Shown: piece by piece, positions 1 to 64,000 of the stretch
Layout of the letters: every line of letters starts with the position of its first letter
Numbering within the stretch: position 1 is the first letter of the stretch
Source of the DNA: Bacteroidota bacterium
Lineage (GTDB): Bacteria; Bacteroidota; Bacteroidia; Flavobacteriales; Flavobacteriaceae
Length of the DNA stretch: 64,000 nucleotides
NCBI GenBank assembly: GCA_018267095.1
Contig: JAFDZC010000011.1
Coordinates: forward strand, 1 to 64,000
Direction of reading: 5' to 3'
Position numbers and translations under genes: made by a program
The notes under the pieces: generated by a model
The model's input: the letters and a program-made list of their open reading frames with translations, nothing else
Told to the model about the DNA's origin: nothing
Databases searched by the model: none

Positions 1-2498
1 ATCGGACCGCCATTAATCGCAGTGGCAGGCGTAGTTACCGTCATATTCACTTGTGAAATCGTCACCGGTGTACCATTTAAGGTATCAGGACCGTTTCCGT
101 TGGTGGCCAAAACGTTACCCGCATTTGGATTTCCATTGGCACCGTTTCCGCCCAAAATGGTGTCATTAACTGCATCAATAACCGGATTTGGACATGTAAT
201 TGTTACGATGGCCGTATCACAGTTATTAGCGGTTGTCTTTTCACAAATCTTATAAGTAATTGTGTAAGTTCCGGCAGCAGTTCCGGCAGGAACCACAACA
301 TTTCCGGTTGCTAAGTTAATGTAAGGAACTTGTCCTCCGTTGATAGCTGTAGCCGGAGTAACAACGCTTAAATTAACTTGTGATAAGTTGGTTTGTACAC
401 CGTCAAGAGTATCAGCTCCGCTACCATTGTTATTGAAAATATTACCGATGTTGTTGTTGCCGATAGTTCCGTTAATCGGACCAAAAGCATCATTTTTAGC
501 ATCAATCAATTTACATTTGGTAACAATGAAAGGGAAAGTACACCCGGTTGTATTAGGTGGAACTGCATAATAAGTAACCGTTGATCCGGCAACCAATGGA
601 ATCGGATTCACATCGGAATACTGAATTGAATTCACCGTTACCGGAAACTCGTTGTAGAACAATGAACCCGGAGGGAAATTCGGCGCTAACTGAGTGGTTC
701 CAATAGTACTTCCCGCTTGGCAAAATCCAAAAGTTTGGACCACCGGTGTATTGATACAGTTAGTTGCAACATAATTGGCCCCATCAATTTTAATAGCCAA
801 AGTTTCTGGCAATGGTTGACCAGTACAATTTCCGTTTTGAGTGTATCCTTTAATCGCTCTGGCACCACTAAACGAAATTCCGGTAGTTGCACCGGTTCCG
901 TTGGTTGAACCATTGATATAAATTGGGCTACCGCAGGTTGGGTTCAAAAGAATCGAACAGTTGGTAGTAGCTGTTAATTTGAATTTTAGTTTACCTAATA
1001 ATACGCTCGGATTGGCTGGCAACGGTAGAGTTCCCATATCCCAAACGATTGAACCGGTTGCTCCTAAATTGGCGTCAAAGTATACGTTATTTGGCGAAGG
1101 TAGCGGCGTAAATAAGGCTGTTCCCGTAGCACTTCCTTGAACATATGAAGCGTTGTACGGAATCGGTACCACTACTTTAAAGTTGTTGATGGCCTCAGTA
1201 CCTAAGTTGCGAACATCTACATTGAAACCAATTTCTTGGTTTGGTAAAGTTACATAAGGTTCAGAAGTTACCGGAACGTTGTTGATAGTTGTAGCTGTAA
1301 TGATACTTTCGGCTTCTGGTTTGTATGCGTCTACTGCCATAGCAATGGCAAAAATGGCGTAAGTATCTCCGGCGGTTCCGTAAACAAAGTTGGTAGAAGT
1401 CTGATTGTTACCAATAACTGTATTTCCGGTATTCGGTATATTAAACATACTGATATCGATACCAGTATTGTTTACCAGATTAGGGTTTCTGTTGTTTCCA
1501 CCGGTATTGATGGAACTATTAAAGAAATTCGTAGTTGAATTTCCTGAATGGCTCAAATCAAGATAATTAGTTGAAGCTAATTTTTGAATTTTCAAGTAAT
1601 CACCCGTCAGGTTAACATCACCTTCACTGGCCATAACTCCAAGTTTGACACCTACATTTCCGGTTTGAACCGTATTGAAACCAGAAACTGGAAGGTTGTT
1701 TCCGTTGGTATTTGAACTCAATACAAAAGCGTGTCCATCAAAAATGGTCACGTCGCGGTATTTCATTTTGGAATTTTCATATACGACAATCAAACCCCAA
1801 CCACCAGAATATCCGGTGTTTCCTCCGTTACCATCTTTGACGGCAATATCCGCTGCGGTATAGGTTCCTAATCCGTTTTGGCGAACATAATCAGTAACTT
1901 CTACGTAGGCTGAATAGATGTACGCATCTGTAGTGGATGGGTAGTAAATGTTGGTTGTGGCAGCAGTAAACTGAGTATAAGAACTCGCTCCTGGGCCTTT
2001 GAATGAGATTTGTCTTTTGTTGAAAGATTTAGTGTATGAAGTTCCAGAAATGGTTTTGGTTACATTAAAACTTTCAGGGCTACTCGATGCATTGTCAGAA
2101 GCAGCTTTACCAGTCCAATATAGACCGGCGTATATAATGTTAGAACAACTCGGCGTAGCTCCGTTTTCAGATGAAAAAGTAAGTTCAGCAGTTGAAGAGT
2201 TAAACGTTGGTTTTCCGTCAACACCGTTTGATGAGTTTCCATCCACATCTACATAGACCATGGTCACGTTGTTGTTGTTTCCGGTATCGCTGTAACTTTG
2301 ACGGGTCAAGTTGGTGTTACCAATCATGGTAAAATCACCTTTTACATTATAAATTTTCTTTGTTGGCGTGTACTGAGAAGCTCTCTGAGTAAAATTAACA
2401 CGAACTTGAGCTTTTGCAGTCAAGGCCATCGTTAACAAGAAAATGGTCAGTAGATAATGCTTGACACTAGTTTTTGGGGTAAAGTATGTATTTCTCAT
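1..2498 (-). CDS. Large secreted repeat adhesin-like protein (3' end outside window)
   Basis: This minus-strand frame stays open from the ATG at 2498 to the window edge, giving about 832 visible residues with the C-terminus missing. A signal peptide of about 30 residues ends in TAKAQ. The next roughly 350 residues form a beta-rich, Asn/Thr/Ser-rich region with no recognised domain. A DUF11-like stretch (LPNQEIGFNVDVRNLG) follows. Near the window edge there are at least two copies of an ~80-residue unit containing DAxND, GNVLATNGNG and TPATAINGG-type motifs. This layout is typical of very large Bacteroidota surface proteins that end in a T9SS or gliding-associated C-terminal domain, but that end is not visible. 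The gene starts 29 bp after the stop of the small secreted gene, so the two are probably co-transcribed. A role as adhesin or filament is inferred. Confidence 0.85.
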   Translation of the reverse strand, partial: MRNTYFTPKTSVKHYLLTIFLLTMALTAKAQVRVNFTQRASQYTPTKKIYNVKGDFTMIGNTNLTRQSYSDTGNNNNVTMVYVDVDGNSSNGVDGKPTFNSSTAELTFSSENGATPSCSNIIYAGLYWTGKAASDNASSSPESFNVTKTISGTSYTKSFNKRQISFKGPGASSYTQFTAATTNIYYPSTTDAYIYSAYVEVTDYVRQNGLGTYTAADIAVKDGNGGNTGYSGGWGLIVVYENSKMKYRDVTIFDGHAFVLSSNTNGNNLPVSGFNTVQTGNVGVKLGVMASEGDVNLTGDYLKIQKLASTNYLDLSHSGNSTTNFFNSSINTGGNNRNPNLVNNTGIDISMFNIPNTGNTVIGNNQTSTNFVYGTAGDTYAIFAIAMAVDAYKPEAESIITATTINNVPVTSEPYVTLPNQEIGFNVDVRNLGTEAINNFKVVVPIPYNASYVQGSATGTALFTPLPSPNNVYFDANLGATGSIVWDMGTLPLPANPSVLLGKLKFKLTATTNCSILLNPTCGSPIYINGSTNGTGATTGISFSGARAIKGYTQNGNCTGQPLPETLAIKIDGANYVATNCINTPVVQTFGFCQAGSTIGTTQLAPNFPPGSLFYNEFPVTVNSIQYSDVNPIPLVAGSTVTYYAVPPNTTGCTFPFIVTKCKLIDAKNDAFGPINGTIGNNNIGNIFNNNGSGADTLDGVQTNLSQVNLSVVTPATAINGGQVPYINLATGNVVVPAGTAAGTYTITYKICEKTTANNCDTAIVTITCPNPVIDAVNDTILGGNGANGNPNAGNVLATNGNGPDTLNGTPVTISQVNMTVTTPATAINGGP

Positions 2499-2527
2499 AA
2501 GATTACTTTTAAAGATCTGAGGCATCA

Positions 2528-3037
2528 TTAAGCTCCTTTTGAAATTTTATAGAAAACAACAAATCGATTATCTGAGTTTCGAATCAGATTCGCCAAATTG
2601 CTTGATGAAGTTTCAACAGTCGAGAGTAAATACACGTACTTCAAGTTAGGGAAGCTTGAAAGCAACGATAAATCAATTGATCTTAAATCTGCAGATCGAT
2701 CCATGCGAATGGTTACGATTTCAATAGATTCTTTCGAGGCTACCAAACTGCTCGCATTGGCCAATGAATTGACATCGGTGTACAAAGCGGTTGGTTGATC
2801 GCCAAAAGTTTTTACTTGTCCTGAAGACAAATAAACAGCTGGCTGCACTTCATTGAGCAGGTTCTCAAGATGATCCACACCCGATGATGATGTTCTGGCT
2901 GTGGCTGCGTTCGTTCTAAGCGAACTCAGATAAGCACTCACTTCCATAATCGGATTTTGATTGGCATCACGTGAAACCTGAGCCTTAGCTTGCATGCAAA
3001 AGCATACCAGTACTAATACAAGTAGTAGTCGTTTCAT
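2528..3037 (-). CDS. Small secreted protein of unknown function, paired with the adhesin
   Basis: The chosen start gives MKRLLLVLVLVCFCMQAKAQ, a clean signal peptide with an AKA-Q cleavage site. An upstream in-frame ATG at 3118 would add 27 residues that spoil the signal peptide. The mature part is about 150 residues. Its C-terminal half (roughly residues 100-165) reads like a leucine-rich strand-turn pattern (SIDLSLLSSFPNLKYVYLLSTVE), and the protein ends in VVFYKISKGA without a T9SS sorting domain. I do not recognise the family. It sits immediately upstream of the large adhesin and probably shares its transcript, so it could be a periplasmic or surface partner, but that is only inference from position. 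Confidence 0.75.
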   Translation of the reverse strand: MKRLLLVLVLVCFCMQAKAQVSRDANQNPIMEVSAYLSSLRTNAATARTSSSGVDHLENLLNEVQPAVYLSSGQVKTFGDQPTALYTDVNSLANASSLVASKESIEIVTIRMDRSADLRSIDLSLLSSFPNLKYVYLLSTVETSSSNLANLIRNSDNRFVVFYKISKGA

Positions 3038-3377
3038 TATGATATGAGGTTTAAACAGAGACAACAGGACGTTGCTCCTAGGATTAATTAAAATTTTTGG
3101 GACAGTTGCTTCCATCACATTAAAAGATTAAAACGTTAATTTCAAAAGTTTTCAAACTATATTTTTAGCAGATTGGGGCCTTCAAAAAATATTGAGGGCT
3201 AATTTACTTACATAAATATTTCTCCCATTCTTTTCTCCACCAAAAGCCTGAAAACTCGATAAACGCACACTTTTAATAAAAAACAACTCCGGTTTTTAAC
3301 TTAATTATAGATTTTTTTGACACTTATTCTAAACTTTTTAACTGCATTTAAGCAAGCTTTTGTAAAGCTAAAAAGCC

Positions 3378-3480
3378 TCGATGTTTTTTTTAATTATGTG
3401 TTTTAACAATCCAAAACTAGATTTTCTATTTTTATTGACCAAAAAAAACATCGATAAAATACAAAAAACATCGATAAAAT
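3378..3480. promoter_or_regulatory. Direct and inverted CATCGA repeats in a divergent intergenic region
   Basis: The 625-bp AT-rich gap between the divergent secreted-protein gene and sixA contains no convincing gene. It holds two copies of an 18-bp direct repeat (AAAAAACATCGATAAAAT at 3443-3460 and 3463-3480), spaced 20 bp start to start, plus an inverted copy of AAAAAACATCGA at 3378-3389. Just after them ATGCA and TGCAT form a small palindrome around 3480-3494. Repeats phased at two helical turns look like binding sites for a dimeric regulator. Which of the two divergent operons they would control cannot be told from sequence. Confidence 0.4.
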
Positions 3481-3662
3481 GCATTTTTTGCATTATAAAT
3501 ACAGATATATCTTACAATAATATACATTTTTTGGACGTAAGATTATCAGGTTGTATTGCGATTGAAAAATAAATATTTCAGCTTCATCCTGTTTAAAACT
3601 ATTCAGATTATTTAATTCAGACAAGACGATATATGCGTAAATTGTAACCCAACAATACGCTT

Positions 3663-4142
3663 ATGAAAAGACTTATTATTGTAAGACACGCCAAGTCTTC
3701 TTGGGATGGTCCGGTGCGTGATTTTGATAGAATTCTTGAACACAAAGGCATCATAGACGCCGAAAAAGTAGCACAGCAAACACGTGAATTTATCCCAAAA
3801 GACAGTCATATTGTATCAAGCGCTGCCCAAAGAGCCAGTCAAACTGCCCAAATTTTTGCTCGGATTTATCAAATCCAACATATCGAGTATCGTCAAGATC
3901 TGTACACTTTTGACGAATATGAATTAGAGCGCGTAGTACGCCGATTAGACGATCATTTCGATTGCATAATTCTTTTCGGGCACAACGAGGCTATTACGAA
4001 TTTTGTTAATAAATTTGGCGATGTTTTTATTCCGAATGTTGCTACTTCCGGATTTACCATGCTAGAATTTACTGCTGATCAATGGCAAAATATAAGCACC
4101 GGAAAAACGTTGAAAGTAGTTTTTCCAAAAGACCTAAAATAA
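3663..4142 (+). CDS. sixA: SixA-like histidine phosphatase
   Basis: A 159-residue protein of the histidine phosphatase (phosphoglycerate mutase-like) superfamily. The catalytic RHAK motif is at residues 8-11 (H9 is the phospho-acceptor), a second arginine lies in SSAAQRAS (R57), and the second catalytic histidine is in LFGHNE (H107). The short length and the RHAKSSW signature match the SixA branch, which in E. coli removes phosphate from phosphohistidine domains. The substrate here is unknown. It is the first gene of a tight plus-strand set: ppk1 begins 1 bp after its stop. That placement suggests a role tied to phosphate or polyphosphate metabolism, which is inference. Confidence 0.88.
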   Translation: MKRLIIVRHAKSSWDGPVRDFDRILEHKGIIDAEKVAQQTREFIPKDSHIVSSAAQRASQTAQIFARIYQIQHIEYRQDLYTFDEYELERVVRRLDDHFDCIILFGHNEAITNFVNKFGDVFIPNVATSGFTMLEFTADQWQNISTGKTLKVVFPKDLK

Positions 4143-4143
4143 T

Positions 4144-6273
4144 ATGTCAGAAAATAGATATACAGACAGAGAAAAAAGCTGGCTGGCTTTTAATGCACGC
4201 GTATTGCAAGAAGCTGGCGATGATACTGTTCCACTTTTAGATAGGCTCAGATTTCTGGGAATATTTTCAAATAACTTAGATGAATTCTTCAGAGTTCGTT
4301 ATGCGGCCATACGTCGTTTGAGTCAATCAGGCATCTCAGGTGAAAAGCTTTTGGGCGGGGTAGGCGCTCAAGAATTATTGCATGAAATCACCCAAATTGT
4401 CATTCGCCAACAGTCAGAAAGTTTGCGCATTCTGAGTGTTATCGAGAAGAAACTTGAAGCCGAAAAGATCTACATGGTCAACGAAAACGAGTTGCTCGAG
4501 CACCAAAAAGCCTTTGTAAAAGATTTCTTTATTCAGCAAGTAAGCCCGGCTTTGGTGACTATTATCTTGAATGATTTGGCCGAGTTTCCATTGCTCAAAG
4601 ATACTTCGGGTTATCTCGCAGTCAAGTTGGTGATGAACCAAAAAGCACCCAAAAAATCTCTGGTTGATTTAGTGAAACCCAAGAAAGAAGTGACCTACGC
4701 GGTCATTGAAATTCCCAAAACACTCAATCGTTTTGTCGTGTTGCCTTCACACGATGAAAAGCAATACATCATTTTTTTAGACGATGTTATTCGGTACAAT
4801 CTGCACAGCATTTTCAGCATTTTTGATTACGAAAGCATCTCGGCGCATATGATCAAAATTACCCGTGATGCCGAGCTTGAAATCGACAGTGATTTGAGCA
4901 AAAGTATGATGGAAAAGATTGCCACCAGTGTTAAAGATCGCCGCATTGGTGAACCGGTTCGTTTTGTGTATGATCAACAAATCGGCAAGGATACGCTTAA
5001 GTTTTTTCTGGGTAAAATGCACATCCACGAAACCGATAGCATCATTCCCGGCGGGCGTTATCACAACCGTCGCGACTATATGAGTTTCCCGAATTTGGGA
5101 CGCTATGATTTGCTGTACAAAACCAATGAGCCTCTGCCGGTTCCGGGCCTAACACTCGAGGGCAGCATGCTCGACAAAATCAGCAAAAAAGACTATTTGA
5201 TGCATGCACCTTATCAATCATTTTCATATTTGATTAAGTTTTTGCGCGAGGCTGCACTAGATCCCAAAGTCACCACCATCAAGATTACCTTATATCGATT
5301 GGCCAAAAATTCACAAATCATTAGTTCGTTGATCAATGCGGCCAAAAACGGCAAAAAAGTAATCGTACAAATTGAACTGCAAGCCCGATTTGACGAGGCC
5401 AGCAACATCTCGTATGCCGAGAAAATGCAAACCGAAGGCATTCACCTGATTTTTGGAGTCAAAGGCCTCAAAGTACATAGTAAAATATGTGTCATTGAGC
5501 GCATCGAAGCCGGAAAACTCAAACGTTACGGCTTTATTTCAACCGGAAATTTCAACGAATCAACCGCCAAAGTTTATACGGATGTTACTTTGTTTACCAG
5601 TCACGAGCAGATCCTTAAAGACGTCAATAAAATCTTTGATTTCTTCGATGTCAACTTCAGAGTGCATCGTTACAAGCATTTGATTGTTTCACCGCATTAT
5701 ACGCGTTCGCGCTTTAATAAACTTATTGATCGCGAAATCACCCACGCCAAATTGGGTTTCGAGGCGTCCATCAAACTCAAGATGAACAGTCTGTCAGATT
5801 TTGATATGATTGACAAACTCTACGAAGCCAGCCGTGCCGGAGTAAAAATTAAACTGCAAGTGCGCGGTATTTGTTCGTTGATTCCGGGCGTTCCGGGCAT
5901 GAGCGAAAACATTGAAGCCGTCAGCATTGTTGACAATTACCTCGAGCATGTGCGTTTGTACATATTTGAGAATAAAGGCGAGCCCGAAGTGTTTATTTCA
6001 TCGGCTGATTTCATGCGTCGCAACCTGGACGGAAGGGTAGAAGTGACTTGCCCGATCTACGATGCAGACCTTAAAAATGAACTCATTGAAGTGTTTCATA
6101 TTGGTTGGAAAGGAAACGTAAAAGCGCGTTTTCATTCAGAATTACTCGACAATAAATACCGTCCGCGCGGACACCACAAAGTATTTCGCGCACAACTCGA
6201 AACCTACAATTATTACAAAGAGCGCTATGAAAAGGCTTGTGTCGAAAGCCTCGCCGAACAACCCAAATCTTAA
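4144..6273 (+). CDS. ppk1: Polyphosphate kinase 1
   Basis: A 709-residue protein of normal PPK1 length, reversibly transferring the ATP gamma-phosphate onto polyphosphate chains. The N-terminal domain has the usual opening (REKSWLAFNARVLQEA, then FLGIFSNNLDEFFRVR). The catalytic phospholipase-D-like part carries the first HxK motif in LKVHSKICV (histidine near residue 445), followed by GFISTGNFNESTAKVY. The second active-site region, FISSADFMRRNLDGRVEV, lies near residues 615-635. The start is one base after the sixA stop and the ppx gene follows 8 bp downstream, so synthesis and breakdown of polyphosphate are encoded on one likely transcript. Confidence 0.97.
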   Translation: MSENRYTDREKSWLAFNARVLQEAGDDTVPLLDRLRFLGIFSNNLDEFFRVRYAAIRRLSQSGISGEKLLGGVGAQELLHEITQIVIRQQSESLRILSVIEKKLEAEKIYMVNENELLEHQKAFVKDFFIQQVSPALVTIILNDLAEFPLLKDTSGYLAVKLVMNQKAPKKSLVDLVKPKKEVTYAVIEIPKTLNRFVVLPSHDEKQYIIFLDDVIRYNLHSIFSIFDYESISAHMIKITRDAELEIDSDLSKSMMEKIATSVKDRRIGEPVRFVYDQQIGKDTLKFFLGKMHIHETDSIIPGGRYHNRRDYMSFPNLGRYDLLYKTNEPLPVPGLTLEGSMLDKISKKDYLMHAPYQSFSYLIKFLREAALDPKVTTIKITLYRLAKNSQIISSLINAAKNGKKVIVQIELQARFDEASNISYAEKMQTEGIHLIFGVKGLKVHSKICVIERIEAGKLKRYGFISTGNFNESTAKVYTDVTLFTSHEQILKDVNKIFDFFDVNFRVHRYKHLIVSPHYTRSRFNKLIDREITHAKLGFEASIKLKMNSLSDFDMIDKLYEASRAGVKIKLQVRGICSLIPGVPGMSENIEAVSIVDNYLEHVRLYIFENKGEPEVFISSADFMRRNLDGRVEVTCPIYDADLKNELIEVFHIGWKGNVKARFHSELLDNKYRPRGHHKVFRAQLETYNYYKERYEKACVESLAEQPKS

Positions 6274-6281
6274 GTGAATAT

Positions 6282-7172
6282 ATGATTACCATTCGCAAAT
6301 TTGCCGCTATTGATATTGGTTCGAATGCCATGCGTCTGCTTGTGGCCAATGTCATTGAAGAGCCCGGAGTGCCTACACATTTTAGTAAAAGTGCCTTGGT
6401 TCGCTTGCCGATTCGTTTGGGACAAGATTCCTTTACGATGGGGCAAATTTCTGATGAAAATATTGAGCGAATGGTTGACGGAATGAAAGCTTTCAAACTG
6501 CTCATGAAAGTGCATAAAATTGAGAAGTATGCTGCCTTGGCAACTTCAGCCATGCGCGAAGCAGTCAACAGTCCGGAGGTTATTAAAACCATCAAAGAGC
6601 AAGCGGATATTGACATCAAAATCATCGACGGTAAAACCGAAGCTGCCATTATTGCCTCGACCGATTTAAGCCATTTGGTGCAAACCGAACAAACCTATTT
6701 GTTTGTGGATGTTGGTGGGGGTAGTACTGAGTTCTCACTTTTTGATAATGGAAAAATGGTCGCTTCCAAATCATTCAAAATCGGAACGGTTCGTTTGCTC
6801 AACGAGATGGTTGATCCCAATACTTGGACTGAAATCGAGCAATGGATCAAAGAACAAACCCGAAATTATGCAGAGGTGATTTTGATTGGTTCAGGCGGAA
6901 ACATCAACAAACTCTTTAAAATGTCCGGTCGAAAACTCGATAAACCGCTCTCGTATTGGTACCTTAACAAGCGCTATCACTTTTTAAATTCGCTTACCTA
7001 TGAGCAAAGAATTTCAGAACTCGATTTGAATACCGACCGTGCTGATGTTATTGTTTTGGCGACTGAAATTTATCTCAATGCGATGAAATGGAGCCGAGCC
7101 AAAAAAATATTTGTACCCAAAATCGGACTTTCTGACGGAATTATCAAAGCCATGTATTACGGAAAAATATAG
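6282..7172 (+). CDS. ppx: Exopolyphosphatase, Ppx/GppA family
   Basis: A 296-residue protein with the actin-like ATPase fold motifs of Ppx/GppA phosphatases: AAIDIGSNAMRLL at residues 8-20, ATSAMREA around residue 90, the second phosphate loop VDVGGGSTEFSLF around residues 142-154, and a glycine-rich GSGGNINKL. It is the short form (~300 residues) lacking the C-terminal HD-like domain of E. coli Ppx. I chose the ATG at 6282 because an upstream in-frame start at 6237 lies inside ppk1 and would precede the conserved N-terminus with unrelated residues. Expected activity is release of phosphate from polyphosphate ends; pppGpp hydrolysis is an alternative. Confidence 0.92.
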   Translation: MITIRKFAAIDIGSNAMRLLVANVIEEPGVPTHFSKSALVRLPIRLGQDSFTMGQISDENIERMVDGMKAFKLLMKVHKIEKYAALATSAMREAVNSPEVIKTIKEQADIDIKIIDGKTEAAIIASTDLSHLVQTEQTYLFVDVGGGSTEFSLFDNGKMVASKSFKIGTVRLLNEMVDPNTWTEIEQWIKEQTRNYAEVILIGSGGNINKLFKMSGRKLDKPLSYWYLNKRYHFLNSLTYEQRISELDLNTDRADVIVLATEIYLNAMKWSRAKKIFVPKIGLSDGIIKAMYYGKI

Positions 7173-7173
7173 T

Positions 7174-7764
7174 ATGAACAAAAACCGACTCGAAGCTTTT
7201 AGCGATGGTGTACTTGCCATCATCTTAACCATCATGGTCCTTGAAATCAAAGTACCTGAAGGCAACAGTTGGGATGATTTGTGCGGGTTGATTCCGGTCT
7301 TTTTTAGTTATGTGCTTAGTTTCATTTACATCGGTATTTATTGGAACAACCACCACCATATGTTGCACAGCATGACGCATGTCAACGGTAAAATCTTGTG
7401 GGCCAATTTGCATTTGTTGTTTTGGTTGTCTCTGGTTCCGTTTTCAACCGGTTGGATTGGCGAGCACCAATTTGCTCAAGCGCCCATGGCCTTGTATGGA
7501 TTTTTTCTGCTCATGGCCGGAACCGCCTATTACATTTTGCAAAGCTTCATCATCCAAAGTCAAGGCCCGAATTCTATTCTCAAAAAAGCCATCGGCAAAG
7601 ATTACAAAGGCATGGCTTCACCTATATTGTATATTATAGGGATTATTTTATCATTTTATAGTGTATGGATGGCCGGCGCTATCTATGCTTTAGTAGCGCT
7701 CATGTGGTTGGTGCCTGACAAACGCATTGAGCGCATCATCGAACACAACGATTCAAAAAATTAA
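7174..7764 (+). CDS. TMEM175-family potassium channel protein
   Basis: A 196-residue membrane protein with about six hydrophobic segments. It opens with RLEAFSDGVLAIILTIMVLEI, the FSD signature (residues 9-11) of the bacterial TMEM175 (DUF1211) family, whose studied members form tetrameric potassium-selective channels. The gene starts one base after the ppx stop, completing a four-gene run with sixA, ppk1 and ppx. Its stop overlaps the convergent dnaX stop by 4 bp. A channel in a polyphosphate operon may relate to counter-ion balance when polyanion accumulates, but this is inference from position. Confidence 0.88.
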   Translation: MNKNRLEAFSDGVLAIILTIMVLEIKVPEGNSWDDLCGLIPVFFSYVLSFIYIGIYWNNHHHMLHSMTHVNGKILWANLHLLFWLSLVPFSTGWIGEHQFAQAPMALYGFFLLMAGTAYYILQSFIIQSQGPNSILKKAIGKDYKGMASPILYIIGIILSFYSVWMAGAIYALVALMWLVPDKRIERIIEHNDSKN

Positions 7765-9526
7765 AAATCCAAATCAAAGGTTCGGCGCAGCAATTCTAAG
7801 TTCGGATTGATTTCGTTCAAACGATTGTATTTGTCCTGCGGGGTAAAGGCAAATTTGTTTTCAATGGCTTCATTGACGATTACTTCAATGGTAATATCGT
7901 GGTTGTGCAAATGCCCTCTGAGGTAACCGAGCAAACCATTTTTCTCTGATTCAAAATCAATTTTCGAACCTTCATTAGGCAGTTCAATCGTGATGTGTGA
8001 ACCATTTAAAACCGGATCATTGATGGTCAGCAACGATTCCATAATTTTATAACCTTTCTCACCGAGTTTGTTGGCATATTTGGTCCAGTACAAACGCATA
8101 TCGGTTTCGGTAAAAGGTTCGGTCGGAAGCTGTGCCGCTTCTTTCACCACCGCTTGACTGTTTTGCTGCATCTCGCGTTTGGCTTTGATGCTTGCCAAAG
8201 ATAAAGCCGAAACTTTAGGAGTCGAGTTTTGTTCTGAAGCTAAAGGCGCTGAGGCCGGACTGGATTGTTGCACCACCATTGTGGATGCTGCTGCTTCAAT
8301 CGGTGCTGGTTTGTTTGGTTCTGCCGATGCAGCTTCAGTAGTCGTTGTAGTTTCTGTTGATGGCGTTGCAGGCGGCTGAATAATTTCGGGCGCTTCAACC
8401 GGCAATTCAAGTACGCGGCCGTAAAAGTATTTGGCGGGAATTATAAATCCGTCAACTTTTTTTTTTCTCCATCAAAAGTGATAGAGGCCAATTGCATCAA
8501 ACAAAGTTCCACAAGCAAACGTTGGTTTTGCGATACTTTATAACGCAAATCACATTCATTGGCCACTTCTATGGCTTTGAGTAAAAATTCAGAAGAAGTT
8601 TTTTGCGCTTGCTCTGCGTAGCGTTGTTGTACGTGTTCACCGGCTTCAAGCAAAGTTAGCGTCGAGGGCGTTTTGCTCACGAGTAAATCTCTGAAGTGCG
8701 AAGCCATGCCTGTAATAAAATGATGACCGTCAAATCCGCGCGACAAAATATCGTTGTAGGCCATCAACAAATCCGGTATTTTGTTGGCCAAAATCAAATC
8801 GGTCATTTGCAAATAGGTGTCGTAATCGAGTACATTTAAGTTCTCGGTAACAGCTGCTCTGGTCAGGTTGTTTCCGCAATACGAAACCACTCGGTCAAAA
8901 ATCGACAAGGCATCGCGCATCGCACCATCGGCTTTGAGGGCAATGATGTGCAAAGCGTCGTCTTCAAAAGTAACGCCTTGACTGGTAGCTACTTCGGCCA
9001 AATGTTCTTTGGCATCTTTGACAGTGATGCGTTTGAAGTCAAAAATCTGACAACGCGACAAAATGGTCGGGATGATTTTGTGCTTCTCGGTCGTGGCCAA
9101 AATAAAGATGGCATGCTTGGGCGGCTCTTCTAAGGTTTTCAAAAACGCATTGAAGGCGGCTTGTGAAAGCATATGCACCTCGTCAATAATATACACTTTG
9201 TACTGACCGGTCTGCGGCGGAATGCGCACTTGGTCAATGAGGTTGCGGATGTCTTCGACCGAGTTGTTGGAGGCAGCATCGAGCTCAAAAACGTTGAAGG
9301 CAAAATCTTCGTTCGGATCGTCATAACCCGGCTGATTGATTTTGCGCGCCAAAATACGCGCACAAGTGGTTTTACCCACACCGCGCGGTCCGGTAAAAAG
9401 CAGAGCAGAAGCCAAGTGATTGGTTTCGATGGCGTTGAGCAAAGTATTGGTAATGGCCTGTTGCCCCACGACATCTTTAAAGGTCTGCGGGCGGTACTTG
9501 CGGGCCGATACAACAAATTGTTCCAT
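7761..9526 (-). CDS. dnaX: DNA polymerase III gamma/tau subunit, frameshifted at an A10 run
   Basis: Clamp-loader ATPase of the replisome. Frame 0 from 9526 encodes 361 residues: Walker A GPRGVGKT (46-53), DEVHML (115-120), a sensor region with LSRCQIF, and the three-domain clamp-loader core. It stops at 8441 shortly after a run of ten A (8457-8466). A shift of -1 in that run continues through VDGFIIPAKYF, a Pro/Thr/Ala-rich linker and a C-terminal domain to the stop at 7761, giving about 588 residues. The short product ends close to where E. coli gamma domain III ends; the long one corresponds to tau. The four-cysteine zinc module of E. coli DnaX is absent: the QPGYDDPNEDFAFNVFEL stretch has no cysteine. 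The split could be programmed slippage, a pseudogene, or a homopolymer sequencing error. An essential gene makes a true pseudogene unlikely. Confidence 0.9.
8457..8466 (-). promoter_or_regulatory. A10 slippery site in dnaX
   Basis: On the coding strand the frame-0 codons are GAA AAA AAA AAG TTG, which contains the heptamer A AAA AAG used for -1 frameshifting in E. coli dnaX. A -1 slip leads directly into GTT GAC GGA and the tau reading frame, while frame 0 terminates 5 codons later. A GGAG sequence (8467-8470) lies immediately 5' of the run. Downstream, CGGC and GCCG could form only a weak stem. Thermus dnaX is known to use transcriptional slippage at an A-run, so either mechanism is possible. 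A one-base undercall is the main alternative. Confidence 0.6.
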
Positions 9527-9543
9527 GCTTTTTAATTGGAGAA

Positions 9544-9551
9544 CAAATATA
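9544..9551 (-). promoter_or_regulatory. Bacteroidota -7 element for dnaX
   Basis: Read on the minus strand this is TATATTTG, an exact match to TAnnTTTG, ending 17 bp before the dnaX ATG. A TTTG at 9576-9579 lies 24 bp further upstream, slightly longer than the usual spacing. The implied leader is about 10-13 nt. Confidence 0.55.
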
Positions 9552-9612
9552 AGTTTTTTGTGTTTTGGTTGATTTCAAAGTAAGCTGTTTTGGTGAAAAG
9601 TTATGCACAATT

Positions 9613-9691
9613 TAGACACGCTTTGCTTTGACCGCTGTGCTTTAGGACACGCTATGCTATAGACCGCTGCGCTTTAAGACACGGCTGCGCC
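9613..9691 (-). repeat. Dispersed GC-rich phrase repeat (copy 1, inverted)
   Basis: On the minus strand this reads as alternating phrases of the type GGCGCAGCCGTGTCTTAAAG and CGCAGCGGTCTATAGC, with decayed versions further along. Forward copies occur at 9936-9990 and 14140-14205. All lie between genes. Together copies 1 and 2 form a long-range inverted repeat upstream of dnaX and rnpB. No coding function is visible. Confidence 0.6.
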
Positions 9692-9789
9692 TTTAGATGG
9701 TTTATGTTGAATTTTGAATTTTAAATGTTGAAGGCGGTTACGCGAATGTCTTGATTGAACTTTGAATACTTTTTACGCTTTATTGATTG

Positions 9790-9845
9790 GTCGTCGGGAT
9801 TCGGTTTTCAGTCGTCAGTCGTCGGGATTCGGTCGTCGGGAACGG
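9790..9845 (+). repeat. Short tandem TCGTCGGGATTCGG repeats
   Basis: TCGTCGGGATTCGG occurs at 9791-9804 and 9819-9832, followed by a variant at 9833-9845. A shorter relative (GGTCGTCAGTCGTTAGGAAT) is near 36309. This belongs to the repeat-rich gap between dnaX and rnpB (9527-10165), in which I find no credible protein gene. Confidence 0.5.
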
Positions 9846-9891
9846 TATGTTTCGACCAAACTTTGTAAACTTTTTCCAACTATTCAACTTG

Positions 9892-9923
9892 CTCAGCAAT
9901 TCAGGCACTCAGTATCTCATTTC
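9892..9923 (+). repeat. CTCAGnnn octamer repeat, locus 1
   Basis: Four consecutive 8-bp units: CTCAGCAA, TTCAGGCA, CTCAGTAT, CTCATTTC. The same phased octamer appears at five other intergenic places in the window (9994, 10469 inverted, 18540, 29700, 37135). Confidence 0.6.
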
Positions 9924-9935
9924 AAAATTCTCTTC

Positions 9936-9990
9936 TGTCTAACAGCATAGCGGTCCAAAGGCGCAGCCGTGTCTCATAGCGCAGCGGTCT
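9936..9990 (+). repeat. Dispersed GC-rich phrase repeat (copy 2)
   Basis: Contains AACAGCATAGCGGTCC, AGGCGCAGCCGTGTCTCA and TAGCGCAGCGGTCTTTT. These are the same phrases as at 9613-9691 (inverted) and 14140-14205. It is flanked on both sides by CTCAGnnn octamer runs. Confidence 0.6.
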
Positions 9991-9993
9991 TTT

Positions 9994-10033
9994 CTCAGAC
10001 ACTCAGCTCCTCAGCTCCTCAGTAGCTCAATTT
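9994..10033 (+). repeat. CTCAGnnn octamer repeat, locus 2
   Basis: Five perfectly phased octamers: CTCAGACA, CTCAGCTC, CTCAGCTC, CTCAGTAG, CTCAATTT. This is one of the longest runs of the family in the window. Confidence 0.65.
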
Positions 10034-10040
10034 CACTCCA

Positions 10041-10124
10041 TAGCCCTAGCCCCGATCGAAGCGGTTATCCTTTTGTTCTGGGGTTCAGAACAAAAGATAA
10101 GAGCGCAGAGCGGGAAATAGCTTT
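10041..10124 (+). ncRNA. Structured element resembling a widespread Bacteroidota RNA/repeat motif (flavo-1-like)
   Basis: The sequence begins TAGCCCTAGCCCCGATCGAA and ends GCAGAGCGGGAAATAGC. Between them lies a strong hairpin: ATCCTTTTGTTCTG pairs with CAGAACAAAAGAT across a short GGGTT loop, with one bulged C. From memory this pattern (TAGCCC..GATxGxAGxGG..ATCC-hairpin-GATA..AGCGGGA.ATAGC) recurs between genes in many Flavobacteria and resembles the flavo-1 RNA motif. I could not check the family model. The element ends 3 bp before the rnpB promoter, so it may be read-through RNA, a terminator for upstream transcription, or a mobile repeat. Confidence 0.45.
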
Positions 10125-10127
10125 TAA

Positions 10128-10161
10128 TTTGCCTAATTCAAAATAATAAAACTACTTTTGC
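10128..10161 (+). promoter_or_regulatory. rnpB promoter
   Basis: TTTG at 10128-10131 and TACTTTTG at 10154-10161 (exact TAnnTTTG), 22 bp apart. The predicted start a few bases downstream coincides with the first base of the RNase P RNA P1 helix at 10166, which supports both calls. Confidence 0.8.
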
Positions 10162-10165
10162 GCCG

Positions 10166-10459
10166 CAGGCCGCCTTATCGCTGGTAGCAATATCAGAGGA
10201 AAGTCCGGACACCGTAGAGAGACATAGCGGGTAACGCCCGTCCGCCGAAAGGCGAGGACCAGTGCAACAGAAAGGATGTACAGTTCGGCTGTAGTGAAAT
10301 CAGGTAAACTCTATGTGGTGAAATTTCAAGTATACCGGCATTTAAGGGTTTCTCGTCCGTTGCCGGAGGGTAGAAAGATCGAGCGTTCGGGTAACTGTTC
10401 GCCTAGATAAATGATAAGGGTTCCAATCATGGGATACAGAATCCGGCTTATAGGCCTGC
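10166..10459 (+). ncRNA. rnpB: RNase P RNA
   Basis: Catalytic RNA of RNase P, which removes the 5' leader of pre-tRNAs. The conserved block GAGGAAAGTCCGGAC is near the 5' end (~10196-10210). The matching 3' block ACAGAATCCGGCTTA lies at ~10436-10450. The ends pair as P1: GCAGGCC (10166-10172) with GGCCTGC (10453-10459). A run of nine T follows at once and probably terminates transcription. Length (~294 nt) and overall layout fit bacterial type A. It converges with the CotH gene. Confidence 0.95.
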
Positions 10460-10468
10460 TTTTTTTTT

Positions 10469-10497
10469 CTGAGATACTGAGTGTCTGAGCAACTGAG
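10469..10497 (-). repeat. CTCAGnnn octamer repeat, locus 3 (inverted)
   Basis: On the minus strand: CTCAGTTG, CTCAGACA, CTCAGTAT, CTCAG. It lies directly after the rnpB T-run and 24 bp from the convergent CotH stop. Confidence 0.6.
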
Positions 10498-10520
10498 AAA
10501 AACCGATAATCGGCGCGAGG

Positions 10521-12554
10521 TTACTTCTTCAAAATCTTCTTGACTACTACAGTATCATTCTCAAAAACAATTTTTAAAAGATATTGTTGTGTTGCGAGGT
10601 TTTGTACCTCCACCGCAATACTGTTTTGCAGTAGGTTATTTTGTGTTTGCATGGTTCGGCCCAAAAAGTCAATGAGCTCGTAAGATTTTATTTTTGCGCC
10701 TTGGTTGCTGATTTGCAAATAACCCTCTGCAGGATTCGGATACACCACCGTGGCGTTGTCTAATTCAAACGAATTGGTAGACAAAGTTTGGTTGCTAGTG
10801 GTCCAGTTTTCGGCCAGCGCATTGTCTGAGTTTAAATCAATCAGTGATAAATACGAACCATTGCCATCGGCTTCGGGAGGCCACGGAGTGCTATCTGAAT
10901 AAGTTACCGAATCAACCACATTCCCAAACGCATCGGCCAGAACCAAGGCTTGTGATTTGTTCGATAAGTTGCGTGTAAAAGTTCCGTAGGGTGCAAAACC
11001 ATACACCGTGGTAAAAGCGGTTGCATCGCTGGCTAAATAGATTTTGCTGTTGGGTGCGAGCGTAGCATTATTCGGGAAAATATACGTTAGTCCGAGTTCT
11101 TTAAAGTAATAACCCGAAACATTGACAGTCTGCGTGCTGTTGTTGCTGAGTTCAATAAACTCAAGAGCATTACTCGTGTTTGGCCCCACACTCATCGGAT
11201 TGTAATTGATTTTACTAATGACCACCGCGGGCATCATCGGAAAAGTACAATTTGCGGTTGAACCCAAATAACCGCTGAGCCAATTCATGCGGGTTTGCAA
11301 CCAACTTTTGAGTGTGTTGATGTTGCTGGTGTAATTGCCCAGGGTGCCCCAGCGCGTGTTTTCGCGCACGCGTGCCTCGGCCAGTAAAGTTGTATAGTTA
11401 TTGATTTTGCTCACGAGTGTATTGTAATTCATCGGAGCATTGGCAGCGGTGAGTTCTGACCAGCGCTTTCTGAGATAACAATTAAAGAGCGAATGGTTGT
11501 AAAGGTTCTTCCAAAATTTCGCACCCACATTATCGCCGTTGTCAAACTGCCAAACATCCGTCAAGCTTCGATTGCCAAAGACATCTAAACCATAAGCTAA
11601 ATTAAAATCCCAAATCGGGCCGGCCCTGAGTTTGCCATTGCGGTCTTTGTGAAAATAAGTGCTCAACTGATAACCATCAACATTCGAGGCCAATTCGTTC
11701 AGGAGCATAAAATCTACAAAAGTCGGCACATCAATCATCGATGGATAGCCCGAACTCAACGAAGCATTTTGTGCGGACGCTGCGTTTTCAAGTGCCGTGA
11801 ATCGATTGTATATATAGTTGCTTTGCAAAGTGGTAATTTCAGTCGGATTGGGCGAATCATGTATAAAAGCTACTGTATTGCCTATGTTGGTGGTAAATTC
11901 CCAAGCCACCGGATCGCCGCCCGTAGTTTTGTCACATTTGGTAATATAACCGCCACTGATGTTGGGTTGCGCATTATCGGCGGTAGTTAGTTTTAAGATG
12001 TTGACGCGTTTGGAATCGATTTTAATTTTTTCAGACAGCAAATACAAACCTTGATACGTACCATTGATAATCACTTCACAAAACTGTACGCGCGGTGCGT
12101 ATTCACCGATAGAACGTGCCAAATCATACGATAATATATCGCGAATAAGTGAATTGTCATAGGCCAAAGCATTCAAAATCCAGTCATTTTCTTCGGGCAT
12201 ATCCAACAGCGAGACATTGTTGTTGGTCGTATTATCGGCTTCTAAAGTAGTAAGTCCGTAGGGTTTTTTGGGCAATGATTGCGATGACGAACCTCTGATT
12301 TCAATCGAGATGCGACCGTTGTAATTCAAGTAATTGACATTGGTTTGGTCGGTGAGGTAATTACGGCTGCCATCGGTGTGGTAAATAATTTTCATGTGGG
12401 CGCCCACGCGAACTTCATCTTGAATGGGCAGCGGATGGCCACTTTCGTTGGTGTCGGTGTTGATGATCACAATCGGCAAATTGCTGCTTACCAAATTTTG
12501 CGCAGCTAATAAGTGACAAAAGAACAGGAGCAGTAAACAGATTTTGGTTTTCAT
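10521..12554 (-). CDS. Secreted CotH-kinase-like protein with lamin-tail and T9SS type A sorting domains
   Basis: A 677-residue exported protein. The signal peptide is MKTKICLLLLFFCHLLAAQ. The CotH domain covers roughly residues 60-370, with EIRGSSSQSLPKKPYGL, GTYQGLYLLSEKIK and the late GPIWDFNLAYG motif. CotH proteins are atypical protein kinases in Bacillus spore coats. Bacteroidota homologues are mostly uncharacterised. A lamin-tail-like beta domain follows (~440-560, VVISKINYNP...EFIELSNNS). The C-terminal ~75 residues (VVYPNPAEGYLQIS...VVKKILKK) are a type A T9SS sorting domain. The start lies 15 bp after the rsmD stop, so a secreted protein is appended to a DUF3822-rsmD operon. Confidence 0.9.
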   Translation of the reverse strand: MKTKICLLLLFFCHLLAAQNLVSSNLPIVIINTDTNESGHPLPIQDEVRVGAHMKIIYHTDGSRNYLTDQTNVNYLNYNGRISIEIRGSSSQSLPKKPYGLTTLEADNTTNNNVSLLDMPEENDWILNALAYDNSLIRDILSYDLARSIGEYAPRVQFCEVIINGTYQGLYLLSEKIKIDSKRVNILKLTTADNAQPNISGGYITKCDKTTGGDPVAWEFTTNIGNTVAFIHDSPNPTEITTLQSNYIYNRFTALENAASAQNASLSSGYPSMIDVPTFVDFMLLNELASNVDGYQLSTYFHKDRNGKLRAGPIWDFNLAYGLDVFGNRSLTDVWQFDNGDNVGAKFWKNLYNHSLFNCYLRKRWSELTAANAPMNYNTLVSKINNYTTLLAEARVRENTRWGTLGNYTSNINTLKSWLQTRMNWLSGYLGSTANCTFPMMPAVVISKINYNPMSVGPNTSNALEFIELSNNSTQTVNVSGYYFKELGLTYIFPNNATLAPNSKIYLASDATAFTTVYGFAPYGTFTRNLSNKSQALVLADAFGNVVDSVTYSDSTPWPPEADGNGSYLSLIDLNSDNALAENWTTSNQTLSTNSFELDNATVVYPNPAEGYLQISNQGAKIKSYELIDFLGRTMQTQNNLLQNSIAVEVQNLATQQYLLKIVFENDTVVVKKILKK

Positions 12555-12569
12555 AGCGGGGCAGGAGTA

Positions 12570-13124
12570 TTACTGGTCGGCATCGTTTTTAATTTCAAAA
12601 AAACTAAACACCGAACCACCGTAGTTGCGGCCTTGCGAATAATGTAACAGATGTTCTAAGTGGGTGTGTTTTGAATGTTCGATCACGAGCAATCCATCTT
12701 CGGCCAAAAGCTGATATTTAAAAATGTCTTGCACCAAACTTTCAAAAACTTCTTGTGATAAGTCATACGGCGGATCGGCAAAAATCAAATCGTATTGCAG
12801 GCCGCATTTTTCAATAAACTTAAACACATCGCTTTTAATCGCCGAAATCGGAAAATCAAATTCAGCCGCGGTTTGTTTGATAAACTTGACACAGCCAAAA
12901 TCGCCATCCACGCAAGTGATGTCGTCACAGCCGCGCGAAGCAAACTCATAGCTGATGTTTCCGGTGCCGGCAAAAAGGTCGAGTACTTTTAGTTCTTGAA
13001 AGTGAAAATGATTGTTGAGCACATTGAACAATGCTTCTTTGCTCATGTCAGTGGTGGGGCGTACCGGAAGGTTTTTGGGCGGATTGATGCGACGGCCTTT
13101 GAAGGCTCCGGATATGATTCTCAC
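12570..13124 (-). CDS. rsmD: 16S rRNA (guanine966-N2)-methyltransferase RsmD
   Basis: A 184-residue class I SAM-dependent methyltransferase. It has the RsmD N-terminus MRIISGAFKGRRI...PVRPTTDMSKEALFNVL, the SAM-binding motif LDLFAGTGNISYEFASRG (around residues 47-64) and the catalytic FADPPYDL motif near residue 117. It methylates G966 of 16S rRNA in the E. coli system. The start overlaps the DUF3822 stop by 4 bp, indicating translational coupling, and the CotH-like gene follows 15 bp downstream. Confidence 0.95.
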   Translation of the reverse strand: MRIISGAFKGRRINPPKNLPVRPTTDMSKEALFNVLNNHFHFQELKVLDLFAGTGNISYEFASRGCDDITCVDGDFGCVKFIKQTAAEFDFPISAIKSDVFKFIEKCGLQYDLIFADPPYDLSQEVFESLVQDIFKYQLLAEDGLLVIEHSKHTHLEHLLHYSQGRNYGGSVFSFFEIKNDADQ

Positions 13125-13933
13125 GACTGAAACAAAATAAAGTGTTCGCGGTTGTCTTGGGCTGAAAAGTCGTTGTTGATGCGCGCATCTTCAGGATCAA
13201 ATAAGCTGACGTTGCGGATGTACTTGTAAGCGATTTTGTAAAACGCATCGTCTTCAGAAACTTGTCCCAGAAATTCTAATCTAAAAACTTCCGGATTCAT
13301 ATTGAGTTGTTCGGCGCTAAACAAAATATAGTAGGCCAAATCTTCAGGCGTCTTGATCTCAAAACTGTTATACAACAGCAAATGTTGGTTTTGTACAATG
13401 ACCATTTCAAAATGTCCTTGCGCCAGATGCACAAACATACGCTTGTCATCTACATTTTTAGACAAATCGAGCAAACGACTCACCAACACCGAATGCGCAT
13501 GTTTAAAAGTTACCGAGCCAAATCGCTCTTCAATAACCGATAATTGAGCGCTCTGCGGAACATACACCTGATGCATGCTGTAATTGGTCAAAGCATCGGT
13601 GCAAAAAACATCGTGCGCAAATACCTTATTATTGTATTGCAAGTAAGCGCCCAACTGCTGCTCATCAAACAAGGCATCAGGCACAAAAGTGCACAGATTG
13701 TTTTGATGCAAGACAAAAACCTCGTCAAACGAATCTGAAAACACCGAACGATTTTGCAAAACATCACCCAATTGTTCTTTGGCCGAATGCGTTGTGTCAA
13801 AACGCACCGTATCAAAGGCTAAAATTCGGTTGTTGAGCGTATCGGTTGTACCATAAGACATGCCCGTTTCTGACACCATAAGTGTCAGTTTGCGGTATTT
13901 CTTTTCAGTAATGTTTGCAGCATTTACCAGCAT
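13121..13933 (-). CDS. DUF3822 family protein
   Basis: A 270-residue cytoplasmic protein without signal peptide. I recognise the DUF3822 family by its length, the pattern ITEKKYRKLTLMVSETGMSYG near the N-terminus, and the conserved placement directly upstream of rsmD in Flavobacteria. The sequence has an ASKHA-like feel (alternating beta strands with LVSRLLDLSKN and VHLAQGHFEMVIVQNQHLLLYNSF), but no catalytic motif is evident. Function unknown. Overlap of 4 bp with rsmD suggests a shared transcript. Confidence 0.8.
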   Translation of the reverse strand: MLVNAANITEKKYRKLTLMVSETGMSYGTTDTLNNRILAFDTVRFDTTHSAKEQLGDVLQNRSVFSDSFDEVFVLHQNNLCTFVPDALFDEQQLGAYLQYNNKVFAHDVFCTDALTNYSMHQVYVPQSAQLSVIEERFGSVTFKHAHSVLVSRLLDLSKNVDDKRMFVHLAQGHFEMVIVQNQHLLLYNSFEIKTPEDLAYYILFSAEQLNMNPEVFRLEFLGQVSEDDAFYKIAYKYIRNVSLFDPEDARINNDFSAQDNREHFILFQS

Positions 13934-13968
13934 AGAGCTAAACCAGCCACCATTTTGAGTGACCCCGA

Positions 13969-13976
13969 CAAACTTA
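13969..13976 (-). promoter_or_regulatory. Bacteroidota -7 element for the DUF3822-rsmD operon
   Basis: TAAGTTTG on the minus strand, exact to TAnnTTTG, placed 36 bp upstream of the DUF3822 ATG. No clear TTG partner is present at the usual distance, so confidence is moderate. Confidence 0.45.
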
Positions 13977-14139
13977 CAATTTTTTTGTGAGTGATGAATA
14001 GTTGATTTTAATTTTTGGAAACGCTTTGCTTTAGACGCAGCAGTTGAGAAGTTTATGAGGAAGGTTTAAAGTTTAAGGTTTGAAAAGTTGAGCAAAAGCA
14101 TGCTGCTACACGAATCATCTCATTTTTAAATTCCCTTCA

Positions 14140-14240
14140 GTCCAAAAGCGCAGCGGTCTATAGGCGCAGCCGTGTCTTATGTCTAACAGCGCAGCGGTCT
14201 TTTTCAGTTTAAGAAGTTTAAATGGTTTAAGAAGTTTAGT
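14140..14240 (+). repeat. Dispersed GC-rich phrase repeat (copy 3) with TTTAAGAAG repeats
   Basis: AAAGCGCAGCGGTCTATAGG, GGCGCAGCCGTGTCTTA and AGCGCAGCGGTCTTT match the phrases at 9613-9691 and 9936-9990. They are followed by repeated TTTAAGAAGTTTA units at ~14208-14240. Otherwise the 365-bp gap between DUF3822 and the helicase holds no gene; a fragment resembling the hairpin repeat family (ACACGAATCATC) lies at 14107-14120. Confidence 0.55.
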
Positions 14241-14298
14241 TGAAGCATTATGCTATCATCTATTCTTCTTAATTTGCAGCCGCTAATAATCTTCACCC

Positions 14299-15711
14299 AT
14301 GAGTGCTTCGGCTTTTTACCGTATCCTTCAAAACCATTTTCCGTATGTGCCCACCACTGGGCAGGATTTGTTTTTTCAACTCATGGCCGATTTTGTCACC
14401 AATGGTCGCAAAGACCAAATTTTCGTGCTCAAAGGCTATGCCGGAACCGGTAAAACCAGCGTCATTGCTACTTTGGTCAATAACCTATCTCAGGCCCAAC
14501 TCAAATCGGTGCAACTCGCACCTACAGGTCGCGCAGCCAAAGTCATTGCGCAGTATTCCGGCCGACCGGCATTTACGATCCACAAAAAAATATACTTCCC
14601 CAAAAAGAACTCGGGCAGCGGCATGAGCTTTACCCTGCAACCCAACAAGCACAAAGACACTTTGTTTATTGTCGATGAAGCTTCGATGATTTCAGACTCG
14701 CCCGGCGACAACGGTTCTTTATTAGATGATTTGATTTCGTATGTCTATTCTGGAGTCAACTGCAAATTGGTATTGTTGGGCGATTCGGCGCAGTTGCCAC
14801 CGGTGCAGTCTGATGATTCTCCGGCGCTCAACATTGATGCTCTGGGATTGCATTATCAAAAGCACATTGTGCATATTGAGCTCGATGAAGTGATGCGTCA
14901 AGAAGAAGATTCCGGAATTCTGTACAACGCCACCCAATTGCGCGAACAATTGTATGAAGAATTTTTCGAAGAGTTTCGCTTTCAGATCAAAGGCTTCCCC
15001 GATGTAGTCAAGCTCACCGACGGTTATGACATTCAAGATGCCATCCACACGGCTTACAGCCAATACAGCATCGAAGACACCGCTTTTATTGTGCGCTCAA
15101 ACAAACGCGCCAATTTATACAACCAGCAAATTCGCTCGCGCATTTTAGACAAAGAAAGCCAAATTGCTACGGGCGATTATCTGATGGTGGTCAAGAACAA
15201 TTATTTCTGGCTCAATGAAACCGACCAAGCCGGTTTTATTGCCAACGGCGACATCATTGAAATTCAACAAGTGTTTGGCATCAAAGAACTCTACGGATTC
15301 ACCTTTGCGCACGTCAAAATACGTATGGTCGATTATCCGGAACAACGCTCCATTGAAACGGTTTTGTTGCTCGACACGATCAGCAGCGAATCGCCCTCCT
15401 TGTCATATGCCGACGCCAACCGCTTGTATGAAGAAGTGCTCAAAGACTACGAAGACGAAACTTCGAAGTACAAAAAAATGCAAAAACTCAAAGACAACGA
15501 ATACTTCAACGCTTTACAAGTCAAGTTTGCCTATGCCATGACTTGCCACAAATCACAGGGCGGACAATGGAAAACCGTTTTTATCGAGCAACCGTATTTG
15601 CCCGACGGAATCCTTGACAGCGATTACTTCAGATGGCTATATACGGCGGTGACACGCGCCCAAGAAAAATTGTATTTGATTGGTTTTAAGGAGGAAAGCT
15701 TCTGGGAATAG
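14299..15711 (+). CDS. RecD-like superfamily 1 DNA helicase / AAA ATPase
   Basis: A 470-residue superfamily 1 helicase. Motifs in order: Walker A GYAGTGKTS (near residues 47-55), VDEASMIS (Walker B), GDSAQLPPVQ (motif III), VRSNKRANLYNQQIR, then the UvrD-like C-terminal block AYAMTCHKSQGGQWKTVF and LYTAVTRAQEKLYLIGF. This is the compact helicase seen in Bacteroidota and often annotated as ATP-dependent RecD-like helicase. A role in DNA repair or recombination is expected but not specific. A degraded second copy of its last ~25 codons is found at 16831-16926, beyond the next gene. Confidence 0.9.
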   Translation: MSASAFYRILQNHFPYVPTTGQDLFFQLMADFVTNGRKDQIFVLKGYAGTGKTSVIATLVNNLSQAQLKSVQLAPTGRAAKVIAQYSGRPAFTIHKKIYFPKKNSGSGMSFTLQPNKHKDTLFIVDEASMISDSPGDNGSLLDDLISYVYSGVNCKLVLLGDSAQLPPVQSDDSPALNIDALGLHYQKHIVHIELDEVMRQEEDSGILYNATQLREQLYEEFFEEFRFQIKGFPDVVKLTDGYDIQDAIHTAYSQYSIEDTAFIVRSNKRANLYNQQIRSRILDKESQIATGDYLMVVKNNYFWLNETDQAGFIANGDIIEIQQVFGIKELYGFTFAHVKIRMVDYPEQRSIETVLLLDTISSESPSLSYADANRLYEEVLKDYEDETSKYKKMQKLKDNEYFNALQVKFAYAMTCHKSQGGQWKTVFIEQPYLPDGILDSDYFRWLYTAVTRAQEKLYLIGFKEESFWE

Positions 15712-15746
15712 TTTTTTTATATATTTACAAAATCAAATGCACTTCC

Positions 15747-16625
15747 ATGGGAAAATATTTTATTATCATGCTGCTGGTTTTTAACTTGGGTTTTGCCCAG
15801 CACGTGCAGACAACCGATGACTATTTGGTTTTTTATACGGCCGATGTGTATTCAGGGATATTACCCGACGGTACTCCTGACGATTCGTTGCTTTCAGCTC
15901 CTGCAACGGGCACGCTCCGATCGGTTCCCTATGATATTTCGTTGCCGGGGAGTTCGTGTTTTCCATCGGCAAATAAAGTTGAGATACTTTACACGATAGC
16001 TACCACTGCCAGCATTTACAGGTATTATGAAGTCGCTTCGGGTTACTATAAGTATTTGGGAAAATATGAAAACGCTGCTTGCAATAATACGGGCATTTAC
16101 ACGATTAATTTTCCTAAAACTATAACCTGTGGCAGTTATCCTGGTGGAGTCAATGTATGTTGGGCAGCTACTTTTTCTTCAGGTGCCACCAAAGATGTTG
16201 TATTAAATGCCTATGGAGGCAGTTCTGCACATTTCACATGGAGCCGAGAGGTTACCTATGTGGTCCATCCGAATCTGATGCTTAAGGAAATTGGATACAG
16301 TAGCTACACATCCCCTAATAGGAGTGTGACGCTTTATCAATATACCGACATTCCGTTTCTGGGGCTCGAGACACATGAACCGGCCGGGTTTAAAATTTAT
16401 CCAAACCCTGCGAGCTCCTATTTTACAATTAGCAATCCAAATTTTGATAATATCAAATCTTTGGTTGTCGTATATGATGCTTTCGGAAAACTAGTGACTG
16501 ACGAAAAACTTGACATTCAGGATAAGGTTATCGATATCAGTCAATACAGCACAGGATTATATATTCTTCTGATCAAGGATCAAAACAATAATATTCTGCA
16601 TGTAGAAAAAATAGTCAAAAGATAA
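15747..16625 (+). CDS. Secreted protein with T9SS type A sorting domain
   Basis: A 292-residue exported protein. The signal peptide is MGKYFIIMLLVFNLGFAQ. A central ~190-residue beta-rich region has paired cysteines (SSCFPSANKVEILY, NAACNNTG, TITCGSYPGGVNVCW) and no family I recognise. The C-terminal ~75 residues, GFKIYPNPASSYFTIS...LHVEKIVKR, form a type A T9SS sorting domain, so the protein should reach the cell surface or medium. It lies between the helicase and the helicase remnant, as if inserted there or left after a local duplication. A strong terminator follows at 16742. Confidence 0.85.
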   Translation: MGKYFIIMLLVFNLGFAQHVQTTDDYLVFYTADVYSGILPDGTPDDSLLSAPATGTLRSVPYDISLPGSSCFPSANKVEILYTIATTASIYRYYEVASGYYKYLGKYENAACNNTGIYTINFPKTITCGSYPGGVNVCWAATFSSGATKDVVLNAYGGSSAHFTWSREVTYVVHPNLMLKEIGYSSYTSPNRSVTLYQYTDIPFLGLETHEPAGFKIYPNPASSYFTISNPNFDNIKSLVVVYDAFGKLVTDEKLDIQDKVIDISQYSTGLYILLIKDQNNNILHVEKIVKR

Positions 16626-16741
16626 AGGGCGAAGCCATTACAAAAGTGCAAAGAGACTAAGATTTAAAATCTAGCTATGAGTAGAGTGCAAAGCCCACGG
16701 GCAAGCTAGAACTTATAATAGAAAGCAGCTATACGGCTCTC

Positions 16742-16771
16742 GGAATAATCATAAAAACTATTCCTTTTTTT
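16742..16771 (+). terminator. Rho-independent terminator
   Basis: GGAATA (16742-16747) pairs with TATTCC (16759-16764), followed by seven T. It lies 116 bp after the T9SS protein stop. No gene is seen in 16626-16830. Confidence 0.6.
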
Positions 16772-16830
16772 ATTGAGCGCCAGTAGCTATTGTGATTAAA
16801 ACCTTCTTTGCATATCAGTTAATTCATCAG

Positions 16831-16926
16831 ATGGTATTAATTTGTTGGCTGTACACCGCTGTCGCACAGGCAAAAAATTTGTTGCGCCTGATCGGGTTCA
16901 AGGAGGAGTTTTTTGAAGAAGAATAA
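16831..16926 (+). pseudogene. Remnant of a helicase C-terminus
   Basis: This frame reads CWLYTAVAQAKNLLRLIGF followed by KEEFFEEE and a stop. It aligns with the end of the intact helicase, RWLYTAVTRAQEKLYLIGFK then EESFWE and stop. The protein match is clear but the DNA differs at many positions, so this is not a recent copy. Nothing upstream resembles the rest of the helicase. The fragment has probably lost its function. It may be the tail of an older helicase allele displaced by the present one, or an old duplication. Confidence 0.65.
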
Positions 16927-16957
16927 TAAACGGCTGCTTTCCGCTCATAAACCAATT

Positions 16958-17347
16958 TTACCCCGGAATTTGCTCTACCAAAACTTCATTACCCGCTTGG
17001 TCAAAATAAGTGCAGGTCATTTGGTCCATGCAGATTTCCCATTTTTCAATGCCGGTGGCGGCGCACATTTGAATAAAAGTCAAGTAATCGGTCTTGCCTT
17101 GTTGGTGCGCTTTTAATTCAGCTTTAAAAACGTCTAAGTTGGTTACGGCAGCAATTTCAATAGGTGCATACTTGGCCGGAACCGTGACCATCCCATCATT
17201 GCCGTGGTGATAATCCACATGCCCGTCTGCCACAAAGGCTTCATAGTGCGTTACGCCCAACGATTTAATCTCTTGAATATAGGCCGGAAAATCCGCTCCT
17301 GATTTTACTTTGCTGTGTGCGGTTTGAATTTCAACGAGTGTCAACAT
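16958..17347 (-). CDS. DUF1398 family protein
   Basis: A 129-residue soluble protein. The pattern SLGVTHYEAFVADGHVDYHH and the C-terminal GIEKWEICMDQMTCTYFD mark it as DUF1398 (the family sometimes named after a phage envelope protein, YbcV-like). Function is unknown. The single AraC-type regulator gene directly upstream on the same strand, 205 bp away, makes this a probable regulator-target pair. Confidence 0.8.
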   Translation of the reverse strand: MLTLVEIQTAHSKVKSGADFPAYIQEIKSLGVTHYEAFVADGHVDYHHGNDGMVTVPAKYAPIEIAAVTNLDVFKAELKAHQQGKTDYLTFIQMCAATGIEKWEICMDQMTCTYFDQAGNEVLVEQIPG

Positions 17348-17449
17348 ATTTTTTGATTTTTAAGGTTGCTGTCTTCATCATATTTGTTCGATGATGACTT
17401 GGCAAAGTTGCGGTATTAAAAACCGCTGTCATTGTAAAAAATCGTTTTT

Positions 17450-17545
17450 GTTTGGGCGTGTCCCTGCGGGTCGGGCTTTTCGTTCCCGCTTTTGGGTGCG
17501 TCGTTCCTTGGCACCCAAAGAGCTCCACTTCAATCCCTCACGCAA
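17450..17545 (+). repeat. Dispersed Bacteroidota-type intergenic repeat with hairpin
   Basis: The element runs from TTTGGGCGTGTCCCTGCGGG to TCCACTTCAATCCCTCACGC. Its centre holds a perfect 9-bp stem: TTTGGGTGC (17491-17499) with GCACCCAAA (17511-17519). From memory, similar GGGCGT..GGGTCGGGCT..hairpin..ATCCCTCACGC elements occur between genes in many Bacteroidota genomes. A fragment (AAACTTCAATCCCTCTGGCG) also occurs near 36363. It lies between the AraC and DUF1398 genes. Confidence 0.5.
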
Positions 17546-17552
17546 AACGCAG

Positions 17553-18317
17553 CTAAACGAATCGCTTGAACTTTTCAGGAGTGTCGCCGGTAAATTGTTT
17601 AAAGACCTTGATAAAATGCGCTTGGTCAAAGAAGTTGTTTTCGTAACAGATTTCCGTAAGTGTTTTGCTGGGGCCCAACTGGTCAAGAACCGCATTGAAC
17701 CGAACAATCTGCGCAAACTTTTTTGGGGTAGTGCCCACTACTTTTCTAAAGCGTTTTTCAAAAGGACTAGCACTGATGCAGAGTTTTTCGTTGAGTTCTT
17801 TGATCCGAATCGCACCCTGACTTTGATAAATGAGGTGAATGGCTTGTGCGATGAGTTGGTCTGTTTCAATATCTCTGAGTTGGTTTAGTAAAAATTGCTC
17901 AACAATTCTAATGCGTTGTCGGTCACCGGTGGCAGCGGCTAATTTTTCTTCAACCTCGGCAATAGAGCTTGGGTCAAACAACGCATCGAGCGATAGGCTC
18001 AACCCAGCCAATTCATGCGCCGGATGGGCCGCAAAATGCGTAAAACCTACTTCGGTAAAATACACCAAAACCGTCCCGATATCCACTGAATTCTGAAACA
18101 CTTTAAAGCGGTCTGTAATACCCGTGACACCCGCTGAAGAAAGTTTGTGAAGGTTATCACCATCGATGCTATTCAGTTGGCCTCTGTACTGAAAACCCAT
18201 CACTAGTGCTGTCGAGGGAAAGACTTTGTATTCACGCTCGAATGCTTGCTCTGACACTACAAAATATTTAATGTAGGGTTTGAGGCGGTCGGTGGGGAGA
18301 TGTTGATCGAATTTCAT
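17553..18317 (-). CDS. AraC family transcriptional regulator
   Basis: About 254 residues from the ATG at 18317; an alternative ATG at 18341 would add 8 residues. The N-terminal ~150 residues (HLPTDRLKPYIKYFVVSEQ...FPSTALVMGFQYRG) match the small cupin-like sensor region of this AraC subgroup. The C-terminal ~100 residues carry the two helix-turn-helix motifs, with RIKELNEKLCISASPFEKRFRKVVGTTPKKF and FFDQAHFIKVFKQFTGDTPEKF. It probably controls the neighbouring DUF1398 gene. Ligand unknown. Confidence 0.9.
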   Translation of the reverse strand: MKFDQHLPTDRLKPYIKYFVVSEQAFEREYKVFPSTALVMGFQYRGQLNSIDGDNLHKLSSAGVTGITDRFKVFQNSVDIGTVLVYFTEVGFTHFAAHPAHELAGLSLSLDALFDPSSIAEVEEKLAAATGDRQRIRIVEQFLLNQLRDIETDQLIAQAIHLIYQSQGAIRIKELNEKLCISASPFEKRFRKVVGTTPKKFAQIVRFNAVLDQLGPSKTLTEICYENNFFDQAHFIKVFKQFTGDTPEKFKRFV

Positions 18318-18368
18318 GGCCAGATGGTTCGATGGCATCAAAAAGGATTAAGGCAAAATATCGATGCT

Positions 18369-18385
18369 TATCTTGGGCTAAGATA
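18369..18385. promoter_or_regulatory. Palindrome upstream of the AraC gene
   Basis: TATCTT-GGGCT-AAGATA is a perfect 6-bp inverted repeat with a 5-bp spacer, about 52 bp upstream of the AraC start. It may be an operator. There is no direct evidence of binding. Confidence 0.3.
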
Positions 18386-18464
18386 GAATTTTTGCGAGAG
18401 TGACTTATAAAAAGTCAACAAAATCTGACCACAGCGCTTGTATACGATTATTTGATTGCTGAAA

Positions 18465-18520
18465 AAAACATTTCACAAAAGCATCATCACCAACGAAATG
18501 TTTTATTTGGTGAGCGTCAA
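18465..18520 (+). repeat. Dispersed hairpin repeat, copy 1
   Basis: AAAACATTTC (18465-18474) and GAAATGTTTT (18495-18504) form a perfect 10-bp stem around a 20-nt loop containing GCATCATC. TATTTGGTGAGCGTCAAC follows. Similar elements lie at 30549 and 39811. It is 46 bp beyond the 3' end of the giant SprB-repeat gene, where a terminator would be expected. Confidence 0.5.
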
Positions 18521-18539
18521 CTGCTCATTCAATTAGCAT

Positions 18540-18571
18540 CTCAGGTACTCAGGTACTCAGTATCTCTAATA
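18540..18571 (+). repeat. CTCAGnnn octamer repeat, locus 4
   Basis: CTCAGGTA, CTCAGGTA, CTCAGTAT, CTCTAATA. The last unit overlaps the stop codon of the giant minus-strand gene (18566-18568). Confidence 0.6.
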
Positions 18572-21500
18572 AACCATAATCTTCTTACTCACCACGCCGT
18601 TTGAAGTTTTCACTTTGACCAGATAGGTTCCCTGACTGATGTGCGGTACCGGAATTTGAATGTTCTTTTTGTTTTCAACTTCCCATAGTGCGATGCGTTG
18701 GCCCAACAAATTATATAAAAATACCTTTTCAACGATGGTTTGCAAATCTTTGTTTTGAATGTTCAAACTGTGGCTGAGGTTGGTGTATTGAATCAGCAAT
18801 GAGCCCGAAGCAAAGTCATCGGTTCCGAGCGTTTCAGTGGTAAATCGAACCGAGAATCGATCGTCGTAATCACCCGCCGCCAGTGTTACGGTAAAGGAAC
18901 CATTCTTGAGATTGTGGTAGATTCCGGTCGTGTTGTCCAACAGATAAACTTCAGTGGCTTCGGGTATATTTTCAAGCGCGTCAATCTTAATGGTTGCTTC
19001 GCCCGGATTTGAAATTTTAAGCCCTAACGGTAGGATGCGATCCAAATTAAAATCTGCTACCGCCTGAATCACAAACTTGTGGTTGCTGACGCTCCAGTAC
19101 ATATCGTCATTGTTCACATCCATCATCACAGCATCATAGCCCAAATCAAATAAATCGGTAGTTTGTGGGTCAGCGCCCACCAAAAGTTGACGATGCAATC
19201 CGTCCGGCGAATCAAAACGCATTCTGATTTTAGGTCGCAAATCAGCGTTTGCGGCACTGGTCGCCGTAGTGTTGTGGCTACGCATAAATACTGACTGAGC
19301 CGCCGATTCTACCTGAAAGGCGCGTTGACTGTTTTTTAATACAATCGGTCCGCCGGTAACGGCTGTGGTTAAATTCGGATTGACCGTAACCAAAGTCGGA
19401 TCCAAAACAGTTCCGACAAAGAAACCTTGTCCCACCGGAATATACCTTTGCGGTGTCAGTGTACCGATGGCTCCATTGTGATTGATCAAAACGTTGTTAG
19501 AAATTGCCGGAGCGCCACCCATCAGGGTATAAGTGGCATAACCGCCAATATATGAAGCCAATATATGGGTCTGCCCGGCAAAATGGTTCCAAAATGACAA
19601 GGCCCCATTGATCACGTTGGTACTGTTTCTACCTGCGCCATCTTTGATGTTGTCTTTGATAAACTCATCGGCATCTAAAGCAGACGGATACGGGTTCCCA
19701 ATCAAATAAAGCTGATTCGGAGCGATGTTTAAAAAGATGTTCCCATTGTTGGGTTTACCTGCAAACACATAGTTTTGCGCATCGGTGATGTTGGCCGTTC
19801 CATCGGTTCCTTTCATCGTAAATCCTTCGCCCACTTTGATGTTTCCGGTACTACCGGCAAATTGCCAACCTGCATAAACAGTGCTCACACTGGTGTATTT
19901 GTAGAGCCAGTACTCGCTGAGGTTGATCGGGCTTGAAAGCGCTCCATCGGCAAAATAAGGACCGGCGCCAAAATTGATTAAGCCCGGCGCAAATGGGTTG
20001 GTGGTTACATCAGAGCCATCGCGTAAAACATCGCCAATGGTATAATCAAGGCCGTTTTCGCTCACCGGTGATGACCAATAATTATAGTTAAAACTACTGC
20101 GGGTACCTTGTTGATCGCGGTAAATTTTGCCTGTACCCGTTGTTGGGTTGGCTACCGATCCCGATTGAAGAATTTGCGCTTCGCCGGTAAGTCGGATGTC
20201 ACCGCTTTGTAAGGACAATAAATTGGCAACCGTGAGCTCATAACCATTGGCCAAACTAACGCCTTTGGCTCCGTTGGAGGTATTCAGGGTTAGGTTATAA
20301 AAGGTTTCGTTGGTTTTGATGCCTGCGTTGATGGTTTGAATTTGGTTCGGTGTCGCTCCGGTAAAGCTTACCGTTCCTTGCCCTGGTATAAAAGTGCCGC
20401 TGTTTTTCCAATCGCGACTCACGTACAAATCTGAATTGGCAGTCATGGTTACCGAAGCTGTGGCTCCGATAATCAAATCTTGGGCATCGGCTATATTGCT
20501 GTATAATATAGCAAAAGGTGAGGTAGCCGGATCAATCAAAGGCATGCGCACAGCACCCGAAGGAATTTGTGCATCAATGGTAGCCGAGGGCAATCCGCCG
20601 GCCCAGTTTCTGCAATCAAACCAATCGGTGCTGACGAGTCCGGTCCACAAGCCCGGGGTTCCGTTGATGACTGTTACAGCGGCTGCGCCGGTCATATCAG
20701 CCGCACCAGCGGTACAACCCGCATCGCTCAAAGCTGTCAGGGTATAGGTAGCATCGGCAGTGATGTCGGTTACACTAAAAACATAAGGATTGGTGTTGAT
20801 GTTGTTGATCGTGGTGGTTGTACTTCCGTCGCTATAGGTAAGGCTCCAAGGCGCGGTGCCGGTCAAGGTCACACTAAAAGTAGCGGTGCCGTGGTTGCAG
20901 ATGTTTTGGTCCGGACCAAAATTGGCGGTTGGGTGGGTGCAAACGCTCGCGGTACAAGTGGCTGTTGCAGCTATAAAACAAGCTCCCGAACTGCCTGTAG
21001 GAGTGACAGTAATAATCACCACATCGTTTTCATTCAAACCTGTCACGGTATATGTAAGCACATTCCCCACAGAACCTATGGTAATTGGTGCAGCGGCATT
21101 GACTTGATAGCTCACCTCATAATCGGTGGCTCCGGCAAGTGCATCCCAATCAAAAGTAATCGATGAAGCGCTGGTGGTACCACAATAAATGGTGGGGGTT
21201 GATGAACCCCCGGTGACCAACACATCGGTACTTGCTACATTACTTGGACAGCCAGTACCATCGAGCACCATCACGTAATAAGTGCCCTCACCCAAGCCTG
21301 TAAAAATATTACTGCTCTGATAGGTCGCTCCACCATCAATGCTGTATTGAAATGGAACCGTTCCGCCCGATATGGTGACCGTGATGGTTCCGTCGCTCAA
21401 CCCACAACTGGTAGAGGTGGCTGTAGCGGTTATGGTGGCTCCTTGTAAATCCAGAAGTGTTACGATCAGCGAGGTTTTACAGCCATTCGCATCGCGTACC

Positions 21501-24500
21501 CAAACCGTATAGGTGCCTGCGCCAAGTCCGCTGAGGATGTTATCGGTTTGGTAGGTAATATCATCACTGCTGTATTCATAATTAGGTGTGCCACCAATAA
21601 CAGTGAGCATGATGGATCCGTTGTTGAAGCCACAAGAAGCATCATAGACTACTGCAGTTAAACTTTGTGGACCTATAGTATCATTGACCAAAACTACTCT
21701 GGTAGTTAAACATCCATTTCCGTCATGCAACACCACTGTATAATTACCCGGAAATAACAAGCCCGAAGTGTTGCTGCTGCCAAAGGTCAAGCCGCCGTCA
21801 AAGCTATAGGTGTATGGCAATGTACCTCCAGTGGCCGTAACGGTTATGCTTCCGTTTTGTGCACCACAACTGGCTGCCACCACCGAAGTTGTAAAACTAG
21901 CCGCTGAAAGGTTTCCAAGGGTTACCCCCGAAGTCACCACGCAACCGCGGTCATCTTTTAAGTATACTGTATAAAACCCAGCGGGTAATCCGGTAAAAAC
22001 GTTGTTGCTTTGGTATACGGTTCCGTTTAAACTAAATTGATACGGAGCCAAGCCTTGTGATCCCACCACAAATAGAGCACCGTCGCTGTTGCTGCAGGTG
22101 GCTGCTGCAGTAAAAGCAGTCACAATTGGGATGCTGCCTACTGATATAATTTCGGTAGAGGTATTGACACAACCAACCGCATCTTTGATGTACACTGTGT
22201 AAACATCTGCCGGTAAGTTGTTGAATAAATTACTGGTTTGATAGACCGTTCCATTCAAGCTGTACTGATAAGGCGCTGAACCACCACTGCCGATCACGGT
22301 AATCATTCCATTACTTAACCCACACGAAGTATCCGAAGTCAAAACACTCAGCGATGGACCACCAGTGTTGGTAATGGTAACAGTTGAGGTCTTTATACAA
22401 CCGGCGCTATCCATCACACTGATGCTGTAGGTTCCGGCACTGAGCCCCGAAAAGTCACCACTGGTATCATAAGGGTTACCGTCTATACTGTAGGAGAATG
22501 GTGCGCCACTGCCACCTGATCCAACAGCTGTAATGGTACCATTGGCCAAATTACACGATTCGTTGGTTGAGTTAACCGACAAGGTAGGACTACCGGTTGT
22601 GGCAGGCACCACAACGGTCAAGGTGGTCACACAATTGGGTCCCGGAGGGTCCGGATCAAAGCCTGAATCATCGGCCATGAGTATTGTATAATTGCCCGGT
22701 GCATAACCGGTGAGGGTAACGCTGGTATTAAATTGTGACCAAGTGAGTCCGTTGTCTGTACTGTAGTGATAAGGCGGGCTTCCGCTTCCGTTGGTTCCGG
22801 TTAGGGTAATTTGTCCGGTGCTTGACCCGCAAGGTGAACCAATGACCGCAACTGTAGCAGTAGCCCCGTTGGTGTCATTCACCGTAAACGGAACAACTTT
22901 GGTACAACCCGAAGCATCTTTGGCAATAACATAATGTTGACCCGGACTGATGTTGGTATAGTTATTTCCGGTCAAGAATGGTCCAAAATCTAAACTAAAC
23001 GTACACGAACTACACGAAGCGCCATTGACTTTAAAATTCTGAATTTTGCCCAAGGTACCATCACAAACCAAGGCATCTTTGAGGGTAAAAGTAAAAGTGC
23101 TGATGCCCGGACCGCTGCCGGTATTGGTGACCACGAGCCCTGATTGGGTGACGATGCAACCGGTGGCATCTTTGAGATAAACCGTATAAGTACCGGCCGC
23201 CACATTCAAAAAGGTACCTGATGATTGATAGGTCGTTCCGTTGATGCTATAAGTTAAGGGGGCTGAACCTCCGCTGCCGCTGGCCATAATAACCGCATTA
23301 TTCGAGGCACAACTTCCTTGCAATACTACCGAGGCGCTCAAGCTCAATCCGGTTAAGGAGGCAATCACGGCTTGTTTGGTGACAATGCAATTATTGGCAT
23401 CTTTGACATTGACGGTATAAGTGCCCGGCGCTAATCCGCTAAAGATGTTGCTTGCTTGATAGGCACCGCTGTTGATGTTGTATTGCAAAGGCGCCACTCC
23501 GCCACCGGCTGTAGCGGTGATGATTCCGGTGTTGCCGCAAGAGGAGGATATGGCACTCAGTGTCAGCGAAAGACCTGAAGCATTGTTTACGGTGATACTG
23601 GTAGTTTTGATACAACCATTGGCATCTTTAACATAAACGGTATAAGTATTGGGTGCTAAATTCGTAAATGAGTTACTGGCCGAATAGGTCACACCATCAA
23701 TGCTGTATTGCAACGGAGCCGCCCCACCGGTTCCGGTAGCAGTGATGGTTCCATTGTTGACCGTACAAGCGGCGGGGGTACTCACGGCGGTAATGCTGGG
23801 GCCAGCCACCGGATTGACAACCACCAAGGCTGCGCCGGTACAACCTTGGGCATCCCGCACAAAAACAAAGTAATTGCCTGCTGCTACACTCGTAAAAATA
23901 TTGCTCGACTGATAGGTTGTTCCGTTGATGCTGTACGTAAAAGGCCCAATGCCCGTAGGGGTAATGGTAATGGTTCCGTTGGCGGTACTACAACTGGCAG
24001 GTGTTGAGGTTCCTGAAGCCGAAGGACCTCCGGTGCTTCCTACAAGAGCCGTAGTCGTAGCAATACAACCACTGGCATCTTTTACGGTTACCGTATAACT
24101 ACCGGCGGATAATCCGCTAAACAACGGGCTGGTTTGAAAGGTAGTTCCATTGATGCTGTACTGCAACGGAGCTACACCACCGCTTCCGCTGGCGGTAATG
24201 GTTCCGTTGATGTTGCCGCAAGCCGCGTTGGTGGTTGTAGCCGTGATACTCGGCAGCGGATTGCTATCGACCGTTACGGTTACCGAACTCGTACAACCAA
24301 TGGCATCGCGCACATATACGGTATAATTGCCCGGGCTTACATTGTTAAAAATATTACCGGCTTGAAAAGTGTTGCCGTTGATGCTGTATTCTAAAGGATT
24401 TGTTCCGCCGCTGCCAAAAGCGGTAATGGTTCCGTTGTTTTGTCCGCAGGTTGCCGAGGCCGGTATGGCATTAAACACAATAGCCGGGCTCGTAGCAATG

Positions 24501-27253
24501 GTTACTAAAGCACTGTTGGTACAATTGGCGGCATCTTTTACAGTCAAAACGTATGAACCTGCCACCAATCCGGTAAAGAAATTCCCGGTTTGATACGGAT
24601 AACTCACCGTTCCTGTCATGCTGTATTGGTAGGGTGCGGTTCCACCGGTTACACTTGTGGTCACCGTTCCTGAGTTGTTACCGCAGGTGGCATTGGTTTG
24701 CGTAAAGCTAATGTTCGGACCATTGCTGTTGAGAATATTCACCGTAGAGCTGTTCGGGCATCCACCTGAACCTTGGACCATCAAAGTGTGAACACCGGCG
24801 GCCAAACCGCTAAAAATACCACTGGCCTGAAAAGCACCACCGTCTAAACTATAGTTGTATGGGCCAGCAGAACCCGAACCCACTGCATTGATGGCTCCGG
24901 TATTGGCCCCGCAAGTAGTATTGGTTTGCGTAAAAGTAATGGTAGGACCCGGCAAGATAAAGGTGGTGGTAGCTTGTGTACCACTACAAGCTGAGTTCAC
25001 CGTGGCTACTACGGTATAAGTCACATTCGGACTGAGCCCCGTAAATACGGCCGGAGTAGTAGCAGTGGTATTGATGGTTGCCAATTGGGTAGTGCCCGAA
25101 AATAAAACATACGTCACCGTTGCATCGGCTGGTGGGGCGGGGCTAATCGAAACGCTGGCACTGGCCGTAGCACAATTCGGAACGGCAGTCACGGTATAAA
25201 TCGTAGCCGGGCAATAAGCGGTAATATCTACCGAAGCTACAAAACCATTGCCACTGGCGTAGAGTAATTTTTTAGATTCATCTAAAGCCAAATCATACAC
25301 ATTGGTATTGTATCCGGCAATGCTGATGTCGGGTGCTGCTGCATCGTTAAAAGTAGTTCCGTTGAATTGATACACTTTGATCGTACCGTTGGTGTTTCCG
25401 ATATACACATTATTACAAGCATCGGCTACAATTCCGCCTTGCATCAAAAGGGTATTGGTAGCAATGGTCACAGGTGTTCCGGCAATGGCTCCGGTGGTTT
25501 TATTAAAAGCTTCTAAATGCTGGCCATCCCAATAAAAAACATAGGTAGCATTTTGTGCTAAGATGTTGGATGAATTATCGTTATAGCCGGTGGCCAAATA
25601 CGGACGGTTGGCCAATTCATTGATCACAGTCGGATAGCCGGTAGCAGTGCTCCAAGCGGTAGATGCCGCGCTGTATGGCGGATTGGTTTTATATAATTTA
25701 TTACCGGTGGATGGGTCGAGCGGCGAGGCGTAAATGGTATATAAACTATTGGTGACCGGATCTACAATCAAATCGGTCATGTCTTGCCCGATGGCTGAGC
25801 TGCCGGTGAGATTCACAGCAGCGCTCAGTGCAGTGGCTGGCGGAGCGCAATACGCAAAATTAGTAGGTCCTGTAGTACCACCTCCGGCACAAATGATTTG
25901 CGGGCTTCCGCTGTTGCATACCCAATACATCTTCCAGGCTTCTTGAAAGGCCGGATCACCAGTTGAAATATAATTGTCATACAAACCCGTGGTATTGAGC
26001 CTGATCACTCTAAATCCGTTGGTGGCATAACCTTGACCGATGTATAAATTACCGGTGGCTTTGTCTACCACCCAGCCGCCATAATAAAAATCGGCTTGCC
26101 AAGACGGGATGGTAAGAACCCCGTTAAAGGTCCATTCTAAAACACCGGCGCTGTTGTATTTGGCGTGTTGGTGGCTGGCGCCTGCTGCAAACGAGGTCAC
26201 CAAACTACCCCCGCCGGCCACATATACATTGCCGTTGTAATCAAAATCTACATCAATGGCTTTGCCTGCATTGACCCCGGTCAGATTGCTGGTGCTGGTT
26301 ACAAACGGGTCAATCACCAAAGCTTGATTGTGGTCATAGCCTTCGGGGAATGAAAAGCTAACCTCGGTACCCGATAGGTGATACTCAGTCTTGATTTGTG
26401 CAGTGGCCTGGTTCAATAAACTTTCACCGTAATACGACACCGGAACCGAACACGAGATTCCGTCAATATCTGAACGAATGATGAGGTTACCCAAACGATC
26501 GGTTTTTATTTTTTGGATATCGCCCCCGTATTTGAGTTTTACTGCGCTGAGGTTGGCTCCGGGTTTTACGAGTAAACTGTATTCAAACCCCGGTTTACTT
26601 GTGGCGCTAAAACTGTAGACCAGGTCAATGCCGGGATATAGGTTTCGGTAGATGATTTTTTTGTAGCCAAAGGCTTTTTCCTGAAGCATGCCATAAGTGT
26701 GGTAATCCGTGGTTTTTTCGGCGGCAATGATTTCAACCTCGGGATTGGCGTCCAACCACTCTGCGGTAATAACGCGGTCGGTAATGGTGAGTCGGCGTTC
26801 AATTTCTTCTTCACGAATACCTTGTTTTTCGAGCTTTTCTTCTTCGGCATGCGAGATTCTTTTGTATTCGCGGTGTAGGTGAATGATTCCTTTGTCGGTC
26901 AACAAAACAGGCATATCCAGCCCTTCATATCCGTATTTGATCGCGCCCAATGATTCATAGCCTTTGAGCGTAGCACCGTATTGCCCCATGTTTTTGATAA
27001 ATGAAGCAGGGTTGGTCAAAGCAGCTTGAACTTTAACCGCTGTAGTGATTTCAGGAGATGTGGGTGTATGACCTTTTAAAGCAGCACTGGTCCAGCTTTT
27101 AGAAGTGGTCAGCGTACTGCTTGGGGTGACCGGAACCGGTACACCTGACTTGATATCTGCGGAAACCTGACCAAAACCAAGTTGAAACACCAAAAGCATC
27201 AGCGCTGTGATGATTTTGTTTGAATATAAAATGAGGGTAGTTCTATAATTCAT
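18566..27253 (-). CDS. Giant SprB-repeat surface protein with T9SS sorting domain
   Basis: A 2895-residue exported protein. The signal peptide ends near FQLGFGQ. Residues ~80-320 look like the DUF7948-type N-terminal domain (FIKNMGQYGATLKGY...NLYPGIDLVYSF). Residues ~325-680 contain propeller-like repeats (VYVAGGGSLV, LYIGQGY, VYIGNTNGTIKVY). From about 768 to 2015 I count 16 consecutive ~78-residue SprB-type repeats, each with C-(N/S)G-(T/S)IT, a GG-PYQYSxNG-like strand, and AGTYTVxVKDAxGC. Then come a fibronectin-III-like domain (~2020-2110), a cysteine-bearing Ig-like domain, a ~600-residue region with GLWTGLVSTDW, and a C-terminal type A T9SS sorting domain ending VVSKKIMVY. SprB repeats are named for the gliding adhesin SprB. 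An adhesive surface role is inferred. Confidence 0.93.
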   Translation of the reverse strand: MNYRTTLILYSNKIITALMLLVFQLGFGQVSADIKSGVPVPVTPSSTLTTSKSWTSAALKGHTPTSPEITTAVKVQAALTNPASFIKNMGQYGATLKGYESLGAIKYGYEGLDMPVLLTDKGIIHLHREYKRISHAEEEKLEKQGIREEEIERRLTITDRVITAEWLDANPEVEIIAAEKTTDYHTYGMLQEKAFGYKKIIYRNLYPGIDLVYSFSATSKPGFEYSLLVKPGANLSAVKLKYGGDIQKIKTDRLGNLIIRSDIDGISCSVPVSYYGESLLNQATAQIKTEYHLSGTEVSFSFPEGYDHNQALVIDPFVTSTSNLTGVNAGKAIDVDFDYNGNVYVAGGGSLVTSFAAGASHQHAKYNSAGVLEWTFNGVLTIPSWQADFYYGGWVVDKATGNLYIGQGYATNGFRVIRLNTTGLYDNYISTGDPAFQEAWKMYWVCNSGSPQIICAGGGTTGPTNFAYCAPPATALSAAVNLTGSSAIGQDMTDLIVDPVTNSLYTIYASPLDPSTGNKLYKTNPPYSAASTAWSTATGYPTVINELANRPYLATGYNDNSSNILAQNATYVFYWDGQHLEAFNKTTGAIAGTPVTIATNTLLMQGGIVADACNNVYIGNTNGTIKVYQFNGTTFNDAAAPDISIAGYNTNVYDLALDESKKLLYASGNGFVASVDITAYCPATIYTVTAVPNCATASASVSISPAPPADATVTYVLFSGTTQLATINTTATTPAVFTGLSPNVTYTVVATVNSACSGTQATTTFILPGPTITFTQTNTTCGANTGAINAVGSGSAGPYNYSLDGGAFQASGIFSGLAAGVHTLMVQGSGGCPNSSTVNILNSNGPNISFTQTNATCGNNSGTVTTSVTGGTAPYQYSMTGTVSYPYQTGNFFTGLVAGSYVLTVKDAANCTNSALVTIATSPAIVFNAIPASATCGQNNGTITAFGSGGTNPLEYSINGNTFQAGNIFNNVSPGNYTVYVRDAIGCTSSVTVTVDSNPLPSITATTTNAACGNINGTITASGSGGVAPLQYSINGTTFQTSPLFSGLSAGSYTVTVKDASGCIATTTALVGSTGGPSASGTSTPASCSTANGTITITPTGIGPFTYSINGTTYQSSNIFTSVAAGNYFVFVRDAQGCTGAALVVVNPVAGPSITAVSTPAACTVNNGTITATGTGGAAPLQYSIDGVTYSASNSFTNLAPNTYTVYVKDANGCIKTTSITVNNASGLSLTLSAISSSCGNTGIITATAGGGVAPLQYNINSGAYQASNIFSGLAPGTYTVNVKDANNCIVTKQAVIASLTGLSLSASVVLQGSCASNNAVIMASGSGGSAPLTYSINGTTYQSSGTFLNVAAGTYTVYLKDATGCIVTQSGLVVTNTGSGPGISTFTFTLKDALVCDGTLGKIQNFKVNGASCSSCTFSLDFGPFLTGNNYTNISPGQHYVIAKDASGCTKVVPFTVNDTNGATATVAVIGSPCGSSTGQITLTGTNGSGSPPYHYSTDNGLTWSQFNTSVTLTGYAPGNYTILMADDSGFDPDPPGPNCVTTLTVVVPATTGSPTLSVNSTNESCNLANGTITAVGSGGSGAPFSYSIDGNPYDTSGDFSGLSAGTYSISVMDSAGCIKTSTVTITNTGGPSLSVLTSDTSCGLSNGMITVIGSGGSAPYQYSLNGTVYQTSNLFNNLPADVYTVYIKDAVGCVNTSTEIISVGSIPIVTAFTAAATCSNSDGALFVVGSQGLAPYQFSLNGTVYQSNNVFTGLPAGFYTVYLKDDRGCVVTSGVTLGNLSAASFTTSVVAASCGAQNGSITVTATGGTLPYTYSFDGGLTFGSSNTSGLLFPGNYTVVLHDGNGCLTTRVVLVNDTIGPQSLTAVVYDASCGFNNGSIMLTVIGGTPNYEYSSDDITYQTDNILSGLGAGTYTVWVRDANGCKTSLIVTLLDLQGATITATATSTSCGLSDGTITVTISGGTVPFQYSIDGGATYQSSNIFTGLGEGTYYVMVLDGTGCPSNVASTDVLVTGGSSTPTIYCGTTSASSITFDWDALAGATDYEVSYQVNAAAPITIGSVGNVLTYTVTGLNENDVVIITVTPTGSSGACFIAATATCTASVCTHPTANFGPDQNICNHGTATFSVTLTGTAPWSLTYSDGSTTTTINNINTNPYVFSVTDITADATYTLTALSDAGCTAGAADMTGAAAVTVINGTPGLWTGLVSTDWFDCRNWAGGLPSATIDAQIPSGAVRMPLIDPATSPFAILYSNIADAQDLIIGATASVTMTANSDLYVSRDWKNSGTFIPGQGTVSFTGATPNQIQTINAGIKTNETFYNLTLNTSNGAKGVSLANGYELTVANLLSLQSGDIRLTGEAQILQSGSVANPTTGTGKIYRDQQGTRSSFNYNYWSSPVSENGLDYTIGDVLRDGSDVTTNPFAPGLINFGAGPYFADGALSSPINLSEYWLYKYTSVSTVYAGWQFAGSTGNIKVGEGFTMKGTDGTANITDAQNYVFAGKPNNGNIFLNIAPNQLYLIGNPYPSALDADEFIKDNIKDGAGRNSTNVINGALSFWNHFAGQTHILASYIGGYATYTLMGGAPAISNNVLINHNGAIGTLTPQRYIPVGQGFFVGTVLDPTLVTVNPNLTTAVTGGPIVLKNSQRAFQVESAAQSVFMRSHNTTATSAANADLRPKIRMRFDSPDGLHRQLLVGADPQTTDLFDLGYDAVMMDVNNDDMYWSVSNHKFVIQAVADFNLDRILPLGLKISNPGEATIKIDALENIPEATEVYLLDNTTGIYHNLKNGSFTVTLAAGDYDDRFSVRFTTETLGTDDFASGSLLIQYTNLSHSLNIQNKDLQTIVEKVFLYNLLGQRIALWEVENKKNIQIPVPHISQGTYLVKVKTSNGVVSKKIMVY

Positions 27254-27438
27254 ACACTCGATGTGTTTGGTTATGGTTGTTGAACCAATTGAGTGGCGCT
27301 CACTTCAAACAGCAGATTTGGGAACCTTTGACCTGAGTGTATTATATAACAAAACAACAACCCATTACCCTACGGGTTCAGAACGATTTATTTCAAACAA
27401 ATGTTAAAATAATGAATATCTGAGGTTTTAGCCTTGAT

Positions 27439-29616
27439 TTACAAGGCATATTTTATGTGAATCCCGCCAAAGTAATAAGCTTTAGCGGCACCCGGATTGA
27501 CATCGGTAGCCACGCCCGCCGGATAATTACTCCCAGTGTCTGAGTCGTTGATGCTGTTTCCGAGAAACAAAAAGGTATAATTGATTTGGTTGGTCAAATT
27601 ATTACCGGCTACGTAAATATCCAGTGTAAGTTTTTTGTTCATGAATTCTTTCTGATAGCCCAATTTCGCATTGAATTGCTCAAAGCCTTTGACCGAATGG
27701 GTATTGGCAAAATCTGTATACACATTGCCTACGCGGTGAAAAGTATTTTGTAGATAAAACCCTTTTTGGAATTTAAAATCAAGCCCCATAGTGTATTTTG
27801 AATTCGGAACACCCACCACTAATTGTCCTTTGTAATCTGTAAAACTGCTTCCGAGTTGGGTCTGAAAATTTTGATACCTAAAATCGTTGATGCTGCAACT
27901 CGCAAAAGGCTGAATGGTTTTGAATAGGCTATTGTTTTTGGCTTCATACACATAACCCAAGCTCAGTTCCATGCCTCGGTTTTGTTGGTTACCGGTATTG
28001 GCCCAATAGGTATAAGCCGCTCCACCCTGTGGGTTGATGGCCGATAGTTGGGTAAGCTTGTTCTGAATTTGCATATCGTACACAGCAACTTGATAGTCAA
28101 AATGAGTGTCAAACAACAAGCCGTGTACACTCAGATCAAGCATTCTGGCTTTTTCGGGTGCTAAGCCATCATTGGTTTGATGGGTAGCCGAAATGAATGA
28201 AGTAGCCGCGGTAGGCGCATTGTATCCGTAGCTATAGCTCAAATTGACGATTTGATTTTTATAGGTTTTCTGCACGGCAATGTGCGGATTGTAAGTCATA
28301 TTGAATGATTTACTAAACGACAAATCTTTGTTGTAATCAGTAATCAATCCGGGCAAAGCCAATAAATCTTGTCGGTTAAATTTAATTTTGTTGGCACTGA
28401 GTCCTACCACAAAAGCCAGTTGATAGGGTTGGTATTCTAAGCGATCTTCGGCAAAAAAACTAAATTGATTGTTGGTATAGTTAAAATAAGAAGCCTTGGC
28501 AATGTTGCTCACCTGAAGTGGATTGTTGTCATCGGTACCGGTAAATCGATAGTTAGAAATCAGAGAAGTGGATTGCTGTAACTCGGTTCCAAAACGCAAC
28601 TCGTTTTTATAATTGGCGTTCAAGTCTTTTGTATAACTAAACACAGAACGCACACCATAATTCGGATTTTTGCTCACTTCATAAGCGCCGGCGGCAATTC
28701 GGGTAAAGTCAGCGCTGTAATAAAATACCGTGGTATTGTTTTTAAAATGATTCGCAAACTGATTTTCATACGATACGCCCACACGGGTAGATAACAAATC
28801 GTTGCCCGCATTCTTCTTGAGGTAGGCGCTGTTGCCATAATCGATGCCCGCATAGTAATCGGCATACGAAATTTGACCAGCTACTTGCTCGTATGATTTG
28901 TTGTAGCCCAAAAATAAACTCATTTTTTCGTGGTCAGAAAGCGCAAAATCACCCATATAAGACACAAAATTCTTTAAACTCGCACCATGCAGTCGGTAGC
29001 CGTTGGATTCTAAATGGCCGTAGTTTAAAAACATCGATGTCTTGTTGTTTTTGTAATTGATTTGTGAGCTCGACTGAAACAATTTAAAACTGCCCAGCGT
29101 GGTTTTTTGCTCTATAGATAATCCTTCTTCGGCGGGCGTTTTGACATACAACCGAACCGTTCCGCCCACACCGGCACCGTATTGGCTTGAGGCCGGGCCT
29201 TTGATCACTTCAATATTATCGACGATGGAAAAATCAACATCGTCCAATATGGTAGTGCCATCGGCAGTGGTCAGCGGCATATTGTTATAATAAATTTTGA
29301 TACCCCAATTGTTGAACTTTTGGTCATTGCCATAGCCGCGAACCACAATGCGTTGCCCGCCCAATTGGGTGCGCTTATCTACCTGAACGCCCGACATCGT
29401 ATTTAAACTTTGCTCGATAAAAGCGGGGTTGTTTCGGTTCAGATCATCATTGTTGAGCACTTCGACGCTTTGGGCATGACGCTTGAACTCGTATAGTTCT
29501 TTGGTGTTCTTTTTGCGCCCTTTGATTTGAACGGGCTGTAGCGTAACGGGTTCTTCTTGAGCAGTAAGTAGGGCAGTGGTGCAAAGTACAAATAGCAGAG
29601 ATAATGTTTTTTTCAT
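27439..29616 (-). CDS. TonB-dependent outer membrane receptor
   Basis: A 725-residue receptor. The signal peptide ends TALLTAQ. The plug domain (~30-160) contains FIEQSLNTMSGVQVDKR, QRIVVRGYGNDQKFNNWGIKIYYN split across the plug, and the IEVIKGPASSQYGAGVGGTVRLY motif. The rest is the 22-stranded barrel, ending in an aromatic strand (AKAYYFGGIHIKYAL). It resembles FecA-type siderophore or metal receptors more than SusC, because there is no N-terminal carboxypeptidase-regulatory domain and no SusD neighbour. Substrate unknown. The upstream neighbour is divergent; the giant SprB-repeat gene lies 185 bp downstream, in a gap where I see nothing. Confidence 0.92.
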   Translation of the reverse strand: MKKTLSLLFVLCTTALLTAQEEPVTLQPVQIKGRKKNTKELYEFKRHAQSVEVLNNDDLNRNNPAFIEQSLNTMSGVQVDKRTQLGGQRIVVRGYGNDQKFNNWGIKIYYNNMPLTTADGTTILDDVDFSIVDNIEVIKGPASSQYGAGVGGTVRLYVKTPAEEGLSIEQKTTLGSFKLFQSSSQINYKNNKTSMFLNYGHLESNGYRLHGASLKNFVSYMGDFALSDHEKMSLFLGYNKSYEQVAGQISYADYYAGIDYGNSAYLKKNAGNDLLSTRVGVSYENQFANHFKNNTTVFYYSADFTRIAAGAYEVSKNPNYGVRSVFSYTKDLNANYKNELRFGTELQQSTSLISNYRFTGTDDNNPLQVSNIAKASYFNYTNNQFSFFAEDRLEYQPYQLAFVVGLSANKIKFNRQDLLALPGLITDYNKDLSFSKSFNMTYNPHIAVQKTYKNQIVNLSYSYGYNAPTAATSFISATHQTNDGLAPEKARMLDLSVHGLLFDTHFDYQVAVYDMQIQNKLTQLSAINPQGGAAYTYWANTGNQQNRGMELSLGYVYEAKNNSLFKTIQPFASCSINDFRYQNFQTQLGSSFTDYKGQLVVGVPNSKYTMGLDFKFQKGFYLQNTFHRVGNVYTDFANTHSVKGFEQFNAKLGYQKEFMNKKLTLDIYVAGNNLTNQINYTFLFLGNSINDSDTGSNYPAGVATDVNPGAAKAYYFGGIHIKYAL

Positions 29617-29699
29617 GCAGGCAATGCGTTTGTTTGTTTTTTTAGTTGAAAATAAACAGTTGAGTGAGCGATTACCCTAGTTTTTGTGCGACTGAGTTG

Positions 29700-29739
29700 C
29701 TCAGTATCTCAGGTACTCAGTAACTCAGCAACTCAATAA
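29700..29739 (+). repeat. CTCAGnnn octamer repeat, locus 5
   Basis: Five phased units: CTCAGTAT, CTCAGGTA, CTCAGTAA, CTCAGCAA, CTCAATAA. It lies in the divergent gap between the TonB receptor and the 29822 gene. Confidence 0.65.
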
Positions 29740-29793
29740 CCCATCGACTGCACTTGGGTGCAAAACATTCGCTTAGCAGCAGTGATTTTTAAT

Positions 29794-29801
29794 TATATTT
29801 G
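29794..29801 (+). promoter_or_regulatory. Bacteroidota -7 element
   Basis: TATATTTG, exact to TAnnTTTG, 20 bp upstream of the ATG at 29822. A TTCG at 29768-29771 could be a weak upstream element with 22-bp spacing. Confidence 0.6.
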
Positions 29802-29821
29802 TTTCATCAAAAACAAAAACT

Positions 29822-30502
29822 ATGAAAAAGTTGATCATCATTGCCCTGCTGTTTTCTATGAATTCTTTTGCACAAATTATTCTTGAAAAAGCCGATGGCA
29901 GCAAAATAACAATCGATCAGGCGTCGTTTGACAACTCGGCCGAAAAGGTGACCTACAAAGTTGGCGGTAAAACCGAGAAATTAAAATTTAAAGAATTAAA
30001 ATCTGTGATTTCTCCGCACAAAGAGGGCTCAAAAGTTCCGCTGGCCAATTATACCTGGATGTATTTTCCGAATGCCAAGAAATTCAAAGGGATGTACATC
30101 AAAACACAAACCAGCGATAAGTTACTCGGATTTATTCATTATACCACCGAGACCGGATCGAGTACCACAAGTGTCAATGGCAGTACCTTTTTTAACGGCT
30201 CGAGTGAGTTTGAACATGTTCATTTAACCGTTTTTGACAAACAGGGCGCAATACTTGAAGATACTGATTTAAGATCGGGGCACCAAAGCCACAACGTTGA
30301 AGAACGCGCTGCAGCCATTGAAATGATCAAACGATATTTTTCAGATTGCTCTAATTTTATAAAAGATTTCACTTCTTTTATCAGTGCAGAGAGTGACCCA
30401 AAAAATTTGCGCGTTGTTGAATACTTCATGCAAAGAATAAAAGTGAATGTCAATGGCACTGATTATCCGATGGAACCCCATAATTTAATCAACTGCAATT
30501 AA
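29822..30502 (+). CDS. Exported protein of unknown function
   Basis: A 226-residue protein with signal peptide MKKLIIIALLFSMNSFAQ. The mature part begins with LEKADGSKITIDQASF and a KVGGKTEKLKFKELKSV strand pattern, like the small beta-roll region many Bacteroidota periplasmic proteins place before their main domain. The C-terminal half is helical (IEMIKRYFSDCSNFIKDFTSF). No sorting domain or lipobox, so it is probably periplasmic. I do not recognise the family. It has its own promoter and a hairpin element 50 bp after the stop. Confidence 0.75.
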   Translation: MKKLIIIALLFSMNSFAQIILEKADGSKITIDQASFDNSAEKVTYKVGGKTEKLKFKELKSVISPHKEGSKVPLANYTWMYFPNAKKFKGMYIKTQTSDKLLGFIHYTTETGSSTTSVNGSTFFNGSSEFEHVHLTVFDKQGAILEDTDLRSGHQSHNVEERAAAIEMIKRYFSDCSNFIKDFTSFISAESDPKNLRVVEYFMQRIKVNVNGTDYPMEPHNLINCN

Positions 30503-30548
30503 GGTCATATCCTTTAATGACTGTGATACAGTAGTTGTGGATCAAATA

Positions 30549-30590
30549 TGCTGCAAAACGAATCATCACTGATGAATCGTTTCACTCGGT
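30549..30590 (+). repeat. Dispersed hairpin repeat, copy 2
   Basis: AAACGA (30556-30561) pairs with TCGTTT (30577-30582), and TCATC (30563-30567) with GATGA (30571-30575), separated by one mismatch, around an ACT loop. It sits between the converging ends of the genes at 30502 and 30706 and may work as a terminator. Confidence 0.5.
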
Positions 30591-30705
30591 AATCCTCAGC
30601 CGTCCAGTGTCTTTCTCGCTCAGCAGTTTAGGTATTCAATAAACCTTCGACCTTGTTTGGTGAGATTAGGCATTAGTTTGCTGTTTATCCATCACGCATC
30701 ATCAA

Positions 30706-31890
30706 TTATTTTATCTTCACATCAAAGGCATCAATGATGGTGTAGGCTTTGTTTTTAAGGATTATTTTGTAACGCCCCGGGTCTAAGACTAGCTCGGTGG
30801 GGTCTTGAGCGTTGATGATTTCAATGACATCGGCGGGCACTGCGTTGTGCTTATATTCATCTTTTCGGTAGGCCAGCACCAACACCGGATAGGCCGCAAT
30901 TTTTGACGGTGCCACCCGATAGGCTTTTCTTTTTCCGTTTAAATACAACCAATCCGGTCGGTTGTTGCGGTATTGGGTTATGGGGTGAATTATTCTACAG
31001 TCGGTCTGATCATTGGTAGGGTTGCCGTTAAAGGTTTTGCCAGTAGCGTCCACCATAATCATGGGTTTTTGTGCCCGGGTCATGGCGATGTACGGACTGT
31101 TAAACTTGGGGTCGCCTTTTTCAGAATAAGCCGTTTGGTCGATGGTAAAAGGGTCTATCTGAGTAAGCTCTTTGAGTCGTCCGGCCATGGCTTTTTCCCA
31201 GGTTTTGTTTCCAGGGGTTCCTTCAATCACGTGGTCCCAGCCGCAATGAATCAAAAATCGAGCTTCGGGATGCTCGTGGATCATGCGGGCGATGTTTTGG
31301 GCTTGTTCTGTTTCGCGCTGCTTGCCACCCGCACCCGCACTGGCTTCGTAGCCAAACAACGTAAAACCTATGCGCATGGCCTCGTGTATTAAATTGGCCA
31401 ACTGTGGTTCTTGGGTATAATAACCGCTGTCTAAGGTGCCAAATTTTCGGATGTTGATGAGTGGGTCATCCAGCGCCTCTAAACCCAAAAACCGATAGCC
31501 GTTGTTGAATAAATCTTGTAGTAATGAGGTCGTAAAAACGCGGTGCCTGCTGTTGTGGTGCGCTTCATTGAGGAGGATGATTTTTTCGTTTTTTGAACGT
31601 TGTGCAATGTATGCTTGCGCGTCTTGCGGTTGGAACGAACTAAAATACAAACTGTCTTGGGCGCTGAGCAGACTGATTCCGCTGCCGTTTTGATCCCAAG
31701 TTATGAGCGCTTTTTGATTATATTCGCTCATGGAATACTCGGTGGCACCTAATTGGTATTTCCAGGGCAAAGTGTCTTTTTGAATGTTCGAGGCAATATC
31801 TTCAGAAAATTGATAGATCTCTTTTTTGTTTTGTGCCCCTACAGCAATTGTCAACAGCAGTAGGGCTAGGCTTAAGAAGGGTCTGTTCAT
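30706..31890 (-). CDS. Exported protein with a possible ChaN/EreA (Tiki-like) domain
   Basis: A 394-residue protein with signal peptide MNRPFLSLALLLLTIAVGAQ. Around residue 106 the sequence ILLNEAHHNSRHRVF, followed by LLQDLFNNGYRFLGLEAL, resembles the metal-binding E-x-H motif of the Tiki/ChaN/erythromycin-esterase superfamily. A later FLIHCGWDHVIEG supplies another histidine pair. The C-terminal ~60 residues look like a separate beta domain. Function is uncertain: members include haem-binding proteins, esterases and metalloproteases. It is the last of three closely spaced minus-strand genes for exported proteins (20 bp after the previous one). Confidence 0.7.
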   Translation of the reverse strand: MNRPFLSLALLLLTIAVGAQNKKEIYQFSEDIASNIQKDTLPWKYQLGATEYSMSEYNQKALITWDQNGSGISLLSAQDSLYFSSFQPQDAQAYIAQRSKNEKIILLNEAHHNSRHRVFTTSLLQDLFNNGYRFLGLEALDDPLINIRKFGTLDSGYYTQEPQLANLIHEAMRIGFTLFGYEASAGAGGKQRETEQAQNIARMIHEHPEARFLIHCGWDHVIEGTPGNKTWEKAMAGRLKELTQIDPFTIDQTAYSEKGDPKFNSPYIAMTRAQKPMIMVDATGKTFNGNPTNDQTDCRIIHPITQYRNNRPDWLYLNGKRKAYRVAPSKIAAYPVLVLAYRKDEYKHNAVPADVIEIINAQDPTELVLDPGRYKIILKNKAYTIIDAFDVKIK

Positions 31891-31910
31891 TTTGGTTGGC
31901 CTATTGTTTT

Positions 31911-32537
31911 TTATTCATTTTTGAAGCCCACCGCATCTTTTCTGATTTCAGCGCGCCAATGAGTTTTGTATTTATTTTTCAGATACTTAAAAGTCAGTCG
32001 GTTATATTCTTTTATATAATCTGTTGGGTAACTTCCTAATATACTGTATTTCACGTTGTATTTTTGTTGAAATGCCAAGTCAGCCGGGCTAAAATCATAC
32101 GAGGTCAAATTAGTCACAAAGATGACAAAAACATGCTGCTGCGCATTCTTTTTAAAATGGTACCTGGCGTTATGGCCGTTTTTGATATCTCTGGCTGTGA
32201 GCGTTTGCATTTGTTTGTATGCTGTCTTTTTGGGCAGACCGAATTCTTCGTTTAAGAGGAGTTCTTCGAGTTCAAAGTTCATTTCCGGCGCAAGCACCTT
32301 TGCTTTTTGTGTTTTCATGCCCACCGCACTAACCACTAAAGTATCATTGAGGGTAGCTTTGAGCGCATATTGACCGTCAAAGTCTGTATAGGTGCCTGCC
32401 TTTGTTTTATTAACCCACACAATAGCTTCATTGATGGGTGCTCGGGTTCTTTTATCGATGACCACTCCATGAATGGTTTCTTGCCCCATAGATACCATCG
32501 GGAGTAGTAAAAACAAGCTGTAAATGATTTTCTTCAT
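31911..32537 (-). CDS. Carboxypeptidase-regulatory-like (CarboxypepD_reg) domain protein
   Basis: About 208 residues from the ATG at 32537, which starts the signal peptide MKKIIYSLFLLLPMVSMGQ; an upstream ATG at 32567 would add ten charged residues ahead of it. The next ~80 residues (TIHGVVIDKRTRAPINEAIV...GTYTDFDGQYALKA...LVVSAVGMKTQ) are a typical beta-sandwich seen at the N-terminus of SusC and other exported proteins. Here it is followed only by a ~100-residue basic tail, not a barrel. Role unknown. It lies between two other genes for exported proteins, 36 bp after the upstream one. Confidence 0.8.
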   Translation of the reverse strand: MKKIIYSLFLLLPMVSMGQETIHGVVIDKRTRAPINEAIVWVNKTKAGTYTDFDGQYALKATLNDTLVVSAVGMKTQKAKVLAPEMNFELEELLLNEEFGLPKKTAYKQMQTLTARDIKNGHNARYHFKKNAQQHVFVIFVTNLTSYDFSPADLAFQQKYNVKYSILGSYPTDYIKEYNRLTFKYLKNKYKTHWRAEIRKDAVGFKNE

Positions 32538-32573
32538 AATCCGTTTGTAAGAGCTTTTGCGCATCAATAACCG

Positions 32574-33884
32574 CTAGAATTCGCCCAGCAATTTGGGGTA
32601 GATGATGATTCTTTTGTTTATTTTTTTTTCAACAACGCGATAATCTTCATCGCCGTACTTTGCTTTGTATTGTTCTGTACTGTAATATTCTCTATCGCTC
32701 GGTTGATAAATCTCACCGCTGGTATCATTAATAAATAAATTTATCTGATTCCCAAAACAACGCAGTTTGATCGACCAAAGATTACCATAGTTGGTGTGGT
32801 ACATTCTGTCGTTAAAGTCTAAGAGAAAATCCTTATCACGCGAACATATTTTACTGTTTTCTACCAGTTTGTATAGTTCTTTTCTAGTGAGTTGAAACGC
32901 CTGTTCTAAATTGACTTCGCGGATGACCGATCCCTCTGGGGTATATTCGGCATTTTGCCCCAATAATCTATTGTTCCAATTAGTGTCTTCTTTTTGGTAA
33001 ATTGATTTTATCTGGCCATTGGCATGATAGTCAACAGAGGTAAAAAAATCTCTTTTTTCACTTTCGATTAACAAGCCTATCTCTTTTATGCTATTGCCCC
33101 CATATTTACCTTCAGAAATGGTGTAATAGTTGCCGTTTAGATCTCTAAAGCTCAGATTAAAAATCCCATAATTTGTTCCCATCCACACAAAGTGAAATTC
33201 TTTGTCTTTGAGTACCTCTAATTTCAATTCTTTTTTGAGGTAGCTGTTGATTTTTTTAAAATCATTAAAATTCTTTAAGGTAAAACTGAACATATCTGCA
33301 AAATCTTTGATCGAGTCTTGGTCAGACAGTATTTTTCTGATGTCGTTTTTGATTTTTAATAATTGATGACTCTTGATTTTATTTTTGTGGGGGTTGATGT
33401 AGGGTATAGGGTAATCAAAAAAACAATGGGCTGCTTTGGGTTCTGAATCATCGAGCATCAAATAGTCTTTGTAGGAAATCAATTTTCCGTTTGGATCAAA
33501 ATACAGGTAGGTAATCGGAGCACCGTTTCTGTCAATGGTTTTGTATATCAGTTGCGTGTTTTTAAAATAATATCGCACAATGGCTTCAGAATAATATCTA
33601 ACTCCAGCATCCGGGCTGTTGTGGGTGGCGGGGTCAAACAACAATTCTGAAAAAGAACAGATTATGTCGCCCCGGTAGGAAATACCATTGTATTCAAATT
33701 CATCTTGGCGATTGGCCTCTTTGTAGCGAATGCTTTTTTCAAGGAGTTCGTAAAAGGTAAAACTTTTTCTGATGGAGGCATCGTGTTCCAAAAAACCCAA
33801 ATCTTCTGATTCATACTTCTTGTTCTGCGCATCTAGCCCCAGACTGCAAAACACCAAAAACACAAGGAGGTATATCTTCTTCAT
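32574..33884 (-). CDS. Exported protein of unknown function
   Basis: A 436-residue protein with signal peptide MKKIYLLVFLVFCSLGLDAQ. The body is rich in Tyr, Lys and Asp and has no motif I can name. One stretch (YFDPNGKLISYKDY) and another (VDYHANGQIKSIYQKE...EYTPEGSVIREV) resemble MORN-like or toxin-antitoxin YwqK-like strand repeats common in Bacteroidota. It ends KRIIIYPKLLGEF without a sorting domain. It begins a three-gene set of exported proteins. Beyond its start lies a 670-bp gap containing a large inverted-repeat element. Confidence 0.75.
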   Translation of the reverse strand: MKKIYLLVFLVFCSLGLDAQNKKYESEDLGFLEHDASIRKSFTFYELLEKSIRYKEANRQDEFEYNGISYRGDIICSFSELLFDPATHNSPDAGVRYYSEAIVRYYFKNTQLIYKTIDRNGAPITYLYFDPNGKLISYKDYLMLDDSEPKAAHCFFDYPIPYINPHKNKIKSHQLLKIKNDIRKILSDQDSIKDFADMFSFTLKNFNDFKKINSYLKKELKLEVLKDKEFHFVWMGTNYGIFNLSFRDLNGNYYTISEGKYGGNSIKEIGLLIESEKRDFFTSVDYHANGQIKSIYQKEDTNWNNRLLGQNAEYTPEGSVIREVNLEQAFQLTRKELYKLVENSKICSRDKDFLLDFNDRMYHTNYGNLWSIKLRCFGNQINLFINDTSGEIYQPSDREYYSTEQYKAKYGDEDYRVVEKKINKRIIIYPKLLGEF

Positions 33885-34314
33885 AAGTGTACTTTAAAGA
33901 TAAAGGCTGCGCGGTTACTATTTAAAAACTCAAAATACCCATGTAAAAGCCCTGACTACAAACGCACTTGCGTACGCACCTGTTGTGGTGTAAATTTAGT
34001 GAAATTAATGATTTTGTAGGCCCTAATACAGTAGGCTATGTTTTGGTATTTAGGATGTTTATGATGTACGATGGCCTGATCTGTCCGCGCTGTTGTATTT
34101 TTATTGGCACAATGATCAGTTAACCTCGCCTTTATTTTATGTATTACTTAGCTGCCAAACGTGATTAAAAGCGGTAGATTTTCTGTATCATTTGTTAAAA
34201 TTGCGGGACGGTTATTGTATCTTAAATACCCCAATAAAATTATAGTTAGTGATTAGGTAAATGTTTTCAATGTGTTTATATTCAATATCTTGATAGTGTT
34301 ATAACAAGAGTTAA

Positions 34315-34503
34315 AAGTAGGGCAGAAGCCTTGCCAAAATTTTGTAAACGTTGGTCGACACGAACTGCTGATTTTGATGCCCAAGCTAGGCCCCTTGCTT
34401 TGAGTGTTCAAGCAGTTTTGTTTGAGTCTTGTTTGTAAAAAGGGGGTGTTTTACAAGCCAAACTCAAACAAGACTCAAACGAGACTCAAACAAAACCCTA
34501 CTT
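34315..34503. repeat. Structured inverted-repeat element in a 670-bp intergenic region
   Basis: The outer ends AAGTAGGG (34315-34322) and CCCTACTT (34496-34503) are perfect inverse complements. Inside, a 21-bp left arm (34415-34435, GTTTTGTTTGAGTCTTGTTT plus G) can pair with a right arm at 34476-34496 with one mismatch. Its last 16 bases can instead pair perfectly with 34465-34480. An inner stem TTGTAAAA / TTTTACAA closes the loop. The right side holds repeated ACTCAAAC units. Terminal inverted repeats around a small non-coding body suggest a MITE-like element, while the two competing stems suggest a switching RNA. Neither is proven. The rest of 33885-34555 holds no gene. Confidence 0.55.
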
Positions 34504-34555
34504 AAAAGGCTTTTTTTGGGTGCTATTTTTGACAAAAATGGTGGAGGAAGCAGGT

Positions 34556-35071
34556 TTATTTACGAACATTTTTTAACTTTTTGATTCTTGCCTTTATCGA
34601 GGCAATGGGCTCTTTTTCGACCGCTGTGAGTATTGAATCAAAGCTCTGCTGCCATTCGGGTTTCCGCATCAAAAGCTCATACAAACCTTGGATAGAATTT
34701 ACCCGTACTATTTTGCTTTCATGTTGACTCATGGCCCAGTTGGCGAGTGTGGTCCATATTTTTTCAAACTCGGTGTCGTCTAAATTTATTCTTGAAACCA
34801 TGAGTGCTAGGTGCCATTTAAGCTCTTTATCAGTGGCCTTTTGACAAAGAGCTAAAATGTTTGTTTTGTGCTTTTGTACATATTCAGGATGATTTATCGA
34901 AATTTTTTCGAGGGCATCAGCGGCTCGCATGACCACTTTTCTTTCGGGGTTTTCTAATTCAGAAAACAACTCGTCAAATTCTTCTTGTGAATTGACAGTC
35001 GCTACGACATTGTTTGCCTGTGCTATTGACCGCAAGTCGCCGCCACTTAACTGATGTACATATTTACTCAC
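34556..35071 (-). CDS. HEAT-repeat-like protein
   Basis: A 171-residue, all-helical, cytoplasmic protein. Helical pairs such as KVVMRAADALEKISINHPEYVQ, TDKELKWHLALMVSRINL and KIVRVNSIQGLYELLMRKPEWQ fit HEAT or armadillo-like repeats. Such proteins bind partners or, as in AlkC/AlkD-like families, DNA, but no functional residue points to either. It stands alone between the inverted-repeat element and the VOC gene on the same strand. Confidence 0.75.
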   Translation of the reverse strand: MSKYVHQLSGGDLRSIAQANNVVATVNSQEEFDELFSELENPERKVVMRAADALEKISINHPEYVQKHKTNILALCQKATDKELKWHLALMVSRINLDDTEFEKIWTTLANWAMSQHESKIVRVNSIQGLYELLMRKPEWQQSFDSILTAVEKEPIASIKARIKKLKNVRK

Positions 35072-35131
35072 TGGGCAGATGGTTATTGAATTATTTTAAC
35101 TAAAAATCAATTGATTGAAGTTTTTGATTTG

Positions 35132-35521
35132 CTACATGCCTTGTGGCTGAATGATGCTGTTTCTGTTGCCTTCGGTATCTATAAACGAAACGTACATACC
35201 AAAATTAGGGATCGCCATGGGTTCACCCAAAACGGTACCACCGTGATGACTTATTTTCTGGATGGTTTCGTTGATATTTTCGACCCCGATTACAATAGAT
35301 GGGTATTGACTTGGCCAATCAGGTTTGATCGGGTAGAACCCCCCGTCGATTGTTCCTGCCGGAGCACCGGGCTTAGCATCACTAATGGCTGTTTGTGCCA
35401 AAATATAATTACCTGATTGTGCTCCTAAGTCGGTGACTTTCCAACCAAAACTCTCGGAATAAAATTTTGCAATTCGCTGTGCATCCTTATACGGAAGCTC
35501 AAAATGTACTACTGGATTCAT
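35132..35521 (-). CDS. VOC family (glyoxalase/bleomycin-resistance-like) protein
   Basis: About 129 residues from the ATG at 35521 (MNPVVHFELPYKDAQRIAKF); the ATG at 35530 adds three residues. The fold signature is a paired beta-alpha-beta-beta-beta module: an N-terminal half ending GNYILAQTAI and a C-terminal half with ENINETIQKISHHGGTVLGEP and FIDTEGNRNSIIQP. The glutamate in the first strand and the FxDxEGN end are usual for the family. Substrate unknown. It lies 60 bp upstream of the HEAT-like gene and could share its transcript. Confidence 0.85.
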   Translation of the reverse strand: MNPVVHFELPYKDAQRIAKFYSESFGWKVTDLGAQSGNYILAQTAISDAKPGAPAGTIDGGFYPIKPDWPSQYPSIVIGVENINETIQKISHHGGTVLGEPMAIPNFGMYVSFIDTEGNRNSIIQPQGM

Positions 35522-35647
35522 TGTGATCATATTTAAGATTAAACTGAAATTTCTTTAGGAGATGAATGCGTAGGCACCTTGGATAATATACTTCACTGTT
35601 CTTTTGAATATTTTTTAGCGTATTTGCCTTTCTGATTTTACTTTGCT

Positions 35648-36130
35648 TTATGGTTTAGCTCTGCCTATAAATCTTTGTTTTCCTAAAAGAAAATCGATAG
35701 CTCTTTGTATGTTTTTGTCGAGCGTTTCGGGTGTTTTTAACTTAGATAAATATCGGATGATTTCTAATTTTCTGGATGCAGACAATCCATCAAAAACAGT
35801 TTTTGCTTCCGGGTTTTCATTTAGGGCTATTAAAAATTTTGCCGGTGTTTCAATGGCTCTGCTCTCAGGATCATAACCCACTGTAATGTCAATGAATTCA
35901 CCAATGCGTTGCGGAGAATTTTTGAGCATTACTGTATTAATGTACAATCGCCATTGGCCACTGTATTTTACTAAGGTCTGTTTGTAAGGTTCACCATTGA
36001 TGGTGCCTTTTATGGGGATGAGTCCTTTGTCTTTTGCGGCTTGTTTAAATATCTCAAGAAGAATTGCTTCAGGCACATAGACGAAAGGATTAACGCCTAT
36101 AATATTTATTTCTGCCTTAAACTGGAACAT
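35648..36130 (-). CDS. DUF1905 / YdeI (OmpD-associated) domain protein
   Basis: A 160-residue protein joining two small domains. An N-terminal DUF1905 beta-barrel has MFQFKAEINIIG...GTINGEPYKQTLVKYSGQWRLYI, and a C-terminal bacteriocin-protection (YdeI/OmdA) helical domain has FLIALNENPEAKTVFDGLSASRKLEIIRYLSKLKTPETLDKNIQRA. The combination is common in Bacteroidota, with no defined biochemical role. It is followed by the VOC gene after 126 bp. Confidence 0.8.
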   Translation of the reverse strand: MFQFKAEINIIGVNPFVYVPEAILLEIFKQAAKDKGLIPIKGTINGEPYKQTLVKYSGQWRLYINTVMLKNSPQRIGEFIDITVGYDPESRAIETPAKFLIALNENPEAKTVFDGLSASRKLEIIRYLSKLKTPETLDKNIQRAIDFLLGKQRFIGRAKP

Positions 36131-36401
36131 TGCTTAACTCTGTTAATCGTTATTTGTATGCTGGTCGCTAACTTATCTACGCACCATTTTGGTATCTAAC
36201 CTAAAAGCCCAGCACCTCAAGCAGGTTTGGTGAGTGTCATTAGTAGTGAGGTTTAAATGTAGCAATTTTTGTGAGCGGAGTCAAAAAAAGTAGTTGGGAG
36301 TAAGGTTTTGGTCGTCAGTCGTTAGGAATCTCCATGCGTCGATTTGACCAAGCAAAAGAGTAAAACTTCAATCCCTCTGGCGCTACAAAGTATCATTCGG
36401 C

Positions 36402-37121
36402 TTATTCATGCTTCATGACCATATCAATAGCAATTCCGACTATAAAAATAAGCAGGTAAAAGGTCAGACTGCCGAGTATAAACGCTATGGCTGCTTTGAG
36501 ATAATTTGCGAGGACTTTTTCTTTAAAAAAATCGCCCATAGACCAGATCAAATAAAGCACCCCGACCGTGCCGGCTATTTTAAATAATCTCAAATGCAAG
36601 ATGCCTTCAGCTATGGCAAAGACTGAATAAATCAGCATGGTGATGCCTAGCGTAAAACACAGCATGATGAGCAATTCGTAAAAGTTGTATTGGTACTTTT
36701 TAAATAAAACTTTGAGCCACATAGCCACAAATATCCCAATGATGATGTTGCCATAGCCGTAATGCGATTGGATCCATTTAAAAATATTGCCAATGGCCGA
36801 ATTTTCGAACCCTTCGTATTTGATGTATTCGTCTTCTATATGAAACCAATGGCTAATCAGCGTATAGATGACCGAAGTTAAAATGATGAATATAATGGGT
36901 TTGACCAGTCGGCTGCGGTTTTCAGATAGGTAGTTTCGGATGTTTTGCCCTGGATGGGTGATGAGCTCACTGATGGTATACAAAATTCCGCGTTCAAAAT
37001 GCAAAACATGTTCAATTTCATGCATGATATAATGCCGGTCAATTCTTTTTAAACTTGCCGGTTGCCCACAATTCGGACAAAAATTAGAATCAAATTCAAA
37101 AGTGCAGTTTTTACAAGTCAT
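36402..37121 (-). CDS. DUF3667 membrane protein with zinc ribbon
   Basis: About 239 residues from the ATG at 37121. The N-terminus is a zinc ribbon, with C3, C6, C15 and C18 in MTCKNCTFEFDSNFCPNCGQ. About five hydrophobic segments follow (e.g. FIILTSVIYTLISHWF, IIIGIFVAMWLKVLF, FILGSLTFYLLIFIVGIAI). This matches DUF3667, a Bacteroidota family of unknown function. An upstream ATG at 37151 lies within a CTCA-type octamer repeat, so I prefer the start directly before the ribbon. The 36131-36401 gap holds only repeat fragments near 36300-36385. Confidence 0.82.
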   Translation of the reverse strand: MTCKNCTFEFDSNFCPNCGQPASLKRIDRHYIMHEIEHVLHFERGILYTISELITHPGQNIRNYLSENRSRLVKPIIFIILTSVIYTLISHWFHIEDEYIKYEGFENSAIGNIFKWIQSHYGYGNIIIGIFVAMWLKVLFKKYQYNFYELLIMLCFTLGITMLIYSVFAIAEGILHLRLFKIAGTVGVLYLIWSMGDFFKEKVLANYLKAAIAFILGSLTFYLLIFIVGIAIDMVMKHE

Positions 37122-37134
37122 ACGTTTTGTTTTT

Positions 37135-37158
37135 CTCACTAACTCAGCCACTCAACTC
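37135..37158 (+). repeat. CTCAGnnn octamer repeat, locus 6
   Basis: Three units: CTCACTAA, CTCAGCCA, CTCAACTC, between the DUF3667 gene and the stop of the Ycf48-like T9SS gene. Confidence 0.45.
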
Positions 37159-37167
37159 TATCACACT

Positions 37168-39660
37168 TTACTCCTTAGTAATTTTAATAACCTTTTCAAC
37201 CCCATTGCTTTTGATTTTTAAGAAATAAAGCCCTTTTGCAAGTTCAGATACATCAGCGGATGCGTTAGACAAGTGCACATTTTGGTTGCGGATGACTTTT
37301 CCGAGTACGTCCATCAAGGTGATGGATTCAATCAAGGCATTGGTTTTTTTAGCCGAGATATTTATCAGGTTGGTGGTTGGGTTCGGATATATCGCAAAAT
37401 CGGCATCTTCCAATTGATTGACTGCAAGGGTTGCCACAAACTCGGTAGGGAAGGTATTGGTGGTGATGGCCGGATTGGTATCAAAATAAATATCAGCAGT
37501 ATTCGGAATGATATCACCAATGGCATAGCCCGGTTTGGGTTTTACTTCAAAAACGATGTATCCTTTTCCGGTGTCGGTATCGGCCACTGAAGGCGGCAAG
37601 TTGATGTTGTCAAAGCTCCAAGTAAGGTTTTGACCCACTCTGTCAAGGATATACGGATGGCTGGCATCAATCATTCTGATCGAAGTTTCATCGAGTTGGG
37701 CATCGAGCAAATCCACCACCCTGATGTTTAAAGCATCGGCTGTTCCGGTATTTTCAAAGCGGATGGTATAAGTCAGATAATCATCGCTCGTAAAACTCGA
37801 ATGTAGGATTTTGCCTCCGTGTTTTTCGGTAATATCGTTGGGATCATAAGACGCTACAATGGTCTGAGATAGCGTGCTTGTATTGTTTTGAGGAAACGAG
37901 TCCGTTGGGGTGATTGAAGCCATAGCGGTAAGCAACTGACCGAGCGCTACCGTTGGAATCGGGGGTACTTGCATGTTTATAGACATGTATCTAGACTCAT
38001 TGGGTTGTAAGTTGGTAAAGGTATAGGTAAAACCGGTTGGCGTGGTAACGATGTTGTTGGGGTATACTATGTTAATCGTGACATTGGGGTCTTTATCAAA
38101 AGTGATTACGCCTGAGGCAATGATCTGGTTGCTGTTATTTTTATAATATATAGTATTTACATAGCTATTTGAGGGCCTTGGTGGTATGAAAGTAATAAGA
38201 TTTACCAACAAATCGGTGCAGTTGACATTGGTTGGGACGAGCGGAAAGTTATAAACCACAGTACCCGAATTAGCCGGTAAAGAAACATTGTTGAAAGAAG
38301 CTACAGGCAGTGTATAAGTATTGCTACAATTACCAGCTCCAGGAAATATTGAAAATGCCAAATTATAGCTATCGAGCGGATTTATATTATCCAAAGCAAA
38401 ACTGCCATTATAAGAATTGATGTAATGCGGTGCATCAGAATTGACCTGATAGCTAAAGGTTCCTTGATGATAATCACTTTCGTTAGCATCTTGAACGCCA
38501 TTGTTATTGGTATCGATAAACGCATGGAGCAATATATTTGAATTATACTGTACTGGTAATGTTGCCATACCGTTCCAACGAAAAATTCCACCTACTGTTG
38601 ATGAATAGCTAAATCCGCTGGCAAATCCGTAGTTTTCATTGAGCATAGAAACAATGCCACCGTCTACTTGGTTTGTATCATTAATATGAAACCAAGTATT
38701 TCCTGCATCGAGCGTATAGGCCGAACCGCGAGTGGGTGAGAGCAACAAATCTTGACCTACTGTAACATACATGTTCGGATGACCAGGCACCGCTGAGATA
38801 CCAAAGTTTTTCATGGCGGTATCATTAGCAACAAAAACCGCAGTCCAAGTAGCTCCGCCATCATTGGTTCGATACAATTCATAAGCGTCGGTCATCAACA
38901 GCCCATGGTTGACATCGCTGAAGGCTAAATGACCCTTACCGCTGCCGTTGATTCCTCCTCCAAAGTCAGGAATTGGCGATTGTGCAACCGACCAAGTGGC
39001 TCCTTTATCGGTAGAATGAAGCAGTCTGCCAAAGGTGGTTCCTATCCAAATACTATTGCCGCTTACAGCAAATTGGGGCATACCATATTCTTGTGGGTCT
39101 ATCGGAACCAGCGCTGGTGTCGAGGCAATACGCGACCAGTTGCTGCCGCCATCTGAGGTTTTGTAAATTTCAAAATATCCATTGGCTGGGTCACCTGCAG
39201 CGATTCCTTCTTGGGCATTCCAAAAATAGACAAGATTGGTAAACGAAGCAGGGTCAGAAAAGGCAGCTGTGGCTTGCCGAGTCCAGGTTGTTCCACCATC
39301 AGTGGTTTGCCAAATACCCCCTTGAACACCACCACCTGACGGAAATACAGAGGCATAGGCCACTGAAGAAGATACACCGTGGATGTTGGCGATTTCTAGG
39401 TTCAGTGAATTGGGCCCTAAGTCAATAGCTCCAGTGGTCCAGACCGTTCCGCCATTGTCTGTCTTGGCAAAGCGTCTGATGGCTGAAATACCAGTATTTC
39501 CAGGCCTCATATTGAGCCAAGTAACATTTTCGTCTACAATTGAAATACTGCGCACACCTGTTAAGGCAGTGGGCTGTGCGGTTGCATATTCTGTCCAAAC
39601 GCTCTGAGCCTGCGCGCTGACAACGATTAAAAATATAGAAAGGAGTAAAAGTTTTTTCAT
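37168..39660 (-). CDS. Secreted Ycf48-like/BNR propeller protein with T9SS type A sorting domain
   Basis: About 830 residues from the ATG at 39660 (MKKLLLLSIFLIVVSAQAQ signal peptide). Residues ~25-370 contain repeated TDGGTTWT, SDGGSNWSR, TDKGATWS and NDGGATWT motifs of the BNR/Ycf48-like propeller. A middle region (~400-600) is Ig-like. A DUF11/DUF7619-like segment follows, with ASYDPNDITEKHGG and LTYTIRFENTGTADALNIRVVDLLD. The C-terminal ~75 residues (DFAIYPNPTTNLINIS...EKVIKITKE) are a type A sorting domain. The exact TATATTTG promoter element at 39691-39698 overlaps a longer in-frame start (39693), which rules that start out. Confidence 0.9.
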   Translation of the reverse strand: MKKLLLLSIFLIVVSAQAQSVWTEYATAQPTALTGVRSISIVDENVTWLNMRPGNTGISAIRRFAKTDNGGTVWTTGAIDLGPNSLNLEIANIHGVSSSVAYASVFPSGGGVQGGIWQTTDGGTTWTRQATAAFSDPASFTNLVYFWNAQEGIAAGDPANGYFEIYKTSDGGSNWSRIASTPALVPIDPQEYGMPQFAVSGNSIWIGTTFGRLLHSTDKGATWSVAQSPIPDFGGGINGSGKGHLAFSDVNHGLLMTDAYELYRTNDGGATWTAVFVANDTAMKNFGISAVPGHPNMYVTVGQDLLLSPTRGSAYTLDAGNTWFHINDTNQVDGGIVSMLNENYGFASGFSYSSTVGGIFRWNGMATLPVQYNSNILLHAFIDTNNNGVQDANESDYHQGTFSYQVNSDAPHYINSYNGSFALDNINPLDSYNLAFSIFPGAGNCSNTYTLPVASFNNVSLPANSGTVVYNFPLVPTNVNCTDLLVNLITFIPPRPSNSYVNTIYYKNNSNQIIASGVITFDKDPNVTINIVYPNNIVTTPTGFTYTFTNLQPNESRYMSINMQVPPIPTVALGQLLTAMASITPTDSFPQNNTSTLSQTIVASYDPNDITEKHGGKILHSSFTSDDYLTYTIRFENTGTADALNIRVVDLLDAQLDETSIRMIDASHPYILDRVGQNLTWSFDNINLPPSVADTDTGKGYIVFEVKPKPGYAIGDIIPNTADIYFDTNPAITTNTFPTEFVATLAVNQLEDADFAIYPNPTTNLINISAKKTNALIESITLMDVLGKVIRNQNVHLSNASADVSELAKGLYFLKIKSNGVEKVIKITKE

Positions 39661-39690
39661 AGCCATTTGATTTAAAGATGCATAGCATAA

Positions 39691-39698
39691 CAAATATA
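39691..39698 (-). promoter_or_regulatory. Bacteroidota -7 element
   Basis: TATATTTG on the minus strand, exact to TAnnTTTG, 30 bp upstream of the ATG at 39660. A TTTG at 39723-39726 lies 24 bp upstream. Confidence 0.6.
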
Positions 39699-39810
39699 GG
39701 CTTAAAAATTTATTGATTTGTTCAAAAAATTTCGTTTGATTTTGAATTTGCGAAATGAGTTGTAGCTCCGTTGCTTTGTCGGGAGTTAGTTGTTGGTTGC
39801 TTCAATAAAT

Positions 39811-39865
39811 ACATTTGGTAAAACGAATCATCGCTCATGAAACGTTTTATTCTTTGCGCGTCAGC
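39811..39865 (+). repeat. Dispersed hairpin repeat, copy 3
   Basis: AAAACG (39820-39825) pairs with CGTTTT (39843-39848), and TCAT (39828-39831) with ATGA (39837-39840) inside. The flank TATTCTTTGCGCGTCAGCC resembles TATTTGGTGAGCGTCAACT after copy 1. It lies about 70 bp past the stop of the NYN-domain gene. Confidence 0.5.
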
Positions 39866-39935
39866 CACGCAAGCACACCGCTGAAATATGGGCGGTCATG
39901 CTTTTTTACAGTCCAAATAAATCACGCGCTCTACT

Positions 39936-40682
39936 TTACTTTCTCTTGATCAAAGGCTGATTGAGTCCGTTGATTTTGTGGTTGATTACCTCATAATTGG
40001 GTAAGTTTCTAAAGAGTTGGGTGAGGTTTTTACAACCAAAATCACGGGCATCAAAGCTGGGATCTATTTTTCGGAGGTTGATGCCTATTTGCGCTACGGT
40101 AGTTTCTTCGTCTTCACCTACCGAAATATCAAATGCTTTGTCTAAATGTTTGAGATTGCTTTTTTGTGGTTCAGGTGTTTTCTCTTCAAGTTTTGCATTG
40201 GTGCGGGTGCGCATGCTTTTTGTAGGCTCTTCTTTGAGGGGTTCGGCCGAAATATGCTCGCAAAACGTAAAAATCTCGCACGACTGAATAAAAGCCATGG
40301 GCGTGCTTTTTTTTCCGATGCCCATTACAAAAACACCGTGTTCGCGAATTCTTTTGGCCAAGCCTGTGTAGTCGCTGTCACTGGAGACAATACAAAAGCC
40401 ATCGATGTTTTTTTCATGCAGTACATCCATGGCATCTATAATCAAAGAGCTATCAGTTGAGTTTTTGCCTTTGGTATAGGAGAATTTTTGTATCGGATTA
40501 AACGAATATAAATTAATAACATCTTTCCAACCTTTCATTTGGTTGGTGGTCCAGTCACCGTATATTCTACGGATGGTGGCTTTGCCGTATTTGGCCACTT
40601 CTTCAAGAATTTCTTTCAGAAGTTTGGGTTGTGCATTATCGCCGTCAATCAAGACGGCTATGTTAAAATTCTTTTGCATCAT
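39936..40682 (-). CDS. NYN-domain nuclease-like protein with OST-HTH (LOTUS) domain
   Basis: A 248-residue protein (the second Met is an equally good start). Residues ~8-145 form a NYN (PIN-like) domain with acidic residues in VLIDGDNAQPKLL, in the DSSLIIDAMDVL helix and in SSDSDYTGLAKRIREHG. These are expected to bind metal for RNA cleavage. A charged linker follows. Residues ~170-245 (TTVAQIGINLRKIDPSFDARDFGCKNLTQLFRNL) match an OST-HTH/LOTUS domain, an RNA-binding fold. In bacteria this pairing is widespread but its targets are unknown. Confidence 0.85.
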   Translation of the reverse strand: MMQKNFNIAVLIDGDNAQPKLLKEILEEVAKYGKATIRRIYGDWTTNQMKGWKDVINLYSFNPIQKFSYTKGKNSTDSSLIIDAMDVLHEKNIDGFCIVSSDSDYTGLAKRIREHGVFVMGIGKKSTPMAFIQSCEIFTFCEHISAEPLKEEPTKSMRTRTNAKLEEKTPEPQKSNLKHLDKAFDISVGEDEETTVAQIGINLRKIDPSFDARDFGCKNLTQLFRNLPNYEVINHKINGLNQPLIKRK

Positions 40683-40825
40683 TAAAGTTGTGTTGGTTCA
40701 TCAACGCGCATCTTGCGTTGGATGAAGTTAAATTGTTTTTGCCAGGCTAAACCAAAGGCCATCAACAGAATGGTAAAATACCAACGATTTGGTTGTAACG
40801 ATGGGTTGTGCGTTGCCGGCTTATT

Positions 40826-40859
40826 CAAATAAAAAAGCCAATCTTTACAGACTGGCTTA
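40826..40859 (-). terminator. Rho-independent terminator of the cold-shock gene
   Basis: On the minus strand AAGCCA-GTCTGTAAAGAT-TGGCTT is followed by a T-run. It lies 23 bp after the cold-shock stop. Confidence 0.75.
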
Positions 40860-40881
40860 GTTGGCACAGGTAAAATATATC

Positions 40882-41073
40882 TTAGATAACGTTTACATTG
40901 ACAGCATTTAATCCCTTTTGTCCATTTTCTACGGAGTAGGTTACAGTGTCGTTTTCGCGTACCGGCCCATTTAAACCGCTGGCATGCACGAACACATCTT
41001 TATCACCATTGTTGGGGGTGATAAATCCGAAGCCTTTTGCTTCATTGAAAAACTTAATAGTTCCTTCGTTCAT
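40882..41073 (-). CDS. Cold-shock domain protein
   Basis: A 63-residue single cold-shock domain with RNP1 (KGFGFITP, residues ~13-20) and RNP2 (VFVHASGL). The C-terminal part (ENDTVTYSVENGQKGLNAVNVNVI) is complete. It binds single-stranded RNA or DNA and probably acts as an RNA chaperone. The gene is monocistronic, with its own -7 element about 28 bp upstream and a terminator directly downstream. The short implied leader (~20 nt) gives no room for a CspA-type thermosensor 5' UTR. Confidence 0.95.
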   Translation of the reverse strand: MNEGTIKFFNEAKGFGFITPNNGDKDVFVHASGLNGPVRENDTVTYSVENGQKGLNAVNVNVI

Positions 41074-41100
41074 AATATGATTATTGTATTAATAATGAAA

Positions 41101-41108
41101 CAAAGGTA
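41101..41108 (-). promoter_or_regulatory. Bacteroidota -7 element for the cold-shock gene
   Basis: TACCTTTG on the minus strand, exact to TAnnTTTG, 27 bp upstream of the ATG. No TTTG is seen at the expected upstream distance. Confidence 0.55.
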
Positions 41109-41444
41109 GGCTTTTAAAGTTTATGTTTTTGAAAAATATATAAAAATATTATTTTTTGAATGAAAATATTTTAATAAAAATTAAAATTTAATATGTTTTT
41201 TTAAAAAAAATAATTCAAAAAAGGTGTTTATTGACACGCTTATCAACTTCAATATGAACCGTACGGGGCATGCTGTATCTTCTGAACATCTTGTAAACCT
41301 ATTGGCTGTAAAAGATTATTGCACAGGATAATATTTACTGGGTGTGCCGTCTATTTGCTTGGCTGAAGTATGCGAATTGCAGCAATTAGCTTAGGATTTT
41401 TTAAAAAACCATTACTTTTACGGTTTTAATACCAATACTGCTTC
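41109..41444. other. AT-rich intergenic region without recognised genes
   Basis: About 336 bp between the divergent cold-shock gene and kdsB. The first ~110 bp are long A/T runs that could act as UP-like or nucleoid-protein-binding DNA. Just before kdsB, TACTTTTA at ~41414 matches TAnnTTTG in all but its last base and may be its promoter. No gene or repeat is visible. Confidence 0.4.
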
Positions 41445-42176
41445 ATGAAAATCATCGCTGTCATTCCCGCACGATATGCCTCAACCCGATTTCCGGCCAA
41501 ACTCATGCAAGATTTGGGAGGCAAAACCGTTATCACACGCACTTATGAAGCCGCTGTCCAGACCCAATTGTTTGACGATGTTTTTGTGGTGACCGATTCA
41601 GAGTTGATTTTTAATGAAATTGTCGCTCAAGGCGGAAAAGCCATCATGAGCATCAAAACGCATGAATCGGGGAGTGATCGCATTGCCGAGGCTGTGGCCG
41701 ATTTGGCTGTTGATGTAGTGATTAATGTACAAGGCGATGAACCTTTTATCGATCGTGAATCATTGGCGCAACTCATCGAAGTATTTAAAACAGATATTGA
41801 AAGTCAGATTGACTTGGCTTCGCTGATGCGCGAGATTCATAAGCCTGAAGACATTCAAAATCCTAATAATGTAAAAGTGGTGGTTGACCGCAACAAGCGC
41901 GCTTTGTATTTTTCGCGTTCGGTGATTCCGCATTTGCGCGATGCCGATGCGACGGTAAAATATTATCAACACATCGGGATTTATGCTTTTCGCAAACAAG
42001 CGCTCATGGATTTTGCACAGTGGCCGATGCAAACTTTAGAGTCGGCCGAAAAACTCGAACAACTTCGCTACTTAGAATTCGGCAAACGCATACAAATGGT
42101 GACAACAACGCATGTTGGGGTAGGCATTGATACACCCGAAGATTTAGAGCGTGCTCGAGCGTTGTTGGTTCGTTAA
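41445..42176 (+). CDS. kdsB: 3-deoxy-manno-octulosonate cytidylyltransferase
   Basis: A 243-residue enzyme that activates KDO as CMP-KDO for lipopolysaccharide core synthesis. The nucleotide-binding N-terminus [18 protein letters not shown] is followed by [12 protein letters not shown], the substrate motif [12 protein letters not shown], and [12 protein letters not shown]. Later motifs [11 protein letters not shown] and the [19 protein letters not shown] block are also typical. Length is normal for the family. It is followed after 71 bp by the fasciclin gene on the same strand. Confidence 0.96.
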
Positions 42177-42247
42177 AATATTCTTAATAAAAAACCAAGT
42201 TTGTTTGCATGGCGTAAGTGAGGTCATAATCCATAACACTTAGAACT

Positions 42248-42808
42248 ATGAAAACATTCAAATTAATCACTTCGGTATTTGCGTTGACCTTGGTATTCGT
42301 TGCTGCGCCAACCTACGCTCAAAAAACAAAAATGGTTGGGGGAGCGCCCATGTACCCGAGCAAAAACATCATTGAAAATGCGGTGAACTCAAAAGACCAT
42401 ACGACCTTGGTTGCCGCGGTTAAAGCAGCCGGATTGGTAGAAACCCTGCAAGGCAAAGGACCCTTCACGGTTTTTGCCCCGACCAATGAAGCCTTTGCCA
42501 AACTTCCGGCGAGAACAGTTGATTTTTTACTCAAACCCGAAAACATCAAAACACTACAAAGTATTTTGACGTATCACGTTTTGGCGGGTAAATTCAGCGC
42601 TGCACAAATGATGGCGCAAATCAACAAAGGTAAAGGAAAAGCTTCTTTCAAGACCGTTCAAGGCGGAATCTTGGTGGCCATGACGAAGAATGGCGCTATT
42701 GTGCTCACAGATGAAAATGGCAATACTGCTACCGTGACTATTAAAGATGTAAATCAATCCAACGGAGTAATTCACGTGGTTGATGCAGTTGTGACCCCGA
42801 AAAGCTAA
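42248..42808 (+). CDS. Secreted fasciclin (FAS1) domain protein
   Basis: A 186-residue protein: signal peptide ending PTYAQ, then one FAS1 domain (~40-185) with TVFAPTNEAFAKLP, LTYHVLAGKFSAAQM and a C-terminal GVIHVVDAVVTP. FAS1 domains mediate weak adhesion or matrix binding in secreted proteins. There is no lipobox or sorting domain, so it is probably periplasmic or released. A strong terminator follows within 20 bp. Confidence 0.92.
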   Translation: MKTFKLITSVFALTLVFVAAPTYAQKTKMVGGAPMYPSKNIIENAVNSKDHTTLVAAVKAAGLVETLQGKGPFTVFAPTNEAFAKLPARTVDFLLKPENIKTLQSILTYHVLAGKFSAAQMMAQINKGKGKASFKTVQGGILVAMTKNGAIVLTDENGNTATVTIKDVNQSNGVIHVVDAVVTPKS

Positions 42809-42827
42809 ACAAGCTTTTTATATACTG

Positions 42828-42864
42828 AAAAAGGAAGTTTCGATTGTTGAAGCTTCCTTTTTTT
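42828..42864 (+). terminator. Rho-independent terminator after the fasciclin gene
   Basis: AAAAGGAAG and CTTCCTTTT form the stem around a TTTCGATTGTTGAAG loop region, followed by a T-run. Its A-rich left side may also serve the converging methyltransferase gene, whose stop is at 42863. Confidence 0.8.
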
Positions 42865-43528
42865 ATTGATAGCGGTGAATCAAAATGAGTTCGTTGTGTG
42901 ATTCTACCCGAGGCAATCGCGTTACCTTAAACGGTTTGTTGTTGAACTGAGCATGGTATTGATCGTTGCGCGCATTGTCATCTTTGTGTAAAATCATGGT
43001 GTTGAACAAAATATAGCCGTTGGTTTTGAGCAACGAACCAATTTTGTTCATAAAGAATTTTTCGAACAAAAAGTTGGGCATGGTGGTATCTTGAAACACA
43101 TCAATCACAATCAAATCGTATTGAAACGGAGTGCGCAATACATAATCAAAGGCATCGCCCACGACCATTTTAAGGTTTGGAATTTGATGGAGCCCAAAGT
43201 ATTCATTGGCTAATTTGATGACTTCGGGGTCAATTTCAACACCGGTGATTTTACCGGTAAATTTGATTTCGTCGGTAAGGGTTTTGATGACGCTACCGCC
43301 GGCCACGCCCAAAACCAAAACATCTTGCATGTTGCGAATGTGGTTGAAGCCAATTTTTTTAAGACCTTTTCTGAGCACGCGTTGTAAGCTGCCATAGGAG
43401 TAGTTGGTGTTTTTGGAATCTAATACGAGTTGTCCGTTGGCCCAAGTAACCTCGAGGTTTTTGCTCACCGAAGATTTTTTCTGATGAATTTTAATCGGAA
43501 CAATATAGCTAAGCCACCTTTTGAGCAT
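42863..43528 (-). CDS. Spermidine-synthase-like SAM-dependent methyltransferase fold protein
   Basis: A 221-residue Rossmann-fold protein. The glycine-rich motif VLVLGVAGGSVIKTL (~70-84) is followed by the acidic ITGVEIDPEVIKLANEYF, MVVGDAFDYVL and YDLIVIDVFQDTTMP. This order matches spermidine synthase and its methyltransferase-like relatives. The usual spermidine-synthase gatekeeping loop (DxSDP-like) is replaced by DVFQDTTMP, and the N-terminal beta domain is short. I therefore call it spermidine-synthase-like without assigning aminopropyl transfer. TATTTTTG at 43543-43550 (minus) is a possible -7 element. Confidence 0.8.
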   Translation of the reverse strand: MLKRWLSYIVPIKIHQKKSSVSKNLEVTWANGQLVLDSKNTNYSYGSLQRVLRKGLKKIGFNHIRNMQDVLVLGVAGGSVIKTLTDEIKFTGKITGVEIDPEVIKLANEYFGLHQIPNLKMVVGDAFDYVLRTPFQYDLIVIDVFQDTTMPNFLFEKFFMNKIGSLLKTNGYILFNTMILHKDDNARNDQYHAQFNNKPFKVTRLPRVESHNELILIHRYQ

Positions 43529-43585
43529 TTGAAAAATTTTCTCAAAAATAACAGATTAATGCTAATTTTACAGAAATAGTTGTTC

Positions 43586-44155
43586 ATGAAAAAAGCCTTG
43601 TACCGTTTTGTTTTCTGTAAGCTGATGGGCTGGAAAATCATCGGTGGTGTGGATGAAAAAATACAGCAATGCGTGTTTATGATTCTGCCGCATACCAGTT
43701 GGCATGACTTCTATTTAGGGCTTTTTGCCCGAGGAATTTCGGGTTTAGAAATGCACTTTGTGGGCAAGAAAGAACTATTTCGTTTTCCGTTTGGCGCTTA
43801 TTTTAGGTGGATGGGTGGCGCTCCGCTCGATCGTTCTGGTGGACTCAATAAAGTGGATGCCATTGCTGAAATCTTCAAGCGCAAAGCAGTTTTTAGATTG
43901 GGTATTTCGCCTGAAGGCACGCGTAAGAAAGTCACTGAGCTCAAATCGGGGTTTTACTACATTGCGCTCAAAGCAGGCGTTCCGATTATTCCGGTGGCTT
44001 TTGATTATAAAAACAAAGAAATTCGTTGGGGACAACCTTTTATGCCCACCGGAAATTATCCGCAAGACTTAAAAGTATTATTACCTCATTTTAAAAATGC
44101 CAGCGGAAAATATCCACAAAATGATTTTGACATTCCCACAGACCATTTACTATAA
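43586..44155 (+). CDS. Lysophospholipid acyltransferase family protein (PlsC-like)
   Basis: A 189-residue protein from the ATG at 43586. The acyltransferase motifs appear in order: PHTSWHDFYLG (the H-x4-D catalytic block as HTSWHD), VGKKELFRFPFGAYFRWMGGAPLDR, the FRLGISPEGTRKK motif, and GFYYIALKAGVPIIPVAF. This is the small form of 1-acyl-glycerol-3-phosphate acyltransferase seen in many Bacteroidota. Its exact acyl acceptor is unknown. The M14 peptidase gene starts 3 bp after its stop, suggesting a shared transcript. Confidence 0.9.
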   Translation: MKKALYRFVFCKLMGWKIIGGVDEKIQQCVFMILPHTSWHDFYLGLFARGISGLEMHFVGKKELFRFPFGAYFRWMGGAPLDRSGGLNKVDAIAEIFKRKAVFRLGISPEGTRKKVTELKSGFYYIALKAGVPIIPVAFDYKNKEIRWGQPFMPTGNYPQDLKVLLPHFKNASGKYPQNDFDIPTDHLL

Positions 44156-44158
44156 TAT

Positions 44159-45313
44159 ATGGATACAGCTTTCTACGCCGATCAGTATCGCGAACCATCT
44201 CTTTCAGGACGATACATTACTTTAGAACATTTAGAGCCGTTATTACAAAGATTGCCTTCGGGTTCGGTTACTGCGATTGGTAGTTCGGTTCAGCAACAAC
44301 CTATTTATGCGGTCAGACTTGGTCAGGGCGCTACGCGTATTTTGATGTGGTCGCAAATGCACGGCAACGAGAGCACGACGACCAAGGCTTTGTTTGACTT
44401 TTTTAATTTTTTGACCAGCGAGGAACCGCGTGCGAAACGTTGGTTGGAACATTTTACACTGATGTGTTTGCCGATGCTCAATCCGGACGGATCGCGGGCC
44501 TATACGCGCGAAAACGCCTCTGGTATTGACTTGAACCGCGACGCACAAGCACTCATACAACCCGAGAGCAGGGCATTGCGCAGTTGTTTTGAGCAATTTG
44601 AACCGCATTACTGTTTTAATCTGCACGATCAGCGGACCATTTATGCGGTGGGCGATACCCATCAACCGGCAACCGTTTCATTTTTGGCACCGGCCTATAA
44701 TTTTGAACGCGAGATCAATAACACGCGTTTGCAAGCCATCAACATTATTGCTGCTATGAACGATGAATTGCAAAAGTTTATTCCCGGGCAAGTAGGCCGA
44801 TTTGACGATGCATTTAATTTGAACTGTGTAGGTGATACTTTTCAAGCGGCCGGGGTGCCGACCATTTTATTTGAAGCGGGACATCATCCGAATGATTACC
44901 AACGTGAGGTGACCAGAAAGTGGATGTGTATGTCGCTTTTTTCAGCTTTACAGTATATTTACGAAAACGTTGTAGTTGACAATAAAACACATGATTACTT
45001 AAATATTCCTCAAAATAAGGTGGCTTTTTTTGATATTGTTTATAAAAATGTCAAAATAAATTATGATGGTATTGAAAAAAATACGAATTTCGCGATACAA
45101 TTTGCTGAAGAATTGTTTGAGAATCAGATTCGTTGGAATGCTTTTTTTGCTCAAATCGGAGTTTTAGAAGGCTTCTACGGTCACCAAGAGTTTGACGCTC
45201 GAGGCGAATTATATTCTGACAATCAAACGAATATTCCGAAATTAGAATCAAAAGCTGATTTTTATTTAGGAAAAAACACTGAAATTGTTAACGGGCTTCC
45301 GAAAAATTTATAA
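44159..45313 (+). CDS. M14 family zinc carboxypeptidase
   Basis: A 384-residue protein without a signal peptide. The zinc ligands are in WSQMHGNEST (H67 and E70 approx.) and NLHDQRTIYAVGD. The Arg-containing substrate site is ASGIDLNRDA, and the catalytic glutamate is in ILFEAGHHPNDYQ (~residue 239). The C-terminal ~110 residues form an extra domain of unknown function. The absence of a signal suggests a cytoplasmic peptidase acting on short peptides or peptidoglycan-derived substrates. The promoter of the next gene overlaps its stop codon. Confidence 0.9.
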   Translation: MDTAFYADQYREPSLSGRYITLEHLEPLLQRLPSGSVTAIGSSVQQQPIYAVRLGQGATRILMWSQMHGNESTTTKALFDFFNFLTSEEPRAKRWLEHFTLMCLPMLNPDGSRAYTRENASGIDLNRDAQALIQPESRALRSCFEQFEPHYCFNLHDQRTIYAVGDTHQPATVSFLAPAYNFEREINNTRLQAINIIAAMNDELQKFIPGQVGRFDDAFNLNCVGDTFQAAGVPTILFEAGHHPNDYQREVTRKWMCMSLFSALQYIYENVVVDNKTHDYLNIPQNKVAFFDIVYKNVKINYDGIEKNTNFAIQFAEELFENQIRWNAFFAQIGVLEGFYGHQEFDARGELYSDNQTNIPKLESKADFYLGKNTEIVNGLPKNL

Positions 45314-45318
45314 ATTTG
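45285..45318 (+). promoter_or_regulatory. Promoter of the Lrp/AsnC gene
   Basis: TTG at 45285-45287 and TAAATTTG at 45311-45318 (exact TAnnTTTG), 23 bp apart. The TAA of the -7 element is also the stop codon of the M14 peptidase. Implied leader about 60-65 nt. Confidence 0.6.
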
Positions 45319-45386
45319 AAGCATCTGTTAAATAAATAGCAATATCAGATAAGTAACAAGACATTAAAAACAAACAAGAATAATTT

Positions 45387-45866
45387 ATGAGCAAGTTTCG
45401 ACTCGATGAAGTAGACCACCAAATCTTAGACATGTTAATTGACAATACCAGAATTCCTTTTACTGATATTGCAAAAAAATTGTTGATTTCAGCCGGAACT
45501 GTTCATGTCCGTGTGAAAAAAATGGAAGATGCCGGAATCATTCAAGGTTCATCGTTGGTGTTGGATTACGATAAATTGGGCTATTCATTTATTGCCTATA
45601 TTGGTGTTTTCTTGAACAATACCTCGCAAACCAAATTTGTTTTGGAGCGTATCAACGAAATTCCATACATTACGGTTGCCTCGGTGACTACAGGTAAATT
45701 CAATATTTTCTGTAAAATCCGTGCACGCGATACCAAACACGCCAAAGAAGTGATTTATATGATTGACGATATTGAAGGTGTTTACAGAACTGAAACCATG
45801 ATTTCACTTGAAGAGAGCATTAACGACAAAAAGCGTTTGATGCACACGATTTTCAAGAATATGTAA
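45387..45866 (+). CDS. Lrp/AsnC family transcriptional regulator
   Basis: A 159-residue regulator. The N-terminal helix-turn-helix (residues ~5-55: LDEVDHQILDMLIDNTRIPFTDIAKKLLISAGTVHVRVKKME split across two helices) is followed by a RAM/AsnC ligand-binding domain (~70-150: YIGVFLNNTSQTKFVLERINEI, VASVTTGKFNIFCKI). Such proteins form octamers and usually sense an amino acid. It is transcribed alone, between its own promoter and a terminator. Confidence 0.94.
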   Translation: MSKFRLDEVDHQILDMLIDNTRIPFTDIAKKLLISAGTVHVRVKKMEDAGIIQGSSLVLDYDKLGYSFIAYIGVFLNNTSQTKFVLERINEIPYITVASVTTGKFNIFCKIRARDTKHAKEVIYMIDDIEGVYRTETMISLEESINDKKRLMHTIFKNM

Positions 45867-45891
45867 TCACTTGAACGCCTTATTATACTAG

Positions 45892-45920
45892 AACCTCAAG
45901 TGCAAGCTTGGGGTTTTTTT
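45892..45920 (+). terminator. Rho-independent terminator after the Lrp/AsnC gene
   Basis: AACCTCAAG and CTTGGGGTT form a 9-bp stem with one G-U pair around TGCAAG, followed by a run of T. Confidence 0.8.
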
Positions 45921-45947
45921 ATTTGTTGGACTTGACCGTTTTTTACT

Positions 45948-48506
45948 ATGTATGCATTGACTAAGACCGAACGATTTGATCAGCATGTACGCTCGAAATA
46001 CTATGTGTACAACAGTGTTTTTTTGACGCTTCCGTTTGATGCGGTTGACAATACCGGCGTTTTATTGCCTTTGTTCTCAGAGGTTTGTGAGCGCGGATTT
46101 GAAAAACACGAAACGCCGCTGGACATCGTAGCTTTTTTTACACAAAAGTATTTAGATTCGCCTTCAGAGGCCGAGCGTATTGGTTTGCTTTTCAGGTTTA
46201 TTCAGTTTGTGGAACGGCAGATTGTACTTTTTGATGCCATTGAAGATGCCGCCTTTTCGATGGTGAATAACCTTGAAGGTAAAGGCTCTCTGCGCGATAC
46301 CAAAGACACGGCCGAAGCGCGTGGTTTGCTTTTAGAATACAGAAAATTTCTCGAAGCATTTCAGGTTCGACCGGTGCTCACGGCGCATCCGACGCAGTTT
46401 TATCCGGGCAGTGTTTTGGGAATTATTACCGATTTGACCCAAGCCATCCGAGAAGATGATTTGGTTTTAATCAAGCAACTTTTGGCGCAGTTGGGCAAGA
46501 CACCGTTCATCAAAAAAGAAAAACCAACTCCATACGATGAAGCCGTGAGTTTGACGTGGTATTTAGAAAACGTCTTTTATCAAACCGCCGGCGAGATGAT
46601 GTCGTATTTGCAAAAGAATGTTTTTGCGGGTGTTGCCATGAATCATCCACTGATTCAGTTGGGTTTTTGGCCCGGAGGCGATCGCGACGGCAATCCGTTT
46701 GTCACGACCCAAATTACGCTCGAAGTGGCCAGTCGTCTTCGATCATCGATATTGAAGTGTTATTATAAAGACATCAGAAATCTCAAACGCAAGTTGACGT
46801 TTCGACAAGTGGATGCGCTTTTGGCCGACTTGGAAGCGAAGATTTATCGCTCGGTTTTTTATTCGCGCGGTGAATTGTATTTGAGCTGTGAAGAATTTAA
46901 AAGTCAATTGCTGGCCATCCGACAAATTGTGGTAAATGAGCATCAGTCGCTCTATTTGGATCAAATCAATGAACTCATCAACAAAGTGACTTTGTTTGGT
47001 TTTTATTTCGCCTCACTCGACATTCGTCAGAACAGCAAAATTCACGAGGATGTATTTAAAACCTTGCAATTATACCCAGCCAATTACGCTCAGAAGTCAA
47101 CCCCTGAAAAGCTCGATTTTCTGGCTGAGCTCAAAGCCCAATTAAAGCCAACTGATTTTACTGATGAGCAAGTTTCTACAACGCTGGATTCTGTGTTGGC
47201 GATGAAGACCATTCAAGAACAAAACGGAGCTTTGGGGTCGCATCGTTATATTATTAGCAATTGCGAAAGTGCCGAGCAAGTACTACAGGTTTATGCGCTG
47301 ATGCGACTCACGGGTTGGGAACAACCTACGGCCGATATAGTTCCGCTTTTTGAGATAATTGACGACTTGAAAAACGCGCATCTCATCATGGAGCAACTCT
47401 TTCAGTGCGCGGCTTATCGTGGGCACCTTGCCAGTCGTAACCAGCAACAAACGGTGATGCTTGGTTTCTCGGACGGAACCAAAGACGGTGGTTATTTGAT
47501 GGCTAATTGGAGTATATACAAAGCCAAAGAAAATATTACAAAAGTCTCGCGTCGATATGGTATTGAAGTAATTTTCTTTGACGGTCGCGGCGGACCTCCG
47601 GCACGTGGCGGTGGAAAAACACATAAATTTTATGCTTCGATGGGCGACACCATTGAGAGTCAGCAAATTCAAGTAACGGTGCAGGGTCAAACGATTAGTT
47701 CAAACTTTGGAACGCTGGATTCTTGCAGGTATAATTTAGAGAATTTACTCAGCGCCGGTGCGGCCAATCAAGTGTTTTCTGAGCCTAAGTCATCACTGAG
47801 TTCTGACCAGAAAGACACTTTGGATGAGTTGGCTCAGTTGGGCTATGACGCATATACTCGTTTTAAAGAGCACCCGAAGTTTATTCCGTACCTTGAAAAA
47901 ATGAGTACGCTAAATTATTACGCCAAAACCAACATCGGCAGCCGACCTTCGAAACGCAAAAGCAGCGAACAACTCGAGTTTTCTGAACTGCGCGCCATTC
48001 CGTTTGTGGGTTCTTGGAGTCAGCTCAAACAAAATGTTCCCGGGTTTTTCGGCGTCGGTTCGGCTTTGAAACATTTTGAAGAAAACGGTCGTTGGGATGA
48101 ACTTCAATCGTTATATGATTCATCTTTATTCTTTAAAACCTTGCTCGAGAACAGTATGATGTCGCTGGCCAAATCATTTTTTGCGCTGACAGCTTATATG
48201 AAAGACGACGCTGAGTTTGGCACTTTTTGGCAGATTATTTATGACGAGTATCAGTTGACCAAACGTCTGCTGTTGAAAATAGCCGGTCATCGTGAACTCA
48301 TGGAAAATTACCCAGACGGTAAGGCATCCATAGAGATGCGCGAGCATATTGTTAAGCCTTTGCTTGTGATTCAGCAGTATGCACTGATGCGCATTGCTCA
48401 ATTGCAAAAGGAAGCCTCAGCAGACATAGAACTAATTGAAAAATATCAAAAATTAGTCACGCGCTCGCTTTTTGGCAATACCAATGCGAGTAGAAATTCG
48501 GCATAA
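45948..48506 (+). CDS. ppc: Phosphoenolpyruvate carboxylase
   Basis: An 852-residue enzyme that makes oxaloacetate from PEP and bicarbonate, replenishing the TCA cycle. Catalytic signatures: VLTAHPTQ with the active-site histidine near residue 147, FWPGGDRDGNPFVT, LGFSDGTKDGGYLMANW, the essential glycine-rich loop FFDGRGGPPARGGGKTH (~540-556), and a C-terminal RNSA that replaces the RNTG end of the E. coli enzyme. The protein is slightly shorter than E. coli PPC (883). The DinB gene begins one base after its stop. Confidence 0.96.
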   Translation: MYALTKTERFDQHVRSKYYVYNSVFLTLPFDAVDNTGVLLPLFSEVCERGFEKHETPLDIVAFFTQKYLDSPSEAERIGLLFRFIQFVERQIVLFDAIEDAAFSMVNNLEGKGSLRDTKDTAEARGLLLEYRKFLEAFQVRPVLTAHPTQFYPGSVLGIITDLTQAIREDDLVLIKQLLAQLGKTPFIKKEKPTPYDEAVSLTWYLENVFYQTAGEMMSYLQKNVFAGVAMNHPLIQLGFWPGGDRDGNPFVTTQITLEVASRLRSSILKCYYKDIRNLKRKLTFRQVDALLADLEAKIYRSVFYSRGELYLSCEEFKSQLLAIRQIVVNEHQSLYLDQINELINKVTLFGFYFASLDIRQNSKIHEDVFKTLQLYPANYAQKSTPEKLDFLAELKAQLKPTDFTDEQVSTTLDSVLAMKTIQEQNGALGSHRYIISNCESAEQVLQVYALMRLTGWEQPTADIVPLFEIIDDLKNAHLIMEQLFQCAAYRGHLASRNQQQTVMLGFSDGTKDGGYLMANWSIYKAKENITKVSRRYGIEVIFFDGRGGPPARGGGKTHKFYASMGDTIESQQIQVTVQGQTISSNFGTLDSCRYNLENLLSAGAANQVFSEPKSSLSSDQKDTLDELAQLGYDAYTRFKEHPKFIPYLEKMSTLNYYAKTNIGSRPSKRKSSEQLEFSELRAIPFVGSWSQLKQNVPGFFGVGSALKHFEENGRWDELQSLYDSSLFFKTLLENSMMSLAKSFFALTAYMKDDAEFGTFWQIIYDEYQLTKRLLLKIAGHRELMENYPDGKASIEMREHIVKPLLVIQQYALMRIAQLQKEASADIELIEKYQKLVTRSLFGNTNASRNSA

Positions 48507-48507
48507 T

Positions 48508-49032
48508 ATGAACATCAAACAAATAACATCAGCAGAATACGCGGCTTATTACGCGCCCATTTTACATACGGTTAGCGATGAATATTCACTTTTGGAAGAA
48601 CTCGAAATCTCGGTGCACCGACTCATTAAATTTGTACAAAATATTCCAATGGATAAGTTTGATTATCGCTATGCTGAGGGTAAATGGACCATCAAGGATA
48701 TTTTGTTGCATTTGATAGATGCAGAGCGCATTTTTGCTTACAGAGCTTTGCGTTTTGCGCGTCGTGATAGGATACCGCTGGCTAGTTTTGACGAAGATGC
48801 ATATGTGATTTCAGCGGGTGCAAATCAGAGAAATATTCAAGATTTGCTATCGGAATTGGCCACGGTCAGGCAAGCCACTTTGGCTTTGTTTAAGACTTTT
48901 TCAGACGATGATTTATTACAAATTGGGCAAGCTTCAGGGCAACCGATGTCGGTACGGGCTTTGGGTTTTGTGATCATTGGGCATCAGAACCACCATCAAA
49001 AGATCTTTCAAGAAAGATACCTCAATCAATAA
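48508..49032 (+). CDS. DinB family protein
   Basis: A 174-residue four-helix-bundle protein of the DinB/YfiT-like superfamily. Recognised by KWTIKDILLHLIDAERIFAYRALRFARRD and a late VIIGHQNHHQKIFQERYL, which provide the usual metal-binding histidines. Family members act as thiol-dependent transferases or hydrolases; the function here is not known. I use the ATG at 48508, one base after the ppc stop, because an upstream in-frame ATG at 48472 lies within ppc. Its 3' end overlaps the convergent glycosylase gene by 11 bp. Confidence 0.88.
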   Translation: MNIKQITSAEYAAYYAPILHTVSDEYSLLEELEISVHRLIKFVQNIPMDKFDYRYAEGKWTIKDILLHLIDAERIFAYRALRFARRDRIPLASFDEDAYVISAGANQRNIQDLLSELATVRQATLALFKTFSDDDLLQIGQASGQPMSVRALGFVIIGHQNHHQKIFQERYLNQ

Positions 49033-49504
49033 GTGCCCTTTGCCAAGCCGCTAATTTGTGTTCGAACTTAAGGGTATGCGCCGGACTGGTTGAGGGTAGT
49101 ATCTCTTTTTCGAGGGTGACTAGATGACCAAATTTCTTGTTGAATAATCGATGGCTTTCTTGTCCGTTGAAGATGATTTTTTGAATGTTTGGATACTGCT
49201 GTAACAATCCAATCAAATCATTTTCTTCGGGATTTTTGATGTTGCTGTCTAGGCTTCCGGCGCGTTCGCAATGTTTGAGCACATCCCATAAAGCCAAACG
49301 ATTATTGAGTATTAGTGCTTTTTTTTCGGCAAAATTTTCAGGAACTGCCCCTTGGTTATAAATTGAACAGATGATGTTCCAGAATTTATTTTGCTTGTGG
49401 GCATAATATTCGCCTTGTGTCAAGGAAGCTACACCGGGCATGGTGCCCAGAATTAAAATGCGTGCTTGCGTATTAATAATCGGAGGAAAGCTCTCTAATT
49501 TCAT
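49022..49504 (-). CDS. DNA-deoxyinosine glycosylase / UDG superfamily protein
   Basis: About 160 residues from the ATG at 49504 (MKLESFPPIINTQARILILG). The Mug/UDG-like pattern is clear: ILILGTMPGVASLTQGEYYAHKQNKFWNII at the N-terminus and STSPAHTLKFEHKLAAWQRAL at the C-terminus, the latter being the substrate-intercalating loop region. It matches the DNA-deoxyinosine (hypoxanthine) glycosylase family, which starts base-excision repair of deaminated adenine. It may share a transcript with the acidic-protein gene 36 bp upstream. Confidence 0.88.
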   Translation of the reverse strand: MKLESFPPIINTQARILILGTMPGVASLTQGEYYAHKQNKFWNIICSIYNQGAVPENFAEKKALILNNRLALWDVLKHCERAGSLDSNIKNPEENDLIGLLQQYPNIQKIIFNGQESHRLFNKKFGHLVTLEKEILPSTSPAHTLKFEHKLAAWQRALID

Positions 49505-49540
49505 AGCAAACAAAAAGGAACCCCGAAAGGTTCCTGTTTT

Positions 49541-49966
49541 TTATTCTTCATCTTCGTCGTCTTCGTCGTCAAAGTTATCGCTGGTTTCAAAGTCGTCATC
49601 CTCATCGTCTTCGTCATCGTCAGAACCACCCGGATCTTTGGTTACATCCACTTCTTCTTCGTCTTCATCTTCAGAAGCAGTGGCATCGTCTTCCATTTCG
49701 ATGTCTTTGATTACATCAATTGGTTCTACAATATCGTCCAAATCGTCTTCTTCTTCAAATTTCTCGAGACGGCTGGCCAATTTGGTGCTTACTTTTACTA
49801 AATAGATGGTGTCTTCAGTGCGAACTTCCACGGCCTCAATCAATTCGTTTTGGGCATTTCTAAAACGGATGATGTTGGAATCGTCATATCCGTCCGGAAA
49901 TTTTTCCATCAAAAGATTGAGGATTTCATTGGTGAGTTTTGAATAGTCTACAATGATTCGTTTCAT
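49541..49966 (-). CDS. Small protein with a strongly acidic C-terminal tail
   Basis: A 141-residue protein. Residues 1-75 form a plausible small alpha/beta domain (IIVDYSKLTNEILNLLMEKFPDG, then RFRNAQNELIEAVEVRTEDTIYLVKV). Residues ~70-141 are almost entirely Glu and Asp with a few Ser/Gly/Pro. Close relatives in Flavobacteria are, as I recall, often labelled DNA primase, but no primase motif is present. The acidic tail could mimic nucleic acid or bind cations. It starts 15 bp after the deoxyhypusine-synthase-like gene, in the same direction. Confidence 0.8.
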   Translation of the reverse strand: MKRIIVDYSKLTNEILNLLMEKFPDGYDDSNIIRFRNAQNELIEAVEVRTEDTIYLVKVSTKLASRLEKFEEEDDLDDIVEPIDVIKDIEMEDDATASEDEDEEEVDVTKDPGGSDDDEDDEDDDFETSDNFDDEDDEDEE

Positions 49967-49981
49967 AGGTTAAGTGTAATT

Positions 49982-50956
49982 TTATTGGTCTAGTAGATAT
50001 GCAAATATAAGAGGTGCCACAATTGTAGCATCAGATTCAACAATAAATTTCGGGGTGGTAATATCGAGTTTCCCCCAAGTGATTTTTTCATTCGGAACCG
50101 CTCCTGAATACGATCCATAACTCGTGGTGGAATCAGAGATTTGGCAGAAGTAACTCCAGAACGGAACATCGTGCATTTCCATGTCTTGATACAACATTGG
50201 CACCACGCAAATCGGGAAGTCACCGGCAATTCCTCCACCAATTTGGAAAAATCCAACACCTTTGCCTGCGCAGTTTTTGGTGTACCAATCGGCCAACCAC
50301 ATCATATATTCAATACCGCTTTTCATGGTGGTTGGTTTGAATTGACCTTTGATGCAATAAGATGCGAATATGTTGCCCATGGTGCTGTCTTCCCAGCCCG
50401 GAACCACAATCGGCAAGTTTTTTTCTGCTGCGGCTACCATCCAAGAATCTTTCGGGTCAATTTCGTAGTATTGTTTTAATACGCCTGAATTGATCATTTG
50501 ATACATAAATTCATGCGGAAAATAGCGCTCGTCTTGAGCATCGGCATTGTTCCAAATATCGTATAAGTGCGATTGCAATCTGCGGAAAGCTTCCTCTTCA
50601 GGAATACACGTATCCGTCACACGATTGTAGTGGTTTTCGAGTAAATCCCATTCTTCTTGCGGGCTTAAATCGCGGTAATTCGGTACGCGTTTGTACGAAT
50701 TGTGCGCCACCAAATTCATGATGTCTTCTTCGAGGTTTGCGCCCGTACACGAAATGATGTGTACTTTGTCTTGGCGAATCATTTCAGCCAGTGATTTTCC
50801 CAACTCGGCGGTACTCATCGCACCGGCCAAGGTAATCATCATTTTCCCGTTTTCTAATAAGTGGGCTTCATAACCTTTGGCAGCATCAACCAAAGCGGCT
50901 GCGTTGAAATGAAGATAATGTTTTTCGATAAACTGACTGATCGGTCCTTTGCTCAT
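49982..50956 (-). CDS. Deoxyhypusine-synthase-like protein
   Basis: A 324-residue protein of the deoxyhypusine synthase fold. NAD/polyamine-site motifs are present: MMITLAGAMSTAELGKSLAEMI, VHIISCTGANLEEDI, GGGIAGDFP and SYSGAVPNEKITWGKL. The canonical enzyme has GGGxxKHH carrying the lysine that forms the enzyme intermediate; here that position reads GGGIAGDFPICV, with no lysine. Bacteria lack eIF5A, so hypusine formation is not expected. Bacterial relatives may act on polyamines (e.g. homospermidine-type reactions) or have lost activity. It lies 75 bp downstream of the arginine-decarboxylase-like gene, consistent with a polyamine role. Confidence 0.88.
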   Translation of the reverse strand: MSKGPISQFIEKHYLHFNAAALVDAAKGYEAHLLENGKMMITLAGAMSTAELGKSLAEMIRQDKVHIISCTGANLEEDIMNLVAHNSYKRVPNYRDLSPQEEWDLLENHYNRVTDTCIPEEEAFRRLQSHLYDIWNNADAQDERYFPHEFMYQMINSGVLKQYYEIDPKDSWMVAAAEKNLPIVVPGWEDSTMGNIFASYCIKGQFKPTTMKSGIEYMMWLADWYTKNCAGKGVGFFQIGGGIAGDFPICVVPMLYQDMEMHDVPFWSYFCQISDSTTSYGSYSGAVPNEKITWGKLDITTPKFIVESDATIVAPLIFAYLLDQ

Positions 50957-51031
50957 TTTATGCTTGTCTTATATTAATAGGTTGACCTTCCAAAGAAAAT
51001 ATTTTTTTTGAAATCGGCAAAACTTCTCAAA

Positions 51032-52429
51032 TTATTTATTGTATCCGAGAATGGCCAATACTTCTTCAGAGGTTTGTTGTTCTGAATAAACTTCTGTAGC
51101 CAAGATTCCGTTCTCGTCGCGATCAATCAAGATATGTTTGGGCTGCGGAATCAAACAGTGGTGTAATCCGCCAAATCCGCCAATGGTTTCTTGATAGGCT
51201 CCGGTGTTGAAAAATCCGATATACAGAGGTTTTTCTTTGTTGTATTTTGGTAAATAAACAGCGTTCATATGCTGTTCAGAGTTGTAATAATCGTCGCTGT
51301 CGCAGGTCATTCCGCCCAGCAAAACACGCTCATAAGTATCGTTCCAACGGTTGACGGCAAGCATCACAAAGCGTTTGTTGATGGCCCAAGTATCGGGTAA
51401 AGTCGTGATGAACGAGCTGTCAATCATGTTCCAGTTTTCGCGGTCGTTTTGTTTTTTCTGATACAAAACCTGATAAATCGCGCCACCGCTTTCGCCCACG
51501 GTAAACGAACCGAATTCGGTAAAGATATGCGGAACTTCGACTTCGGCATCGTCACATGCAATCTTGATTTGATTCAGAATTTCATCGACCATATATTGGT
51601 AATCATACTCAAAAGCCAATGAGTTTTTAATCGGGAAACCGCCGCCAATGTTCAAGCTGTCGAGCGTTGGACACTCTTTTTTAAGAGCGATATACACTTT
51701 CATACATTTGAGCAGTTCGTTCCAATAATAAGCCGTGTCGCGAATGCCGGTATTGATAAAAAAGTGCAGCATTTTGAGCTCAACCTTTTTATTCTCTTGG
51801 ATTTGCTTTCTGTAAAACGGAACGATGTCTTTGTAGCCAATGCCCAAACGCGAAGTGTAAAACTCAAATTTGGGTTCTTCTTCGGCAGCAATGCGAATTC
51901 CGATTTTGAATTTTCCTTTGATTTTTTCTTGCAACAAATCGAGTTCTTCGTAGTTGTCAATCACCGGAATGGTTTTGTTGTGGCCATTGTTGATGAGCCG
52001 CGCAATATTTTCGATATAGCCGTCGCGTTTGAATCCGTTGCAAACGACATAAGTATTTTTGTTGATTTTTCCGTTTTCGAGCAATTTCTCGACAATGTTG
52101 ATGTCAAAAGCCGACGATGTCTCGATGTGGATGTTGTTTTTGAACGCCTCGTTCATGATGAACTGAAAGTGCGAACTTTTGGTACAATAGCAATAGTAGT
52201 ATTTGCCTTCGTATCCGATTTTTTCCATGCCTTTTCTAAACCAACCTTTGGCTTTGTTGATGTTGGTTGAAATTTGCGGCAAGTACGTAAACTTGAGCGG
52301 CGTTCCGTATTTCTCAACCAAATGCATCAAGTCAATGTTGTGAAACAACAGATTGTCTTTGTTGAGCGAAAATTCTTCTTGCGGGAAATAGAATGTTTGG
52401 TTGATTAAGTCGTAATATTTAGTATTCAT
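51032..52429 (-). CDS. speA: PLP-dependent (arginine-type) decarboxylase
   Basis: A 465-residue fold-III PLP decarboxylase. The PLP lysine is in YCTKSSHFQF (~residue 85), SSAFDINIVEKLL follows as the usual S-x-x-E-like segment, and LNIGGGFPIK and EFGSFTVGESGG are phosphate- and substrate-site motifs. The C-terminal GGMTCDSDDYY supplies the CDSxD motif. Bacteroidota homologues of this size are annotated as arginine decarboxylase, making agmatine, and many stand beside an agmatinase and the deoxyhypusine-synthase-like gene. No agmatinase is present here. Ornithine or carboxynorspermidine substrates cannot be excluded, so the gene symbol is tentative. Confidence 0.85.
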   Translation of the reverse strand: MNTKYYDLINQTFYFPQEEFSLNKDNLLFHNIDLMHLVEKYGTPLKFTYLPQISTNINKAKGWFRKGMEKIGYEGKYYYCYCTKSSHFQFIMNEAFKNNIHIETSSAFDINIVEKLLENGKINKNTYVVCNGFKRDGYIENIARLINNGHNKTIPVIDNYEELDLLQEKIKGKFKIGIRIAAEEEPKFEFYTSRLGIGYKDIVPFYRKQIQENKKVELKMLHFFINTGIRDTAYYWNELLKCMKVYIALKKECPTLDSLNIGGGFPIKNSLAFEYDYQYMVDEILNQIKIACDDAEVEVPHIFTEFGSFTVGESGGAIYQVLYQKKQNDRENWNMIDSSFITTLPDTWAINKRFVMLAVNRWNDTYERVLLGGMTCDSDDYYNSEQHMNAVYLPKYNKEKPLYIGFFNTGAYQETIGGFGGLHHCLIPQPKHILIDRDENGILATEVYSEQQTSEEVLAILGYNK

Positions 52430-52481
52430 TAGCGATGGATGATTTTAGATTAAAAATAAGAAGACCAAATTTTATCTAAAT

Positions 52482-52655
52482 TCATACTCTAATGTTGGCG
52501 TAAATAATTTGAAGTTCTTCGCCATACTGACCCAAAATACCCAAACTGAGCACCGTCAATAAAAGAATGGATTTGTCTGCATTTTTCAGAAACCTAAAAA
52601 ACGGGCTGACACCACTGATGATTGACATTGCGGGATGAGGGTTTTGTTTTTTCAT
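52482..52655 (-). CDS. Small membrane protein, 57 residues
   Basis: A short gene from the ATG at 52655: a basic, Pro-containing N-terminus (MKKQNPHPAMSIISGVSPFF) and one hydrophobic helix (SILLLTVLSLGILG) with a short tail. The exact -7 element TACATTTG ends only 8 bp before this ATG, so the mRNA would be almost leaderless, and the longer in-frame start at 52694 would lie upstream of the transcript. I think it is real, but I know no function. It lies between aroB and the decarboxylase on the same strand. Confidence 0.6.
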   Translation of the reverse strand: MKKQNPHPAMSIISGVSPFFRFLKNADKSILLLTVLSLGILGQYGEELQIIYANIRV

Positions 52656-52662
52656 TACTGCG

Positions 52663-52694
52663 CAAATGTAAAAAAATAAAAATTTGCTGTGCAA
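52663..52694 (-). promoter_or_regulatory. Promoter of the 57-residue membrane protein (and possibly the speA operon)
   Basis: Minus-strand TTG (52692-52694) and TACATTTG (52663-52670), 21 bp apart. Transcription should start about 2-4 nt before the ATG at 52655. No separate exact promoter was seen before the decarboxylase, so this may drive both. Confidence 0.65.
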
Positions 52695-52714
52695 TGTTTT
52701 AGATGAAAAAAATA

Positions 52715-53782
52715 TTAAGTTCTGTAGTAGGCAAATGCTTCTTTAATTTCTTCTTTTTCAGCGGTTTGGTTGATGATTACTTGACCAATGCCTTCAATAA
52801 GTGCAAACTGAACCTGACCGTATTCGTTTTTTTTGTCATGAATGAGCAAATCCATGATGGGCAAAACGTCTTGGGCTTCAATAGGCAAAGGTTCAAACAA
52901 GTCTGAAATAACGGCTTTGATTTCGTTGAGTTCGGTTGGAGAAATCAAGTTTTTGCGCCAAGCCATAAAGCCTTCGATAATCATACCGGCAGCAATGGCC
53001 TCACCGTGTAATAAGGTTGGTTTTTGCGGATGTTCGAGAAAATAACTCTCAATGGCGTGGCCAATGGTATGTCCGAAATTCAGTGCTTTTCTGATGCCGT
53101 TTTCGGTAGGATCTTGCAGTACAATTTCATTTTTGATTTCAATGGAACGATAAATCAAACGCGTGAGTTCGTCAAAATCTAAAGCGCTCAAATCGAGGAA
53201 TTCTTGCCAATAAGCGCGATCGTAAATAAGTCCGTGTTTGAGCATTTCGGCCAAGCCTGAGCGCATTTCGTTTTGTGGCAAGGTTTCTAAAAATGAAGGC
53301 TCTATCAAAACCATTTTAGGGGCATTGATGACGCCAATTTGGTTTTTGAGCGCGCCCAAATCTACTCCGTTTTTTCCGCCAATCGAGGCATCGACCATGG
53401 CCAAAAGCGTGGTAGGAACGTTGATAAAATCGATTCCTCTTTTAAAGGCCGAAGCGACAAATCCGCCCAAATCAGTGACCACACCGCCGCCTAAATTGAT
53501 AAGGACACTTTTGCGATCAGCACCGAGTTCTGAAAGCGCGTTCCAAACTTCAAGGCAAGTGTATAGATTTTTGTGTGCTTCGCCTGATTCGAATTCGATA
53601 ATTTCAATGGGTATTTCGGTGGGTAAATTGGCTAAAAAACCAGGCAAACAATATTCGTGTGAACCTTCGTCTACCAATATAAAAATGCCCGAATAATTTG
53701 CTTGCTGGAGCAGTTGCATCAGCGCATCGTATCCGGATTCGTGAAAATAAACTTGGTAACCGTTGGCCTGGATTGGGGTCAT
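52715..53782 (-). CDS. aroB: 3-dehydroquinate synthase
   Basis: A 355-residue shikimate-pathway enzyme converting DAHP to 3-dehydroquinate, with NAD and zinc cofactors. Motifs: LGGGVVTDLGGFVAS, INVPTTLLAMVDASIGGKNGVDL (NAD and substrate site), RSGLAEMLKHGLI (zinc-ligand glutamate and active-site lysine), NFGHTIGHAIE and LLHGEAIAAGM (zinc histidines). Length is normal. It is divergent from the proline dehydrogenase gene, sharing a 92-bp intergenic region. Confidence 0.96.
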   Translation of the reverse strand: MTPIQANGYQVYFHESGYDALMQLLQQANYSGIFILVDEGSHEYCLPGFLANLPTEIPIEIIEFESGEAHKNLYTCLEVWNALSELGADRKSVLINLGGGVVTDLGGFVASAFKRGIDFINVPTTLLAMVDASIGGKNGVDLGALKNQIGVINAPKMVLIEPSFLETLPQNEMRSGLAEMLKHGLIYDRAYWQEFLDLSALDFDELTRLIYRSIEIKNEIVLQDPTENGIRKALNFGHTIGHAIESYFLEHPQKPTLLHGEAIAAGMIIEGFMAWRKNLISPTELNEIKAVISDLFEPLPIEAQDVLPIMDLLIHDKKNEYGQVQFALIEGIGQVIINQTAEKEEIKEAFAYYRT

Positions 53783-53819
53783 AAGAATTCTAAAAAAATG
53801 CGCTGCAAATTAAGGGATT

Positions 53820-53854
53820 TTTGATGAATTATTATACGATACTCTATATATTTG
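53820..53854 (+). promoter_or_regulatory. Promoter of the proline dehydrogenase gene
   Basis: TTTG (53820-53823) and TATATTTG (53847-53854, exact TAnnTTTG), 23 bp apart. Transcription from here starts after the in-frame ATGs at 53821/53824 and so fixes the true start at 53875, with a leader of about 15 nt. Confidence 0.7.
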
Positions 53855-53874
53855 CCAAAGTATTAAAATCCACT

Positions 53875-55047
53875 ATGGAACCGATTTTCAACAACACCCA
53901 AACAGCCTTTTCACTCAAAAGCGACACCGAACTCGAGCGCGCTTATTTTTTGTTTAAACTCATTGACAGCCAGCCTTTGGTGCGTATCGGAACGGCCGTG
54001 ACCAACTTTGCTATCAAAGCGCATTTGCCGGTTGAAGGTTTGATTCGCGCTACGGTTTTTGATCATTTTTGTGGCGGTGTGAATGAAGATGATTGTTTGC
54101 CGGTGGTTGATAAAATGTTTACCAAAGGCGTTTCGTCGGTATTGGATTATTCGGTTGAAGGCAAAGAAGAAGAAGCCCAGTTTGATGCGGCTTTAGCCAT
54201 GACTTTAAAGACCGTTGTTTTTGCAGCCGAGCGTGAGGCGATTCCGTTTGCGGTTTTCAAACCCACCGGTTTTGGACGTATTGATTTGTATGAAAAAGTG
54301 GGTTCAAAACAAACTTTGACCGAGGCCGAACAAGCTGAGTGGGCTAGAGTAGTAGAGCGTTTTCATACGGTTTGTAAAGAAGCACACCAACGCGATGTGG
54401 CACTTTTGATTGATGCTGAAGAAACCTGGATGCAAGATGCGGCCGATGATTTGGTGGCTGAAATGATGCGTACCTACAACAAAGAAAAAGCGATTGTGTT
54501 TAATACGTTGCAAATGTATCGTTGGGACCGAATGGATTATCTAAAAAAGCTTCACCAGCAAGCCAAAGCAGAAGGTTTTTACATCGGGATGAAACTCGTA
54601 CGCGGTGCCTATATGGAAAAAGAAAACGCCCGAGCCGAAGAGCGCAATTATATTTCTCCGATTTGTATTTCAAAACAAGCCACCGATGATAATTACAATG
54701 CTTCGGTTGATTATATGGTCGAGCATTTAGACCGCATGGCTATTTTTGCCGGAACACACAACGAAGAAAGTTCATATCGTCTGATGCAACTCATGCAAGA
54801 AAAAGGCATCGCTAAAAACGACGCGCGTATTTGGTTTGGACAGTTGTACGGAATGAGCGACAACATTAGTTATAATTTGGCAGCACACGGTTATAACGTA
54901 GCCAAATATTTGCCTTTTGGGCCGGTGCGCGATGTGATGCCTTATCTCATTCGTCGCGCCGAAGAAAATACTTCAGTAGCCGGACAAACCAGTCGAGAGC
55001 TTACATTGTTAAAAACCGAACGCGACCGTCGAAAAAACAAGAACTAA
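53875..55047 (+). CDS. Proline dehydrogenase
   Basis: A 390-residue FAD enzyme of the PutA/PRODH barrel, oxidising proline to pyrroline-5-carboxylate. Signatures: FGRIDLYEK, ALLIDAEETWMQDA, VFNTLQMYRWDRMDYL, the MKLVRGAYMEKENARAEE motif, a late AGTHNEESSYRL, and the substrate-binding arginines in PYLIRRAEENTS. It is the single-domain form; the dehydrogenase half (P5C dehydrogenase) is not nearby. The start is set by the promoter inside the longer open frame. The divergent neighbour is aroB. Confidence 0.94.
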   Translation: MEPIFNNTQTAFSLKSDTELERAYFLFKLIDSQPLVRIGTAVTNFAIKAHLPVEGLIRATVFDHFCGGVNEDDCLPVVDKMFTKGVSSVLDYSVEGKEEEAQFDAALAMTLKTVVFAAEREAIPFAVFKPTGFGRIDLYEKVGSKQTLTEAEQAEWARVVERFHTVCKEAHQRDVALLIDAEETWMQDAADDLVAEMMRTYNKEKAIVFNTLQMYRWDRMDYLKKLHQQAKAEGFYIGMKLVRGAYMEKENARAEERNYISPICISKQATDDNYNASVDYMVEHLDRMAIFAGTHNEESSYRLMQLMQEKGIAKNDARIWFGQLYGMSDNISYNLAAHGYNVAKYLPFGPVRDVMPYLIRRAEENTSVAGQTSRELTLLKTERDRRKNKN

Positions 55048-55071
55048 ACAATAAATTAACGATGAAATAAA

Positions 55072-55103
55072 AAACTCTATCGATTATGGTAGGGTTTTTT
55101 TTT
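55072..55103 (+). terminator. Rho-independent terminator after proline dehydrogenase
   Basis: AAACTCTATC and GGTAGGGTTT form a 10-bp stem with two G-U pairs around GATTAT, followed by a T-run. Confidence 0.75.
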
Positions 55104-55171
55104 GTCTGCTTGTTATTAAACTCTGAGCAAGACTGTCCCAAATTTGCGCATTTTTAATTTTAAAAAGAGCT

Positions 55172-55609
55172 ATGAAAAAAATTGGATTATCCTTTTTTTT
55201 GGGATTTTTGTTTTTGTGTCATTCGTCTTTTGACACCTATTTACCTTCCAGATTACAAACTGAAACTTATTCAAAAGAGCAAATTGAAAACTTCATCAGA
55301 GAAGTATATACTGATGCAGCTGAATCGCTTTTTTTTAAACCAAATTCTACACGACTCAAATTGACTACTGATTTTTTGCAGCGGGTTCGCGTTGTGAAAA
55401 ATGCCCAATATAAAACGACAAAACTACCTTCGTTATCGAGTGTTTCGTTGATTAATGATTACAATCCGAGCTTGACAAGAGAAACTGTTTTTGATCCTAA
55501 AACCTTCAATCCGCTCAAGTACGATTTTGAGATGTTCAGCAAGTCACGCCTAATTATTAAAGTGGATGACACTGATTATGCGATCATCATTGAACCTCGT
55601 CGTTATTAA
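55172..55609 (+). CDS. Small exported protein of unknown function
   Basis: A 145-residue protein. The N-terminal hydrophobic stretch MKKIGLSFFLGFLFLCHSSF could be a signal peptide; cleavage is not obvious, and a cysteine at residue 16 is not in a clear lipobox. The body (YSKEQIENFIREVYTDAAESL, then FDPKTFNPLKYDFEMFSKS and VDDTDYAIIIEPRRY) is alpha plus beta with no recognised motif. It lies 11 bp before the large T9SS type B protein, so the two are probably co-transcribed and may function together at the envelope. Confidence 0.75.
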   Translation: MKKIGLSFFLGFLFLCHSSFDTYLPSRLQTETYSKEQIENFIREVYTDAAESLFFKPNSTRLKLTTDFLQRVRVVKNAQYKTTKLPSLSSVSLINDYNPSLTRETVFDPKTFNPLKYDFEMFSKSRLIIKVDDTDYAIIIEPRRY

Positions 55610-55620
55610 TCAGCAGTCGT

Positions 55621-58600
55621 ATGAAAGAAAGATTATTACTACTGTTTTTTTTCGTTTTTATTTCGGCACAAAGTCAAACCTATCTAATGCAAGATGGAGC
55701 TTTTACGACTTGCTCAGGAACTTTTTATGATTCGGGTGGTGCAGCAGCAAATTACAGTGCCAACGAAGATTATGAAATTACTTTTTGCCCCAGTACTCCG
55801 GGAACTTATATTTCGTTGCAATTTACGGCTTTTAATATCGAGCTAGGGAATAACCTTCGCGATTATATGACTATATACAACGGTACGGGAACTACCGGAA
55901 CCATTATTGCCAATTATTACAATTCGTCACCTACAAATTGTAGTGGTGGAACTATTATTTCAAGCGATCCATCGGGTTGTATGACCGTCGTTTTTTCATC
56001 TAACAACAATAATCAGCGCGCCGGTTGGGAAGCTACTATTTCTTGTAGCAGTCTTCCGGGTAATTTAGGAGCACCCACCAATTCAGTTTGTTCAGGTGCA
56101 AATCCGTTTTGCGCGAACTCTGGTTTGCAGTTTCCGAATCTGAGTGATTGCGATAATGTTCCAGATGCACCACAAGCAATCACGGATCATACTTGTCTGA
56201 CTACTGCTCCAAATCCGGCCTGGTACTATTTGTCGATAGGTATTGCCGGCGACATTGACTTACAAATCAAACAATCAACCGGGCCAAATAATACAGGAAC
56301 TGCATTAGATGTTGATTTTGCCATTTGGGGACCTTTCTCAGATCCATTAGCCGCTTGTAATGATTTTACACTTGGTGATTGCACTGATGATCACATTTGT
56401 TCGGGAAATGTTGTTGATTGTAGCTATTCAACCGCTGGAACTGAAAATGCAACTATTCCCAATGCTTTGGTCGGTGAAGTATACATGGTTTTAATTACCA
56501 ATTACGATGGAGATCCTGGGTTTATCACGATGCAACAAACCAATGCTGGTCAACCCGGTGCCGGAAGTACTGATTGCTCGATTGTATGCCCAACTTTTAG
56601 TGGGATAAATCCAACTTGCGGAGGTAGTAACGGTTCTATTCGTGTATCTGGTTTGGGCGCCAATACTACCCACCAGATTACTTATTTAGACGATGGTGTT
56701 CCGGTATCTATTTCATTGACCGGAAATGCCAACGGTCAGGCAACTATCTCTGGCTTGAATGCAGGTAATTATACCAATATGCTGACGGATGTTACCGGTT
56801 GCAATACGCCTTCGAGTGTGACTTTGGCTTCGGTGGTTCCGACCATTACCTCAGTGACGGCAACGTCGTCGGTTTGTTCAGGAAGTCAGGTAGTGTTTAC
56901 CCTGAGCGGTACGCCTAATTCGTTTATTACATACAATATCAATGGTGGAGCAAATCAGATGACAACTTTAAGCCCCACCGGAACCAGAACTGTATCAGTC
57001 AATGCTGTAACCACCAATACTACGTTGACTACGGTTTCAGTTTCTACCGGAGCCGCTTGTACTGTGCCAATAACTCTTACAAAAACGGTTACCATCATTC
57101 CTGATCCTTCGCTTACATTAACTTCAGCTGTTGGAACAGACAACCAAAGTATTTGCGAAAACACATCAATTACCACAATTAAATATACTGTAGGCGGAAG
57201 TGCAACATCAGCGTCTGCAACTGGTTTACCCAACGGTCTAAATGCTTCTTTTGTTGCAGGTGTATTAACCATCAGCGGAATACCTACCCAAACAGGAACT
57301 TTTAATTATGTAGTAACTACCTCAGGCGGATGTTCGCCGAATGCTACTTTAAACGGAACTTTGGTCATAAGTATGCTTCCAGCCGCTACAATCAGTTATC
57401 CTTCGACTCCTTATTGTAAATCATTGACCACCGCACAAGTAGTTGTCAGAACCGGTACAGGCGGTGGAACTTTTAGCGCTACTCCTGCGGGACTGACGAT
57501 CAATGCTGCTACCGGTGCGATTACGCCAAGTACGAGTATTGCCGGAAACTATATAGTAACTTATACGATGGCTGCTGTAGGGGGCTGTCCGGTGCAAACG
57601 GCGACCACTCCGGTCACGATTACAGAGATTCCGACAGCGACGATCAGCTATGCTACTCCGTTTTGCAATTCTCTAACCACAGCACAAGCGGTTACCCGCA
57701 CCGGAACAGCAGGCGGAACCTACAGCGCTACTCCGGCCGGATTGACCCTGAATGCTGCTACGGGTGCCATTACTCCGAGTACGAGTTTATCGGGTCCTTA
57801 TGTAGTAACCTATACCATGCCGGCAGCAGCGGGTTGTGCGGCACAAACGACTACGACCAATGTGGTGATTACAACTTTACCGGCCGCTACAATCAGTTAT
57901 CCTTCGACTCCTTATTGTAAATCATTGACCACCGCACAAGTAGTTGTCAGAACCGGTACAGGCGGTGGAACTTTTAGCGCTACTCCTGCGGGATTGACCA
58001 TCAATGCTGCTAACGGAGCGATTACTCCGAGTACAAGTTTGCCGGGCAATTATATAGTAACTTATACGATGGCTGCTGTGGGGGGCTGTCCGGTGCAAAC
58101 CGCAACGACTCCGGTTACGATTACAGAGATTCCGACAGCGACGATCAGCTATGCTACTCCGTTTTGCAATTCTCTAACCACAGCACAAGCGGTTACCCGA
58201 ACCGGAACAGCAGGCGGAACCTACAGTGCTACTCCGGCCGGATTGACCCTGAATGCTGCTACGGGTGCCATTACTCCGAGTACGAGTTTATCGGGTCCTT
58301 ATGTGGTAACCTATACCATGCCGGCCGCAGCGGGTTGCGCGGCACAAACGACTACGACCAATGTGGTGATTACAACTTTACCGGCCGCTACAATCAGTTA
58401 TCCTTCGACCCCTTATTGTAAATCATTGACCACCGCACAGGTAGTTGTCAGAACCGGTACAGGCGGCGGAACTTTTAGCGCTACTCCTGCGGGATTGACC
58501 ATCAATGCTGCTAACGGAGCGATTACCCCGAGTACAAGTTTAGCGGGCAATTATATAGTAACTTATACGATGGCTGCTGTGGGGGGCTGTCCGGTGCAAA

Positions 58601-59889
58601 CCGCAACGACTCCGGTAAAGATTACAGAGGTTCCGACAGCGACTATTGCTTATCCATCCGTCTCATATTGTAATTCTGAAGCTATTATTTTAAATGTAAT
58701 TCGAACCGGAACTCAAGGTGGAACTTTTAGTTCTAATCCGAGTGGTTTAAATATCAACCCGAATTCCGGAGCAATAGTCCCGAATAAAAGTTCGCCGGGT
58801 GCTTATCAAGTTATATATACCATGCCGGCTGCTGCGGGTTGCGCAGCACAAACTGCTTCTACAAATATTGTTATCAAAGCATTACCCATTGCAACAGCTT
58901 CGAGCCAAAATGTAACGATATGTTCTGGTGATACTTTTAATGTAAACTTGAGCAGTTCATTGCCCAATACTACATTTAGTTGGGTGCGGTTGGCTTCAAA
59001 TGTCAATGGCTCAAATCCGGGTAGTGGGAGTGTACTCTCAGAAACCTTGACTGCGGTCAACGGCTCTCCGGGAACTGTTTATTATACTGTTACACCCTAT
59101 GCAGATGGTTGTGACGGACTTCCGATTGTTGTTACAGTTCGGGTAAATCCACTGCCGGAGCCCCAGCCGGTTGATGGAGTAATTTGTTTAAATAATCAGA
59201 CCAATACTTTGACCCGACCTTTTATCCTGAATACTTATTTGAATGATGCGATTTATGACTTTGTTTGGAGTTATAATACTGCTGTGATTCCGAATGCCAC
59301 GAGTTCAACATATCAAGCCACGCAAGCCGGAACTTATGAAGTAGTAGCGACGAATTCATTTACAGGTTGTGTTTCAAATCCGGTAGAAGCCCAAGTTACA
59401 GCTACTTATGCCGCACAGACCATGAGTACTTCAGGTTATGACGCTTTTACGGATAATCCAATGGTGGTGGTTAATGTAAACGGATCGGGACCATATTTAT
59501 ATCAGTTAGATCATGGACCAATTCAATATTCGAATGTATTTTACAATGTTTCTTCAGGTGTTCATACTGTTTATGTGGTGGATGAAGAAGGTTGTACACA
59601 GCTCTCTGAAGAAATTCTCGTAATCAGTTATCCGAAATTTTTCACGCCCAACAACGATGGTTATAACGATACCTGGAACATTGATGATTTAGCCGATCAA
59701 AAGCAGTCTGTAATTTATATTTATGATCGTTACGGAAAACTGCTCAAGCAAATCAGTCCTTCCGGAAAAGGCTGGGACGGAACCTATAACGGCTATGAAT
59801 TGCCGTCAACCGATTATTGGTTTACAGTTGATTATATAGAAAACAATATTTCAAAAATATATAAAGCGCATTTTTCACTCAAGCGTTAG
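55621..59889 (+). CDS. Large secreted protein with CUB-like and Ig-like repeats, T9SS type B sorting domain
   Basis: A 1422-residue exported protein. The signal peptide ends ISAQSQ. A CUB-like domain (~20-140) has TCSGTFYDSGG, ANEDYEITFCP, LRDYMTIYNG and AGWEATISC. A ~190-residue region with paired cysteines follows, then repeated ~83-residue Ig-like units (~585-1100), each with TISY, CxSLTTAQ, TGTxGGT(F/Y)SATPAGL, GAITPSTS and YTM..GC. Part of these is a near-perfect 501-bp tandem repeat. The C-terminus (FFTPNNDGYNDTWNIDDL...IYDRYGKLLKQIS...GWDGTYNG...AHFSLKR) is a type B, gliding-motility-associated sorting domain. It is probably displayed at or released from the surface through T9SS. An adhesin role is inferred. 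Confidence 0.92.
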   Translation: MKERLLLLFFFVFISAQSQTYLMQDGAFTTCSGTFYDSGGAAANYSANEDYEITFCPSTPGTYISLQFTAFNIELGNNLRDYMTIYNGTGTTGTIIANYYNSSPTNCSGGTIISSDPSGCMTVVFSSNNNNQRAGWEATISCSSLPGNLGAPTNSVCSGANPFCANSGLQFPNLSDCDNVPDAPQAITDHTCLTTAPNPAWYYLSIGIAGDIDLQIKQSTGPNNTGTALDVDFAIWGPFSDPLAACNDFTLGDCTDDHICSGNVVDCSYSTAGTENATIPNALVGEVYMVLITNYDGDPGFITMQQTNAGQPGAGSTDCSIVCPTFSGINPTCGGSNGSIRVSGLGANTTHQITYLDDGVPVSISLTGNANGQATISGLNAGNYTNMLTDVTGCNTPSSVTLASVVPTITSVTATSSVCSGSQVVFTLSGTPNSFITYNINGGANQMTTLSPTGTRTVSVNAVTTNTTLTTVSVSTGAACTVPITLTKTVTIIPDPSLTLTSAVGTDNQSICENTSITTIKYTVGGSATSASATGLPNGLNASFVAGVLTISGIPTQTGTFNYVVTTSGGCSPNATLNGTLVISMLPAATISYPSTPYCKSLTTAQVVVRTGTGGGTFSATPAGLTINAATGAITPSTSIAGNYIVTYTMAAVGGCPVQTATTPVTITEIPTATISYATPFCNSLTTAQAVTRTGTAGGTYSATPAGLTLNAATGAITPSTSLSGPYVVTYTMPAAAGCAAQTTTTNVVITTLPAATISYPSTPYCKSLTTAQVVVRTGTGGGTFSATPAGLTINAANGAITPSTSLPGNYIVTYTMAAVGGCPVQTATTPVTITEIPTATISYATPFCNSLTTAQAVTRTGTAGGTYSATPAGLTLNAATGAITPSTSLSGPYVVTYTMPAAAGCAAQTTTTNVVITTLPAATISYPSTPYCKSLTTAQVVVRTGTGGGTFSATPAGLTINAANGAITPSTSLAGNYIVTYTMAAVGGCPVQTATTPVKITEVPTATIAYPSVSYCNSEAIILNVIRTGTQGGTFSSNPSGLNINPNSGAIVPNKSSPGAYQVIYTMPAAAGCAAQTASTNIVIKALPIATASSQNVTICSGDTFNVNLSSSLPNTTFSWVRLASNVNGSNPGSGSVLSETLTAVNGSPGTVYYTVTPYADGCDGLPIVVTVRVNPLPEPQPVDGVICLNNQTNTLTRPFILNTYLNDAIYDFVWSYNTAVIPNATSSTYQATQAGTYEVVATNSFTGCVSNPVEAQVTATYAAQTMSTSGYDAFTDNPMVVVNVNGSGPYLYQLDHGPIQYSNVFYNVSSGVHTVYVVDEEGCTQLSEEILVISYPKFFTPNNDGYNDTWNIDDLADQKQSVIYIYDRYGKLLKQISPSGKGWDGTYNGYELPSTDYWFTVDYIENNISKIYKAHFSLKR
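57382..58640 (+). repeat. 501-bp tandem repeat inside the large T9SS type B gene
   Basis: Units begin at 57382, 57883 and 58384 (exactly 501 bp apart), and the third is about half length. Each full unit encodes two Ig-like domains (A then B), giving A-B-A-B-A plus a diverged final domain. Copies differ at only a few scattered bases, so the array is young or kept uniform by recombination. 501 is a multiple of 3, so gain or loss of a unit keeps the frame. Confidence 0.9.
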
Positions 59890-60738
59890 TTACTTTTTCG
59901 GATACAAAAGCCTGAAAGCATTAAACACAGCCGGATGCGACGAGGTGGCATGGTCTTCTTCGGGCATATAATCAAAATATATTGTAAGGTTTTTGTTTTT
60001 GGCAGCGCGAAGTTTGTCTGCTAATAAATTGGCATCTACTTCCATAACATGCGGAGTAGTTGGCGTTGAGGCCCAGATTCCTTCTTTGCCCACGCCTATG
60101 TAAATTTTCTTTTTAGTAATAAAATTCTCGTTGAACCATGCCGGATTTTCTTTGAGCAATGAACCGTCATTCCACCACAAACTTGGGCTGATGATGATGT
60201 ATTGATCAAAAAGTTGTGGTTTTTTGAACAGAATTTCCGTAGCCAGTAATCCGCCCAACGATTGCCCGATCAGCGTTCTGCCTTTTGTGGATTTATAGTT
60301 TTTTTCGACATACGGCTGTAATTCTTTTTCGATAAATTCAATAAACTTAGCTGAACCACCGCTGCTCGGATAGCGCTTTTTCTCAGCTTCAATTTGGCTT
60401 GGATAAGTAAAGTCGCGTTTGCGGTCGGTGTTGGCAATACCGACAACAATACTGGGCGGAACGCGATTGATCCACGAAAAATTATTGTATTGCACCAATC
60501 CCACCGTGTGGATAAAATCTTCATCAGCGCCGCCATCAAGCAAGTAAATCACCGGATAATGAATAGTATCATTGGGTTTGTATCCTTCGGGCAAATAAAT
60601 ATTGACGGTTCGCTTCTCGGATAAAATTTTTGATTCAAGTTCTTCGGTGTAACCCAATACAAAAGGTTTTGCGTTTTTGGTTTGCGCCACTGAAATAAGT
60701 GAAATTCCAAACAATAGAATAAGTGTAATTTTCTTCAT
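59890..60738 (-). CDS. Exported alpha/beta-hydrolase, esterase D/siderophore-esterase-like
   Basis: About 282 residues from the ATG at 60738, which gives the signal peptide MKKITLILLFGISLISVAQ; an ATG at 60801 would lie inside the upstream ABC gene. The fold has YLPEGYKPNDTIHYPVIYLLDGG, the nucleophile in LIGQSLGGLLA (Ser ~161), IIISPSLWW, and the catalytic histidine in EEDHATSSH (~262). This is the esterase D/Fes/IroE group, which includes siderophore esterases; the substrate here is unknown. Its stop codon abuts the stop of the convergent T9SS gene with no base between. It follows the ABC transporter by 10 bp. Confidence 0.88.
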   Translation of the reverse strand: MKKITLILLFGISLISVAQTKNAKPFVLGYTEELESKILSEKRTVNIYLPEGYKPNDTIHYPVIYLLDGGADEDFIHTVGLVQYNNFSWINRVPPSIVVGIANTDRKRDFTYPSQIEAEKKRYPSSGGSAKFIEFIEKELQPYVEKNYKSTKGRTLIGQSLGGLLATEILFKKPQLFDQYIIISPSLWWNDGSLLKENPAWFNENFITKKKIYIGVGKEGIWASTPTTPHVMEVDANLLADKLRAAKNKNLTIYFDYMPEEDHATSSHPAVFNAFRLLYPKK

Positions 60739-60748
60739 AGGTATCATT

Positions 60749-62527
60749 TTATGCATGGCTAAACTGAAGCTGACTGAGGTTTTTATATGTTCCGTTTTCA
60801 ATTTCCATCAATTGAGCGTGTGTGCCTTGTTCGGTGATTTTTCCTTGATCCAGTACAATGATCGAATCAGCCGAACGAATCGTTGAAAGTCGATGTGCGA
60901 TGATGATGCTTGTGCGTCCTTCCATCAATATTTCAAGCGCTTCTTGGACTAGTTTTTCACTTTCGCTGTCGAGTGAAGAGGTAGCTTCGTCCAAAATTAG
61001 GATACTCGGATTTTTGAGCAGCGCGCGCGCGATGGCAATGCGTTGGCGTTGTCCGCCCGAGAGTTTGATGCCGCGTTCGCCTACAATGGTTTCCATTTTT
61101 TCTGGGAAGCCTTCAATAAAATTGAGCGCGTTGGCTTGTTGGGCGGCTTTCATAATTTCGGCATCGGTGGCACCGGGTTTTCCGTAGGCAATGTTCTCAC
61201 GGATGGTTCCGCCAAATAAAATAACGTCTTGAGGAACAATGCTCATGTGTCCGCGTAAAATTTCTAACGGATAATCACCGATGTCTTTGCCGTCAATTTG
61301 GATGCTTCCGTCATCGATGTCATAAAACTTCAAAAGCAGCGAAGCAATGGTTGATTTTCCGACGCCACTCGGACCGACGATGGCTATTTTTTGACCGTGT
61401 TTGGCCTCGAAACTCACGTCTTTTAAAACCTGAACTTCTTTGCGCGACGGATAACTGAAAGCCACCTTCTGGAAACTGACATTTCCGTTGATCTTATATT
61501 CTTGCTCGGTTTGGCCAATTTTTTCCGGAGTTTCTTCGAGCAATTCAAATACGCGTTCAGTAGCTCCGATGGCTTTTTGAATTTGGGCATAAAGCTCAGC
61601 AATTCCGCCAAAAGAAGCGCCTACAAAAGTTGAATACAACACAAATGAAATCAGTTGTCCGACGCTCATTTCTCCGTTGATGCTCAATTGTACGCCATAC
61701 CAAACCACCGCTACAATCGAACCGAACAAACAAAAGATGATGAACGAAGCAAAATAGCCTCTGTATTTTCCGCCTTTGATGGCCAGATTGACCACTTCGC
61801 GCACTTTGGTGGTGTAGCGCGCAATTTCGTAAGCTTCATTGGCAAAGGCTTTGACGATGCTGATGCCTTGCAAGGTTTCTTCAACAATGACTTGACTTTC
61901 GGCCACTTGATCTTGTACTTTTTTGGAATATTTGCGAATAAATCTTCCGAAGATAACTGCGGCAATCGCTACCAGTGGAACTACTGCCAACATAAGTAAA
62001 GTGAGTTTAAAACTTTCACTAGCTAAAAGAATAATTCCGCCAATAATTAAAATAAACTGGCGCAAGAATTCTGCAATGGTAGAGGTAAGTGTGTCTTGAA
62101 TTTGTGAAATATCCGCGCTGATGCGACTGTTGAGCTCGCCCACGCGTTTGTGAGAGAAAAACGTCATCGGCAATTTGATTAGATTTCCGTAGAGTGCTAA
62201 TCGTAGGTTGGCCAAAGTGTTTTCGGTGAAATTGACAAAAAGCGAAAGCCTGAAAAAGGAAAAAAACGATTGCAAAAATAAAATACCGACCAAACCCAAA
62301 GCGATGTTGTTGGCGAGTTTTGTGTCGTGATTTTTAACGCAATCAACAAGCATTCCCATAAGTTTTGGAAAGGCTAGAGCAGTAGCACCGGTGAGCAAGA
62401 GAAAAATGAGGCCCAAAAAGAATTTCCATTTGTGTGGACCGGAGTATTTAAAAATGAGCGCAGCTTTTTGCAGTGCACTTGTGGTAATTTTTGATTTGGG
62501 TAAATCGTTTTCTTTGAAACGGGCCAT
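60749..62527 (-). CDS. ABC exporter, fused permease and ATPase (MsbA-like)
   Basis: A 592-residue half-transporter. Residues ~1-330 hold six transmembrane helices of the type I exporter fold (FFLGLIFLLLTGATALAFPKLMG, IILLASESFKLTLLMLAVVPLVAIAAVIF split over helices). The ATPase domain follows, with Walker A VGPSGVGKST (~385), signature LSGGQRQRIAIARALL (~490), Walker B ILILDEATSSLD (~511) and an H-loop in IIAHRLSTIRSAD. It would work as a homodimer exporting lipid or other amphiphilic substrates; the substrate is unknown. A well-matched promoter lies 17 bp upstream, and the esterase gene follows 10 bp downstream. Confidence 0.93.
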   Translation of the reverse strand: MARFKENDLPKSKITTSALQKAALIFKYSGPHKWKFFLGLIFLLLTGATALAFPKLMGMLVDCVKNHDTKLANNIALGLVGILFLQSFFSFFRLSLFVNFTENTLANLRLALYGNLIKLPMTFFSHKRVGELNSRISADISQIQDTLTSTIAEFLRQFILIIGGIILLASESFKLTLLMLAVVPLVAIAAVIFGRFIRKYSKKVQDQVAESQVIVEETLQGISIVKAFANEAYEIARYTTKVREVVNLAIKGGKYRGYFASFIIFCLFGSIVAVVWYGVQLSINGEMSVGQLISFVLYSTFVGASFGGIAELYAQIQKAIGATERVFELLEETPEKIGQTEQEYKINGNVSFQKVAFSYPSRKEVQVLKDVSFEAKHGQKIAIVGPSGVGKSTIASLLLKFYDIDDGSIQIDGKDIGDYPLEILRGHMSIVPQDVILFGGTIRENIAYGKPGATDAEIMKAAQQANALNFIEGFPEKMETIVGERGIKLSGGQRQRIAIARALLKNPSILILDEATSSLDSESEKLVQEALEILMEGRTSIIIAHRLSTIRSADSIIVLDQGKITEQGTHAQLMEIENGTYKNLSQLQFSHA

Positions 62528-62543
62528 AAAATATAATTTGCTT

Positions 62544-62575
62544 CAAAAGTAAGTCAGAGTTTTTTTAGCCACAAA
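62544..62575 (-). promoter_or_regulatory. Promoter of the ABC exporter operon
   Basis: Minus-strand TTTG (62572-62575) and TACTTTTG (62544-62551, exact TAnnTTTG), 20 bp apart. Implied leader about 10-13 nt. Confidence 0.7.
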
Positions 62576-62639
62576 ATACTTGTGTACAGCTGGGTAAGAA
62601 TTAACAAATATTTAGGAGCAATTTTTTCTGAAACAATCC

Positions 62640-62669
62640 TTGCAGATATGATTTGTAAATGTATATTTG
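62640..62669 (+). promoter_or_regulatory. tRNA-Val promoter
   Basis: TTG at 62640-62642 and TATATTTG at 62662-62669 with the canonical 19-bp spacing. The -7 element ends 14 bp before the tRNA. Confidence 0.75.
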
Positions 62670-62683
62670 CACCACCTTTGAAA

Positions 62684-62758
62684 GGGCGATTAGCTCAGCT
62701 GGTTCAGAGCACCTCGTTTACACCGAGGGGGTCGGGGGTTCGAACCCCTCATCGCCCA
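62684..62758 (+). tRNA. tRNA-Val (anticodon TAC)
   Basis: The acceptor stem GGGCGAT (62684-62690) pairs with ATCGCCC (62751-62757), with an A discriminator. The D-arm contains AGCTCAGCTGGTTCAGAGC. The anticodon stem CCTCG/CGAGG encloses TTTACAC, giving anticodon TAC (valine). The T-arm contains GGTTCGAACCCC. CCA is not encoded. It stands alone, between its own promoter and terminator. Confidence 0.96.
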
Positions 62759-62761
62759 CAA

Positions 62762-62793
62762 AAAAAGCAGTCTTATTCGGACTGCTTTTTTTT
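62762..62793. terminator. Bidirectional terminator between tRNA-Val and the converging gene
   Basis: AAAAAGCAGTC and GACTGCTTTTT form a perfect stem around TTATTCG. A-runs on one side and T-runs on the other let it work for both the tRNA (+) and the gene ending at 62814 (-). Confidence 0.85.
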
Positions 62794-62813
62794 GTTTTAT
62801 ACTTTGTTTTATT

Positions 62814-64000
62814 TTACGGATGATTTGAATAGACTGAATTATCAGAGTTGTTACTGATGAGAGAAACATCACTCAAGTCAATCGAACCATCACCGTTAAG
62901 ATCCGTTGCCAAGTCTCCGAATGCAGAGTTATCACTGTCGTTGCTGACTTCGCTTACATCAGATAAATCAACGGTTTCATCTTGATTGATGTCTCCGGAA
63001 TATGCTCCCCAAACATTCGTTTCAAGTTGTCTCATATTTGAACCAAATGCTTTGTTGGCAGCAGTACTAAAGTCATAACTGGTTGTTGATGCACTCAGCG
63101 TAACCGGATTGGCACTCCAGGTTTGTATAGAGTTTCTATATTTAAAAGCGACATAAAATGAACCAATTTGCGCAGGACTAAAAGTAACTGTCGCTGTGCC
63201 ATCGGTTTTGAGTAAAGCTTGTGAAGTTGCTATCAATGCATAGGTTGTTGGGTTTCGCAATTCAACCTCAATATTGCCTACATCTGTTGTCGAAAGGCTT
63301 GTTCCTTGATTTAGCTGAACCGGTTGCATGCTATGGGTGGAAACATCATAAAAACCTTCAATATAAGCTTTCAAATTGAGCGTGTTGCTGGCTGCCAATA
63401 TTTGTACTGAATAATCTTCAACTTGTCCGTATGAAAAGGTTTCACAAGCAGTTGGAATAGCATTGTATTTTAAGGATACGCGCATTCTGGTAACACCGGT
63501 GGTTGCTGTTGCCGGTATGGTAAATGTTCCTACAATCGGCGTGGTGGTTGAAGCAGCTCGAGTGTATACGGTCTCTCCGGTATCGGCAAAATCGCCATCA
63601 CGGTTGTAGTCAATAAACACAGCATAACCTTCGCTAAAAGTAGAACCTGTCCATGTAGGTGTAATGGTAATAGTCTGACTTGAACCCAGAGTAACATCGG
63701 TTGAAAGATTGGTAAAATCTGTATAGCCTGAACCTCCGGTAGAAACATTGTCTATGGTTCCGAATTGAACGCGACCAATCAATTCATCGGCTACGCTGTT
63801 TCCTTGCGAAGTACAATAGGTAAATTGTGCTGTTGTTACCGTATATACATTACTAGCAACCGATGTATTTCCGGCGGCATCTTTTGCTTTTACGGTAAAA
63901 CTATAAGAAGTCAGTGGTGTTAGTCCGGTAACTGTATAATTGCTGTTGGGTGTGTTGCCCAGTAATGTTGCGCCTTGATATACGTCATAAGAAGTTACAC
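62814..64000 (-). CDS. Secreted GEVED-domain protein with dockerin-like C-terminus (5' end outside window)
   Basis: The frame is open from the stop at 62814 to the window edge, about 395 residues. The visible N-terminal part is fibronectin-III-like (YDVYQGATLLGNTPNSNYTV, LTPLTSYSFTVKAKDAAGN split). A GEVED domain follows (TYCTSQGNSVADELIGRV, YAVFIDYNRDGDFADTGE, VTRMRVSLKY, SYGQVEDYSV). After a ~100-residue beta domain the C-terminus has two calcium-loop-like segments, GDINQDETVDLSDVSEV and TDLNGDGSIDLSDVSLI, resembling a type I dockerin. There is no T9SS sorting domain at this end. Full length and function are unknown. Confidence 0.85.
   Translation of the reverse strand, partial: VTSYDVYQGATLLGNTPNSNYTVTGLTPLTSYSFTVKAKDAAGNTSVASNVYTVTTAQFTYCTSQGNSVADELIGRVQFGTIDNVSTGGSGYTDFTNLSTDVTLGSSQTITITPTWTGSTFSEGYAVFIDYNRDGDFADTGETVYTRAASTTTPIVGTFTIPATATTGVTRMRVSLKYNAIPTACETFSYGQVEDYSVQILAASNTLNLKAYIEGFYDVSTHSMQPVQLNQGTSLSTTDVGNIEVELRNPTTYALIATSQALLKTDGTATVTFSPAQIGSFYVAFKYRNSIQTWSANPVTLSASTTSYDFSTAANKAFGSNMRQLETNVWGAYSGDINQDETVDLSDVSEVSNDSDNSAFGDLATDLNGDGSIDLSDVSLISNNSDNSVYSNHP

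Follow-up and report, generated by a model that had tools for sequence, protein, structure and literature searches.

The dnaX gene analysed here lies on the minus strand of a 64,000-nt stretch of DNA from a Flavobacteriaceae bacterium (positions 1 to 64,000 of contig JAFDZC010000011.1, assembly GCA_018267095.1), which as a whole we call the window. The gene is laid out as two reading frames that meet at a run of ten As, and its features are as follows.

7761..9526, minus strand: whole dnaX coding region; τ would be 588 aa long with one A added in the mRNA or with a −1 shift of the ribosome (computed length; expression inferred).
8441..9526, minus strand: dnaX frame-0 ORF encoding γ, 361 aa (AAA+ region, lid and domain III; PF13177, PF22608, PF12169, NF011531 positions 1–369, TIGR02397).
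8467..8486, minus strand: predicted RNA hairpin adjoining the run, 8-bp stem and 4-nt loop (fold of 8457–8492, codon null, compensatory changes).
8472..8474, minus strand: TGA closing the tail frame just 5′ of the run, which limits the site of the shift (sequence).
8457..8466, minus strand: A10 slippage run, read in frame 0 as GAA AAA AAA AAG with A_AAA_AAG inside (sequence; a run of at least nine As in 320 of 331 distinct dnaX loci).
8441..8443, minus strand: TAA stop of frame 0, terminating γ (sequence).
7761..8471, minus strand: τ-specific tail in the −1 frame, from stop to stop (NF011531 positions 411–612; dN/dS).

The γ frame begins with the ATG at 9526, and a coordinate check in the window placed the ten As at 8457–8466 of the minus strand with a G on both flanks. 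Counted from the AAG at the end of the run, the TAA at 8441–8443 is the fifth codon further on; this confirms, for the minus strand, the split at ten As proposed in the first-pass annotation, with a frame-0 stop five codons on. The −1 frame, which a single extra A would reach, stays open through the tail to its stop at 7761–7763. Since the TGA at 8472–8474 closes the tail frame and the TAA at 8441–8443 closes that of γ, the shift is confined to ∼28 nt that include the run; to judge from the sequence, the A10 run is the obvious place for γ and tail to be joined. The length of 588 aa for the joined product is a computation only.

Some other features of the window are recorded here as side observations: a bacterial RNase P class A RNA (10162–10466, plus strand), two matches to the Flavo-1 RNA family (10044–10121, plus strand, directly beside RNase P, and 17465–17558, minus strand) and an ORF of 2895 aa (18566–27253, minus strand).

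Both parts of the gene are recognizable as DnaX. The γ part has Pfam matches to the AAA+ region (PF13177), the DnaX lid (PF22608) and domain III (PF12169, residues 222–348) and ends just beyond the last of these, in agreement with the earlier suggestion that the frame-0 product stops near the end of domain III; it aligns to positions 1–369 of the 614-position DnaX model NF011531 (NCBIfam) and is also matched by TIGR02397. The tail, searched as the 232 aa encoded by 7761–8459, has no Pfam family at its cut-off and aligns to positions 411–612, the C-terminal part, of NF011531 (E-value 1.2e-27). This match and the open frame bear out the view that the −1 frame leads into a τ-like tail ending at 7761. 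The window thus carries the two-ORF form of dnaX, a γ ORF followed by the τ tail in a different frame.

For comparison we collected 341 dnaX loci, of which 333 were distinct and 331 could be classified (L241 was unclear and L311 truncated); sampling covered the genus, its family (with close to one locus for each genus), its order and its phylum. Sixteen Flavobacterium places (13 distinct) were added for their unusual frame lengths and are a non-random sample; the enlarged set holds 346 distinct loci, 344 of them classified. A locus was called continuous when the tail follows in frame 0, split (−1) when it lies in the frame seen in the window and split (+1) when it lies in the third frame. Among the 331 loci there are 162 continuous, 162 split (−1) and seven split (+1) genes. 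This count takes L276 as split (−1), its frame stopping at 354 aa and being followed by a frame of 235 codons in the −1 phase with no run at the junction; among the 344 loci, where L276 is still counted as continuous, the numbers are 171, 164 and nine.

The run of As is far more constant than the frame. At least nine As stand at the junction in 320 of the 331 loci: 155 of the 162 continuous genes, 158 of the 162 split (−1) genes and all seven split (+1) genes. Outside the junction, the 575 kb of these 331 dnaX genes hold only ten runs of that length. The family set comprises 142 loci and covers 141 genera in addition to the window's own (two places at contig ends, G213 and G239, were left out); with one locus per genus, the run is present in 139 of 141, while the states are 116 continuous, 24 split and one unclear. 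Beyond the family it was found in 42 of 44 loci of the same order, 17 of 18 of the same class and nine of 15 others of the same phylum; these loci are a part of the matches and partly hand-picked, so that state frequencies there are not unbiased. The run is retained in 16 of the 19 genes in which AAA makes up less than 0.45 of the lysine codons, and among relatives it occurs in all three codon registers.

Stops close to the run are equally general. Among the loci that have the run, each non-tail frame meets a stop in the first 36 nt in 149 of the 155 continuous genes and in 156 of the 158 split (−1) genes; at control positions farther along the tails of these genes the figures are 38% (continuous) and 34% (split −1). 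The counts are inflated by shared ancestry, and the pattern is seen in both states. In a tree of the γ part built with FastTree, where L276 is carried as continuous, the state changes 43 times among the 344 loci, compared with 114–128 times in 30 shuffles of the labels, and eight of the changes fall inside the 105 Flavobacterium loci. The tree indicates that the frame state is inherited yet frequently switching. The simplest reading of these sequences is that both products are made from these genes, whatever the frame of the DNA.

Four apparently split (−1) loci have no run of nine: L276 (longest run A6, with only short A runs near the stop) and L283 (A8), both of the window's family, and L320 (A8) and L321 (A6), both of its order. 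These four speak against the slippage reading proposed below.

Directly 5′ of the run, 8467–8486 form an inverted repeat with an 8-bp stem and a 4-nt loop that ends exactly at the first A. The predicted fold of 8457–8492 has an MFE of −9.3 kcal/mol (z −3.42), and one of 200 shuffles was equally stable. In 104 aligned Flavobacterium rows the top codon reaches shares of 98, 96, 100 and 98% at codons 347, 349, 352 and 353, and 78% at codon 348; the median over 283 conserved codon columns is 64%, and just 16 of them reach 95%. The synonymous constraint at the four codons appears to be due to the inverted repeat.

An abutting hairpin (−5 kcal/mol or lower, at most 3 nt from the run) is predicted in 114 of 116 loci of at least 84% identity and in 93 of 116 at 75–84%, with 1.1% in controls. 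Grouped by code, 52 of the 53 loci from the genus have it, as do 92 of the family's 141 other genera; the remaining 49 genera lack it. When synonymous codons were randomised by each gene's own usage, this codon-preserving null was beaten (p ≤ 0.05) in 182 of 232 loci of at least 75% identity as compared with 6% of 1998 control windows; the protein sequence therefore does not account for the hairpin. Compensatory changes point the same way in one of three measures. In 83 distinct sequences, changes on both sides of a pair that keep the pairing occur in 28 cells, with 11.2 (sd 2.8) in shuffles, none of 500 of which was as high, and with at most 19 in structures slid along the alignment; values above those of shuffles can also arise in this test from relatedness among the rows. 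Pairs changed on both sides number four (3.4 in shuffles, with 205 of 500 reaching this number), and further pair types number 15 (12.5 in shuffles, with 21 of 500 reaching it). RNAalifold, run on a short alignment of the same rows, recovered only four of the eight pairs at −0.47 kcal/mol and gives less support for the hairpin than do the frequency of abutting hairpins and the compensatory changes; we think that this weak result comes from divergent rows in which the register of the hairpin is shifted.

Below 75% identity the codon null was beaten in only eight of 101 loci, and abutting hairpins were predicted in 17 of 101 as compared with ∼2% of control positions. A hairpin common to the phylum was unsupported on the former count, and because the signal is this weak we claim the hairpin for the Flavobacteriaceae only. 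The run would then be the widespread component, to which the Flavobacteriaceae have added the hairpin. At the run and hairpin, Rfam gave no match at gathering thresholds and a scan for terminators found none.

One family of the order, f5 (L167, L169, L290, L291, L293–L295, L297–L300, L303, L305 and L307–L309), makes a natural contrast to the Flavobacteriaceae: all 16 of its loci are split (−1) with A10–A12, in a different codon register. An abutting hairpin of −5 kcal/mol or lower was predicted in none of the 16.

We consider it quite probable that the best explanation of these observations is programmed transcriptional slippage at the A10 run, assisted in the Flavobacteriaceae by a hairpin in the nascent RNA and yielding γ and τ whatever the genomic frame. 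Once RNA polymerase has transcribed the run, formation of the hairpin in the RNA exit channel would be followed by melting of the weak A:T hybrid at its upstream end and by realignment of the transcript, so that mRNAs with A10 and mRNAs with extra or missing As would coexist. Those with A10 (or 10+3n) would give γ, ending at the stop at 8441–8443; those with one A more (or two fewer) would give τ; in the third phase a stop close by would leave a γ-sized product. If slippage fills all three phases, the genomic frame would hardly matter, and this would explain why the tail is found in frame 0, −1 or +1 among relatives. The A-run would be the core of the element over much of the sampled phylum, and the hairpin its stimulator in the Flavobacteriaceae. 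What the sequences themselves show is the split of the frame, the A-run and the predicted hairpin, each with its conservation; the steps of slippage are what we infer from them.

Several known marks of slippage are seen together at these loci: a run of at least nine As, nearby stops in both other frames and a direction of shift that is unconserved among orthologues. Runs of nine or more As slip efficiently in bacteria according to passages in two sources (PMC5009743; PMC6260861), and a mixed direction of shift among orthologues points to transcriptional realignment by a criterion that appears in part of Antonov et al. 2013 (PMC3711429). Transcriptional slippage, for which it makes no difference in what codon register the run is read, most likely accounts for the whole ensemble.

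In Escherichia coli, dnaX uses a −1 ribosomal frameshift at A_AAA_AAG. Such a shift, in which the ribosome and not the polymerase slips to yield τ, is the strongest of the other explanations, and we regard it as improbable without dismissing it. Of 164 split (−1) loci (L276 again counted as continuous), 117 have the heptamer A_AAA_AAG in frame at the run, among them all 43 that group code places in the window's genus. The two tRNA-Lys found both have the anticodon UUU, in a set of 35 tRNAs that is incomplete (150 of 206 candidates were scored, and tRNA-Ile(GAU) and tRNA-Ala(UGC) are missing). A sole tRNA-Lys is named in a passage of a review (PMC5009743) as making the E. coli site shifty; with the in-frame heptamer and with UUU as the only tRNA-Lys anticodon found, the condition of E. 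coli, ribosomal shifting could contribute in the window's genus.

Against this route, nine loci would require a shift in the opposite direction (three of them, L062, L402 and L403, could be homopolymer errors), continuous loci retain the run with no need of a shift for τ, 47 of the 164 split (−1) loci have no in-frame A_AAA_AAG, and at least nine As are maintained though seven positions suffice. A 101-nt fold of the window includes a 3′ pairing beginning inside the run (total −20.7 kcal/mol, z −1.64, 11 of 200 shuffles as good), which speaks for the ribosomal route; over the set of split (−1) loci the mean 3′ structure is −6.68 kcal/mol per 60 nt as compared with −7.64 in controls, that is, no excess. 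Over the set 3′ RNA structure is unsupported as a stimulator, and in the window's dnaX it may act as one. A GGAG that might serve as a Shine–Dalgarno-like stimulator adjoins the run and is also part of the hairpin; the corresponding stimulator of E. coli dnaX has a larger spacing than this GGAG has from the run. The hairpin itself lies 5′, and an upstream hairpin is reported to attenuate −1 frameshifting in human cells (PMC6321510). The first-pass annotation had offered both routes: the heptamer is indeed in frame, whereas transcriptional slippage fits better than a −1 ribosomal shift with the two directions of shift, the loci without the heptamer, the lack of excess 3′ structure and the position of the hairpin.

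Run length and frame within the genus bear on two further explanations. We assigned 105 distinct loci to Flavobacterium by named records or by genus code. As in the window, 93 of them are split (−1), 92 with A10 and one with A11; nine are continuous (seven with A10 and two with A11), and three (L062, L402 and L403, with A9 or A12) are split the opposite way. Because loci picked for unusual frames are included, these counts lean against the split state. In the seven continuous loci with A10 the difference lies downstream of the run.

Replication slippage in the DNA, which would toggle cells between a state making only γ and one making τ, accords with the presence of A9, A10, A11 and A12 within the genus, but the length is nearly constant, with A10 in 99 of the 105 loci, and such phase variation leaves both the nearby stops in the two other frames and the hairpin unexplained. 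Moreover, dnaX is a replication gene, so that a heritable τ-off state should be lethal. We judge this explanation very unlikely.

Still less credible is an undercall of one A in the assembly of a gene that is in fact continuous. Homopolymers are error-prone, and two of the nine continuous Flavobacterium loci do have A11; the same A10 split, however, recurs in 92 of the 105 loci, and its sources span isolates and metagenome bins, as judged from the record titles of the best 80 of 585 matches. The γ stop lies 13 or 10 nt past the run in 93 of the 101 split (−1) loci of at least 84% identity, the tail frame opens at position −5 relative to the run in 89 of those 101, and seven of the nine continuous loci are themselves A10. 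The earlier proviso, that relatives with 11 As and a continuous frame would point to such an undercall, is thus answered by a genus in which only two loci have that form.

The dN/dS of the tail is 0.09–0.19 in eight of nine pairs, the ninth (the window and L006) being saturated, and these ratios indicate purifying selection on the tail, less strict than on γ. Past the run, a median of 318 nt separates it from the first ATG of the tail frame, and just four of the 101 split (−1) loci of at least 84% identity have one in the first 60 nt (GTG and TTG were uncounted); no ATG near the beginning of the tail is conserved among these loci. A split gene with γ and tail as separate proteins, or a pseudogene with a decaying tail, is barely plausible: two ORFs are what an annotator would be expected to call, but the tail is under the constraint just described, it has no conserved early ATG from which a free protein could start, and the run persists in continuous relatives.

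We return to slippage at the A10 run as the preferred explanation. The genome of 3.13 Mb has 16 places with ten or more As. Judged by the open frames, three of these are gene-internal with the As on the coding strand: the run in dnaX, that of L342, where a predicted secreted protein starts, and that of L348. The runs of L345 and L349 overlap open frames of 140–176 codons. L348 (G000:C9:466098-466107, minus strand) is a gene-internal A10 in an ORF of 322 aa, with a predicted hairpin of −9.6 kcal/mol before the run; a run of at least nine is found in one of the 29 relatives fetched, and the gene is far less conserved than dnaX. Being unconserved, the run of L348 looks accidental.

Parts of a 2012 review (PMC3290774) state that most bacteria besides enterobacteria and Thermus are without a dnaX frameshift signature and may not make γ. 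By our counts most sampled members of the window's class, and some of the wider phylum, do keep such a signature. From sequence comparison, what looks like a breakage at ten As is very probably a conserved switch for a short and a long clamp-loader protein and not an assembly error, and the switch most likely works by RNA polymerase stuttering at the run, with the help of a small hairpin next to it in the RNA. The full claim goes further, and we regard it as evenly poised between right and wrong: that Bacteroidota make γ and τ through stuttering at about ten As, kept in most of the class and in parts of the phylum; that the element is indifferent to frame, with drift among 0, −1 and +1; that in the Flavobacteriaceae the slip is driven by the hairpin; and that in the split genes all τ, and hence chromosome replication, depends on slippage. 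If true, slippage driven by a hairpin would here operate in a core replication gene instead of a mobile element, with the geometry of a terminator in which A replaces U.

The genus and family form a natural series, with the same run in three genomic phases and with the hairpin present or absent, in which the effects of run length, hairpin and phase on polymerase slippage can be measured. It is also an opening for studying the purpose of γ outside E. coli.

The nearest known system is the two-ORF dnaX. Antonov et al. 2013 describe a type of dnaX that needs recoding for τ (17 genes from 12 genera, nine of them with 10 As), and suggest transcriptional realignment for it (PMC3711429). The layout and slippage at A10 were therefore already published in 2013, and the dnaX of the window is a member of that class, with τ likewise in the −1 frame behind A10. 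The first-pass annotation had supposed that the logic is reversed, the unshifted product being γ and the recoded one τ; this agrees with the published layout, and passages of a 2016 review also record the reversed roles (PMC3711429, PMC5009743). The 2013 screen was of split genes, whereas here continuous and oppositely split relatives keep the run, and a 5′ hairpin is added. A literature search, with most subscription papers outside its scope, found no description of the 5′ hairpin, of the persistence of the run in continuous relatives or of the switching of frame. As far as that search goes, the abutting hairpin with its compensatory changes and the frame-indifferent conservation of the run are the new additions, and would interest a specialist.

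With E. coli dnaX the window shares the in-frame heptamer, tRNA-Lys UUU as the only one found and, as proposed here, two products; it differs in that the roles are reversed, the run of ten is kept in other phases in relatives, a hairpin stands 5′ and the set has no excess of 3′ structure. In Thermus thermophilus, according to parts of two sources (PMC5009743, PMC1088944), dnaX undergoes slippage on nine As; common to both are an A-run near the end of the γ region, stops in both other frames and one gene for γ and τ (proposed in our case), but the genomic frame of Thermus encodes τ and that of the window γ. An insertion sequence of Roseiflexus offers the closest likeness to the hairpin. There, as a portion of the 2016 review describes (PMC5009743), a stem-loop directly 5′ of the slip motif enables slippage and is pictured in the RNA exit channel, and the inverted repeat of the window likewise lies immediately 5′ of its slip motif. 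The Roseiflexus element has a T5C5 motif, gives a one-base deletion only and is mobile, whereas the window has A10 in a housekeeping replication gene. Though its A10 motif, in place of T5C5, leaves it no member of that class, the element in the window may, by analogy, work like the stem-loop slippage of Roseiflexus.
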